Of a DNA stretch of 38,202 bases, positions 1 to 38,202 are shown one piece after another. Under the pieces are notes generated by a model. It saw only the letters and a program-made list of their open reading frames with translations, searched no databases and was not told where the DNA came from. The stretch covers positions 1-38,202 of IMG/VR virus record IMGVR_UViG_3300007363_000044; one strand, written 5' to 3'. A program made the translations under genes and the position numbers. This DNA comes from a virus. Within the stretch, counting starts at the first letter, position 1. Each line of letters begins with the position of its first letter.

Positions 1-49
1 GTGTCCGGCCCCCCGGCGGGGCAATTTTCTGACCCGCCCCCCCCTGGGG
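1..49. other. left window end, probable packaging-site region
   Basis: This non-coding stretch lies after the HNH stop codon when read on the minus strand. It contains two short GC-rich inverted repeats: GCCCC-CCGGC-GGGGC near 11-22, and GACCC with GGGTC flanking a run of eight C. If the window ends are joined, these bases plus 38126-38202 form the only gap between the HNH nuclease and the small terminase. That is where HNH-containing phages usually carry their cos or pac site. No recognised cos sequence was identified, so the assignment rests on position only. Confidence 0.4.
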
Positions 50-361
50 TCAGCGGCGGGCTGCGCGGGCAGCTGCGGTCTTCAGCCCGTGGCAGCGCCA
101 GCACAGCGCCTGCCCGTTCGCCGGGTCGAGGGTGGCGCCGCCATCCCTGCGCTCGACGACGTGGTCGGCGATCAGCCGGTGGCCGGTGCGCTCGCCCTCG
201 TGCGTCGTTCCCTGACACGCGCCACCAGCGCGGCGGATCACCAACGCCCGCCAGTCGCGGTGCGCCTGCGTCTGCAGTTCGAGGTCGGCGGTCTTCGGTG
301 GAGGCTTGACCCGGCGGGTGTCGATGGTGGCGATGCGCGACGTGATCGTCGGGATGCGCAT
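50..361 (-). CDS. HNH endonuclease, packaging-associated
   Basis: The 103-residue product is a small HNH nuclease. Its core runs D66-H67 (in ADHVVE), N82 (in ANGQALCW) and H91. Cys49, Cys87 and Cys90 look like a zinc-knuckle scaffold, and the tail is basic. The start chosen is the ATG at 361, because GGAG lies 8 nt upstream and a terminator hairpin sits just before it. A longer GTG-initiated frame to 409 would run through that hairpin. Phage HNH proteins of this kind are commonly encoded next to the terminase and assist terminase cleavage of concatemeric DNA. Joining the window ends puts the small terminase directly downstream on the same strand, which fits that role. Confidence 0.85.
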   Translation of the reverse strand: MRIPTITSRIATIDTRRVKPPPKTADLELQTQAHRDWRALVIRRAGGACQGTTHEGERTGHRLIADHVVERRDGGATLDPANGQALCWRCHGLKTAAARAARR

Positions 362-376
362 CGGCCGGGCTCCAAT

Positions 377-406
377 GAAAACGCCCGGGGCTTTGGGCTC
401 CGGGCG
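377..406 (-). terminator. intrinsic terminator before the late operon
   Basis: On the minus strand a stem CGCCCGG / CCGGGCG with an 11-nt interior is followed directly by TTTTC. It lies between the stop of the DUF6456-like gene (456) and the HNH start (361). In lambda the comparable position, after Q and before the late genes, is held by tR'. This hairpin could therefore block late transcription until an antiterminator acts; that role is inferred. Confidence 0.65.
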
Positions 407-430
407 CACACAATCGCGTAGGCTAGGAAT

Positions 431-459
431 TTCTGCTTGAACTCTCCTCGCCTTGTCAA
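431..459 (-). promoter_or_regulatory. possible late promoter (pR'-like)
   Basis: A perfect TTGACA (-35) reads leftward from 459 to 454, overlapping the stop codon of the upstream gene. The matching -10 is weak: GCAGAA at a 17-nt spacing, or AGAAAT at 19 nt. The transcript would run immediately into the terminator at 377-406. That arrangement resembles lambda pR'-tR', but the poor -10 keeps confidence low. Confidence 0.3.
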
Positions 460-1004
460 GGCCGCTCTGCGACCAGCGTGCCGATCGACGCCGGCGTGCG
501 GGTCCAGCCGCGCAGTTCGCACCACAGGTCGAGGCCTGCGGCGTAGTGCTGGAACGCCTGCCCGTCTCGCATCCGGTGCTCGCGCTCGATCTGGCCCAGC
601 GTCTTCGGCTCGGTCAGGCATTCGATCACGACCACCAGCATGATCCGCCGGCGCGGTGCCTCGCCCGTCCAGTCGCGCCACACGTCGTCCATCGCAAAGG
701 CGACGTCGGACCGTGCGCCACCGCCGAAGCTGCGGCCGTACTTCGACGCCGAGGCGCCCAGCCCGACTGTCCTCGACCGCCAGGCCAATTCCATCTCACG
801 CTCGGCCTCGCGCTGCATCCCGGACAGGCGGTTGTGCCGCCACGCCTCGGACTGCCGGCAGCGGGTCAGGTTGCGCCTGGCCTTTCGGGTGGCCTCGGGA
901 TCGTCGACCGAGATCTCGACGGTCGGCGAGTGCCGCTCCTGCCACTCCAGCGCGTCGCGGGGCGTCTTCCGGGGCTTCGTCCGAACCTTGCGCTTCCTCG
1001 CCAT
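456..1004 (-). CDS. DUF6456-like protein, candidate late-gene regulator
   Basis: The 182-residue protein has a basic N-terminus (MARKRKVRTKPRK). Its C-terminal half resembles the alphaproteobacterial DUF6456 region: a GLGAS-type motif near residue 83, a segment ending in VWRDW, a hydrophobic LVVVIECL helix, then IEREHRMRDGQAFQHYAAGLD. DUF6456 domains often sit at the end of helix-turn-helix regulators. The start is the ATG at 1004, with a strong GGGGAGG 6 nt upstream and an ATGA overlap with the previous stop. As the last gene before the terminator and the HNH/terminase operon, it occupies the position of lambda Q. A role as late activator or antiterminator is inference from position; the family match was judged by eye. 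Confidence 0.6.
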   Translation of the reverse strand: MARKRKVRTKPRKTPRDALEWQERHSPTVEISVDDPEATRKARRNLTRCRQSEAWRHNRLSGMQREAEREMELAWRSRTVGLGASASKYGRSFGGGARSDVAFAMDDVWRDWTGEAPRRRIMLVVVIECLTEPKTLGQIEREHRMRDGQAFQHYAAGLDLWCELRGWTRTPASIGTLVAERP

Positions 1005-1231
1005 CACCGACCTCCCCTTGGTCCGTAGATCCGCCGCGCCTCGCCCTCGATCAGTGCCCGGGACGCCCAGGGCATCGCCTGCAAGTCGGCCTCGGTGAAG
1101 CACACGGTCCCGCGCTGCTGCCACGCCGACCGGGCTAGGCCCTGCACCCGGTGCTCGTCGGGCGTGCTGGCCACATGCCGCTCGAGGGAGCCGCGGATGC
1201 GGTGCTCGCGGTAGCGATCGCGGTTGCTCAC
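1004..1231 (-). CDS. hypothetical phage protein (75 aa)
   Basis: This short basic reading frame starts at a GTG (1231) that overlaps the upstream stop as GTGA, and ends in an ATGA overlap with the DUF6456-like gene. The N-terminal third is Arg/His-rich. The C-terminal part (CFTEADLQAMPWASRALIEG) looks like two amphipathic helices. No strong Shine-Dalgarno is seen, so translation probably depends on coupling to the upstream gene. I do not recognise the family. Its place between replication genes and the candidate late regulator gives no firm function. Confidence 0.65.
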   Translation of the reverse strand: MSNRDRYREHRIRGSLERHVASTPDEHRVQGLARSAWQQRGTVCFTEADLQAMPWASRALIEGEARRIYGPRGGR

Positions 1232-1971
1232 GCTGCGGCCCGCTTCGCTGCCGCCAGTTCGGCCAGACGGCGGTTCTGCGCGGTGTCGGCGGGCGCGAAC
1301 GGCGCGTTCTCGGTTCGCCGATCGGGAGCGTCCGTCAGCATCCGCTCCTGTCGCCCGAGGTCGCCCTTCTCGGCTGCGATCTCCCGGTCCAGCCGCTCGA
1401 CGTCGAGGGTGCGGCCGAGGCGTTCGTAGGTCGACCGGAGGTGCTCGAGGCGGCCCAGCCGCGTGGGGATTGGCCGCTCCTCGGGCTTCGGCGGGAGCGC
1501 CGGCTTCACGCCGTCGAGCATCTGCCGCACCCGCTCGAGCATGCGCCGGCGCTCGGCCAGCTTCGGCTCGGCGAGCTCGACGAACTCGGCCGGGCTGGGC
1601 CGGAATTTCTTCGTGCGCAGCAGTTCGGTGGTGATCGAGGTCCAGAGGTCCGCCGGGTAGCACCCGCAGGCGTCGAGGAAGCTCTCGGCGAGGTAGGCCG
1701 CGCTCTCCGGGGTCTGCGCCCTAGTCGGCAAGGCGAACAGCTTCCCGAGGCACCAGTCGACATGGGCCGCGGGCGCGTCGGTGAGTGCGCGCTCCAGCTC
1801 GGCCTTCGCCGCGCGGAGCTTCGCGCTGTCGGGCGGAACCGCTGGCGGTTCCCACGGGACGAGGTCAGTGCCCAGGCTGAACGGATCGGCGAGCACGCGC
1901 CGCACGGATTCCGTCATGCGCGGGGCTTCGCTCGGCTGAAACCTGCCTCGGGTGGCTGGCGCGTTCGACAT
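1228..1971 (-). CDS. hypothetical replication-module protein, possible helicase-loader partner
   Basis: The 247-residue protein is mostly helical. A central segment (residues about 75-150) contains a lone Cys-rich turn (DACGCYP) and the phrase FRPSPAEFVELAEPKLAERR. That phrasing recurs in phage proteins encoded next to DUF1376 or replisome-organiser genes. The C-terminal third is a charged coiled coil ending in Ala/Lys-rich sequence. The ATG at 1971 has GGTG 7 nt upstream and lies 107 nt inside the preceding gene. The ATG at 1917 would shorten the overlap but has no better ribosome site. By position it parallels lambda P, the helicase loader, but I see no P-loop and do not claim the activity. 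Confidence 0.6.
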   Translation of the reverse strand: MSNAPATRGRFQPSEAPRMTESVRRVLADPFSLGTDLVPWEPPAVPPDSAKLRAAKAELERALTDAPAAHVDWCLGKLFALPTRAQTPESAAYLAESFLDACGCYPADLWTSITTELLRTKKFRPSPAEFVELAEPKLAERRRMLERVRQMLDGVKPALPPKPEERPIPTRLGRLEHLRSTYERLGRTLDVERLDREIAAEKGDLGRQERMLTDAPDRRTENAPFAPADTAQNRRLAELAAAKRAAA

Positions 1972-2779
1972 GAGTTTTCACCACGAAGTTGAACCAGTAG
2001 GCGTCGAAGTTGTGGGAGTGCTTGTTCGTGTCGGCGCAGTGGGCGCGGAACTCGGCAGTGCGCTGGGTGATGCGCTCGGGCGTGAGGTCTGGCCGCGACT
2101 TCGTCAGGGCGCGTTGGGTGTCCTCGCCGGGCAGCCAGCCCTCGGGCAGGGGCGCCGCGCGACCCGGTGGGGGTTGCTTCAGGAACGTCGGCGGCTCGAG
2201 GTCGATCACCGGCTCGGCGTCCCAGTGGGGCGATGTCGGATTTCCGAGATCGGGCTCCGAACTGGGGTTCCCCATGTCGCTCGGCGATGGCGCGCGCGGC
2301 TCGTGTGCCACAGACGAGATCTCTACTACTGGTGAAGGTGACTGTGACGTCTTGGCTTCCCGTTGCCCTTCCCGTTGCAACGGGGAGCCCAACGAAACGT
2401 CAACGGGTGTTGAACGGGTGTTGCCCTGCCGTTGCCGCTTCCGTGCCTCGGCCGATGCCCTTCCGGCAGCCGCCCGCTGGTCGATGAACGCGCCCGCCTT
2501 GTCGAGCTCGGCGTCGATCCGGCCGTGGTGCCAGGCGCCGTCCTCGAGCCGGAAGAACGCCATCACGATCGGCTTCAGCTTGCGCCAATGGCCGACGCTG
2601 TCAGCGCAGGCGATCCGCCAGAGCTGGGCGTCGTCGTCGGGGAGCGGCTGGCCGGTCACCCAGTAGTGCTTGATCAGCAGCAGGTAGGCGCCGTGCTGGG
2701 CGGCGCCCAAGTGCCCGGTGTCCTTGGCGTAGTCGCCCCAGTACATCGGCATCCAGGTGTCGGGGCGTGCTGCGGCCAT
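1865..2779 (-). CDS. DUF1376 (YdaU-like) replication protein
   Basis: Residues about 8-95 match the DUF1376 pattern: W-M-P-M-Y-W-G-D-Y near the start, LGAAQHGAYLLLIKHYW, then a segment ending FFRLEDGAWHHGRIDAEL. A low-complexity Pro/Ser/Arg linker (about 100-215) follows. A C-terminal block near residues 235-275 contains a segment ending NFDAYWFNFVVKTH, which resembles the DnaT-like or replisome-organiser tails of phage initiators. The ATG at 2779 has AGAAGGAGG 8 nt upstream and directly abuts the stop of the methyltransferase gene. Proteins with this layout are usually phage replication initiators that bind origin DNA and recruit the host helicase. No iterons were seen inside the gene, so the origin is not located. 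Confidence 0.75.
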   Translation of the reverse strand: MAAARPDTWMPMYWGDYAKDTGHLGAAQHGAYLLLIKHYWVTGQPLPDDDAQLWRIACADSVGHWRKLKPIVMAFFRLEDGAWHHGRIDAELDKAGAFIDQRAAAGRASAEARKRQRQGNTRSTPVDVSLGSPLQREGQREAKTSQSPSPVVEISSVAHEPRAPSPSDMGNPSSEPDLGNPTSPHWDAEPVIDLEPPTFLKQPPPGRAAPLPEGWLPGEDTQRALTKSRPDLTPERITQRTAEFRAHCADTNKHSHNFDAYWFNFVVKTHVERASHPRQVSAERSPAHDGIRAARARRSVQPGH

Positions 2780-3385
2780 CTACGCGGCCTCCTTCTGAAG
2801 TAGCCGAACCTGCGCCGGCCCGTCGTGGTCGCGGGACCAGATGAACCAGGCGAACGCCTTCTTGCCGCCGCTCGCCTTCACGGCGCCGCTGAGCAGCAGC
2901 TCGCCGGGCGGCATGGAGATCCGCCAGCTGAAGACGTGGACGCGCGCCAGCGGGGTCCGGGTCAGCCACTGGCCGCGCCGGACGCCCTCGAGGAAGGTCA
3001 GCGGCAGCAGCATCGCGACCTTGTGCGTGGCGATCGTCAGCGCCTTGTCGACGAAGGCCTGGGCGAGGTTGAACGGCGGGTTGCAGACGATGTTGTCGAT
3101 GTTCGCCGGGTGCGGCCGATCGGCGAGGAAGTCCTGCACGGCGAAGCCCAGCACCTCGTCGCCGGGATGGCGATCGACCAGGTCGGTGCCGATGCACGAC
3201 AGCCCAGCTGCCACCATGGTCTTCGGGATCGTGCCGCTGCCGCACGCCGGGTCCCACGACAGGCCGGAGAACCGCTCGGTGCGCATCAGCGCGACCGTGG
3301 CTTCCGGCGGGTCGACGTAGAAGTCGTTCGAGGCGCGCTTCATGGTGCCCATGACGTCACCGAATCGGGGGGGGGGTGGCTTCAT
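2780..3385 (-). CDS. DNA N6-adenine methyltransferase-like protein
   Basis: The 201-residue product carries the SAM-binding motif I (D45-P-A-C-G-S-G) and the catalytic motif IV N102-P-P-F, in the order expected for an adenine (N6) class DNA methyltransferase. It is short and has no evident target-recognition domain, which is common for phage orphan enzymes. The likely role is protecting phage DNA from restriction or marking it for replication or packaging. The start is ATG 3385, which overlaps the upstream stop (ATGA) and has AGAGG upstream. A run of ten G on the plus strand (3367-3376) encodes the Pro-rich codons 3-6. A second pair of ATGs (3352, 3343) lies just beyond it and could rescue initiation. 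No restriction enzyme gene is adjacent. Confidence 0.8.
   Translation of the reverse strand: MKPPPPRFGDVMGTMKRASNDFYVDPPEATVALMRTERFSGLSWDPACGSGTIPKTMVAAGLSCIGTDLVDRHPGDEVLGFAVQDFLADRPHPANIDNIVCNPPFNLAQAFVDKALTIATHKVAMLLPLTFLEGVRRGQWLTRTPLARVHVFSWRISMPPGELLLSGAVKASGGKKAFAWFIWSRDHDGPAQVRLLQKEAA
3367..3376. repeat. ten-base poly-G tract inside methyltransferase start
   Basis: Ten consecutive G on the plus strand (C on the coding strand) form codons 3-6 of the adenine methyltransferase. Homopolymer tracts of this length slip during replication, and in many bacteria they switch methyltransferase genes on and off. A change of one base would shift the frame unless translation restarts at the ATG at 3352 or 3343. 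A sequencing or assembly length error is the main alternative. Confidence 0.9.
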
Positions 3386-3624
3386 GGCTGCCTCTGCAGC
3401 TCGGCGATGGCGATGCGTGCGTCGCGCCGGTGATAGTCGCGGTTCGTGCGGAGGTTCGAGACGATGATGTCGGCGTGCCACTGGTCGGGCCGAACCGCCC
3501 GAATCTCGCGGTTCAGGGCCAGCCACCCAGCGGCGCAAATGCGGATTTCAGCAAGTAGCGCCATACGGCGGGCCTGCGTGGCGCCGTTGAGCGCCGCCGG
3601 GATCGGGAACAGCGCGAGCTGCAT
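3382..3624 (-). CDS. hypothetical protein (80 aa)
   Basis: The frame begins with ATG at 3624, overlapping the stop of the cytosine methyltransferase gene (ATGA), and ends in an ATGA overlap with the adenine methyltransferase. The N-terminus MQLALFPIPA is hydrophobic but too short for a membrane anchor. The rest is charged and helical, ending in Arg-rich DYHRRDARIAIAELQRQ. I recognise no domain. Being locked between two methyltransferase genes suggests a role with one of them, but nothing in the sequence shows it. Confidence 0.7.
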   Translation of the reverse strand: MQLALFPIPAALNGATQARRMALLAEIRICAAGWLALNREIRAVRPDQWHADIIVSNLRTNRDYHRRDARIAIAELQRQP

Positions 3625-4247
3625 CAGGCAGACCTCGCGCGCTCGATGGCGTGCCCGCCCCACTGGTCGGCCATCGCCGCAGCGACGCCCGGGAAGAACC
3701 GGCTGCGGTGCCTCCACCGATCCGGCGACGGCGGCATGCGATGCACGCGCTGCTCGCGGCCGGCGACGATGTTGGTCGGCTTCAGCGGCGGCAGGCCCTT
3801 CAGCCAGAAGCACGTCCGCTTCGTCTCGCCGTGGCCGTACTCCCACGGTTGGATCGACTGCGCGGGCGGCTGGTAGTTCTGGATCAGCGCCTTGGCGTGG
3901 CGGTGCATCACCGGGTTCTCGACCGCGATCCGGTCGATCGGCGCGTTCCAGCAGGCGCTGAACAGCGCGGCGCCCTCGACCAGCTCGGCCTGCATCTGCT
4001 CGGCCGTCTTGCCCGGCGGTGGCACCGACAGCCACCGGACGCCGCTGTTGCAGAGCCGGGTGCAGGGCGGGTGCATCACCGCCAGCAGGTCCCAGCCGTC
4101 GTCCAGCAGCTCGCGCACGTCGCACTGGATATGGCGGTTCGAGCGGTCCTCGGCCGGCAGGACGTCGCACGACCAGGCGTCGTGTCCCCGGTCGAGGAAG
4201 GCCCGTCGCACGATGCCGCTAGTCTCGCAGCCGATCAGCACCCGCAT
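3624..4247 (-). CDS. DNA cytosine methyltransferase-like protein
   Basis: The 207-residue product starts like a C5-cytosine methyltransferase: VLIGCETSGIVRRAFLDRGH (motif I) and an acidic D28 in SCDVLPAED (motif II). P60-P61-C62 in MHPPCTRLC carries the presumed catalytic cysteine (motif IV), and E110-N111-P112 is the ENV-type motif VI. It is shorter than full C5 enzymes and lacks an obvious target-recognition domain. Phages often carry this compact form, and the activity of such forms is not assured. The start is ATG 4247, with an ATGA overlap upstream. It lies in one coupled operon with the adenine-type enzyme. Two modification enzymes without restriction partners suggest evasion of host restriction. 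Confidence 0.75.
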   Translation of the reverse strand: MRVLIGCETSGIVRRAFLDRGHDAWSCDVLPAEDRSNRHIQCDVRELLDDGWDLLAVMHPPCTRLCNSGVRWLSVPPPGKTAEQMQAELVEGAALFSACWNAPIDRIAVENPVMHRHAKALIQNYQPPAQSIQPWEYGHGETKRTCFWLKGLPPLKPTNIVAGREQRVHRMPPSPDRWRHRSRFFPGVAAAMADQWGGHAIERARSA

Positions 4248-5017
4248 CACGCCGCCCCCACCGGCTGCAGCCGGCTCCGCAGTACCGCCAGCTCGGCCTC
4301 GAGCTGGGCCACACGGGCAGCAAGCGACGGGCGGGCTTCCTTCGGCACAGGCGGCCCGTCCATGCCCCTCCGCGCCCAGCAGCGGCCCGGGTGCACGGCG
4401 TTGCGACCGCAACGGCAGAGATCGCCGCCAGCACCGGCCGTGGTGGTATCGAGCGGGCCGCGCGCTACCTCGGCTTCCGGCGGGGTCGCGAGCGCCCCTG
4501 CATCAGCGTGCAGGCCTTTAAGCCCGCCGCCGCTCGATCTCGTGTTCCTTGCCGGCCGCTCGATGGTGGCCAGCAGCGCCGGCGCCGGCTGCTCAAGGCG
4601 GCGTTCGCGGGCGGCGATCGCCCTTACCTCCTCCTCGGTGCGCAGCGTGCCGCCGACCCGGATCAGCGCGCCCTCGCGACTGACGGGCATCTTGCGGCGC
4701 AGGTACTCGACGTCGGGCAGGAGGTCGCCATAGAGATCGCGGGCGAGACGCGCCTGTTCGGCTTCGCGCTCCGCCCGGCGCTGGGCGTCGGTCAGCGGCT
4801 TGTGGGAGTGCGGCGATCGCACCTTGCCGCCGTAGACCGTGGCCGGCTTCGACTTCGTGCGCAGCGGCCAGCCATACTGCGCCGCCAGCTGGTTGACCCA
4901 ATTCGCGGCCTTGCCGTAGCGGCGGCCGATCTCCTTGTTGCTGAGCTCGCCGGCGGCGTAGAGCGCCCGGACTTCCTCGCGCAGCTCGGCGGTCAGGCGA
5001 GGTTTCGGGAAGCCCAT
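4247..5017 (-). CDS. HTH and Cys-rich putative regulator, GcrA-like layout
   Basis: The 256-residue protein begins MGFPKPRLTAELREEV and has a helix-turn-helix at residues 24-48 (ELSNKEIGRRYGKAANWVNQ). A charged middle follows. Near residues 199-215 there is a small cysteine cluster (C201, C203, C213, with H209), and a Leu-rich coiled coil closes the protein (232-250). An N-terminal helix-turn-helix joined to a C-terminal cysteine cluster recalls alphaproteobacterial GcrA, which recognises methylated DNA. Two methyltransferase genes follow directly, so a link to methylation is conceivable but unproven. The ATG at 5017 overlaps the resolvase stop (ATGA). A longer upstream frame lacks support. 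Confidence 0.6.
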   Translation of the reverse strand: MGFPKPRLTAELREEVRALYAAGELSNKEIGRRYGKAANWVNQLAAQYGWPLRTKSKPATVYGGKVRSPHSHKPLTDAQRRAEREAEQARLARDLYGDLLPDVEYLRRKMPVSREGALIRVGGTLRTEEEVRAIAARERRLEQPAPALLATIERPARNTRSSGGGLKGLHADAGALATPPEAEVARGPLDTTTAGAGGDLCRCGRNAVHPGRCWARRGMDGPPVPKEARPSLAARVAQLEAELAVLRSRLQPVGAA

Positions 5018-5490
5018 CAGGCGGCCCTCGGCTTCGGCCAGATCAGGTCGAACGCCCAGATCCCGACGGCGCCGGCATCGGCCTGGTGATCGTCGGCGAC
5101 CTTCCAGCCCATGTCGTTCATCGCCGCGGCGACCATGTCTTCCTTTTTCGCGTTCGCCCGGCCGGTCAGCGCGATCTTCGCCGACTGCACCGGGCACTCG
5201 CGGTAGGGAAAGTCCATGCGGCCCGCCCAGGCGTAGGCGATGCCGACCAGGCCGTAGAGCAGCTCCAGCTTGTCGACCGTGTCGCGCGGCGTGATGATCG
5301 GCCGCTCCCAGGCCATGCTGTCGAACCCGTGCAGCGCCTGGGCGTCCTCGAGGAAGCCGAGGAACGCCGACATCAGCGCGGCCTTGTCCTTGCCCGCCAG
5401 CCGGACCGTGCCGAACAGCGGCGGCCGGCCGCGCTCGAGCACGGCGTGGCCGACGTTGCTGGACAGGTCGAGGGCGAGCAGCTTGGGCAT
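5017..5490 (-). CDS. RuvC-like Holliday junction resolvase
   Basis: The 157-residue protein shows the RNase H-type resolvase pattern: D8 in LLALDLSSNVG, E62 in AWERPI, a Lys pair (K115-K116) in the ANAKKEDM segment, and D134/D138 in the C-terminal ADDHQADAGAVG motif. These correspond to the acidic active-site quartet of RuvC. It would cut branched intermediates made by phage recombination or clear them before packaging. The length is close to that of stand-alone RuvC. The ATG at 5490 overlaps the stop of the upstream RMF-like gene. It sits in the replication arm, although the phage recombination pair is encoded in the opposite operon (11033-12929). Confidence 0.85.
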   Translation of the reverse strand: MPKLLALDLSSNVGHAVLERGRPPLFGTVRLAGKDKAALMSAFLGFLEDAQALHGFDSMAWERPIITPRDTVDKLELLYGLVGIAYAWAGRMDFPYRECPVQSAKIALTGRANAKKEDMVAAAMNDMGWKVADDHQADAGAVGIWAFDLIWPKPRAA

Positions 5491-6092
5491 CAGTGGGCGG
5501 TCGCCGCCGGACCCATGTTGCGGGCGGTCGCGGCCTCGGCGTTACGCCAGCCGCGCTGCCAGTCGACGTGCTGCTCGGTGCCGGGGTCGAACGGGTTGTT
5601 GTCCTCGGGCTCGTTGTTGCCGTAGGCGTGCTGGCCCTGCAGCTCGGGGTCCATGCCCGTGCCGTTCGCCGACTCGCCCTCGGCCGGGAACAGGTTCCAC
5701 TGCGTGCCGAGCGGCGCGCCCATGATGCGGAGGTAGCGGCCGACGTTGCGCTGCTCGCTGACGACCTCGCCGCTGCTGCGCTCGGCGATCTTGAACGCCA
5801 GCTTCAGCGCGTCGACGTCGACGCCGTCGTTCTTCGCGACCTTGTAGCGGTTGCGCAGGACGCCCTGCAGCTCGGCGGCGCGATCGCGGGCCTCGCGCCA
5901 GTTCGCCTCGGCCGCCTTGATCAGGTTGACGTGCATGCCGACGGTCTCGTCGGTCACCTCGCCGGAGTTCTTCTTCTTCGCGTTCTCGGCCGCGGCGGCC
6001 TTCGCCAGTGTCTCGATCGCCTCCCTGTTGGCGTCTGGTCCGGCGAAGTCGGCGGCGTTCTCGGCTCTGCGGCTGCGGGTCTTTCTGGCCAT
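5490..6092 (-). CDS. RMF-like C-terminal domain protein
   Basis: The 200-residue protein has a Lys/Arg-rich start and a helical middle (residues about 50-115) with YKVAKNDGVDVDALKLAFKI, phrasing reminiscent of GapR/DUF2312-type DNA-associated proteins. The C-terminal segment (about 148-188: GQHAYGNNEPEDNNPFDPGT followed by W-Q-R-G-W) resembles the ribosome modulation factor family seen in alphaproteobacterial phages. AGGAG stands 7 nt before the ATG at 6092. One domain could act on DNA and the other on ribosomes, but both assignments are by eye. It is the first gene of the tightly overlapping block that runs down to 456. Confidence 0.65.
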   Translation of the reverse strand: MARKTRSRRAENAADFAGPDANREAIETLAKAAAAENAKKKNSGEVTDETVGMHVNLIKAAEANWREARDRAAELQGVLRNRYKVAKNDGVDVDALKLAFKIAERSSGEVVSEQRNVGRYLRIMGAPLGTQWNLFPAEGESANGTGMDPELQGQHAYGNNEPEDNNPFDPGTEQHVDWQRGWRNAEAATARNMGPAATAH

Positions 6093-6105
6093 GTCGGGGC
6101 TCCTG

Positions 6106-6216
6106 TCACAGGTCGTTGCGGAAGCGGTCGAAGTCGGCGCGGAAACGGCCGTCGGTGTAGAGGTCGAAGCCGAGCCGGTGCAGGAACCGGACGTAGGCGA
6201 GCGCGCCGTTGTTCAT
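6106..6216 (-). CDS. very small protein (36 aa)
   Basis: This short frame starts at ATG 6216, overlapping the preceding stop (ATGA), and has GGAGGG 4 nt upstream, one of the strongest ribosome sites in the operon. The peptide begins MNNGALAYVRFLHRLGFDLY and ends FDRFRNDL; it is aromatic, charged and probably a single helix-turn-helix hairpin. Codon use matches neighbouring genes. I do not recognise it, but the ribosome site, the coupling and the lack of any competing frame make it a credible gene. Confidence 0.65.
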   Translation of the reverse strand: MNNGALAYVRFLHRLGFDLYTDGRFRADFDRFRNDL

Positions 6217-6422
6217 CGTCCCTCCGTGGGCAGTGCCTGGCGGATCGCGGCGCGCAGCCGATCGGCGCTTGCCTTCGTGTCCTGGTAGGCCGCCAGCACG
6301 CAGACCCGGCAGACGGTCAGCGTCAGGAAGCCGAGCCGGTAGCGCCAGACGAACAGGTCCGGCTCGATGTCGGGGCCGATTCCGCGCCAGTCGTGCAGGG
6401 AGACTTCGATCGAACCGCTCAC
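6213..6422 (-). CDS. hypothetical protein (69 aa)
   Basis: Translation probably begins at GTG 6422, which overlaps the stop of the upstream HTH gene as GTGA. The protein has aromatic residues early (LHDWRGIGPDIEPDLFVWRY), then a hydrophobic stretch FLTLTVCRVCVLAAY with two cysteines, then a helical tail. The hydrophobic stretch is short and could be a buried helix rather than a membrane segment. The family is not recognised. Confidence 0.6.
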   Translation of the reverse strand: MSGSIEVSLHDWRGIGPDIEPDLFVWRYRLGFLTLTVCRVCVLAAYQDTKASADRLRAAIRQALPTEGR

Positions 6423-6757
6423 TTGCCCTCGCTGATCAGCGCGCGCTTCAGCGCCGCAATGGTCTCGGCGGATCGGGCAAGATCTCCCCTGCCCGCTGCC
6501 TCGAGCAGCCGCGCGCACAGCTCGTCGTCATTGAGCATCGCGACCGTGTGCTTCCAGGCGGGGCCGTTCTCGCCGGCCAGCCAGTTCTCCGCGGTTCTCG
6601 TCGAGACCCCGCCGGCGCGGCGCGCCAGCATCTTCGCGCCGAAGCCGCGCAGCTTGGCGGCCAGCGTCTCGTTCACGTCGTAGGTCGACAGGGTGGCGGC
6701 GTTCACGAGCCGTACTCCGCGAACTTTTCGGGGCACCGGGCTCCCGGATTTTTCCAT
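6419..6757 (-). CDS. putative HTH transcriptional regulator
   Basis: The 112-residue protein contains a helix-turn-helix-like segment near residues 40-62 (MLARRAGGVSTRTAENWLAG), in which R-T-A-E-N-W-L is the usual recognition helix of phage XRE/CII-type proteins. It ends in a helical, Ala/Leu-rich region. GGAG lies 7 nt upstream of ATG 6757. As a DNA-binding protein downstream of the Cro-like gene it could be the CII-like or replication-switch regulator. That is inference from order alone. Confidence 0.6.
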   Translation of the reverse strand: MEKSGSPVPRKVRGVRLVNAATLSTYDVNETLAAKLRGFGAKMLARRAGGVSTRTAENWLAGENGPAWKHTVAMLNDDELCARLLEAAGRGDLARSAETIAALKRALISEGK

Positions 6758-6768
6758 GTGACGTCTCC

Positions 6769-7149
6769 ATGCTGGTGGGCATGGAAAGACTCGGTTCGAT
6801 CGCGGCTCGGATGGCTGCCAGGCTCAAGACGAGCCGCGATCAACACTCCTTTGAAATTCACCAAGTGCCGCCGGCCCCCGCCGGTGCACGAGCGAGGCCG
6901 ACCGCACCGCCCCACGCTGCGGCCGGCCTCGCGTCCCCTCGGATCGAGATCCTGTCGTGGCACACGGCGCGCGATACCGGCACGACGGTCGCGCTGTCGC
7001 TGTTCCTCGAGGTCGACGGCCGCGGCCTGGACGTGATCCTGCGCGAGGCAATCCCGGTCGACGCCGCCGATCCGCGCCAGGCGAGCCGCGTGGCACTGGC
7101 GCGAGCCGCCCTCGCCCTTCGCAAGCTGGCGGCGCTCGGGATCGAGTGA
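6769..7149 (+). CDS. hypothetical protein on the opposing strand
   Basis: This plus-strand frame lies inside an otherwise minus-strand early operon. The C-terminal half (IEILSWHTARDTGTTVALSL onward, ending ALRKLAALGIE) has strong GC3 bias and reads as real protein: a beta-like half, then a long Ala/Arg helix. The N-terminal 60 residues are less convincing, and no candidate start (ATG 6769, 6781 or 6811, GTG 6865) has a good ribosome site. The family is not recognised. No comparable minus-strand frame covers 6758-7166, so without this gene there would be a 400-base gap in the operon. Confidence 0.5.
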   Translation: MLVGMERLGSIAARMAARLKTSRDQHSFEIHQVPPAPAGARARPTAPPHAAAGLASPRIEILSWHTARDTGTTVALSLFLEVDGRGLDVILREAIPVDAADPRQASRVALARAALALRKLAALGIE

Positions 7150-7166
7150 ACGGGCGCCGGTCATGG

Positions 7167-7484
7167 TCAGGTGGCCCGGCCCAGCACGATGGCGCGCGCG
7201 ATTGCGATGGTCTCGACGGCGTTGGTCGACGCCACGCCCAGGACGTGCGCCACCATCAGCTCGCGCGTCGGCTGGTCGTCGATCGCCTCGAGGTGCACGG
7301 CCTCGGCGGTCTTGAAGTGCTGGAACACGGTGCGCACCGAGCAGTCGGCACGGTCGGCGATGGCAACCACCGGCGGCCGGAAGTCACCAGCACACATGAG
7401 CTCGCGGCACGCCGTGAGCACGGCCGCGCGGGCGCGCTGGCCCCGCATGCTGCGGCCGTCGGCGGGCGCGGCGAGCGTTTCCAT
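7167..7484 (-). CDS. TetR-type DNA-binding domain protein without ligand domain
   Basis: The 105-residue product matches the N-terminal DNA-binding region of TetR regulators: RAAVLTACRELMCAGDFRPP, then VVAIADRADCSVRTVFQHFK, where A-D-R-A-D-C-S-V-R-T-V-F-Q-H-F is the recognition helix. A normal TetR protein is about 200 residues. This one ends after one or two helices of what would be the ligand/dimer domain. The ATG at 7484 overlaps the Cro-like stop (ATGA). It is the second gene from the immunity promoter and probably tunes early or late expression. Confidence 0.7.
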   Translation of the reverse strand: METLAAPADGRSMRGQRARAAVLTACRELMCAGDFRPPVVAIADRADCSVRTVFQHFKTAEAVHLEAIDDQPTRELMVAHVLGVASTNAVETIAIARAIVLGRAT

Positions 7485-7717
7485 CAGGCGGCCGTCCGGC
7501 GGGGCTGGCGGCGCGCCGCGCGACGAGCCTTGGCGCGGCCGGCGGCAATGAAGGCTCGGACCTCGTCCAACTTGCGGACCGTGATCTCGCCGCCCTCGCG
7601 GATTCGCCGGACGAACTTCCCGTCCTTCGCGACCGCCTGAGAGAAGGCGGCCTCGGACATGGAACAATCACGACAAAAGGCTTCGATTTCTGCGACAAGC
7701 GAGCGGAGCGTGGACAT
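7484..7717 (-). CDS. Cro-like early regulator
   Basis: The 77-residue protein belongs to a short DNA-binding type common in alphaproteobacterial prophages: a helical pair with MSEAAFSQAVAKDGKFVRRI (residues about 20-39) and a very basic tail (AKARRAARRQPRR). It is divergent from the CI-like repressor and is the first gene of the leftward operon, the position of cro. The start codon (7717) follows the predicted -10 by only about a dozen bases, so the message may be almost leaderless; GGTGGGG just upstream could serve as ribosome site if the start lies further back. Confidence 0.7.
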   Translation of the reverse strand: MSTLRSLVAEIEAFCRDCSMSEAAFSQAVAKDGKFVRRIREGGEITVRKLDEVRAFIAAGRAKARRAARRQPRRTAA

Positions 7718-7724
7718 GCCCCAC

Positions 7725-7752
7725 CGTAAACGGGACCTATCCCGCCGGTCAA
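7725..7752 (-). promoter_or_regulatory. leftward early promoter (pR-like)
   Basis: On the minus strand TTGACC (7752-7747) is followed after 17 nt by TTACGG, or after 16 nt by TTTACG. The GGGA-CCTA-TCCC operator (7732-7743) fills the spacer, and a second operator touches the -35. Binding of the repressor here would shut off the Cro-like gene and the whole leftward operon. The -35 is good and the -10 weak. Confidence 0.5.
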
Positions 7753-7799
7753 GGGGACTGTTCCCGCTTACTCACAAGGCATGAGCGTGGGACATTCCC
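7732..7799. promoter_or_regulatory. operator cluster A: three GGGA-N-TCCC sites
   Basis: Three near-identical palindromes lie between the divergent Cro-like and CI-like genes: GGGACCTATCCC (7732-7743), GGGACTGTTCCC (7754-7765) and GGGACATTCCC (7789-7799, one base shorter). The third ends 3 bases before the CI-like start codon. It could overlap that gene's own -10, which would give negative autoregulation. A matching cluster lies beyond the repressor at 8818-8863. Confidence 0.8.
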
Positions 7800-7802
7800 G
7801 CT

Positions 7803-8513
7803 ATGAACGACTGGTTGAAAACTGAGCTCCGGCGCGTGATCGAGGAGAAGGGTCTCGACGCCAAGAGCTGGAGCATCGCCGCCGGGCAATCGGCGACCTA
7901 CGTGCGCGACATCCTGCGCGGCAGGTCCAGGAAGCCGGCGGCCGACGGCCTGCGCAAGCTCGCAGAGGCCGCAGGGTACGATGCCGGACACTTCGTGCGG
8001 TCCGAGAACGCCGATGCAACCGACGGCAGAGAAACTTTTTCATCGAACGTGCAGCGATCAATTGACGCGCCCGCGCTTCCTGTGATCCGATCACTGAATA
8101 GTGATGTGCCTCTGTACGGCACGGCTATGGGGGGCTCGGGGAATGGGGATTTCGAGATGAACGGGGCCGTAATTGGCTACGTTCCACGCTTGCCCGGCAT
8201 AGAAGGCCGGCGGGATGTCTTCGCGTTGAACGTGGTCGGCGACTCGATGTCGCCCTGGCGCAGGCCGAATGGCCTGATCTACGTCGAAGAAAAGCGGGCC
8301 GCATCGGTCGGCGACCATGTCGTCGTCGAGCTGGTCGCGGAAGACGGGTCGCCGGTGCGGCCGGCGCTCGTGAAGCAGCTGCTGTCGGTGTCTGGGTCGA
8401 AGATCAAGCTCGGCCAGTACAATCCGAAGGCGGTGATTGAGATCGACCGGCGCCGTGTGCACCGGATCTACCGCGTCCTCGAGTGGGACGATCTTCTGAA
8501 GGGCGCGCTGTAG
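7803..8513 (+). CDS. CI-like repressor, HTH plus S24 (LexA-type) protease domain
   Basis: The 236-residue protein has an N-terminal helix-turn-helix (residues about 18-50, SWSIAAGQSATYVRDILRG) and a C-terminal S24 domain. The catalytic Ser is S148 in VVGDSMSP and the partner Lys is K191 in ALVKQLL. The self-cleavage site is expected around A108-M109-G110 in YGTAMGGSG; most relatives have Ala-Gly there, and here a Met intervenes. RecA-stimulated self-cleavage would induce the lytic cycle. The ATG at 7803 has no ribosome site, with an operator ending 3 bases upstream, so a leaderless message like lambda cI is likely. Base composition is less GC-rich than the flanking operons. Confidence 0.9.
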   Translation: MNDWLKTELRRVIEEKGLDAKSWSIAAGQSATYVRDILRGRSRKPAADGLRKLAEAAGYDAGHFVRSENADATDGRETFSSNVQRSIDAPALPVIRSLNSDVPLYGTAMGGSGNGDFEMNGAVIGYVPRLPGIEGRRDVFALNVVGDSMSPWRRPNGLIYVEEKRAASVGDHVVVELVAEDGSPVRPALVKQLLSVSGSKIKLGQYNPKAVIEIDRRRVHRIYRVLEWDDLLKGAL

Positions 8514-8517
8514 TCGG

Positions 8518-8775
8518 CTACCTCGTCGCCAGGTAGACTACAACCACCGCGACAACCAGGACAATGCCGGGGAAGACCACGGCGAAGCCGCCACCGCGGG
8601 CTGCGCCGGCCGCGGCTGGCTGCCTGGGCGCCATGCCGATCGCGATCAGCAGGCCGACCAGCGGCAGCAGGAAGCCGAGCAGAAAGTAGCCGAAGAACGA
8701 GCGGTTCTTCGAGCTGGCGATGGCGCCCGCGCCGATGGCGGCACCCAGCCACGCGAACAGTCCGACGAACTCCAT
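8518..8775 (-). CDS. small membrane protein, candidate superinfection-related
   Basis: The 85-residue protein has about three membrane segments: residues 3-20 (Gly/Ala-rich), 27-48 (FFGYFLLGFLLPLVGLLIAI) and 65-83 (AVVFPGIVLVVAVVVVYL). A short charged loop, SSKNRS, lies between the first two. GGGGAGGG stands 8 nt before the ATG at 8775. It is convergent with the repressor and has its own promoter (8801-8828), over which an operator-like site lies. Many temperate phages place small membrane proteins beside the repressor to block superinfection or modify the envelope; the function here is not shown. Repressor control would make it an induction-phase gene rather than a lysogenic one. Confidence 0.75.
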   Translation of the reverse strand: MEFVGLFAWLGAAIGAGAIASSKNRSFFGYFLLGFLLPLVGLLIAIGMAPRQPAAAGAARGGGFAVVFPGIVLVVAVVVVYLATR

Positions 8776-8800
8776 GGGCGATCCCTCCCCTTCCGGCGTC

Positions 8801-8828
8801 AGTATAGACCAGCCCTGTGGACTGTCCC
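8801..8828 (-). promoter_or_regulatory. promoter of the small membrane protein gene
   Basis: On the minus strand GGGACA (8828-8823) and TATACT (8806-8801) are separated by 16 nt, with the ATG 26 nt beyond the -10. The -10 is strong. The -35 coincides with the operator-like TGGACTGTCCC (8818-8828), so the repressor would compete with RNA polymerase here. Confidence 0.55.
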
Positions 8829-8863
8829 GGAGGGATTAGTCCCTTGACAGCGGGACTGCTCCC
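8818..8863. promoter_or_regulatory. operator cluster B: three repressor-site copies
   Basis: Three copies of the cluster A palindrome occur within 46 bases: TGGACTGTCCC (8818-8828, one mismatch), GGGATTAGTCCC (8832-8843) and GGGACTGCTCCC (8852-8863). They sit between the leftward membrane-protein promoter and the rightward recombination-operon promoter. A repressor bound here would control both, which parallels the lambda OL/OR arrangement. Confidence 0.8.
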
Positions 8864-8873
8864 ATCACATCAT
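8844..8873 (+). promoter_or_regulatory. rightward early promoter (pL-like)
   Basis: A perfect TTGACA at 8844-8849 is followed after 18 nt by CATCAT (8868-8873). The operators at 8832-8843 and 8852-8863 flank the -35, and the second fills most of the spacer. It would drive the long plus-strand operon from 8993 to the integrase. The -10 match is only moderate. Confidence 0.6.
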
Positions 8874-8992
8874 CCCGCCCGTTCCCGGCCCGACCGCCGG
8901 TGACCGGCGCGGAGCCGACCTCCGCACCATCGCGAAAGCCGGGCCGGCCAGCCCCACAACCAGCCGGCCTGGCGAGCGAGCGGGGGACCACC

Positions 8993-9223
8993 ATGCAAGC
9001 CCTGAATCCGGGGAGCCGCATCGTTCACAGCATGTACGGCCGCGGCCGTCTTTGCCTGATCGACGCCACCAACCAGCACGCCTTCGTGCAGATCGACGAC
9101 GAGCCCGGCCGCCGCCGCGTTCGCCTGCGCGACCTGCTGCCCGAGCCCGACCGGATGCCGCCGAACAGCGCCCCGCCGCTCCCGCCGATCCGGTCGCCGT
9201 ACCGGCTACTGGTGGTGCGCTGA
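8993..9223 (+). CDS. small beta-barrel (Tudor/SH3-like) protein
   Basis: The 76-residue product begins MQALNPGSRIVHSMYGRGRL and continues FVQIDDEPGRRRVRLRDL. The spacing of G-x-R-I-V-H, Y-G-x-G and the later V-x-I-D / R-V-x-L-R-D-L matches the Tudor-like barrel found at the C-terminus of UvrD/Rep helicases, which contacts RNA polymerase. That is a by-eye fold analogy, not a family assignment. The start is ATG 8993 after GGGGGACCACC; a GTG at 8900 in the same frame is less likely. It is the first gene after the operator-controlled promoter. Confidence 0.55.
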   Translation: MQALNPGSRIVHSMYGRGRLCLIDATNQHAFVQIDDEPGRRRVRLRDLLPEPDRMPPNSAPPLPPIRSPYRLLVVR

Positions 9224-9495
9224 TGCTGACGGTTCGCGACCACGTCCTGCAGTCGAACTACCCGATCAACGACCGCGGCTGGGCGCTCGTCCCGATGCGG
9301 AACGGCGGCGTCGCCCGCATCATCACGGCGCACGGCGACGACCCGCTGCCGCTGCTCGGGCTCAGCCCGCACGGCACGCACCTGGCGTGGTCGGCGGAGG
9401 GCGCGTTCCTCGGGAACGGCAAGCTCTCCGAGTTGGACCTGCTGCCGCCGGTCGCCAGGCCCGCGACAGCCGACGACCTCGGAATCGCCGCGTGA
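9223..9495 (+). CDS. hypothetical protein (90 aa)
   Basis: The ATG at 9223 shares one base with the preceding TGA (TGATG). The protein has alternating hydrophobic segments (GWALVPMRNGGVARIITAHG) suggesting a small beta-rich domain, and ends in an Ala-rich tail. The family is not recognised. It lies in the run of small coupled genes downstream of the pL-like promoter. Confidence 0.6.
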   Translation: MLTVRDHVLQSNYPINDRGWALVPMRNGGVARIITAHGDDPLPLLGLSPHGTHLAWSAEGAFLGNGKLSELDLLPPVARPATADDLGIAA

Positions 9496-9797
9496 CCGGG
9501 CGCGCTGGCCTCCTGATCGCCGCCGCCGGGTTGGCCACCTTCCTCGCCTTCGCGAAGAAGGCCGGCGCGGTCGAGTACGAGATCGTCGCCGAGCGGTCGA
9601 GCGGCGCCCTGCTCCGCGAGGACCAGCCGAACAGCCGTCGGATGCGCGGCAACGGCGAGGAACCCTTCGTCAGCCGCGAGGACTGCATGCAGGCGATCCG
9701 TGGCGTGCAGCTGGACGCGAAGTTGCGGCCGCAATCCGGGTGGCGGCTGCGCTGCCGGCCGGTCGACGTGCCGATCGAGCGCGTGGTCGTCCGATGA
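9492..9797 (+). CDS. small exported or membrane-anchored protein (101 aa)
   Basis: GTG 9492 overlaps the previous stop as GTGA. The N-terminus has a single hydrophobic segment (LLIAAAGLATFLAFA, residues about 6-20) preceded by an Arg and followed by KKAGAVEYE, consistent with a signal peptide or signal anchor. The remainder is polar with two cysteines (C65 and C87, approximately) that could form a disulfide in the periplasm. No family is recognised; an envelope role is inferred only from the signal-like start. Confidence 0.6.
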   Translation: MTGRAGLLIAAAGLATFLAFAKKAGAVEYEIVAERSSGALLREDQPNSRRMRGNGEEPFVSREDCMQAIRGVQLDAKLRPQSGWRLRCRPVDVPIERVVVR

Positions 9798-10069
9798 ACC
9801 GCCTCCGCACGACCCCACAGGAAGCTGCTCGCCTGGTCGGCCACGACCAGCCCAAGCCCCGCGCCTACAGCGCCGACCGCGCCATGCCCGGCTGGATGCC
9901 CGCCGCGACCCTTGCCGACGTCGAGCGGTGGGCGGGCGTGACCGACCGCGCCGCCTTCTGGCGGCCATTCATCGAAGCCGATCGGCATGCCGACGGCCTG
10001 CTCGAGCTCAAGCGCCGGGTCGAGGAACGCTCGGCCGCAACCGGAGGAAGCACATGCACAACCGCCTGA
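9794..10069 (+). CDS. hypothetical protein (91 aa)
   Basis: ATG 9794 overlaps the previous stop (ATGA). The protein contains a Trp-rich middle (PGWMPAATLADVERWAGV, then AAFWRPFIEADRHADGLLEL) and a charged C-terminal helix. The C-terminal 15 codons overlap the start of the lipoprotein gene in another frame. No domain is recognised. Confidence 0.55.
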   Translation: MNRLRTTPQEAARLVGHDQPKPRAYSADRAMPGWMPAATLADVERWAGVTDRAAFWRPFIEADRHADGLLELKRRVEERSAATGGSTCTTA

Positions 10070-10398
10070 TCGTCGCCGCCGCCCTCGTCCTCGCCCTACC
10101 CGCCTGCGCCGGTCGCGCGCCGGCTCCCGTGCCGGTCGTCCAGCCCGCTGACAAGGCGCTCGACTGCCCGCAGATCGCCGCCGAGGTCGCGGCGAACGAC
10201 AGCAAGATCCGCGAACTGGGCCGCGAGGAGGGCGCGAAGGTCGCGCAGAACGTCGCCGCCGGCGTCGCGGGCCTGTTCATCTGGCCCCTCTGGTTCGCCA
10301 TGGACTTCCAAGGCGCGGCCGGCAAGGAGGTCGCGGCGCTCCAGCAGCGCCAGAGCTACCTTGCCACGCTCGCGGCCGAGCGGCGGTGCGGCCAGTGA
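10054..10398 (+). CDS. phage lipoprotein
   Basis: The 114-residue product has a classic lipoprotein signal: MHNRLIVAAALVLALPAC with the lipobox L-P-A-C ending at Cys18. A second hydrophobic stretch (residues 67-84, AAGVAGLFIWPLWFAMDF) could insert in a membrane. It is followed by a coiled-coil-like segment (KEVAALQQRQSYLATLAAER) and a final Cys. GGAGG lies 6 nt before ATG 10054. It would be secreted and lipid-anchored. Phage lipoproteins in the early operon often block superinfection, and outer-membrane spanins are also lipoproteins; the distance from the lysis genes and the early position favour the first reading. Confidence 0.7.
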   Translation: MHNRLIVAAALVLALPACAGRAPAPVPVVQPADKALDCPQIAAEVAANDSKIRELGREEGAKVAQNVAAGVAGLFIWPLWFAMDFQGAAGKEVAALQQRQSYLATLAAERRCGQ

Positions 10399-10700
10399 TC
10401 GGCACCGAGAAGGAAGCCCGCGACGGCTGGTGGTGCCCGGAGGCGCGCGTGATCGCCACCGCGACGGAGGTCACGCGCATGGGCGAGGAACCGCACCTTG
10501 TCGGCGCCGCCGTCAACCGCGACTGGTACGAAGAAACCACCCGCTGCCGGGCGTCGGGTTGCGCGATGTGGCGCTGGTACGGCGTCATCAGCGAGGGCGG
10601 CGAGGTGTATCGCTACGGGGACGACGACAGAGCCAGCCCGCCGTCGCGCGGCGAAGGCTACGAGCGTGTCGGCTACTGCGGCCTCGCGGGTGCCCCGTGA
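10395..10700 (+). CDS. Cys-rich hypothetical protein (101 aa)
   Basis: GTG 10395 overlaps the lipoprotein stop as GTGA. The protein has four cysteines in a zinc-site-like pattern: one in GWWCPEA near the start, two as C-x4-C in TRCRASGCAMWRWYGV, and one near the end in VGYCGLAG. It is also rich in Trp, Tyr and Glu. A small zinc-binding domain is likely; the function is unknown. Confidence 0.6.
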   Translation: MIGTEKEARDGWWCPEARVIATATEVTRMGEEPHLVGAAVNRDWYEETTRCRASGCAMWRWYGVISEGGEVYRYGDDDRASPPSRGEGYERVGYCGLAGAP

Positions 10701-10891
10701 CCGGCGCCGAACTCAACAAGCTCCGCTGGGCGCTCCGGCTTCTCATAGGCGGGCGCACCAATGACGCCCGCGAGGAGCTCGAGGAGCTGTACCGGAACGC
10801 CGTCCAGCCGACGCCGGGCCTCTTGTCGCTCCGCGGTCCCTGCGCGCCGGCAGCGCCCGAGCTCGAGGTGATCGAGAGGTCGCGCGCTTGA
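10697..10891 (+). CDS. hypothetical protein (64 aa)
   Basis: GTG 10697 overlaps the preceding stop (GTGA). The sequence opens with VTGAELNKLRWALRLLIGGR and continues as a charged helix (NDAREELEELYRNAV), then a Pro-rich tail. It is small and probably helical, with no recognised family. It ends in a TTGA overlap with the zinc-finger gene. Confidence 0.6.
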   Translation: MTGAELNKLRWALRLLIGGRTNDAREELEELYRNAVQPTPGLLSLRGPCAPAAPELEVIERSRA

Positions 10892-11046
10892 ACACCCGGC
10901 GCACCGACCCCGACTCGCTGCGCTGCATCGTCTGCCACGAGCGGTTCTACAGCTGGGCCGAGGTCACCGATCACGAGGCCCAGCACCACCGCCAGAATCG
11001 TCAACCCGAACCGACCGAGAAGGAAACAGCCCATGCAGATCAGTGA
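10888..11046 (+). CDS. C2H2 zinc-finger miniprotein (52 aa)
   Basis: The frame starts at TTG 10888, overlapping the previous TGA, and runs 52 codons into the exonuclease gene. Residues 13-33 fit the classical C2H2 finger exactly in spacing: C13-x2-C16-x3-F20-x5-V26-x2-H29-x3-H33, with H34 as an alternative ligand. In the eukaryotic consensus V26 is usually Leu. The N-terminus is Arg-rich and the C-terminal third is Gln/Glu/Pro-rich and probably disordered. Classical C2H2 fingers are rare in bacteria and phages. Here one could bind DNA or serve as a protein dock, possibly for the recombination proteins encoded next. No Shine-Dalgarno is evident, so coupling is needed. Confidence 0.65.
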   Translation: MNTRRTDPDSLRCIVCHERFYSWAEVTDHEAQHHRQNRQPEPTEKETAHADQ

Positions 11047-11986
11047 ACCCGGCCTTTACCCGGACGTGCCCGAGGCCGACTACCACGCCGACCCGGTGGT
11101 GACGCCGTCGCTGTCGTCCTCGATCCTGAAGACGCTGGTCAGCCGGTCGCCGCGCCACGCCTGGTACGATCACCCGCGGCTGAACACTGCGATCGCCGAC
11201 GAGCCGGAGAAGCCGAGCCGCGCCATGAACATCGGCACGGCGGCGCACAAGCTGATCCTCGGCCGAGGGCGCGACATCGTCGAGATCGCGGCCGACGACT
11301 TCCGCAGCAAGGCGGCCCAGCAGGCGCGCGACGCTGCGCTGGCCGCCGGCCACGTCCCGGTGCTGGCCACCGACATGGCCTCCGTGAAGCAGCTCGCCGA
11401 GGCGGCGCGCGAAGGGATCGACGGCACCGAGCTCGCGGGCGTCTTCGACGAGGGGCTGGCCGAGGTCACCGCCGTGTGCCGCGACCCGTTCGGCAACTGG
11501 CGGCGCATCCGGGTCGACTGGCTGCCGGCCGCGTCCATGAGGGGCGGCCACATCCTCGCGGTCGACGTGAAGACCACCGGGAGCAGCGCGGCGCCGGAGG
11601 ACTGGCAGCGCACCGCGTTCGACATGGGCTACGACATCCAGGCGGCGTTCTACAGCCAGGTCCTGACCGCGGTGCTGCCGGACGTCCGGTCGGTGACGTT
11701 CAAGTTCCTGACGATCGAGCAGGCCCCGCCGTTCGGCGTGTCGGTGCACGAGTTCTCGGGGCAGGCTCACTTCGAGGCCGTCGAGCTGGTCGAGCTCGGG
11801 TCGCGGATGTGGGCGACCTGCATGCAGCGCGGCGTGTGGCCGGGCTACACGACCGAGACCACCCACATGGACCCGCCGAAGTGGCGGACCGAGCGCGCCG
11901 AGATCCGCAAGCTGGCGATGTTCCGCCGCCTGGAGGCGTGGCAGGCCCCGCTCGAGGTCGATGCCAAGCGGCAGGCGGCGGAGTAG
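11033..11986 (+). CDS. PD-(D/E)xK exonuclease, RecE/exonuclease VIII-like
   Basis: The 317-residue protein shows a PD-(D/E)xK nuclease core: H72 in GTAAHKLIL, E144, D162 in RVDWLP, then D178-V-K180 in AVDVKTT. A following YDIQAAFYSQ motif (Q203, Y207, Q209) is typical of the RecE/Cas4/AddB group. It would resect 5' ends of linear DNA to give single-stranded 3' tails for phage recombination. AAGGA lies about 8 nt before ATG 11033. The gene overlaps the zinc-finger frame by 14 nt and is followed 4 nt later by a P-loop ATPase gene. Confidence 0.85.
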   Translation: MQISEPGLYPDVPEADYHADPVVTPSLSSSILKTLVSRSPRHAWYDHPRLNTAIADEPEKPSRAMNIGTAAHKLILGRGRDIVEIAADDFRSKAAQQARDAALAAGHVPVLATDMASVKQLAEAAREGIDGTELAGVFDEGLAEVTAVCRDPFGNWRRIRVDWLPAASMRGGHILAVDVKTTGSSAAPEDWQRTAFDMGYDIQAAFYSQVLTAVLPDVRSVTFKFLTIEQAPPFGVSVHEFSGQAHFEAVELVELGSRMWATCMQRGVWPGYTTETTHMDPPKWRTERAEIRKLAMFRRLEAWQAPLEVDAKRQAAE

Positions 11987-11990
11987 CACC

Positions 11991-12929
11991 ATGCCCGACA
12001 CTCTCCCGAGCTTCTCGTTCCAGCCGGCCCGGCGGCAGGGCGTCGGCCTGTTCGTCGGCGTGGCCGGCGGCACCGGCAGCGGCAAGACCTTTTCGGCGCT
12101 GCGGATCGCCCGCGGCATCGCAGGCCCGAACGGCAAGATCGCCGCGATCGACACCGAGGCGCGGCGGATGTCGCACTACTCCGACCGCTTCAAGTTCGAC
12201 GTCGCCGACCTGGCGCCGCCGTTCCGGCCGGAGCGTTTCGCCCAGGCCGCCGAGGCTGCCGAGAAGGCCGGTTACGCCGTGCTGGTGATCGACAGCATGA
12301 CGCACGAGTGGGCGGGCGAAGGTGGCGTCCTGGACTGGCACGACCAGCTGAAGGGCGACGACGAGCGCCAGAACATGCGGGCGTGGATCAAGCCGAAGAC
12401 CGCGCACAAGGCGATGATCGGGTCCTTCCTGCAGCGCCGCATCCCGCTGGTCTTCTGCTTCCGGGCCGAGGAGAAGGTCAAGGTCGGCGCCGGCGGCAAG
12501 CCCGAGCCGCAGGGCTGGATGCCGATCGGCGACCCGCGCTTCATGTTCGAGCTGACCACCATGCTGACGCTGTCGAACGAGGCGCCCGGGCTGGTGTCTT
12601 ACAAGCTGCCACGGAAGATCCAGGAGCAGCACCTCGCGATGTTCCCGGACGGCAAGCCGATCACCGAGCAGGCCGGCGAGCAGCTGGCTGCCTGGGCGCG
12701 CGGTGACGAGCCCGTCGACAAGGCCGTCGAGATCGCCGACCAGCTGGTCAAGCTGGCAGCCGATGCGGCGACCGAGGACGCCCTCCTGAACTGCCACGCG
12801 GGCGAGAAGGAGGCGAAGCAGATGGCCGCCCTGAAGTCGCGGCGGCCCGAGCTCTACAAGCGGGTGAACGACGCCGTCGAGGCGCGGCGGGCGGCGCTGC
12901 AGGGCCAGGCCGACGGTGCATCGCGATGA
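11991..12929 (+). CDS. P-loop ATPase, Sak4-like recombination protein
   Basis: The 312-residue protein carries Walker A G26-G-T-G-S-G-K-T33 and Walker B VLVID ending at D101, followed by SMTHEW. A RecA-fold core occupies residues about 18-235. The last 70 residues (about 245-305) form a helical tail in which KSRRPELYKRVNDAVEARRA resembles the C-terminal domain of Red-beta/RecT/Erf annealing proteins. Sak4 proteins are phage RecA-fold recombinases that cooperate with a nuclease and SSB. The adjacency to the exonuclease supports that role. ATG 11991 has GGAG upstream. Confidence 0.7.
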   Translation: MPDTLPSFSFQPARRQGVGLFVGVAGGTGSGKTFSALRIARGIAGPNGKIAAIDTEARRMSHYSDRFKFDVADLAPPFRPERFAQAAEAAEKAGYAVLVIDSMTHEWAGEGGVLDWHDQLKGDDERQNMRAWIKPKTAHKAMIGSFLQRRIPLVFCFRAEEKVKVGAGGKPEPQGWMPIGDPRFMFELTTMLTLSNEAPGLVSYKLPRKIQEQHLAMFPDGKPITEQAGEQLAAWARGDEPVDKAVEIADQLVKLAADAATEDALLNCHAGEKEAKQMAALKSRRPELYKRVNDAVEARRAALQGQADGASR

Positions 12930-13081
12930 ACTCCACCATCGCGGCGATATGCGTCATCCTCGTGGCCCTGTTGCTCGCCAAGGCCTGCGAGTCTGTTCGC
13001 CCAGGGCTCGACTGCCGAGTGCTGATCGGCGGCTGGCATCCGGACGTGCCGGCGCGGATTGCCGAGAAGTGCCGGCCATGA
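12926..13081 (+). CDS. single-pass small membrane protein (51 aa)
   Basis: ATG 12926 overlaps the ATPase stop (ATGA). The N-terminus MNSTIAAICVILVALLLAKA is one hydrophobic segment. The remaining 31 residues hold three cysteines (C21, C30, C49), so the protein is probably a signal-anchored or secreted peptide. If C21 were lipid-modified the preceding LAKA would be an unusual lipobox. No family is recognised. Confidence 0.6.
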   Translation: MNSTIAAICVILVALLLAKACESVRPGLDCRVLIGGWHPDVPARIAEKCRP

Positions 13082-13398
13082 ACATCGCCACCTTCCGCCC
13101 CGCCTCGCTGCAGGCACAGCTCGCCGAACTGAAGCGCGAGCGGTCCATGCGCGCGAAGGTCTACCCGCACTTGATCGCCAGCGGGAAGCTGGACCGCAAC
13201 ACCGCCGACTACCAGACGCGCGGGCTCGACGGCGCGATCGTCACGCTGGAGCGGCTGGTCGCGGCCGAGCTGCGCGGGGAGCCGGGCCGGAAGGAGCTGG
13301 TCGACCTGCTCCGCGACGTGCGCCGCCAGGCGCGTGGCGAGGACGTGCCCGACCTGCAGCAGCGTCTCGACGCCGTTCTGACGAGGATTCCAGAATGA
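13078..13398 (+). CDS. hypothetical helical phage protein (106 aa)
   Basis: ATG 13078 overlaps the previous stop. The protein is nearly all helix and highly charged: SLQAQLAELKRERSMRAKVY, then a segment with ADYQTRGLDGAIVTLERLV. The phrase about a conserved Tyr-Pro and Gly-Lys-x-Asp turn (YPHLIASGKLD) recurs in small phage proteins near recombination genes, but no function is known to me. Confidence 0.6.
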   Translation: MNIATFRPASLQAQLAELKRERSMRAKVYPHLIASGKLDRNTADYQTRGLDGAIVTLERLVAAELRGEPGRKELVDLLRDVRRQARGEDVPDLQQRLDAVLTRIPE

Positions 13399-13592
13399 CC
13401 TACCCCTACCCGCCGATTTCCGCCGCCCTGTCGGCCCGGCTGAAGGCTATAGCCCTCACGGCCGAGGCGATCGCTGCCTCGGCCCGCCGGGTTGGCACTG
13501 TGTACGACGGTGCCTGGCTCGAACATGCGAGGGCACAGCACAAGGTGCTGGGCGAGATGCTGGCTGTCGCCGAGAAGGGCGGTGCCGAATGA
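13395..13592 (+). CDS. hypothetical protein (65 aa)
   Basis: ATG 13395 overlaps the previous stop (ATGA) and the frame ends in an ATGA overlap with the J-domain gene. After MTYPYPPISA the sequence is an Ala-rich amphipathic helix pair (SARLKAIALTAEAIAASARR; HARAQHKVLGEMLAVAEK). No domain is recognised. Confidence 0.55.
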   Translation: MTYPYPPISAALSARLKAIALTAEAIAASARRVGTVYDGAWLEHARAQHKVLGEMLAVAEKGGAE

Positions 13593-14239
13593 CCGACGCC
13601 ACCCGATACCCGTTGTCGTGGCCCCTGGGCTGGCCCCGCACGCCGGACGGCAGCCGGAAGCCGACCCGTTTCACCGGCACCAGCTATGGCACCTACTCGA
13701 GCGGCGGCAGTTATCGCCGCTCTCGCGAACTGACGATCGCCGAGGCTCGCAACCGACTCGACGGCGAACTCGAGCGGCTGGGCGCGCGCGACGTACTGCT
13801 GTCGACGAACGTCGAACTGACGACCTACGGCGAGCCTCGCAGCGGCCGGCGCCCGCCGCAGGACCCGGGCGTCGCGGTCTACTTCCGGCTGAACGGCAAG
13901 GACCGCGTGCTGGCCTGCGACCGCTGGACGTCGGTGGCCGGGAACATCGCGGCGATCGCGGCCCACGTCGAGTGCATCCGGGGCATCGACCGCTACGGCG
14001 TCGGCACGCTCGACCAGGCGTTCGCGGGCTATGACGCCTTGCCGCCGCCGGGACCAGCGAAGCGGTCGTGGCGTGATGTCTTAGGGCTGGCCGATCAAGT
14101 CACGCCGATCACCCGCGAGAAGATCAGCGACGCCTATCGCTTCAAGGCGCAGACGGCGCACCCGGACCGCGGCGGCAGCCACGACGCGATGGCCGAGCTG
14201 AACGAGGCGCGCGAGCAGGCACTGAAGGAGATCGGCTGA
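13589..14239 (+). CDS. J-domain (DnaJ-like) phage protein
   Basis: The 216-residue protein ends in a J domain (residues about 160-216): WRDVLGLADQVTP, a helix YRFKAQTA, the essential HPD at 191-193 with R-G-G following, and a final helix MAELNEAREQALKEI. The first 150 residues form a separate region with a segment ending YFRLNGKDRVLACDRW and Trp/Tyr-rich motifs that I do not recognise. The J domain would recruit host DnaK, for instance to remodel replication complexes as lambda does. A separate gene at 15404 encodes a DnaJ-type zinc finger. Confidence 0.8.
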   Translation: MTDATRYPLSWPLGWPRTPDGSRKPTRFTGTSYGTYSSGGSYRRSRELTIAEARNRLDGELERLGARDVLLSTNVELTTYGEPRSGRRPPQDPGVAVYFRLNGKDRVLACDRWTSVAGNIAAIAAHVECIRGIDRYGVGTLDQAFAGYDALPPPGPAKRSWRDVLGLADQVTPITREKISDAYRFKAQTAHPDRGGSHDAMAELNEAREQALKEIG

Positions 14240-14757
14240 TGGCCAGCGCCGACGCCGCCCACCTCCGCGCCCAGAAGCGCGCCAGCACCGACCCCGAGCG
14301 GCTCGAGCGCATGGCGCGCAGAGAGGAGACGAAGGCGATGACCGACGAACAGAAGGAAGCGGTGGAGTGGTTGAAGGAAAAGGCGGACGTTCGCGTTTAC
14401 GCCCGCACCATCCTCGCCATGCTGGCCGAGCCGAGGCTGCCGAGGCCGGAGGATGTGCCGGATGAAGTGCTGGACAAAATGAGCGACGCCTACAGTCGAA
14501 GCGATATGGCCGGGAACCTTAGCCGCGACATGATGCGCGCCGCCCTCAAGGTTCACCGCGACCACTACACCGCGCCGCGCGTCAAGGATATGTGGCGCGT
14601 TTCCTACGTCGATAAGTGGGGCAAGCTGCACGAGCACCACTTCGACACGCTGGAAATTGCGACGCCGAACTATTTGGCGAGCGCCAACAACGTGCACTAC
14701 CGCGACGCCAAGTTGTCCGGCCCGCACCAGCAGGAGGTCCCCGATGACGCGCGCTGA
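14239..14757 (+). CDS. hypothetical protein with duplicated N-terminal block
   Basis: The 172-residue frame starts at ATG 14239, sharing one base with the J-domain stop (TGATG). Residues 1-33 (with STDPERLERMARREE) are homologous to the start of the zinc-finger protein at 15404. From Met34 (MTDEQKEAVEWLKEKADVRV) the sequence changes character, looks like an independent protein, and is less GC-biased than neighbouring genes. A fused or acquired reading frame is the simplest reading. The C-terminal part is rich in His/Tyr and ends before a 39-nt gap. No function is assigned. Confidence 0.6.
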   Translation: MASADAAHLRAQKRASTDPERLERMARREETKAMTDEQKEAVEWLKEKADVRVYARTILAMLAEPRLPRPEDVPDEVLDKMSDAYSRSDMAGNLSRDMMRAALKVHRDHYTAPRVKDMWRVSYVDKWGKLHEHHFDTLEIATPNYLASANNVHYRDAKLSGPHQQEVPDDAR

Positions 14758-14796
14758 CCGCCGCCGCTCTCCGCGCCATCGCACAGGAGGCCCGCA

Positions 14797-15411
14797 ATGA
14801 CTGACACCACGACAGACGCGCTGGTGGAGCGGTTGCGCGACCTGCTCTGCAAGGCAACGCCGGGGCCGTGGCAGGCCACATACGAAGAAGGGACCAAGCT
14901 GCGCGATGAACACGGCGACCTGATCGGATGGTTGTCCCACACCCATCTTCGGGGCCGACGTCCGAGCAACGAGGTCAACGCCAACGCCGCCCTGATCGCG
15001 GAACTCCGCAACGCCGCGCCCGCCCTGCTCGACACCATCGCCGCGCTGAAGGCTGAGAACGAACGGCTCAAGGAGCGGCTGGAAATCAACCACGCCTATC
15101 AGGTCGTGGACGGAAAAATGCAGCGTGTCGAGGCCGACATGTCTGACTATGACGGCATCTACTGCCGCGACGAGACAATCCGCTTGCAGAAGCGAGAACT
15201 CGACGCGCAGGCCGCCCGGATCGCCGCGCTGGAGCGCAGCGCAGCTTTCCACCGCGATGCCGCAGACCAACAGGATATTGCGCTGGCTGCAAAGCAAGAG
15301 CGGATCGTCGCGCTGGAGGGCGCGCGCACCACGGCCATTAAAATGCTGGAGGACGACCTGCCGGGGCTGGCGTTGCAGGAACTTCTCGACGCGGGAGGGA
15401 CCAATGGCTGA
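14797..15411 (+). CDS. Ead/Ea22-like family protein
   Basis: The 204-residue protein contains the phage Ea22-like signature: LVERLRDLLCKATPGPWQA near the start, and NAALIAELRNAAPALLDTI at about residue 63. A long coiled coil follows (AALKAENERLKERL, RELDAQAARIAALER, KQERIVALEGAR). AGGAGG sits 7 nt before ATG 14797. Ea22-type proteins are encoded in the pL-side accessory region of lambdoid phages and are of unknown function. In the 50 bases before it there is a fragmentary frame that looks like a decayed small gene. Codon use is less GC-extreme than in flanking genes. Confidence 0.7.
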   Translation: MTDTTTDALVERLRDLLCKATPGPWQATYEEGTKLRDEHGDLIGWLSHTHLRGRRPSNEVNANAALIAELRNAAPALLDTIAALKAENERLKERLEINHAYQVVDGKMQRVEADMSDYDGIYCRDETIRLQKRELDAQAARIAALERSAAFHRDAADQQDIALAAKQERIVALEGARTTAIKMLEDDLPGLALQELLDAGGTNG

Positions 15412-15505
15412 CGACGCCGAGCAGCTGCGGGCGCAGATCCCGAGCAGCACCGACCCCGACCGCCTCGAGCGAATGGCGCGCGAGGAAGAACAGCGCGAAG
15501 GCAAG
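15404..15505 (+). repeat. duplicated N-terminal coding block (partner 14239-14340)
   Basis: The first about 100 bases of the zinc-finger gene align with the first about 100 bases of the gene at 14239. Both encode S/T-D-P-D/E-R-L-E-R-M-A-R, with the best-conserved core around CAGCACCGACCCCGA. The copies have diverged by point changes. They bracket a roughly 1 kb segment with softer GC bias. A second short repeat, GACCAATGGCTGA, occurs at 15399-15411 and 15589-15601, at the starts of two successive genes. Confidence 0.7.
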
Positions 15506-15601
15506 ACGTGCCCTCGGTGCTTCGGGCTAGGCGGACATGCCGAGACGTGCCGGAGGTGCCTCGGGACGGGGCGCGTCGCACAGGAGCCGACCAATGGCTG
15601 A
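15404..15601 (+). CDS. DnaJ-type zinc-finger protein (65 aa)
   Basis: The product carries two CxxCxGxG motifs: C36-P-R-C39-F-G-L-G and C49-R-R-C52-L-G-T-G. Two such motifs make one zinc site of the DnaJ central cysteine-rich domain, which contains four motifs and two zinc ions. The N-terminal 33 residues are the duplicated charged block. GGAGGG precedes ATG 15404, which overlaps the previous stop by 8 nt. With the J-domain protein at 13589, this gives separated DnaJ parts in one operon. Small CxxCxGxG proteins also occur alone in phages, so a direct partnership is inferred. Confidence 0.75.
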   Translation: MADDAEQLRAQIPSSTDPDRLERMAREEEQREGKTCPRCFGLGGHAETCRRCLGTGRVAQEPTNG

Positions 15602-15842
15602 TCGCGTCGACGCCTATCCGCCGCGCGGCCTGTCCCGCGACGAGGCCGCCCGCTACATCGGCATCGGCCCAACCCTGTTCGACGAGCTGGTGCAGGCCGG
15701 CCGGATGCCCCGACCCGTCCGCATCGGCAAGCGCGTGATCTGGGACCGGCTGAAGATCGACGCCGCCTTCGCCGATCTCGGCGCCGACGACCGGGAGAAC
15801 CAGGTCGACCGTGCCTTGCGGTTGGTCCCAGCGGGACGGTAG
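15594..15842 (+). CDS. xis: AlpA/excisionase-like DNA-binding protein
   Basis: The 82-residue protein has the AlpA/MerR-type winged-helix pattern: GLSRDEAARYIGIGPTLFDE, then a segment with VQAGRMPRPVRIGKRVIWDR. This is typical of phage excisionases and prophage AlpA regulators. It stands 11 nt upstream of the integrase gene, so directing excision is the likely role. ATG 15594 overlaps the stop of the zinc-finger gene by 8 nt, repeating the same ACCAATGGCTGA junction used one gene earlier. Confidence 0.75.
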   Translation: MADRVDAYPPRGLSRDEAARYIGIGPTLFDELVQAGRMPRPVRIGKRVIWDRLKIDAAFADLGADDRENQVDRALRLVPAGR

Positions 15843-15848
15843 CGTCCC
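15833..15848. promoter_or_regulatory. palindrome at the excisionase/integrase junction
   Basis: GGGACG-GTAG-CGTCCC has perfect 6-base arms around a 4-base centre. It overlaps the excisionase stop codon and ends 5 bases before the integrase ATG. The half-sites GGGA and TCCC match the repressor operator, but the spacing is 8 rather than 3-4. It may be a protein site or an RNA hairpin that limits integrase translation; no other ribosome site is evident for the integrase. Confidence 0.5.
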
Positions 15849-15853
15849 CACCC

Positions 15854-16987
15854 ATGACCGACATCCCCTTCGTCTCCTCCTACAAGGACCGGCACGGCCG
15901 CCTGCGGTGGCGCTACAGGCGCAAGGGCGTCTCGGTCGCCCTCCCGGGCCAGCCGGGCGACGAGGCCTTCCAGCGGGCCTATGAGGCCGCCCAGCAGGGC
16001 CGTCCGAAGCGGGCCGAGGTTGTCCGCCATCCCAACCACGCCCGGCCCCAGACGCTGAAGGCGGCGTGGCGCCACTACGCCCAGCACGACGCCGACTTCC
16101 GGCGGCTGCGGTCCACCACCCGCGACCAGTACATCGCCCGGGCCGAGCGCCTGCTGGCGATGCGGGTTGCCGACGGCGATCCCCTGACCTGGGCCGACGT
16201 CCCCCTGCCTGACCTCCGGCGCCGCCATGTGAAGGCGCTGCTGTCGCGGATGTCGGATCGGCCGCACGCCGGGGCGGACGCCCTGATCGTGCTGCGCAAG
16301 ATGATCATGGTCGGCCTCGACCTTGAGTGGATACAGCACGACCCGACCCACATGCTGCGATACCGGCCGACGATCGAGGGGCACCGGGCATGGACCGATG
16401 GCGAGCGCGCCCAGTTCGAGGCCCGCTACCCGATCGGCACGATGCAGCGGACGATCTACGCCCTCGCCCTCTACACCGGCCAGCGCCGGTCGGACCTCGT
16501 GCGGATCTCGTGGCGCGACGTCGCCGGCGATCGCCTGGCGCTGACCCAGCAGAAGACCGGCAAGCGGCTGGTGCTGCCGATCCTGCCGATGCTGCGGGAG
16601 GCGCTCGACGGCGCGCCGCGGCACGGCGAGCTGGTGACGGCCACCGAGGACGGCCAGCCGCGCTCCGCCGAGGGCCTGACGAACGACTGGGCGCGCTGGT
16701 GCCGATCGGCGAAGCTGTCGGGCACCACGCTGCACGGCCTGCGGAAGACGCTGGGCAAGCTGCTCGCGGAGACCGGGGCGACCACGCGCGAGCTGATGGA
16801 CGTGCTGGGCCACGACGCCATCGCGCACGCCGAGCTCTACAGCCGGGCGGCCGACCAGGAAGCGATGGCGAAGGCTGGGCTGGAGAAGGTCGAGTCTCGC
16901 CTCCGGGTTGTGGCTGGCGAACCTCGTGGCGAACCTTCTGGCGCACCTAGGCCTAAGTCATTGAAGCCATTGAGGCGTGTCAAATGA
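15854..16987 (+). CDS. int: tyrosine site-specific integrase
   Basis: The 377-residue protein has all expected catalytic residues: R211 in YTGQRRSDL, K234 in QQKTGKR, H294 and R297 in LHGLRKT, H320 in LGHD, and the nucleophile Y329 in AELYSR. An Arg-rich N-terminus (residues 11-24) could bind arm sites. A SAM-like core-binding domain occupies about 65-160, and the catalytic domain about 175-345. It catalyses attP x attB recombination and, with the excisionase, the reverse. The reading frame ends in a low-complexity tail whose DNA holds two TGGCGAACC repeats of the putative attP. Its position at the end of the recombination operon next to attP is as in lambda. Confidence 0.92.
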   Translation: MTDIPFVSSYKDRHGRLRWRYRRKGVSVALPGQPGDEAFQRAYEAAQQGRPKRAEVVRHPNHARPQTLKAAWRHYAQHDADFRRLRSTTRDQYIARAERLLAMRVADGDPLTWADVPLPDLRRRHVKALLSRMSDRPHAGADALIVLRKMIMVGLDLEWIQHDPTHMLRYRPTIEGHRAWTDGERAQFEARYPIGTMQRTIYALALYTGQRRSDLVRISWRDVAGDRLALTQQKTGKRLVLPILPMLREALDGAPRHGELVTATEDGQPRSAEGLTNDWARWCRSAKLSGTTLHGLRKTLGKLLAETGATTRELMDVLGHDAIAHAELYSRAADQEAMAKAGLEKVESRLRVVAGEPRGEPSGAPRPKSLKPLRRVK

Positions 16988-17078
16988 TCATGTTGCCCCG
17001 CAATCGAGGCGCGGCAACGACTTAGCGAAAGGTTCGCCAGCGGTTGATCCCGCTGCGTTCCGCCGGAAGTGGCGAACC
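16916..17078. other. candidate attP with four integrase arm-type repeats
   Basis: The 9-mer TGGCGAACC occurs four times here. Three copies are direct, with the 8-mer GGCGAACC at 16916-16923, 16928-16935 and 17071-17078, and one is inverted as GGTTCGCCA at 17031-17039. Between them are a hairpin (16992-17018, GTTGCCCCGC / GCGCGGCAAC) and the inverted pair CTAAGTC / GACTTAG. The stretch from 17041 (CGGTTGATCCCGCTGCGTTC) resembles the 3' end of a tRNA gene missing one base, a common type of att core. Location directly after int supports attP; the crossover core itself is not identified. The non-coding part 16988-17111 holds nothing else. Confidence 0.55.
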
Positions 17079-17111
17079 GATTCAACCGGCGGGCGGTGGC
17101 GACCGGACACG

Positions 17112-17146
17112 AAAAAGCGCCCGCCCCGGGGTCACCGAGGCGGGCG
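17112..17146 (-). terminator. terminator of the late operon (possibly bidirectional)
   Basis: On the minus strand CGCCCGCC / GGCGGGCG form an 8-bp stem with a 13-nt interior, followed by CTTTTT. It ends the leftward structural and lysis operon after the holin gene. Read from the plus strand the same stem is followed by TTCAAGTTT, so it may also stop transcription coming from the integrase operon. Confidence 0.75.
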
Positions 17147-17205
17147 TTCAAGTTTAGGGAGGAAACGCCCTCGTCGGGCACTCGACGTCGGAAGGGCCGA
17201 CCGCC

Positions 17206-17238
17206 GAGATCGTGGGCCGCCGGGTGGCGGCCGATCTC
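17206..17238. other. long hairpin at the end of the holin gene
   Basis: GAGATCG ... CGATCTC and GGCCGCC ... GGCGGCC form a nested stem around GGGT, overlapping the last bases of the holin stop codon. There is no T-run. It may stabilise the 3' end of the late message or assist the terminator 60 bases further on. Apart from the two hairpins, 17147-17237 contains nothing I can identify. Confidence 0.5.
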
Positions 17239-17771
17239 TACTGCTTCCGGGCCAGCGCCTCGACCAGGCTGGTCTTCTGCGCGCTGCCGGCCGAGCTGCC
17301 GACCCAGTAGCCGACCACTGCGGAGAACGCCGCGCCCAGCCAACCGAGCATGATGTCGGCGAGGCGCTGCGAGCCCTCGGGGATCTCGCGGGTCACGACC
17401 AGGTAGAGCATGGCAAAGAAGCCGGCGGTCACGATCACGCTGATGATCGGGGCGCCCCACGAGATCGCCGAGCCGACCTTCGCCAGGTCGACGGTCTGCT
17501 GCCGGGCGCTGGCGACGTCGGCCAGCTGGGCCAGCACCTCCTCGTGCTGCCGCTGGCGTTCCTCGCTCTCGGCGCGGATCAGCGCCTCCTTCAGCCGGAG
17601 CGCCAGCTCGGGGTTCTGCGACAAGACGTCGGCCGGGTCGCCGTCGAGGCCGGTGGTCTGCTTGATGATGCCGGCGACCTGGTCGACAGCCTTGCCGGTC
17701 TTGTCGCCCAGCACCCAGCTGGCGACGGTCGGCGCAAGGTTGAGGAGCAGCGGGATCAGGAAGGCGGGCAT
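17238..17771 (-). CDS. holin, GTA-type three-transmembrane family
   Basis: The 177-residue protein has an N-terminal hydrophobic segment (MPAFLIPLLLNLAPTVASWV), a charged helical middle with ERQRQHEEVLAQL, and two C-terminal membrane segments (WGAPIISVIVTAGFFAMLYL, and a second starting MLGWLGAAFSAVVGYWVG). This layout matches the holins of the alphaproteobacterial gene-transfer-agent type. It would permeabilise the inner membrane and release the endolysin encoded just upstream. GAGGGAAC lies before ATG 17771. It is the last gene of the late operon. Confidence 0.75.
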   Translation of the reverse strand: MPAFLIPLLLNLAPTVASWVLGDKTGKAVDQVAGIIKQTTGLDGDPADVLSQNPELALRLKEALIRAESEERQRQHEEVLAQLADVASARQQTVDLAKVGSAISWGAPIISVIVTAGFFAMLYLVVTREIPEGSQRLADIMLGWLGAAFSAVVGYWVGSSAGSAQKTSLVEALARKQ

Positions 17772-17794
17772 GGTCGGTTCCCTCGGTTGATGGC

Positions 17795-18394
17795 CTAGCG
17801 GGCGCCGTCGAGCGCCACGTTGAAGGCCTTGGCGATCTCGGCGATCTGGGCGGCGCAGTCGGTGCCGTTGATGATGCGGCGGGCGCCGACCCAGTCGCAC
17901 GCCACCGGGTTGAAGTAGCGGGACAGGCCGACGCCGGTGAACATCCCCCGCTCCATGCCCTCCATGAGGATGACGGCGGCGACGTCGGGATCGAGCGCGA
18001 GGTCGGGGTTCTCGACCAGGTCGGCGCCGACCACCTTGCTCATGCGGTGGTAGTTCGTCCGGCCGGTCAGCTGGACGTAGCCGCGCCCGTGGAACCGCAC
18101 GCCGTCGCCGGCCGCGATGTTGCCGAGCGCCCGGGCGACTTCGGGCCGCTCGCCGTCGCGGTCGTACATGCGGAAGAAGTAGGCGTCGCCGCCGTGCTCG
18201 CCGATCGGCTGCATGGTGTGCGCCGTCTCGTGCTTCGTGGTGGCGAGCATGTAGGCCAGCTGGCGCAGGTCCGGGTTGGTCCGGCGCTCCCAGGCGTCGA
18301 GGATCGAGTTCAGGCCGTCGACCTGACCCTGCGTCAGGGAGCCGCCGAACGCGCCGGCGCGCGCGGCCGGAAAGAACCGGTCACGGTTGATCAT
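17795..18394 (-). CDS. endolysin, GH19-like muramidase/chitinase fold
   Basis: The 199-residue protein matches the glycoside hydrolase 19 type of endolysin: a segment with AYMLATTKHETAH carrying the catalytic Glu56, a second candidate acid near Glu66, and the conserved substrate-site motif GRGYVQLTGRTNY at 103-115. It has no signal peptide, so it depends on the holin for release. AGAGG precedes ATG 18394. It is placed between the spanin-like gene and the holin gene, forming a lysis cassette. Confidence 0.85.
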   Translation of the reverse strand: MINRDRFFPAARAGAFGGSLTQGQVDGLNSILDAWERRTNPDLRQLAYMLATTKHETAHTMQPIGEHGGDAYFFRMYDRDGERPEVARALGNIAAGDGVRFHGRGYVQLTGRTNYHRMSKVVGADLVENPDLALDPDVAAVILMEGMERGMFTGVGLSRYFNPVACDWVGARRIINGTDCAAQIAEIAKAFNVALDGAR

Positions 18395-18413
18395 GGTGGT
18401 GCCTCTGGTCGGT

Positions 18414-18746
18414 CTAGGGGTTGGTCGTCTTGCTCGCCCCGCCCCGCGTCAGGGCCTCGAGCCGGTCGGCCACGCGGTCGAGCTGGCGGACGACCCGCTC
18501 GGCCTCCACGCGGGTGGCGCGCTGCTCGGCCCGCATCTCGGCGATGGCGCCCTTGATGGCCTCCAGCGCCTCGGCGGTCTTGTCGTCGCGGATCTCGCCC
18601 TTATCGACCCGCTGGGCGAGCGCCCGGAAGTCGCCCTGCAGGCTGCCCCATGTGAGCGCAAGCGCGGCGATCCCGGTGATGATCGTCAGGACGTTGCCGA
18701 GGGATACCCGCCCCTCGAACCTTGCCGCCGCGCGCTCGTCGCTCAT
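18414..18746 (-). CDS. membrane-anchored coiled-coil protein, spanin-like
   Basis: The 110-residue product has one N-terminal membrane segment (VLTIITGIAALALTW, residues about 19-34). A long charged coiled coil follows (AIKGAIAEMRAEQRATRVEA, VVRQLDRVADRLEAL). That is the shape of an inner-membrane spanin (Rz). No outer-membrane lipoprotein partner with a lipobox is encoded in an alternative frame inside it, so it might act alone or with a distant partner. GGAG stands 9 nt before ATG 18746. Position beside endolysin and holin genes supports a lysis role; XhlA-type proteins are an alternative. Confidence 0.5.
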   Translation of the reverse strand: MSDERAAARFEGRVSLGNVLTIITGIAALALTWGSLQGDFRALAQRVDKGEIRDDKTAEALEAIKGAIAEMRAEQRATRVEAERVVRQLDRVADRLEALTRGGASKTTNP

Positions 18747-18752
18747 GGGCCG

Positions 18753-19244
18753 CTACTCCCAACCTGTGGAGGGGTCGATCGCCGCCAGCGCCTCGAGGTC
18801 ACCGGCGGCGGCGGCGGCCAGGACGGCGTCCTTCAGCGAGCGGGCGTTCAGGGTGAGCGCCGTAACGTGGAGCTGGGCGGCCTTGGCGAACTCCCAGAAC
18901 TCGGCCGCGGTGAAGCTGGGCCGGGTGTTGTCGATGGCGATCCAGCCGGAGACCTCATCGTTCCACTGGTCGGCGCCGTCGATGCAGGCTCGGGCGAAGA
19001 CGGCCCGCGAGACAATCCGGCCGACGCTGCGGTCATCGATCGCGAACCGCTTGCCGCCGAACTCGACGCCGGCCGTCGTGTGCTGGGCCAACTGCGCGGC
19101 GATCTGGGCCAGCTTGGCGCGGACGGTGTCGTCGAGCACCAGCTCGGGCGCGTCGGCGGCGAGGTACTCTTGGCCGTCGCGTTGCGCCGTGGCGAACCGA
19201 CCGACGATCCGCCGTGCACCGTCCCGGTCAACGAACGCGCCCAT
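18753..19244 (-). CDS. DUF4376 protein, tail-fibre-associated
   Basis: The 163-residue protein has the DUF4376 pattern: an N-terminal VDRDGARRIVGRFATAQRDG, a central GGKRFAIDDRSVGRIVSRAV, and a C-terminal helical region ending in LEALAAIDPSTGWE. Such domains are found in proteins encoded immediately after phage tail fibres and may act in fibre assembly. ATG 19244 directly follows the fibre stop codon (TAA then ATG). Confidence 0.7.
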   Translation of the reverse strand: MGAFVDRDGARRIVGRFATAQRDGQEYLAADAPELVLDDTVRAKLAQIAAQLAQHTTAGVEFGGKRFAIDDRSVGRIVSRAVFARACIDGADQWNDEVSGWIAIDNTRPSFTAAEFWEFAKAAQLHVTALTLNARSLKDAVLAAAAAGDLEALAAIDPSTGWE

Positions 19245-20645
19245 TTATGCGTCCCTCCCGCGACGGTCGGTCCAGCCCATCAGCTTGACGTTCACCTGCC
19301 CGTCGGTCGTGTTGATGCGCCGGCCGATCTGGCCGGAGGTGTTCGTGTGGATCGTCCGCACCTCGAAGACCGCGCTTTGCGTGGCCGCGCTCGGCACCGA
19401 GCCGTGGTTCAGCGTGCCGCTCGGCGCAGTGTCCGTCTCGTCCAGCGAGGTCAGGAGCGCCGTGCAGCCCGAGCCGCCGCCGGCCGTCACCGACACCATG
19501 AGGTGCGGGTTCACGACGACGCCCGTCGGAACGCCCAGGGAGAGGCTCCCGCGCGAGGTGCTGCCAGGCACTGCCGAGTAGTCGAGTGGCGTCTCCAGCC
19601 GGAACTCGTCGCCGTTCTGGATCGCCTTGATCCACTTGCCCGAGCCATCGGTGCGAGCGCCGAACAGTCGCCGCGCCAGGGTGTAGCCGCTCGGCATGGT
19701 CGGCGCGGTCGCGCTGGTCGAGATCAGCACATCTTGCACGCCCGTCGCGACGTTCTCGATCAAGTGGAAATGGTAGGAGGTCGAGTTCGCGATGGTGCCG
19801 GTATCGAGGCCGCCGTTGCCCGTCCCCGCCGACCATGCGCCGGTCGTCTTCGACATGCTCGACGCCAGCTTGATGATCTTCGCGCCGGTCGAGTCGGCCG
19901 CCTCGCCCGCCGACACCGTGGCGGTGGTCGAGCTCCCGGCCGTCGAGAACTCCAGGCCGAAGAGGTAGCCCTTCGGCACGCCCAGCGCCGGCGTGTTGCG
20001 GAACACGGTCCGCCACTGGGTGCCGTCGCTGATCAACAGCGTGTTGCAGTTGCCCGGCAGGGCGACGTTCGTGCCGCCGGCCGTCGCGTCGATCGCGTCG
20101 CTGGCCGCCGGGTCGAGGATCAGCGGGTAGGACGCGCTGAGCCCCCAGACCTCGATGTTGAAGCCCATCGGCACGTCCGCGATCGCCGGCAGGGTGACCG
20201 TGCGCGCCGCCGCCGACGTGTCGAACGAGTACCGGCCACCGGCGTGCGCCGCGGTGACGTTGAGGCCCGATGTCCCGGTCGCCGTCCAGGGCTTCCGGCC
20301 GGCCGGGGCGAACATGCTGTTCGTGGCGTCCCAGCGACCCTCGAGGGCCTCCGACCACGGCACCGACATGACGTAGACCGTGCCGTCGCCCGACGCCCAG
20401 TCGATGATCGATCCGGTGCTGCTGTCGGTCACGTTGCGGCTGATCTGGTCCGGCGTGCCTGTCGTCAGCGTGCCGTAGCCGTACTCCCAGACGGTCCCGT
20501 CTGCGTTCTCGGCGTAGTAGGCAACCTGGGCGCCGGTCGAGAACTGCGACCGCCAGGTCTGCCACGAGCCGGTGCCGGTCGTGTTCAGCTGGTACGCGCC
20601 GGTGCCGACGCTGGTGATGGCCTGCAGGGTCTTGTTGGCGAACAT
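19245..20645 (-). CDS. tail fibre / receptor-binding protein
   Basis: The 466-residue protein is rich in Gly, Ser and Thr with beta-type repeats. The N-terminal domain (residues 1-90: VGTGAYQLNTTGTGSWQTWR, AENADGTVWEYGYG, TPDQISRNV) has the phrasing of fibre-attachment domains in siphophages. A central region (about 110-230) and a C-terminal domain with TSLDETDTAPSG and GQVNVKLMGWTDR follow; no chaperone-cleavage motif was seen. AGGAG precedes ATG 20645. It lies downstream of the tail tip genes, as expected for the adsorption protein. Which receptor it binds cannot be told. Confidence 0.75.
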   Translation of the reverse strand: MFANKTLQAITSVGTGAYQLNTTGTGSWQTWRSQFSTGAQVAYYAENADGTVWEYGYGTLTTGTPDQISRNVTDSSTGSIIDWASGDGTVYVMSVPWSEALEGRWDATNSMFAPAGRKPWTATGTSGLNVTAAHAGGRYSFDTSAAARTVTLPAIADVPMGFNIEVWGLSASYPLILDPAASDAIDATAGGTNVALPGNCNTLLISDGTQWRTVFRNTPALGVPKGYLFGLEFSTAGSSTTATVSAGEAADSTGAKIIKLASSMSKTTGAWSAGTGNGGLDTGTIANSTSYHFHLIENVATGVQDVLISTSATAPTMPSGYTLARRLFGARTDGSGKWIKAIQNGDEFRLETPLDYSAVPGSTSRGSLSLGVPTGVVVNPHLMVSVTAGGGSGCTALLTSLDETDTAPSGTLNHGSVPSAATQSAVFEVRTIHTNTSGQIGRRINTTDGQVNVKLMGWTDRRGRDA

Positions 20646-20657
20646 GGTCGGGCGCTC

Positions 20658-21488
20658 CTAGAGGACTTCGCGGAGGTTGAGGTCGACCGACCACATCTCG
20701 CCGCTGGCATCGAACAGCGGCGGCGTCTGGTGACGCTGCTGCCCGGCGAAGACGGCCTGCATGCTGTGGCGGTGAAAATGGGTCGTGGCGGCCGGGTCGA
20801 GCAGGCAGGCGACGTCGCCCCACATGCCGCGCAGCCGCTGGATCTCGGCGATGCCGGCCAGGACCTCGGTCCGGTTGGCGGCGCTGATCTGCAGCTGGAA
20901 CAGCCGCGGCGCCGTGGTGGCGCGGCGATCGGTGAAGGTGTTGCCGTAGTCGGTCGCGATCTGGACGTCGCGCTGGTCGTAGGCGAGCGGCGTGCCGGCG
21001 AGGTCGAAGTTCAGGCTGGGCTGCCAGTAGGCGCCCAGCATGAGGCGGCCGGCCTCGACGTAGCCGTCAGGGTTCGTGCCGTCGGCGATGTCGATGCGCC
21101 AGTAGCGCAGCGCGGTGACGTTCGACCAGGACAGCCAGGACAGGTAGTGCGGCCAGGACTCGTCCGAGGGCTTCCCGCTCGACGGCCAGGCCGACAGGGC
21201 GGTGGTGTCGACGGTCGGCGAGCTCGTCACCGGATAGGTCGCTTTCCCGCGCACCCGGATCGTGGCCGACGCCGTGAGGTTGTGGCCGATCAGCGCGAAG
21301 CCGGTGGCCGCGCAGCCGGCGGCGCCGAAGTCCAGCTCGAGGTAGGGCGAGGTGGCCGCGTCCGAGCGCCACTTCCGCTTCGGCTGCATGTTCTGCAGGT
21401 TCGAGGCCGGCAGCGACGCCAGCTCGGACGATGCCGCCAGCGTGGCGGCGTCCGACTTGCCCGGCGACAGGATCAGCACGTTCGACAT
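20658..21488 (-). CDS. tail tip-associated protein
   Basis: The 276-residue protein is Trp- and Thr-rich and mostly beta. It includes YLELDFGAAGCAATGFALIG and RYWRIDIADGTNPDGYVEAG, phrasing reminiscent of discoidin/F5-8-type carbohydrate-binding folds. The C-terminal segment (AEIQRLRGMWGDVACLLDPA) resembles those of siphophage tip proteins. It starts 3 nt after the hub gene stop, with no strong ribosome site. Its place between hub and fibre points to a structural tip or adhesion role. Confidence 0.6.
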   Translation of the reverse strand: MSNVLILSPGKSDAATLAASSELASLPASNLQNMQPKRKWRSDAATSPYLELDFGAAGCAATGFALIGHNLTASATIRVRGKATYPVTSSPTVDTTALSAWPSSGKPSDESWPHYLSWLSWSNVTALRYWRIDIADGTNPDGYVEAGRLMLGAYWQPSLNFDLAGTPLAYDQRDVQIATDYGNTFTDRRATTAPRLFQLQISAANRTEVLAGIAEIQRLRGMWGDVACLLDPAATTHFHRHSMQAVFAGQQRHQTPPLFDASGEMWSVDLNLREVL

Positions 21489-21491
21489 GGG

Positions 21492-23252
21492 CTACCGCCA
21501 CAGCTTGAGAATGGGCTTGCCGTTGGCGTTCACGGCCACGCCGAAGCACCACGCCTTCGTGAGCGCGCCCAGGCCCAGGCGGTTCGCGTTGGCGATCGCC
21601 ACCACCCGACCGACGACCGGCGCGAAGGGGTCCATCACGACCGGCAGCTCGAAGACCTCGCGGACCTGGCCGAACAGCCGGCGCTGGCGGTCGGCCTCCA
21701 GCTGGGCGTCGGCCTCGGCCGCGAACCCGCCGTCGATCTGCACGACCGGCGAGCTCGGGTAGGACGACTGCACCCACAGGCTGTTCGACGTCGCCAGCTG
21801 GCCCTGCGCCTGCAGGATCGCCGCGTCGGACTGGCTCACCACGCCCGCGATCTGCGTCACCGACAGCGGCGTGTAATTGCGCTGCCAGCCCATTAGCGTG
21901 GACCGGCGCGGCGGCTGCCAGTTCGTCATGCTCGGCGCGTCGACCCGCACGTCGGCGCCGTTGTCGCCGTCGAAGTCGAGGGTGAGCGATGCCGCCGCCA
22001 GCGCCGGGTCCTCGACCTGCCCGATCGCCAGCCGGCCGTCGAGGCCGATCGACCACCAGCCGCAGCAGCCGACCATGAGTTCCGACAGCGCCTCGGCCTT
22101 CGTGATCTCGGCGTCCCAGTAGCGGCCGACGGTGGCGGGCTGCCACTGGTCGAGCACCGAGAACGTCGCGCCGTCGAGATCCTGCGGGTCGCGCAGCCGG
22201 ATGTTGCCCCGGCCGGTCGCGATGCGGCGCGCGATCTGCGCCCGGGTCTCCGGGTAGGTCAGGCCGTTGCGGCTGTCGTTGTCGCCGCGCACGTCGGCGG
22301 TGATGGCGTAGACCGGCGCCGAGCCCAGCCGGAACAGGCCGAGCGCCTTGCAGGTCGCGTAGTGGCCGGATGCCACCGTGGCCGCCGCCAGCTCGGCATA
22401 GGTCGCGTAGTCGCTGCCGGGCGTCAGGTCGTTGCCGCCGTCCTTCACGGCGTCGATCGCCAGCACCGACGTGCACGAGACCTGGTAGATCAGGCCGGTG
22501 GCGTTGATCTGCACCGGGGGGATGTTGAACACTTCGCCGAAGGCGATCGGTTTGATCCGCCCCTTCAGGGTGGCGTCGCCGTCGGCGCCGCCGGTGCCGC
22601 CGTACCGCTCGCCGTGGAGCTCGGCCTGGCTCAGCTGCCAGGATAGGTCGCGCAGCAGGATCTCCTTGCGGCGCAGGTCGAAGCGGATGCCGGCCGCCGA
22701 CAGCTTGGCGACGGTGCTGTAGGTCGAGAAATAGGCGTCCGGCTCGCCGCGGCGGATCTCGATCGGCGCGCCGTCCCAGCCTAGCGTCCGCAGGTCGTCC
22801 AGTTCGCCGTCCGGGTCGGTGAGCTCAAGGATGCCGAGCGTGCCGCCGCCGCTGCCCCAGGTCGGCCCCTCGGCGACGAACAGCGCCAGCTCGTAATTGA
22901 AGGCCCCGCTCAGCTTGCCCGGCACCCACTGCGCTGCGGGCTCGTCGTCGTTCGCCGTCGAGCGCGCGGCGTTGCCGGTGGCGGCCGGGTAGATCGTGGC
23001 CGTCGTGCCCTGCAGCGTGGTCGCCCGCGGCGTGCGGCGCGGCACGCCACCGAAGGGGAACGGCGGGCCGGGCAGGTCGAGCTCGAGCGCGGCGTCGAAC
23101 GGGGTCGCCACCAGCAGGTAAGCCTTGCCCTCGTGCGCACCGAGCTGCTGGGCGTCGACGCCCGCCTCGAGCAGGAACGCCCGGGGCTCGTCGCGCGGGA
23201 CAGCGCCGAACGGCCACGGCGGCGCCGTCCTGAGATAGACCGAAGTGGCCAC
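21492..23252 (-). CDS. tail tip/baseplate hub protein
   Basis: The 586-residue protein starts at GTG 23252 and opens with RTAPPWPFGAVPRDEPRAFL. It contains a segment with LSGAFNYELALFVAE near residue 115, LRRKEILLRDLSWQL near 195, and GRIKPIAFGEVFNIPPVQIN near 230. A long C-terminal half carries GWQRNYTPLS and a segment beginning EADRQRRLFG. Such proteins form the hub under the tape measure and carry the tip attachment function. The gene is immediately downstream of the tape measure gene, and in this phage it replaces the usual series of separate tip genes. No peptidase motif was noticed. Confidence 0.7.
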   Translation of the reverse strand: MATSVYLRTAPPWPFGAVPRDEPRAFLLEAGVDAQQLGAHEGKAYLLVATPFDAALELDLPGPPFPFGGVPRRTPRATTLQGTTATIYPAATGNAARSTANDDEPAAQWVPGKLSGAFNYELALFVAEGPTWGSGGGTLGILELTDPDGELDDLRTLGWDGAPIEIRRGEPDAYFSTYSTVAKLSAAGIRFDLRRKEILLRDLSWQLSQAELHGERYGGTGGADGDATLKGRIKPIAFGEVFNIPPVQINATGLIYQVSCTSVLAIDAVKDGGNDLTPGSDYATYAELAAATVASGHYATCKALGLFRLGSAPVYAITADVRGDNDSRNGLTYPETRAQIARRIATGRGNIRLRDPQDLDGATFSVLDQWQPATVGRYWDAEITKAEALSELMVGCCGWWSIGLDGRLAIGQVEDPALAAASLTLDFDGDNGADVRVDAPSMTNWQPPRRSTLMGWQRNYTPLSVTQIAGVVSQSDAAILQAQGQLATSNSLWVQSSYPSSPVVQIDGGFAAEADAQLEADRQRRLFGQVREVFELPVVMDPFAPVVGRVVAIANANRLGLGALTKAWCFGVAVNANGKPILKLWR

Positions 23253-23255
23253 GGG

Positions 23256-26200
23256 CTACCGCCGCGCCATCTGGGCGGTGAGCGCCGCAATCTGCTCGCG
23301 CAGGGCCCGCATCTCCTCGCGGTCGTTGGCCGCCGACCGGATCAGTTCGTTGATCTGGGCCGACTGCGCGCCGGCATCGCCGCCGATCGCCTTGGACTGC
23401 TGGGCGACCAGGTCGCTGCGGATCTGTTCGGCCAGCGCGGCGTACTCGGCCGACGACCCGAAGTAGCTTCGGCTGGCGTTCGCGTAGGCCTCGGCCACGC
23501 CGCCGAGGTTGCCGGCGGCCGTCGGGTCGCCCGCCTGCGCCTGCGCCAGCGTCGCCATGTAGCTGGCGCGAGTGCCGCCGTAGGTCTGCGTCGGCGTGGC
23601 GTTCGCGAGGTCGCCGTAGGTCAGCCGGTCGATCAGGTCCTGGTAGAGGCCGACCGACTTCTCGGCGTACTGCGCCTTGAGGTCGAGTTCCTTCTTCAGC
23701 CAATACTCGGTGATCTTGTTGATGTCGACGTAGACCCCGCCGACCTTGTCACGGATGTACTCGGCCGAGGCGATCGAGTCGTTCTTCTGGTCCTCGAGGG
23801 CGCGCAGCTGCACCGCCAGCGGGTCGAGCATGCCGTCGATGAAGTCCTGCGCGTAACGGAACTTCTGCTTGTTGTACTCGGCCGCGATCGGGTCGCCCGA
23901 CAGGCCGTAGCCGCCGGCCGTCGCAGCCATCTCGCCGAACTGGTCGCCCAGCTTGATCAGGGCGTCCTTCGCCGTCGCCGCCGACTGGCCCAGCTTGTCG
24001 TAGGCGTTGACGAAGTCGATCAGGTCCTGGACGGCCTTCGCGGTATTCGGCTGGCTGTTGGCGACGGCGGTCTGCAGCGCCGGCGAGGCGCCCGTGACGC
24101 CGCCGCGCAGCACGTTGGCGCGGAACATCGCCGCGACCAGCAGGTCGGCCGCCTGCTCGGGCGTGCGGCTGCTGTCGTTGTAGGTCAGGCGCTCGTAGCC
24201 GCCCGGCGTGTGCAGGCCGACCTGCGTGTAGGGCGACTGCTGCCACTGGCCACCGCTCCAGACGCTGTTCATGCCGGAGGCGATGTCGCCACCGATCAGC
24301 ATGCCCGGGACGCCGGTCAGGCCCGCGCGCTTGAACAGGCCCATGACGCTGCCGCCGATCGACGACGCCGCGCCACCCATGCCCTTGCCGCCGTTCAGCT
24401 GGTTCTCGGCGTAGCTGAAGCCCATGCCGGCCGGGTTGATCACGCCGGCGCCGTAATCCAGCGGCGGCATCGGCGGGATCTTCTCGCCTTCGCCGAACAG
24501 GCTAGGCAGGAGGCCGCCCAGCATGCCGATGATCGGGCCGGCGATCTGGCCGACGCCCGGGATCAGGCTGACGCCGGCGCCGACAAGCGAGGCGATGCCG
24601 CCGATGGTCTTCGCGGTGTTCCCCTTGGCCGTCGCCAGCTGGTAGATGCCCATGCCGGCGCCGGCGGCGGCGCCGAGGCCCTGCCCCCAGGTCGTTCCGC
24701 TGAGCCCGAGGCCGCCGGTCGTGTTCGGCGCCGGGCCAAAGGCTCCGGCCGGCACGTTCGAGATCCCCGACCACGAGCCGCCGATCGGCGAGTTCAGCCA
24801 GGACCCGATGTTGCCCAGCCAGCCGCTGCTGCTGCCGCCGCCGGTGCTGCCGAACAGGCCGCCACCGAACAGGCTGCCGCCGCCCATGCCACCCAGGCCG
24901 CCGATGCTGCCGCCACCGCCGCCGGAGGACGGGTAGCCGAGCGCCGTGGCGGTGCCGGGCGAGACCAGGCCGACCGAGCCGAGGCCCTGCATCGCCACGC
25001 TGATCACCGGCCGGATGGTCGCCAGCGCCAGCAGCTCGGCCGCGGCGCGGCGCGCCATCTTGATGAAGATCTGGCCGAACTCCTCGGCCGAGAACTTGCC
25101 GTTCTCGAGCAGCTGCTCCCACATGTCGGCGCCCGTGCGCTGGATCGACTCCAGCGCCGACTTCAGAGGCGCGGTCCACAGCTCGTTCGCCTTCTTGATT
25201 TCCTCGCCCTGCGCCTTCAGCCGCTCGTTCTGCTCGATCGCGGAGTAGCGCCGCTCGATGGCCTCGCGCTCCTTGGCGTTGGTCTCGTCGAGGCCCTTCG
25301 AAAGGATCTCCTGGCGGGTCTTGATGATCGCGAGCTCGCGGGCGCGGACCTCGGCCGAGGCGTTCACCAGCTGGTTCTCGGCCTCCAGCAGCTCGTTCGC
25401 CTTCTCGAGGTCGGCGGTGCCGAGGTTGAAGTCCTTCAGCGCCTTGCCCTTGTCGGCCGCCGCCATCAGCTTCTCGAGCTCGGCCGTCAGCGCCGCCACG
25501 CCGGCGGTGTTCTGGTCGGCGGTCTTGCCGTAGGCGTCCTGGGCGGCCTTCAGCGCCTTGAAGTGGGTCTCGAGGTCGGCCACGGCGCGGGCGCCGCGCT
25601 CGGAGGCCTCGGCCAGCGCGGTCTGCGTATCGGCGTCCAGCCGCGCGCCGCGCATCGCCTTCGCGATCGCATCCGCTTCGCTGCCGCCGGCGCCCTTCAC
25701 GGCCGAGGTCGAGGCACCGGGCGCGTAGACGCCGGCCAGCTTGCCGACGCGGGCGTTCGCCTCGTCGCCCTCCATGCCGGCCTGCCGGTTGATCAGCGCC
25801 TGCCGCGCCATCGCCTCGCGGCGCGCCGCCAGCACGCCCGCCATGCTGCCGGCCGCGGCGTCACCGGCCGCGCCGATCTGCCCGGTGTAGTCGCCGAAGC
25901 TGGCGCCGCCACCCGACATGCGGCCGAGGCTCACCGAGCCGCCACCGATGCCGAGGAACTGGCCCAGCGGCGAGTTGGACAGGCCGGACAAAATCTTGTT
26001 GAGGCCAGCCTCGACCGCCTCGATCGCCTTGTTCAGCGCGTCGGTGAACAGCTTGCCCAGCTGGTCCGGCATGGCGCGGAACGCCTCGAGGAACATCGCC
26101 GACGCCCGCGCGCCGGCCATCGCCACGGCCTCGGACAGGCCCTGCGCCCACTCGTTCAGGCCGTCAGCCTGGCGCTTCAGCCACGCCTCGGCGCCGGCGC

Positions 26201-26996
26201 CGGTCTCGGTCGCCCACTTGTTGAAGCCCTCGCGGGCCTCGTCGAGCGCAGCGGCCACCTCGGCCATCTGCGCCCGCCACTTCACCCGGTTGGCCTCCAT
26301 CTTGTCCGACAGCTTGTCGAGCCGCGCGATCGTGTCGCCCGAGATCATCGCGCCCGCCCGCTCGGCGGCGGCAGCCATGTTGTCGGCGCCCTTCGCGATC
26401 TCGCCCAGCATGGGCAGCATGCGCGTGCCGGCCTTGCCGAAGAAGTCGACGGCGGCGGCGGACCGCTTGGCCGGGTCCTCGATCGAGACGATCGCCGCGG
26501 CGACGTCCTGCATCAGGGCTTCCGTCGGGCGCAATTTGCCCTGAAAGTCGAGGTTCTTCACGCCGAGCGCGTTCAGCGCCTCGACCATGTCCTTCGAACC
26601 GTCGGCCGCCTCGCCCATCTTCTGGCTGAACTTCGACAGCGCCGTCTCGAGCTGCTCGGCCTTCACGCCGTACTGGCCGGCCTGGTACTGCAGGCCCTGC
26701 AGCGCGCGGGCGTTCGTGCCCAGCTGCTCGGCCAGCTCGTCGAGGCCGGCCGCGGCTTCGAAGGCCTGCCGGCCCATCTCGATCAGGCGCGAGCCGAGCT
26801 CGGCGACCTGCAGGGCGATCTGCGCCTTCAGGAAGCCGCCGACGCGCCCGAGCCCAGCCTCCATGCGCTCGAGGGCGGTCTTCGACTGGTCGAGAGACCG
26901 CTCCATCCGCGCCAGCGCGTCGGTCGCCCGGCGCGAGCCGTCGATCGCCGCCGACGAGTCGACGACGATGCGGATGATCTTGGTCTCGTCGGCCAT
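23256..26996 (-). CDS. tail tape measure protein
   Basis: At 1246 residues this is the longest gene. The N-terminal 350 residues are helical and repetitive: RRATDALARMERSLDQSKTA, DELAEQLGTNARALQGLQYQ, and DVAAAIVSIEDPAKRSAAAV as in many tape measure proteins. A Gly-rich hydrophobic section (about 687-837, with SLIPGVGQIAGPIIGMLGG) probably inserts into the host membrane during DNA ejection. The C-terminus is coiled coil. By the usual 0.15 nm per residue the tail would be near 190 nm. AAGG precedes ATG 26996, 4 nt after the stop of the chaperone extension. Confidence 0.92.
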   Translation of the reverse strand: MADETKIIRIVVDSSAAIDGSRRATDALARMERSLDQSKTALERMEAGLGRVGGFLKAQIALQVAELGSRLIEMGRQAFEAAAGLDELAEQLGTNARALQGLQYQAGQYGVKAEQLETALSKFSQKMGEAADGSKDMVEALNALGVKNLDFQGKLRPTEALMQDVAAAIVSIEDPAKRSAAAVDFFGKAGTRMLPMLGEIAKGADNMAAAAERAGAMISGDTIARLDKLSDKMEANRVKWRAQMAEVAAALDEAREGFNKWATETGAGAEAWLKRQADGLNEWAQGLSEAVAMAGARASAMFLEAFRAMPDQLGKLFTDALNKAIEAVEAGLNKILSGLSNSPLGQFLGIGGGSVSLGRMSGGGASFGDYTGQIGAAGDAAAGSMAGVLAARREAMARQALINRQAGMEGDEANARVGKLAGVYAPGASTSAVKGAGGSEADAIAKAMRGARLDADTQTALAEASERGARAVADLETHFKALKAAQDAYGKTADQNTAGVAALTAELEKLMAAADKGKALKDFNLGTADLEKANELLEAENQLVNASAEVRARELAIIKTRQEILSKGLDETNAKEREAIERRYSAIEQNERLKAQGEEIKKANELWTAPLKSALESIQRTGADMWEQLLENGKFSAEEFGQIFIKMARRAAAELLALATIRPVISVAMQGLGSVGLVSPGTATALGYPSSGGGGGSIGGLGGMGGGSLFGGGLFGSTGGGSSSGWLGNIGSWLNSPIGGSWSGISNVPAGAFGPAPNTTGGLGLSGTTWGQGLGAAAGAGMGIYQLATAKGNTAKTIGGIASLVGAGVSLIPGVGQIAGPIIGMLGGLLPSLFGEGEKIPPMPPLDYGAGVINPAGMGFSYAENQLNGGKGMGGAASSIGGSVMGLFKRAGLTGVPGMLIGGDIASGMNSVWSGGQWQQSPYTQVGLHTPGGYERLTYNDSSRTPEQAADLLVAAMFRANVLRGGVTGASPALQTAVANSQPNTAKAVQDLIDFVNAYDKLGQSAATAKDALIKLGDQFGEMAATAGGYGLSGDPIAAEYNKQKFRYAQDFIDGMLDPLAVQLRALEDQKNDSIASAEYIRDKVGGVYVDINKITEYWLKKELDLKAQYAEKSVGLYQDLIDRLTYGDLANATPTQTYGGTRASYMATLAQAQAGDPTAAGNLGGVAEAYANASRSYFGSSAEYAALAEQIRSDLVAQQSKAIGGDAGAQSAQINELIRSAANDREEMRALREQIAALTAQMARR

Positions 26997-27000
26997 CGGA

Positions 27001-27833
27001 TCACCTTCGCTGGGGTCGGGACCGTTGCTGGGCCTGCTTTGCCGAGGCCTTCGCCCGGTCGGCTTCGCGCCGCGCCGTGGCCTCGATCAGGGCGTGATCG
27101 AGCTGCTCGACGATCTCGCAAAAGTCCTCGAGCCCCTCGCCCCGGTAGCCGAGGCGCTCGCCCTCGGACCGGATGTCCGGCCGGGGGATCGGGAGCGGGA
27201 GGAGGATGCCCGGGCCCATGCCGCCGCCGATCGGCAGGCGCGGGCGGTAGGGGTCGAGGTGCTGAAAGGCCGCCCAGACCGGCACGACCTCGGGAGACAG
27301 CGCCGGGCGAGAGAGGAGCCGCTCGACGGCCCATTCCTCGCCCTTGTCGGCGTGGGCTCGCCAGTCCGGGATCAGCGCCTCGTTCTCGATGTCCCAGCGG
27401 ATCAGGCTTTTCCCTGGTCGACCGCGATCTGGATGCGCTCGCCGCGGAACATCTTGGTGTCGTGCACCACGTTGCCGATCGCCTCGAAGGCGTCGTCGGC
27501 CAGCCGCAGGAAGGCGGCGCAGGCGTCTGGGCTGAACGGCACCTCGACATCGTTGCTCGTCACGCCGGACCAGCCGACCACCAGGCAGTCGGCGTAGACG
27601 CGCGACAGGTAGGACCGCTGCCGCTCGGGCGTGGCGCGGGCGGCCGTCAGGCGCCGAAGCTCGCTGTGGATCTGCTCGGAGCGCGCCCGCCAGCGCGGGT
27701 TCGCGTCGCTCGCGGCCAGCACGGTCAGCGTGATGCCGCCCGGCAGGCCGATCTCGGTGCCCTTCTCGCCCTCGATCTCGCGGTTGCGCTGCAGCGCCTC
27801 GATGTTGTCGAAGGTGTACTTCACGTCGTTCAT
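27001..27833 (-). CDS. tail assembly chaperone long form (G-T type, -1 frameshift)
   Basis: The product is made by -1 ribosomal frameshifting at GGGAAAA (27414-27408). Translation follows the short chaperone frame to Lys142, then continues in the -1 frame from AGC at 27408 (S-L-I-R-W-D-I-E-N-E) to the stop at 27001, adding 135 residues for a total of about 277. The extension reads as real protein (ALIPDWRAHADKGEEWAVER), with a basic tail (KQAQQRSRPQRR) and no start codon of its own near the junction. In lambda, G-T binds the tape measure protein and guides tail assembly. The tape measure gene follows directly. Confidence 0.85.
27402..27833 (-). CDS. tail assembly chaperone short form (G type)
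   Basis: The 143-residue protein starts MNDVKYTFDNIEALQRNREI, with GAGGAAACC upstream of ATG 27833. It is acidic in places and helical, with FSPDACAAFLRLADDAFEAI near residue 102. It ends six nt past a slippery heptamer (G-K-A-stop), exactly the layout of lambda gpG. It coats the tape measure protein during tail assembly. It lies between the tail tube and tape measure genes as in most siphophages. Confidence 0.85.
   Translation of the reverse strand: MNDVKYTFDNIEALQRNREIEGEKGTEIGLPGGITLTVLAASDANPRWRARSEQIHSELRRLTAARATPERQRSYLSRVYADCLVVGWSGVTSNDVEVPFSPDACAAFLRLADDAFEAIGNVVHDTKMFRGERIQIAVDQGKA
27408..27414 (-). other. programmed -1 frameshift slippery heptamer
   Basis: The coding strand reads CA-GGGAAAA-GCC-TGA. 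With the frame set by the G gene, the heptamer is G-GGA-AAA, of the X-XXY-YYZ type. Both tRNAs can re-pair one base back, which opens the 135-codon extension. The stop codon lies three bases beyond the heptamer. Lambda uses GGGAAAG at the same point. Confidence 0.85.
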
Positions 27834-27856
27834 GGTTTCCTCGGGTCGGGAGGGGT

Positions 27857-27884
27857 GGGGGCCAGCACCGACCTGCTGGCCCCC
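27857..27884. other. stable hairpin upstream of tail chaperone gene
   Basis: GGGGGCCAGCA and TGCTGGCCCCC are perfectly complementary over 11 bases with a 6-base loop. The hairpin lies between the small gene ending at 27911 and the chaperone start at 27833 (minus strand). It has no T-run, so it is more likely an mRNA stability or attenuation element than a terminator. Confidence 0.6.
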
Positions 27885-27910
27885 GGGGGACGCGGTGCCT
27901 TACGGCGCCG

Positions 27911-28087
27911 CTAGGTGGCCGAAGCCACCGTGGCGAGTCCCTTGGCCACCCAGTCGTCGCCGGTGTGGCCTTCGGGAATGTCGGACTCGTCGACGACCTG
28001 GCCGCGGCCGAAGGCGACCTTCGCCTCGGCCTTGCCGTCCTGCGCGGGCAGGAAGACGTGGAAGTTGGCCTCGATCAGGTACTTCAT
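27911..28087 (-). CDS. small protein after the tail tube gene (58 aa)
   Basis: The frame begins MKYLIEANFHVFLPAQDGKA and continues as an acidic small domain (VVDESDIPEGHTGDDWVAKG). It starts 4 nt after the tail tube stop and ends 77 nt before the chaperone gene. Codon use is strongly GC3-biased on this strand, and no competing frame has comparable support. No clear ribosome site is present, so it likely depends on coupling. I do not recognise the family; a minor tail or chaperone-associated role is suggested only by position. Confidence 0.65.
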   Translation of the reverse strand: MKYLIEANFHVFLPAQDGKAEAKVAFGRGQVVDESDIPEGHTGDDWVAKGLATVASAT

Positions 28088-28091
28088 CGCG

Positions 28092-29015
28092 TCACGCGAC
28101 GTTGCGATTCCAGACGATCGCCGCGGCGTCGCTGGAGTCGTACATGGCCTCGAAGTTCAGCGTGACCATGTGGGTGCCGGTGGCGCCCGGGTCGTCGACG
28201 TCGGGATTGCTCACGACGCAGTTCGACAGGACCAGCTGGTCCTTGTAGTTCGCCTCCGAGCCGATCGTGAGGTCGAGCGTCAGCGCGCCGGTCGGCGTGA
28301 CGAACGTCGAGTAATCGGCCAGCGCGGAGAAGTAGAACGTGACCGAGCCGGTCACCGAGAACAGGCCCAGCCCGATCGCGTGCGGGTCGACCGAGCCCCA
28401 GGCGTGCTGCGGGGACAGGCTGTTGCTGATGTTCAGGTTCAGCGCGGTCACCTTCGGGGTGGTCAGGCCGAACAGGTCGTTCACCGTGATGTCGGCCGGG
28501 GTCACCGGCGCGTAGCCCGGCGTGGGCGCGGCGTAGGTGGAGCTGGCGATCGCCGTCGTGGCGGTGCTCTCGCTGAGCGCCTGCAGGCCGAAGACCATCT
28601 GGCCCGGCTCGCCGTTGCGCAGCGCGATCGACAGCGAGTCGACCATGCAGCCCAGCGTGCGGCGGTAGGGGTCCGTGGCGCCGCCTTCGAACTTCTCCTC
28701 GAGGGTGAAGAACTTCTTCGTCGAGCCGTTCTTCAGGACGTCGGTCGACCAGGCGCCGCACAGCGCCGACTCGAGCAGGATGTCGGTCGCCGCGTCGCGC
28801 GAGAACGGGATCTCGATCGAGCGGCCGAAGCTGGCGAGGTTCTTGTAGAAGTTCGCCATCGCACGGTCGGGCCGGCGCTCCGGCGAGCGGGAGGCGCCAC
28901 GCTGCGCGCCGCCGGAGACGCGGGTGTCGCGGAGCAGCTTGAAGGCGGGCGAGCTGGGCGTGGTGCCCTGGGTGACCTCGGCGATCACCGCCGACTGTTT
29001 GTTCGCAGAGTCCAT
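28092..29015 (-). CDS. major tail tube protein
   Basis: The 307-residue protein opens with SANKQSAVIAEVTQGTTPSS and contains SIEIPFSRDAATDILLESAL and TGSVTFYFSALADYSTFVTP. This pattern is typical of phage tail tube proteins, which carry a beta-sandwich fold and an extended arm. It ends with MVTLNFEAMYDSSDAAAIVW. AGGAG lies 9 nt before ATG 29015, and a terminator-like hairpin precedes it at 29044-29066. It forms the tube around the tape measure protein. Confidence 0.85.
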   Translation of the reverse strand: MDSANKQSAVIAEVTQGTTPSSPAFKLLRDTRVSGGAQRGASRSPERRPDRAMANFYKNLASFGRSIEIPFSRDAATDILLESALCGAWSTDVLKNGSTKKFFTLEEKFEGGATDPYRRTLGCMVDSLSIALRNGEPGQMVFGLQALSESTATTAIASSTYAAPTPGYAPVTPADITVNDLFGLTTPKVTALNLNISNSLSPQHAWGSVDPHAIGLGLFSVTGSVTFYFSALADYSTFVTPTGALTLDLTIGSEANYKDQLVLSNCVVSNPDVDDPGATGTHMVTLNFEAMYDSSDAAAIVWNRNVA

Positions 29016-29043
29016 TTTGCGGTGCTCCTAGGTTTGGGACATG

Positions 29044-29066
29044 AAAAAGCCGCCCGGATGGGCGGC
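29044..29066 (-). terminator. terminator-like hairpin before tail tube gene
   Basis: On the minus strand GCCGCCC-ATCC-GGGCGGC is followed directly by TTTTT. It sits in the gap between the tail terminator-like gene and the tail tube gene. Since the tail genes beyond it are required, it is probably leaky or antiterminated. It could also define the 3' end of processed message. Confidence 0.7.
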
Positions 29067-29091
29067 GGTCGGTCGGTGTCAGGGTCGGCGG

Positions 29092-29556
29092 TCAGCCGAC
29101 GTTGAAGATCTCGTAGCCCAGCGCCAGCGACTCGACCCACATGCCGGCCTCGTCCTGCCCGCCGCCCATAGGCGCGGTGTCGGTGATGCGGCACTGCAGC
29201 GAGCCGACGGCAAACCGGCGCATGCGAAAGCGGCTGCGCACGGTGGCGAGGTAGCCCTCGGCGAGGTCGCGCACCGTCGTGCCGGCGCGCAGGCGGGTCA
29301 CGGCGCGGATCGTTACCTGCCCCTGCTCGAGGTGGAGGTTCGCGCCGGGGGCGCCGAACGTGTACTGGGCCTCCGTGGCGCCCGGAAACTCGATCTCAAA
29401 GTGGCCCTGCGCCGAGCTCGCGGCGTCGGCGGCCGGCGGGGCCGGCTGCTCGGTGGTGTTCTGCACGTCCTTCACCGTCCAGGGGATCGCCGGCGTGATC
29501 GCCAGCACGGTGGTGAGCTCGCTGCGGAAGGCGTCGCGGAGGGGGTCACCGGCCAT
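29092..29556 (-). CDS. tail terminator-like protein (DUF4128 type)
   Basis: The 154-residue protein has the layout of tail terminator/completion proteins: an N-terminal helix (DPLRDAFRSELTTVLA), a variable middle rich in Pro/Ala, a central beta segment with NLHLEQGQVTIRAVTRLRAG, and a C-terminal ESLALGYEIFNVG. These form the ring that ends tube polymerisation and joins it to the head. Position between the HK97 gp10-like gene and the tail tube gene agrees. GAGG precedes ATG 29556. Confidence 0.65.
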   Translation of the reverse strand: MAGDPLRDAFRSELTTVLAITPAIPWTVKDVQNTTEQPAPPAADAASSAQGHFEIEFPGATEAQYTFGAPGANLHLEQGQVTIRAVTRLRAGTTVRDLAEGYLATVRSRFRMRRFAVGSLQCRITDTAPMGGGQDEAGMWVESLALGYEIFNVG

Positions 29557-29563
29557 GTGCGCC

Positions 29564-30247
29564 TCAATTCGGTAGGCCGCTCGGCCGCTTGAAGAACTGG
29601 ATCGCCGGGTAGACCTGGTCGCGCAGCACCCGCTTCGCGCTCTTGCTGCCGCCCGACTTGCCCCAGACCTTCAGGCCGGTGTCCAGCTTCACGTATTTGA
29701 AGTCGAAGAACATGCTCTTGCCGTACCGCTGCACCAGGGCGCGGACGACGGGCTGGTAGACGCCCGCCTTCGCCTGCTTGCTCAGCGCCTTGCGCGCGCC
29801 GCGGCCGGTCTTCTTGTTCGCCCTCGCCGCCTCGATCTTGCGGGCGTAGGGCTGCGGGTTGACGATCTGCACCCGGTCGATCGGCCCGGCCCGGCGCAGC
29901 GCCTGCCAGATGTTGCCCTCGATCTCCTGCCCGTTCAGCAGCACCGCGTGGGACTGCGCGTAGCGGCCGGTCAGCACGGGGCTGCGCTTCTGCAGCTCCG
30001 TCAGCGCCCAGCGCACGGCGTCGGCCAGCGCGGTGTTCGCGATGAACTCGATCTTGCCGAAGGGCTTCACCAGCCCGTAGTCGCGCCGCGGCATGCCGTC
30101 GGTGACGACCACCGGCGCGGCGTCGAAGCCCCGCTTGACCTCCTGTCGCAGCGCCTCCTCGGCGGTGCGGATCGTGGCCGCCTTCACCCACTCGCCGATC
30201 GACTTGCCGTCCAGCGGGCGGCCGATGTTCTCGACCGTGATGCCCAC
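29564..30247 (-). CDS. HK97 gp10-like tail completion protein
   Basis: The 227-residue protein starts at GTG 30247, sharing one base with the previous TAG. It includes RWALTELQKRSPVLTGRYAQ, which has the S-P-V-x-T-G-R/x-x-x-x-S pattern of HK97 gp10-type neck proteins. A basic stretch (AARANKKTGRGARKALSKQA) and an aromatic segment YGKSMFFDFKYVK follow. It is longer than the usual 130-170 residues because of the inserted basic segment. A role at the head-tail interface is expected. Confidence 0.65.
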   Translation of the reverse strand: MGITVENIGRPLDGKSIGEWVKAATIRTAEEALRQEVKRGFDAAPVVVTDGMPRRDYGLVKPFGKIEFIANTALADAVRWALTELQKRSPVLTGRYAQSHAVLLNGQEIEGNIWQALRRAGPIDRVQIVNPQPYARKIEAARANKKTGRGARKALSKQAKAGVYQPVVRALVQRYGKSMFFDFKYVKLDTGLKVWGKSGGSKSAKRVLRDQVYPAIQFFKRPSGLPN

Positions 30248-30567
30248 TAGCCCATGACCTCCAGCTCGTAGAGCGCGACCGCGCCGCCATCGCCGAGCGG
30301 CCGCACGTCGACGATCGCGCGCACCCGCCCGCCGACCGTCAGGGTGTCGGTGGTCGTGGGCACCTTGCTTGCCCAGGCCGAGGCGTCGAGCTCGGCGGTG
30401 CCGATCTTTACCCGGAACCGCTGCTGTTCGGCCGAGCCGCCGGTCTCCTCGGTGGTCCCGATCAGCCGCTTGCCCATCACCGCAATCGACGTGTGCGAGG
30501 CACGCGCCAGCGTCATGGTCTCGCCGTGCTCGGCCAGCACCGCGGCGACCGTCTCGGCGAGCGTCAC
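30247..30567 (-). CDS. head-tail joining / head closure protein
   Basis: The 106-residue protein starts at GTG 30567, overlapping the connector stop (GTGA). It is beta-rich (segments VPTTTDTLTVGGRVRAIVDV and GAVALYELEVMG), as are head-closure proteins of the HK97 gp7/SPP1 gp16 type. The assignment is mostly by size, fold impression and order: connector, closure, gp10-like, terminator. Confidence 0.6.
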   Translation of the reverse strand: MTLAETVAAVLAEHGETMTLARASHTSIAVMGKRLIGTTEETGGSAEQQRFRVKIGTAELDASAWASKVPTTTDTLTVGGRVRAIVDVRPLGDGGAVALYELEVMG

Positions 30568-31193
30568 GCCCCTACCCTGCGGTACGGCGCCAGCGCGCCC
30601 TCGACCTGCGCCAGCAGCCCGGACTTGCCCATGCTGTCACCGCCGCCGACCGAGTAGGTCGCCTGGTAGACGTCTGGGACCGAGAACGACCGCAGGTTCG
30701 GGTCGCGACCGGAAGCCATGTACTGCGACTTCGCCTGCTCGATCGCCGCGCGCTGGATGTCGGCCGGCAGGTCGTCTGGCAGCCCGTAGCCGCCGACGTA
30801 GGAGACCGTGATGGCCGCGGCGTCCGACCACCAGATGCGGTCGCCGTCGCTCAGCCGCCAGAGCTGGCCGGTCGCCTCGTCGAGCTCGTAGTCGTCGGTG
30901 GTCAGTTCGGTGCCGGCCTCGATCACCTCGAGGACTTCGACCACCGGGCAGCGCGACAGCCGCAGCACCTCGCCGCGGGGCGACCGGAAGTGGTCGGTCA
31001 CGTCCTCCTCGGCCAGCACCCGGTCGAGGAAGCGGTCGATCAGCCCGGAGGCCTGCAGGATGGCAGCCTCCATGCGGGCGGTCTGCTCGTCGGTCGGCGT
31101 GACGCCCATCTCGTCGAAGACCGTCGTGGCCTCGACCAGCGCGCGGCTCGTCGCGGCGTTGTCGACGACGGTGCGGTAAGGCTGCGCGGCCAT
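30564..31193 (-). CDS. head-tail connector (HK97 gp6-like)
   Basis: The 209-residue protein includes VTPTDEQTARMEAAILQASG, then LIDRFLDRVLAEEDVTDHFR, the DYELDEATGQLWRLSDG turn and a strand region ending AAITVSYVGGYGLPDDLPAD. This is the characteristic sequence shape of gp6-type connectors, with a final helix block beginning IQRAAIEQAKSQYMA. It forms the ring below the portal. ATG 31193 lies 2 nt after the stop of the collagen-like gene and has no strong ribosome site, so coupling is likely. Confidence 0.8.
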   Translation of the reverse strand: MAAQPYRTVVDNAATSRALVEATTVFDEMGVTPTDEQTARMEAAILQASGLIDRFLDRVLAEEDVTDHFRSPRGEVLRLSRCPVVEVLEVIEAGTELTTDDYELDEATGQLWRLSDGDRIWWSDAAAITVSYVGGYGLPDDLPADIQRAAIEQAKSQYMASGRDPNLRSFSVPDVYQATYSVGGGDSMGKSGLLAQVEGALAPYRRVGA

Positions 31194-31195
31194 GG

Positions 31196-32083
31196 CTACC
31201 GGCCGATCGCGGCCAGCACGCGGGCGAAGTCGCCCTGCACCCTGCTGCCGTCTGCGTTCTCGATCGTCACCATGCCCGTCTCGTCCAGGTCGATGCTGGC
31301 CACCGGCGGGCCCGGCGGGCCACGGTCGCCCTTGACCGAGTCGCCCTTCTCGCCCGGTCGGCCGGGTTTGCCGCGCATGGCCAGCAGCTGCCAGCCATCG
31401 CCCGGGCACGGGCCGGGATCGTCGCGGCGCGCCACGAAGGCCCCGCCGTCCAGCGCCACGATGTCGAGGCGCGCGTAGGTCTCGTCCGGCGACCAGGTGG
31501 CGCGGGGGTTCAGCGAGCGGCCATCGGCGCCGTCGCGCCCGGCTGCCACGATGCAGGTCCAGTCCTCGTGCGGCGGCGCCTTGCCGGTGTCGCGGGCCGC
31601 CTGCCACACGCCGCCGGCCAACGTCACGACCTCGGCCTCGCGATAAACCCGGTCCTGCCACTCGGCCACGCGGGGCAGCTTGCCGGGTGCGCCCTCGGCG
31701 CCACGCTCGCCGGCCGCGCCGGGTTCGCCGCGCTCGCCCTGCGGGCCGATCGGCCCCGGCTCGCCGCGCTCGCCCCGCGGGCCGAGCTCGCCGGCCGGAC
31801 CCTGTTCGCCAGGGGCTCCATCCTTCACCTCAGCCAGCCGGGCCTCGATCTTGGCGCGCAGTTCGGCCTCGAGCTCGACGACGCGGGCACGCAGGCCGGC
31901 GACCGTCTCCCGCGCCTGCGCCTCGATCACCTCGCGCTCGCGGCGCCACTCGCGGCGCAGGTCGGCGATGACCTGGCCCAGCGCCTCGCGCAGCGAATCA
32001 GGCAGCTGCACGGCGGTCGAACTCGTCGGCGGCGTTGAGGAGCGACCGAGCGGAGAAATCGACGGCGCGGGGTTCGCTGTCAT
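31196..32083 (-). CDS. collagen-like head-module protein
   Basis: The 295-residue protein has an N-terminal coiled coil (residues 30-87, [20 protein letters not shown]) and then 15 uninterrupted Gly-X-Y triplets (89-133, with [12 protein letters not shown]). A middle region with two carbohydrate-binding-like units follows ([16 protein letters not shown]; a second with [20 protein letters not shown]). A second Gly-X-Y block (238-260) leads into a C-terminal domain. The coiled coil may set trimer register for a collagen triple helix. ATG 32083 has GAGGGCCC just upstream and overlaps the portal gene by 86 nt. Position between portal and connector suggests a head or neck fibre rather than a tail fibre. 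Confidence 0.8.
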
Positions 32084-33413
32084 TTGGGCCCTCGGCTTCT
32101 GGATTGTGGGGAGGCTCGGGCGCGGCGGGCGCGGCGGGCGGCGGCGGCGCGGCCGGCGGGGTGGGCTCCATCTCCGCGCCGTAGCTCAGCGGGACGACCT
32201 GCTGCTGGACACGCGGCTCGGCGCCGACGCCGCCCGGGACCGCCGGCAGGTCTTCCTCGGCGCGGGCCTCGTCGGGGCTGTAGATGCCGCTGAGAACGCC
32301 GCGGGCGAGGCCCTCGATCCGGTCCTTGAAGGCCGAGCGCATCAGCGCGCGGGTGTCCAGCTCGAGGTACTCGTCCGGCATGCCCTTCAGGTCGAACAGA
32401 AGCCCAAAGGCTTCTTCGATATGGTTCAACGCGAAGCCGAGGCCGCGGGCCTTCCAGGACGCCATCAGCGCCTCGGTGCTGGCGAACGGCGTTCCGCCGA
32501 TTCCCAGCACCTGCAGCGGCATCTGGAACGCCAGCGCGACGTCCTCCTGGCTGATCTTCAGAAGATCGGCCAGCTGGTTGTCGTTGGCGTTCGTGATCAC
32601 CGGCTTCGCCTTCAGGCCCCAGGCGAGGATCGGCGTGCCGCCGGCATTTTCGCCCTGCGTCTGCTCGTTCCAGCTCGCCCGGAGATCCCGGACCTGGTCG
32701 CGGGTCAGCTGCGCCTCGGTCTCCAGCATGAACGAGGGCCGCGCCTGGTTGAGGTAGAACGTGACCTGCTGGCTCATGGCCGCGCCGGCGAGCGCGAGCG
32801 ACAGCTGGTTCGCCAGCAGCGGCGAGACCCCTTTTAGCGGGTGCGTCGGGGTGTGCAGGCGGACGTGCAGGACGTCGCGGGCCGGGATGGCGCGGGACAG
32901 ATCGAAGCGGCGCTCGGCGACGTCGTTGCCGTAGAGCGCGTAGAAGATCTCGCCGGTCGACGACACGCCGGCGCGGCCGTTGCGCATCAGGTGCAGCTCG
33001 GCGATCTCGAAGCGGTCGTTCCTGACGGCATAGGCGAACGCCTCGCCGTCCGAGTACAGCCGGCGGGTCAGGTTGAGCAGGAAGTCCGAGAGGCTCTGGT
33101 AGTCGTTCGGCCGCCGCAGCACGCGGCTCAGCGCCGACGTGGTCACCCGCTCGCGCCCGCCATTCGGCAGCTTGCGCCAGTGGTCGCCGGGGCACATGGC
33201 GATCGTCTGGCTGTATGCGCCGACGCAGGCCTCCACGATCGCCGAGTTGCTGGTGTAGCTCTCGGGCGAGTAGCCGAGCTGCCACCAGTTCGTGAAACGG
33301 CCGGCCGTCGCCGACAGCCAGCCGTCGTTCAGGAGATACGGGCCCGGGCGATAGGCGCCCTCGGCGGCGCGCTTCCGCCAGGGCAGCAGGGCGCGCAGGG
33401 AGGGCAGCTTCAT
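31998..33413 (-). CDS. portal protein, HK97 family
   Basis: The 471-residue protein has HK97-type portal features. The N-terminal half carries [20 protein letters not shown] and [40 protein letters not shown] follows near residue 180, and [20 protein letters not shown] near 305. The C-terminal tail is Pro/Ala-rich and about 75 residues long. It forms the dodecameric DNA channel and head-assembly nucleus. ATG 33413 shares one base with the upstream stop. Unusually, the capsid gene lies upstream of the portal gene here, instead of the common portal-protease-capsid order. Confidence 0.92.
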
Positions 33414-33649
33414 CAGTCGGCCTTGGCGGCGCGCGTGCGGTAGCCGCGGCCGGTCGCGGCCGGCTTCAGCTCGCGGTTGGCGCCGGCGGCCTGCAGGTCG
33501 TCGGCCGACATGGCGCGGCTGCTGGGAACGTCGCCGCGCATCGCCACCGGCGTGCCGCTCTTGTGGACCAGGCGGCCGGAAGCGTCGGGGGCGCAGTCGT
33601 CCGGGTTCGCCGGCTGGCCGTTTTCGAGGACGTACCAGGTGGTGTGCAT
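33413..33649 (-). CDS. hypothetical protein (78 aa)
   Basis: The frame starts at ATG 33649, 6 nt after GGAGG. The N-terminus HTTWYVLENGQPANPDDCAP looks like a small beta domain, and the C-terminus is Arg/Lys-rich. It lies between the decoration-like gene and the portal gene, translationally coupled to the portal. The family is not recognised; a small structural or assembly factor is plausible. Confidence 0.6.
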   Translation of the reverse strand: MHTTWYVLENGQPANPDDCAPDASGRLVHKSGTPVAMRGDVPSSRAMSADDLQAAGANRELKPAATGRGYRTRAAKAD

Positions 33650-33672
33650 GCTGCCTCCGGGAAGTAGGTGAC

Positions 33673-33692
33673 GGGGAGCGCGAACGCTCCCC
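33673..33692. other. tetraloop hairpin between head genes
   Basis: GGGGAGCG-CGAA-CGCTCCCC forms an 8-bp perfect stem; on the minus-strand message the loop is UUCG, an exceptionally stable tetraloop. It lies between the decoration-like gene and the next gene, with no T-run. It probably protects or separates message segments rather than ending transcription. Confidence 0.65.
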
Positions 33693-33699
33693 GCCAAGA

Positions 33700-34083
33700 T
33701 CACAGGCCCTTGCCGTCGTCGACGAGGATGTTGAACGCGCCGGACTTCACGTTGCCGCCCTGGGCGACCACGATCTTGACGCGATCGCGGCTGACCGCGA
33801 CGCGGTCCTGCACGGCGGTGCCGCCGGCGGCGTAGAGCGCGGCCACGCCGGCCGTGCTGTGCGTGGCCTGGCGCGGCGCCTTGACCGCGGCGGCGTTGAC
33901 GTTGGACTCGGTCCAGATCGTCTCGCCGGTCGCCTCGGCGGTGATCGTGAAGTCGACGCCGTCGGCGAAGTCGGTCTTCACGTACTGGATCGAGTGGATG
34001 TAGCCCGACAGGTAGGGCGTGTAGGCCGTGGCGTCGCCACTGGCGTCGGTGGTCACAGCCACCCGGAAACGACGGAGACCCAT
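33700..34083 (-). CDS. putative head decoration protein
   Basis: The 127-residue protein is beta-rich (FRVAVTTDASGDATAYTPYL, DFTITAEATGETIWTESNVN, DRVKIVVAQGGNVKSGAFNI). It follows directly after the capsid gene, where decoration or stabilising proteins are usually encoded. AGAGG lies 8 nt before ATG 34083. It is bracketed by two UUCG-tetraloop hairpins (34116-34137 and 33673-33692), which hints at abundant, separately stabilised message. The decoration role is inferred from position and size. Confidence 0.55.
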   Translation of the reverse strand: MGLRRFRVAVTTDASGDATAYTPYLSGYIHSIQYVKTDFADGVDFTITAEATGETIWTESNVNAAAVKAPRQATHSTAGVAALYAAGGTAVQDRVAVSRDRVKIVVAQGGNVKSGAFNILVDDGKGL

Positions 34084-34115
34084 GAGGGCACCTCTTGTGT
34101 TGAAGATGACGAAAT

Positions 34116-34137
34116 AGAGGGCGCCGAAGCGCCCTCT
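34116..34137 (-). terminator. strong hairpin after the capsid gene
   Basis: On the minus strand AGAGGGCGC-TTCG-GCGCCCTCT is a perfect 9-bp stem with a UUCG loop, followed by ATTTCG, which is a poor T-run. It sits just after the capsid stop. It may be a partial terminator or a 3' stabiliser that raises capsid yield relative to downstream genes. Confidence 0.6.
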
Positions 34138-34164
34138 GTGGGGTTCATGGTCGGATGGCTACGC

Positions 34165-36039
34165 TCAGTAGCTGGTGCCGTTGATCCACTGCACCATGCC
34201 GCTGCGGCGCATCTTCCAGCTGACGTCCATCAGCATGCGGACGCCGATGCTGGCGGTCTGCCACAGCGAGCGCACCGGGTCGGCCGTGGTCGGGCCGGTG
34301 CCGCTCACGATCTCGAGCGGCGTGGTGTCCTCCATGTGGATGGTCGCCTGCTCGCTGACGTCGAACTCCGGCATGTCGCCGAGCGCGGTCGCCAGGTCGG
34401 AGTTGCGGATCGCGATCAGGCGCGCCGCGGTGGCGTTGGTCGACTCGACGATCGTGACCCGCTTGCGGATCTCGTCGAACCAGCCGGGGTTGCCGACCGG
34501 GCCGGCCATCAGCGAGATCGCGAGACCCTGGGCCGGGTTCATGATCACGGTGATGTTGTCGGCCCCGTTCGCCGAGATGAACGGTGCCAGCAGCGCCTTG
34601 AAGTCCTCGATCACCGCCTGGTAGTCACCGCCGGCGTAGCCGGTGGCCGCCGCCGAGACGCCGTTCAGGAGTCCGGCCGGACGGGCCGAGTCTGCCGCCG
34701 TCGCGTCCAGGACCAGCGGGTCGAGCGTCGACCCGGTGTCCTCGAGGATGGCCTGGCGCACCAGCGCCTCGATCGCCGGCGTGCTGCGCTTGGCCAGCTC
34801 GCGGGAGAACGGGACGACGATGCCCAGCTTCTTCGCCGTCATGGTCGTGGCGGCCGTGGTGATGCGACCGACCTTGATCGGCGATCCCTCGGCGACGAAG
34901 CCACCGCCGGCGCCGCCGGCGGTGCGGCTCGGCATGGAGGCGGTGCCCACGCCGTCGAACGACAGGCGGATGCCGCGGTCGCGCAGCGCCGGGTACACCG
35001 AGTAGGGCTGCAGGGCCTGCAGGAAGTCGGCGTAGGCCGTCTGCACCAGCTCCGAGGCCCAGCCCGACACCGTCGTGGTGCCGATCGTCTGGTCGGCGCG
35101 GGTGAACACCGCCGTCGCCTCGTGGCCCGGGTACCGCTCCTGCAGCACCTGGTCGATCGGCTTCTTCGCGAAGTGCGAGACGCCGCGGACCAGCGCCGCG
35201 CGGGTGATCAGGTCGAAGCCGTTGATGCCCTTCAGCGGGCTGCCGAGCGGGGCCCGGGCGATCGCCGGGGCGCCGCCGGTCTCGCGCTCGATCTCGGTGC
35301 CGAGCTTGGCCTCCGAGGCCTTGAGCACGTTCACGGTGCGCTCGGCGAGGCCGATGTCGTTCGTGGCCTGCTCGATCGCGTCGAGGTCGAGGTCGTCGGC
35401 CGCGTTCAGCTCGGCGAGCTTGTCGCGCTTCAGGTTCAGTTCGTTCTGCGCATCCACGATGCGCTGGGACAGGGTCTTCTTCATGGCCTTGGGCCTTTCG
35501 GTCTGGGGAGGGTTCGCGGCGGTCTTGCCGGCGTTGCTCACGGTCGCGCGGGCTTCATTGGCGGACTCGCCGAAGACCATGGACAGTGTTTCGGGGGAGA
35601 GGTTCAGCGCCCGGGCCTTCGCCAGCGCGTTGGAGTTCGAGCCGACCGAGACCACCGAGGTCTCCAGCAGCTCCTGCTCGATGAAGTCGAACTGGTCCTT
35701 GCCGGCGACGCCGTACTTCAAGACCGAGAAGCCGACCGACGTCGCGCGCAGGATGCCCTGCTCGACCAGGCTGATGATCTCGTCGATGCGGGCCGACGTG
35801 CCCTTGGCCGCCAGCTTCAACGTGGCCACCAGCTTGTCGCCCTCGACGCGGATGTTCTCCCAGGATCCGATCGGGAAGCGGCCGTCGTGGCCGAACAGCG
35901 CGATCGGGTTCTTCTTGAAGTTCCGCAGGTCCCAGCCCTTCGGGTTGATCCGGGTTCCGTGGCGATCGAGACTGCCGTCCGAGAGGACGAAGTCGAGGCC
36001 CTCGCCGTCCGAGACCGACGTGCGGTGCATGGTCTTCAT
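34165..36039 (-). CDS. prohead protease fused to HK97-type major capsid protein
   Basis: The 624-residue protein joins two normally separate genes. Residues about 1-160 are an S78-type prohead protease, with His51 in LFGHD, Ser101 in RATSVGF and an acid near Glu126. After a linker, Met186 (35484) begins a typical capsid protein: a coiled-coil delta/scaffold region (MKKTLSQRIVDAQNELNLKR), then the HK97-fold core (GFVAEGSPIKVGRITTAATT, VIMNPAQGLAISLMAGPVGN) and a C-terminus ending GMVQWINGTSY. AAGG motifs precede Met186, so internal initiation could supply free capsid protein in excess. GGAG lies before ATG 36039. The protease would cleave itself and the delta domain during head maturation. Confidence 0.88.
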   Translation of the reverse strand: MKTMHRTSVSDGEGLDFVLSDGSLDRHGTRINPKGWDLRNFKKNPIALFGHDGRFPIGSWENIRVEGDKLVATLKLAAKGTSARIDEIISLVEQGILRATSVGFSVLKYGVAGKDQFDFIEQELLETSVVSVGSNSNALAKARALNLSPETLSMVFGESANEARATVSNAGKTAANPPQTERPKAMKKTLSQRIVDAQNELNLKRDKLAELNAADDLDLDAIEQATNDIGLAERTVNVLKASEAKLGTEIERETGGAPAIARAPLGSPLKGINGFDLITRAALVRGVSHFAKKPIDQVLQERYPGHEATAVFTRADQTIGTTTVSGWASELVQTAYADFLQALQPYSVYPALRDRGIRLSFDGVGTASMPSRTAGGAGGGFVAEGSPIKVGRITTAATTMTAKKLGIVVPFSRELAKRSTPAIEALVRQAILEDTGSTLDPLVLDATAADSARPAGLLNGVSAAATGYAGGDYQAVIEDFKALLAPFISANGADNITVIMNPAQGLAISLMAGPVGNPGWFDEIRKRVTIVESTNATAARLIAIRNSDLATALGDMPEFDVSEQATIHMEDTTPLEIVSGTGPTTADPVRSLWQTASIGVRMLMDVSWKMRRSGMVQWINGTSY

Positions 36040-36053
36040 GGTGGTCTCCGTGG

Positions 36054-37724
36054 TCAGCCGAGCATCGCCGCGACGTCGAGCTGCGCGGCGGCCTGCGGGT
36101 TCAGCGACATGAAGGTGACGGCGTCGAACAGCGCCATGACAGGGTCGATCTTCGCGTCCCCGGCGTTCTGCTTCGTGGCCCGGATCGCCGTGGCCGTGGG
36201 CTCGATCTTCAGGTTCCCGACGCACCACGACATCAGCTTCGACGGCGCGTGCCGGAGCGTGCCGTTCGCCAGCTTGCGCTCCGCGGTCTTGATCGCGTTC
36301 ATCATCGCGTAGCCCTGGGGAGCGCCCTTCAGCAGGCCGCCCTCGGCCGTCACGCCGATCTCTGCCAGCGCGTCGGCGAACTCACCGAGACCGGCCGGGT
36401 CGACCGCGACGCCGCCCAGCAGCCCGCGGTCCTTGATGGTCGCGATGATCTCGACGATTGCCGAGATGTCGTCGAGCTCGTCGTCGACGATCGTCAGCTC
36501 GCCGGCCGCCCGAAAATCCTGCAGTAGGCTCGCGATCGACTTGCGCCGCTCGAGCACGCCCTGGTGGCACCACGCATGCGACCAGGACAGCCAGTTTTTC
36601 GTCTGCCGGTCGCGGCCCAGCACCGTCAGGCCGAACAGGTCGTCGAGGCCGCCGCCGTCGATCCCGGGGATCACCACCTCGCTGCGGTCCAGCAGGCTGT
36701 CGAGGGTGATGGTCCGGTCCTCGGTCCGCTGCCAGAACTCGGCGCCGGGCCAGCGGTCGTTGCGCAGGCCGATGCCGATCTCGATGTTCAGGTGCTTGGC
36801 GAGGAAGATCGCCATGGAGTTCGGCCCGCCGATGCGCGCCTTCGCCAGTTCGTCGCTCAGGAACTCCGCGTCGACCGATCGGCCGATGTTCGGGTTCGTG
36901 ACGTAGAAGTTCCGCGGCTCGAGGTAGGCCTTCGACTCCACCATGGCCGGCGGGAATTCGTACAGGACCGGCAGGCACTTGCGGTCGTCGATCTCGCCGT
37001 CCCGCACCGACCGGAAGTAGTCCAGCTTCGACTTGAAGACACCCGCCGGCGGGTTGTCCGACTGGGTCGAGAGGTAGATCACGAAGCCCTCCTGGCGGGA
37101 GGCCATGCCGCCCAGGGCCTCGCGCAGCATCGCCTCGGCGTTCGGCCGCTTGCCAAACTCCCAGAGCTCCTCGATCAGGATGAACGCAGCCTTCTTGCCG
37201 CTCACGGTCGCCGTGTCGGCGGCCACGACCTTCAGCACGGCGCCGGTGATCCGGTGCTTGATCTGCCGCCAACTGTCCTGGATGTGCAGCAGCGCCGTCA
37301 GTTCGGGGTCGGCCCGCACCATCGCAGCGGCCGGCTCGAAGGAATTCTTCGCCACCTCCACACGCGGCGCCAAGATCAGCAGCTCGGCGTTGTGGCGCCA
37401 GTTCACGATCAGCGCCGTCAGCATGATCGCCGCGGCGATCGTCGACTTCGTGTTCTTCTTGCTGATCAACAGGAAGAACTCCCGGATCAGCCGCCGTGCC
37501 CGCGCCGCATCGTAGGCGCCGAAGATGGCCCGCACGAAGTCGAAGACCCACTCGTCGGCCGATTCGCCGAAGGTCGGCTGGCCGGCCACGTCGACGACGC
37601 GCAGCGACTTGAAGACCGCCAGCGCCTCCTGCGCCTGGTCGGGGAACAGCGGCTCGAAGGGGATCAGCGACCGCCGCTGGACGATGCGCTCGACCCAGTC
37701 CGGGCAGGCCGTCGACCAAGTCAG
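36054..37724 (-). CDS. large terminase subunit (TerL), CTG start
   Basis: The 556-residue product has the usual terminase architecture: the adenine-binding N-terminal region (CPDWVERIVQRRSLIPFEPL), a deviant Walker A LLISKKNTKSTIAAA, and Walker B FILIEELWEF. A C-terminal nuclease domain has acidic residues in IPGIDGGGLDDLFGL, VDPAGLGEF and KIDPVMALFDAV. The ATPase pumps DNA into the prohead and the nuclease cuts concatemers. No ATG, GTG or TTG exists in frame upstream of the conserved region. The best start is CTG 37724, overlapping the TerS stop as CTGA, so translation would be coupled. In Walker A, Thr replaces the more common Gly (KKNGKS). Confidence 0.9.
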   Translation of the reverse strand: MTWSTACPDWVERIVQRRSLIPFEPLFPDQAQEALAVFKSLRVVDVAGQPTFGESADEWVFDFVRAIFGAYDAARARRLIREFFLLISKKNTKSTIAAAIMLTALIVNWRHNAELLILAPRVEVAKNSFEPAAAMVRADPELTALLHIQDSWRQIKHRITGAVLKVVAADTATVSGKKAAFILIEELWEFGKRPNAEAMLREALGGMASRQEGFVIYLSTQSDNPPAGVFKSKLDYFRSVRDGEIDDRKCLPVLYEFPPAMVESKAYLEPRNFYVTNPNIGRSVDAEFLSDELAKARIGGPNSMAIFLAKHLNIEIGIGLRNDRWPGAEFWQRTEDRTITLDSLLDRSEVVIPGIDGGGLDDLFGLTVLGRDRQTKNWLSWSHAWCHQGVLERRKSIASLLQDFRAAGELTIVDDELDDISAIVEIIATIKDRGLLGGVAVDPAGLGEFADALAEIGVTAEGGLLKGAPQGYAMMNAIKTAERKLANGTLRHAPSKLMSWCVGNLKIEPTATAIRATKQNAGDAKIDPVMALFDAVTFMSLNPQAAAQLDVAAMLG

Positions 37725-38125
37725 TGGGTTTTCTCTGGCCCCGGCCTCACGGCGTAGATGCCGCCCACCTTCGCCGCCGCCTCCTGCAGTTCCTCGCGCT
37801 TGTTCACCCGTCCCGGCTTGCGCTCCGGCTCCTGCACCTGGCCGCGCTGCTCGATCTGGGCCGCGGCTCGCGCCGCGTCGAACCGTTCGTGAAGCCATTT
37901 GCCCGCCGATGCGTTGCCCTTCTTCGCCGCCGCATCCATGGCCTCGATCAGCTCGAGCCGCTTCGTATCCGCCCCGAACTCGATTTCCTCGGCGAAATAC
38001 TGCTCGAGGGTCGGCCGCGAGATCCCGATCTGCCGGGCGATCCGGTCATTCGACCAGCCGTCTGCCTTGCACAGCTTGACCCGCTCCCGTTGCTTCGCGG
38101 TCGGCTTGAAGCGGGGCCGGGCCAT
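37721..38125 (-). CDS. small terminase subunit (TerS)
   Basis: The 134-residue protein has an N-terminal basic arm (MARPRFKPTAKQRERVKLCK) and a helix-turn-helix (DRIARQIGISRPTLEQYFAE, residues about 26-45). Helical oligomerisation segments follow (LELIEAMDAAAKKGNASAGK), then a charged tail. This is the usual TerS layout, and it would recognise the packaging site and load TerL. GGAG lies 5 nt before ATG 38125; an in-frame ATG 30 nt upstream is less likely. It overlaps TerL at its stop codon. Confidence 0.88.
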   Translation of the reverse strand: MARPRFKPTAKQRERVKLCKADGWSNDRIARQIGISRPTLEQYFAEEIEFGADTKRLELIEAMDAAAKKGNASAGKWLHERFDAARAAAQIEQRGQVQEPERKPGRVNKREELQEAAAKVGGIYAVRPGPEKTH

Positions 38126-38202
38126 GGGAACTCCGTTTTTTGACAAGAAACCCACACCGGCCGCGCTGAAATCCCGGCAGTGCGTTTTTTTTGCGCGTGA
38201 GA
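38126..38202. other. right window end, leader of terminase operon / packaging region
   Basis: These 77 bases hold the TerS ribosome site and two T-runs on the plus strand (T6 near 38137, T8 near 38184), the second flanked by GTGCG and GCGCG. Joined to 1-49 they form the 126-base gap between HNH and TerS. Runs of A/T in an otherwise GC-rich genome near the terminase genes could mark DNA bending or TerS binding. No promoter was recognised. Confidence 0.4.

Follow-up and report, generated by a model that had tools for sequence, protein, structure and literature searches.

In bacteriophage lambda, three operators are found on each side of the repressor gene cI; OR1-3 are located between cI and cro, and OL1-3 precede the recombination/int operon. 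The lambda operators are non-identical sites of 17 bp, the cI transcript is leaderless, and OR2 is found near position -42 of PRM. The two clusters are separated by about 2.3 kb (PMC5880393). The rexAB genes are co-directional with cI. The C repressor of Rhizobium phage 16-3, a temperate phage of alphaproteobacteria, likewise has operators on both sides of its gene, although with an operator word (ACAA/TTGT) that is unlike the one reported here. Four operators have been named in that phage, oL1, oL2, oR1, and oR2 (PMC12429752). In the lambdoid PaaR2/YdaS switch of CP-933P, a divergent CI/Cro-type pair is arranged over overlapping operators, and the repressor transcript was shown by 5' RACE to be leaderless (PMC8630535).

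The window analyzed here is an entire virus record of 38,202 bases, which was scanned for the pattern GGGA-N3/4-TCCC. Six palindromes of this kind flank a gene for a CI-like repressor. They are very probably the operators of that repressor, and probably of a cro-like protein as well, within a mirror-image version of the bipartite lambda-type immunity region. The locus adds a further example to the lambda-type immunity regions, and the mechanism itself is not new. The coordinates given for the six sites in the original prediction were all found to be exact; five sites are perfect matches and the sixth, at 8818-8828, has one mismatch. The sites and the gene that they flank are as follows.

7732-7743: OR1-like candidate operator GGGACCTATCCC, 12 bp, N4, between the -35 and -10 boxes of the cro-side promoter
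7754-7765: OR2-like candidate operator GGGACTGTTCCC, 12 bp, N4, against the -35 of the cro-side promoter
7789-7799: OR3-like candidate operator GGGACATTCCC, 11 bp, N3, ending 3 nt from the repressor ATG
7803..8513, plus strand: CI-like repressor, 236 aa, with an N-terminal HTH and a C-terminal S24 peptidase domain (Ser148, Lys191)
8818-8828: OL3-like candidate operator TGGACTGTCCC, 11 bp, N3, one mismatch, over the -35 of the membrane-gene promoter
8832-8843: OL2-like candidate operator GGGATTAGTCCC, 12 bp, N4, directly adjoining the -35 box of the right promoter
8852-8863: OL1-like candidate operator GGGACTGCTCCC, 12 bp, N4, in the -35/-10 spacer of the right promoter

The proposed repressor matches PHROG_4 (transcriptional repressor, 6.7e-13) and Peptidase_S24 of Pfam (PF00717; E 1.9e-6, 28 bits versus a cut-off of 23.3), and the Ser148 and Lys191 pair expected of an S24 domain is invariant in alignment A3. 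The Pfam search of the repressor gave no HTH match. The N-terminal HTH is seen in matches to HTH profiles and in a structural model, in which the first 60 residues form four helices (residues 3-16, 20-26, 33-38, and 47-56) with pLDDT values of 85-93; the remainder of the protein has no confident model. The third helix begins at TYVRD, and the recognition helix is TYVRDIL (residues 32-38). The nearest solved folds to this model are HTH domains of the XRE/SinR/434/P22 c2 type, with weak E-values, and a sequence search of the PDB with the repressor found no relative. Where an Ala-Gly (or Cys-Gly) self-cleavage site would be expected, the window repressor has GTAMGGSG, compared with GTAAGS in RR1-A, which places Met-Gly or Gly-Gly at that position.

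The genes surrounding the repressor and its sites are listed below.

7484..7717, minus strand: cro-like small HTH protein, 77 aa, with KFVRRIREG in the recognition helix (PHROG_7669, weak)
8518..8775, minus strand: small membrane protein of 85 aa, encoded convergently to the repressor (PHROG_8436, weak)
11033..16987, plus strand: right-hand early operon, from the RecE-like exonuclease to the integrase
11033-11986, plus strand: RecE-like exonuclease
11961-12929, plus strand: AAA protein
15537-15842, plus strand: AlpA-type excisionase or regulator
15854-16987, plus strand: integrase
17104-17186, minus strand: suhB/mmgR sRNA, full-length Rfam match (RF00519, 44.4 bits), 117 bp past the integrase gene

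The order is therefore cro-like HTH gene (minus strand), OR1-3, cI, small membrane gene (minus strand), OL3-1, and then recombination, xis, and int (plus strand). As in lambda, cI is flanked by two sets of three operators (candidates here), with a divergent cro-like gene across OR and the operon for recombination, xis, and int across OL. Beyond the cro-like gene, the minus strand has genes for a RuvC-like resolvase, for a methyltransferase, and for a primosomal protein; those for terminase, capsid, portal, tape measure, and endolysin are also on the minus strand, at the record's far end. Relative to lambda the gene order is thus mirrored (late and replication genes, cro, OR, cI, OL, recombination, xis, int). 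The operator cores are 12 or 11 bp (GGGA-N4/3-TCCC) rather than 17 bp, the clusters are 1,078 bp apart, a convergent small membrane gene is present instead of the co-directional rexAB, and the two repressors have no close sequence similarity. The sites are non-identical, as in lambda, and a leaderless repressor transcript is likely here too. CP-933P is comparable in its divergent pair over overlapping operators, but its host, proteins, and operators are different. The phage is temperate, with a host probably among the alphaproteobacteria.

The assignment of the gene at 7484..7717 as cro-like is suggested by its position and by an HTH-like model of four helices (pLDDT 82), for which the Foldseek matches are weak (E of ~0.5 or more); a homologue with 27% identity is found at the equivalent place in L020. 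The membrane gene encodes a hydrophobic product, has a good Shine-Dalgarno sequence, and has its promoter under the weakest operator. It is a candidate for a superinfection-exclusion gene expressed in lysogeny. The suhB/mmgR match possibly represents the phage (attP) copy of an mmgR gene that serves as the integration site in the host.

The genome-wide motif scan, which had been proposed as the first check on the original prediction, gave five exact copies of the motif, none of them outside the two intergenic stretches that flank the repressor gene. The raw count is modest (five versus 2.0 expected from dinucleotide shuffles), and because 6 of 100 shuffles also reach five, the excess itself was discarded as evidence. 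All five exact sites, however, are confined to the intergenic DNA on the two sides of one gene, a total of 303 bases in which the expected number is 0.004-0.016 (P ~1e-11 or less). Paired clusters were also scanned for with all 4-base arms and spacers, using a Poisson score; the real score was 15.3, and the highest score reached in 100 third-order shuffles was 11.1. An earlier statistic without a correction for base composition was dropped, since GC-rich arms dominated the shuffles. One-mismatch copies elsewhere in the record are below the chance expectation, and the repressor is flanked by two clusters of a motif that is absent from the rest of the record, as is characteristic of a lambda-type immunity region. 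The modest raw count would suit inverted repeats that arose by chance or from the composition of GC-rich DNA, but this explanation is made extremely improbable by the clustering, by the absence of the motif elsewhere, and by its conservation in equivalent positions in distant relatives.

Protein-pattern scans of the viral and genome contig collections with the single repressor gave no match. The closest named phage proteins are 27-35% identical to it, which makes the sites that they share informative. The repressor gene of MinM1 (35% identity), found by protein similarity, is preceded by three GGGA-N4-TCCC sites at -72, -49, and -14 from its ATG, compared with -70, -48, and -13 in the window, and the junction TCCC-GCN-ATG is common to both. 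Agrobacterium phage Rivra has three sites ahead of its repressor gene and two or three behind it. Rivra resembles the window in having GTGGGA-N4-TCCCAC both upstream and downstream, a TFLRD helix, and an operator in the -35/-10 spacer; it differs in that its repressor is 27.8% identical and all of its sites are N4. The same layout of two clusters is found in phage RR1-A with another operator word (GCGTA...TACGC). In RHph_I3_18 and RHph_Y25 the homologous protein carries the annotation 'repressor protein C', a point of resemblance to phage 16-3, and repeated words other than GGGA/TCCC are found on both sides of its gene.

The geometry of the sites was also searched for by DNA alone in the viral and genome collections, using a 19-base pattern in which two closely spaced sites precede NNN-ATG. 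Among the 116 oriented matches, 20 have an ATG that starts a repressor of the window family; the other 96 are not repressors, as expected for a 19-base pattern in a large collection. One geometry match, in Roseomonas (L095), was rejected as chance, there being no repressor at the locus. In all 20 repressor loci a gap of 3 nt separates the third site from the ATG, and the second site is at approximately -49 to -51. These loci are from phage contigs and from genomes of Komagataeibacter, Bombella, Parasaccharibacter, and Rhodoblastus. Conservation of both position and sequence in relatives, together with the match to the recognition helix presented below, strongly supports the proposal that the flanked CI-like repressor has its operators at these sites, in OR- and OL-like clusters.

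Many Komagataeibacter species have loci (L041, L083, L042, L074, and others) for an orthologous repressor in which the HTH is followed by a long insert, with two or three GGGA-N4-TCCC sites upstream; this repressor may be a domesticated regulator or may belong to a widespread prophage. Three loci (L138, L140, and L142) encode short proteins (~120-130 aa) with the same HTH and no recognizable S24 domain, with operators upstream and a second cluster downstream.

The relationship between the sites and the repressor was examined in loci picked by protein only. The first set was obtained by whole-protein similarity from the family of Roseomonas mucosa (G001, L095), the Acetobacteraceae, and with the addition of loci from 385 genomes chosen by HTH profile the total came to 85. 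An exact site is located at most 160 bp upstream at 12 of the 14 loci with a helix of the form [TS][YFW][VL][RH]D and at 5 of the 71 others (Fisher P 4e-9, a value that counts related loci equally, several being orthologues from about eight lineages, for a signature first noticed on some of the family members and counted afterwards). Two or more upstream sites are found at 9 of the 14 signature loci and at none of the 71 others. GGGA with N4 ranked first among 2,560 combinations of arm and spacer, and the wider operator consensus is RTGGGATANNTCCCAY. Signature locus L157 has no upstream site, and L140 has one-mismatch sites only.

In these comparisons, the presence of the operator tracks the repressor's own HTH. 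This bears on an alternative in which the divergent cro-like protein, or some other HTH factor, is the main reader of the sites and the CI-like protein binds elsewhere. The recognition helix of the cro-like protein (KFVRR) does resemble TYVRD of the repressor, which would fit a shared operator. However, the Acetobacteraceae repressors that are closest in the S24 domain (42-44%) have a different HTH and no GGGA clusters, whereas those with a TYV[RH]D helix have GGGA clusters, even where the protein is short and lacks S24. We consider this alternative very unlikely, and the CI-like repressor is retained as the protein predicted to bind the sites.

Three promoters were predicted to be overlapped by the two clusters. 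These, and the leader that follows the rightmost of them, are listed below.

7725..7753, minus strand: cro-side (PR-like) promoter, TTGACC-17-TTACGG, weak -10, recognized from the sequence
8828-8801, minus strand: membrane-gene promoter, GGGACA-16-TATACT (-10 at 8801-8806), from the promoter scan
8844..8873, plus strand: right (PL-like) promoter, TTGACA-18-CATCAT (-10 at 8868-8873), from the scan, 10/12 matches
8878..8994, plus strand: structured leader of the right-hand early transcript (z -4.28)

Two of the three, both sigma-70-like, were recovered in the scan, but the cro-side promoter was under the scan threshold. Its position equals that of better promoters in relatives, the Rivra equivalent being TTGCAA-17-TATAAG. 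The minus strand of the cro side reads GGGAACAGTCCC-CTTGACC-GGC-GGGATAGGTCCC-GT-TTACGG, which corresponds to an operator, the -35, an operator in the spacer, and the weak -10. The same order of operator, -35, operator, and -10 is common to MinM1, L020, L013, L041, and Rivra, the last with a good TATAAG. The candidate operators therefore overlap early promoters, as called by sequence consensus alone.

The repressor mRNA is likely to be leaderless, given that the third site ends 3 nt before the ATG in a conserved geometry and that a Shine-Dalgarno sequence is absent. The OR3-like site covers the presumed repressor -10 (GACATT, 7791-7796), and relatives have a 12-bp site there. In RR1-A, TATAAT is found 7 nt ahead of the repressor ATG. 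Were the transcript to start further upstream, GGGA at 7789-7792 could have a weak Shine-Dalgarno role. The ATG of the cro-like gene (7717) is ~7 nt past its presumed -10, with a similar arrangement in MinM1 and Rivra, and thus both divergent transcripts may be leaderless.

Like that of the window, the leaders are strongly structured at L007 (5092-5200, z -4.4) and L006 (5855-5962, z -5.3). The fold consists of a long inner hairpin inside an outer stem, the 3' side of which contains the ribosome-binding region of the first gene. By analogy with the lambda N leader, the right-hand leader may control translation or processing.

The weakest of the six sites is that at 8818-8828. Its mismatch, and a center that is 14.5 bp from that of OL2, suggest that it may not be a separate operator, and 25.8 one-mismatch N3 sites are expected in the window by chance. 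A five-site system such as that known for phage 933W (PMC10742460), with OR1-3 and OL1-2 real and 8818-8828 a chance near-match at the membrane-gene promoter, is a possibility of some weight, if a somewhat improbable one. Against it, 8818-8828 keeps a perfect 9-bp palindrome, GGACTGTCC, at the correct location, and three right-hand sites are apparent in L138/L142 and in Rivra.

Among the 25 upstream sites of the signature loci, 23 have N4 and two have N3, and spacers of 0-9 are otherwise absent; N4 is therefore the standard operator. Within the clusters of the window, N3 is found at the third site of each (OR3 and OL3) and nowhere else. An 11-bp third site is also present in the Bombella-type loci L058 and L082, and an 11-bp second site in the Komagataeibacter-type locus L145. 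The variation in spacer had been called unusual, and it is indeed rare within this operator family, but tolerance of spacer length has precedents. One of these is reportedly found in part of the literature on the phage 16-3 repressor. The HTH regulator ArdK represses operators whose inverted repeats are 3 or 4 bp apart and, at different effective doses, direct repeats spaced by 3-5 bp (PMC9723621), which makes an effect of N3 versus N4 on affinity reasonable. Spacer length as an affinity setting is thus plausible. A more specific proposal is that N3/N4 is a graded setting, in which a one-base spacer deletion at OR3 and OL3 would weaken repressor binding and either set the autoregulation point or give Cro a preferred site, with the operator family readable from TYVRD; as a whole, we consider it rather doubtful.

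For binding, filling order, autoactivation, the leaderless start, the role of Cro, and looping, we infer the following scheme. In a lysogen, repressor dimers would occupy OR1/OR2 and OL1/OL2, which lie within the -35 boxes of the two early promoters or directly beside them. The filled operators would silence the leftward operon (cro-like, replication, and late genes) and the rightward operon (recombination, excision, and integration). The center of the OR2-like site is 43.5 bp upstream of the repressor ATG, comparable to the position of OR2 in lambda, and relatives have a site at the equivalent place. A dimer bound there may aid RNA polymerase at the weak and probably leaderless repressor promoter. 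OR3 and OL3, being 1 bp shorter, are presumably weaker and would be filled last. As the 11-bp OR3 overlaps the repressor promoter, its occupation could cap repressor synthesis, or it could serve Cro.

Looping between OR and OL over 1.08 kb is possible; this would be a workable loop length, and paired clusters recur across several lineages. There is nearly an even chance that each cluster is instead repressed independently, with no bridge between them. MinM1 apparently has the left cluster only, a right-hand cluster not being visible within 1.3 kb, and the promoter overlaps could be explained by local repression alone.

No description of a GGGA-N4-TCCC operator was found in the literature searched. 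The comparisons presented here point to a rule that connects a recognition-helix motif to an operator word in a group of alphaproteobacterial prophage repressors, including those of the acetic acid bacteria. The natural N3/N4 variants provide a small testable system for the effect of half-site spacing on operator affinity, and the helix-operator rule would allow immunity groups and prophage induction circuits to be read from sequence.
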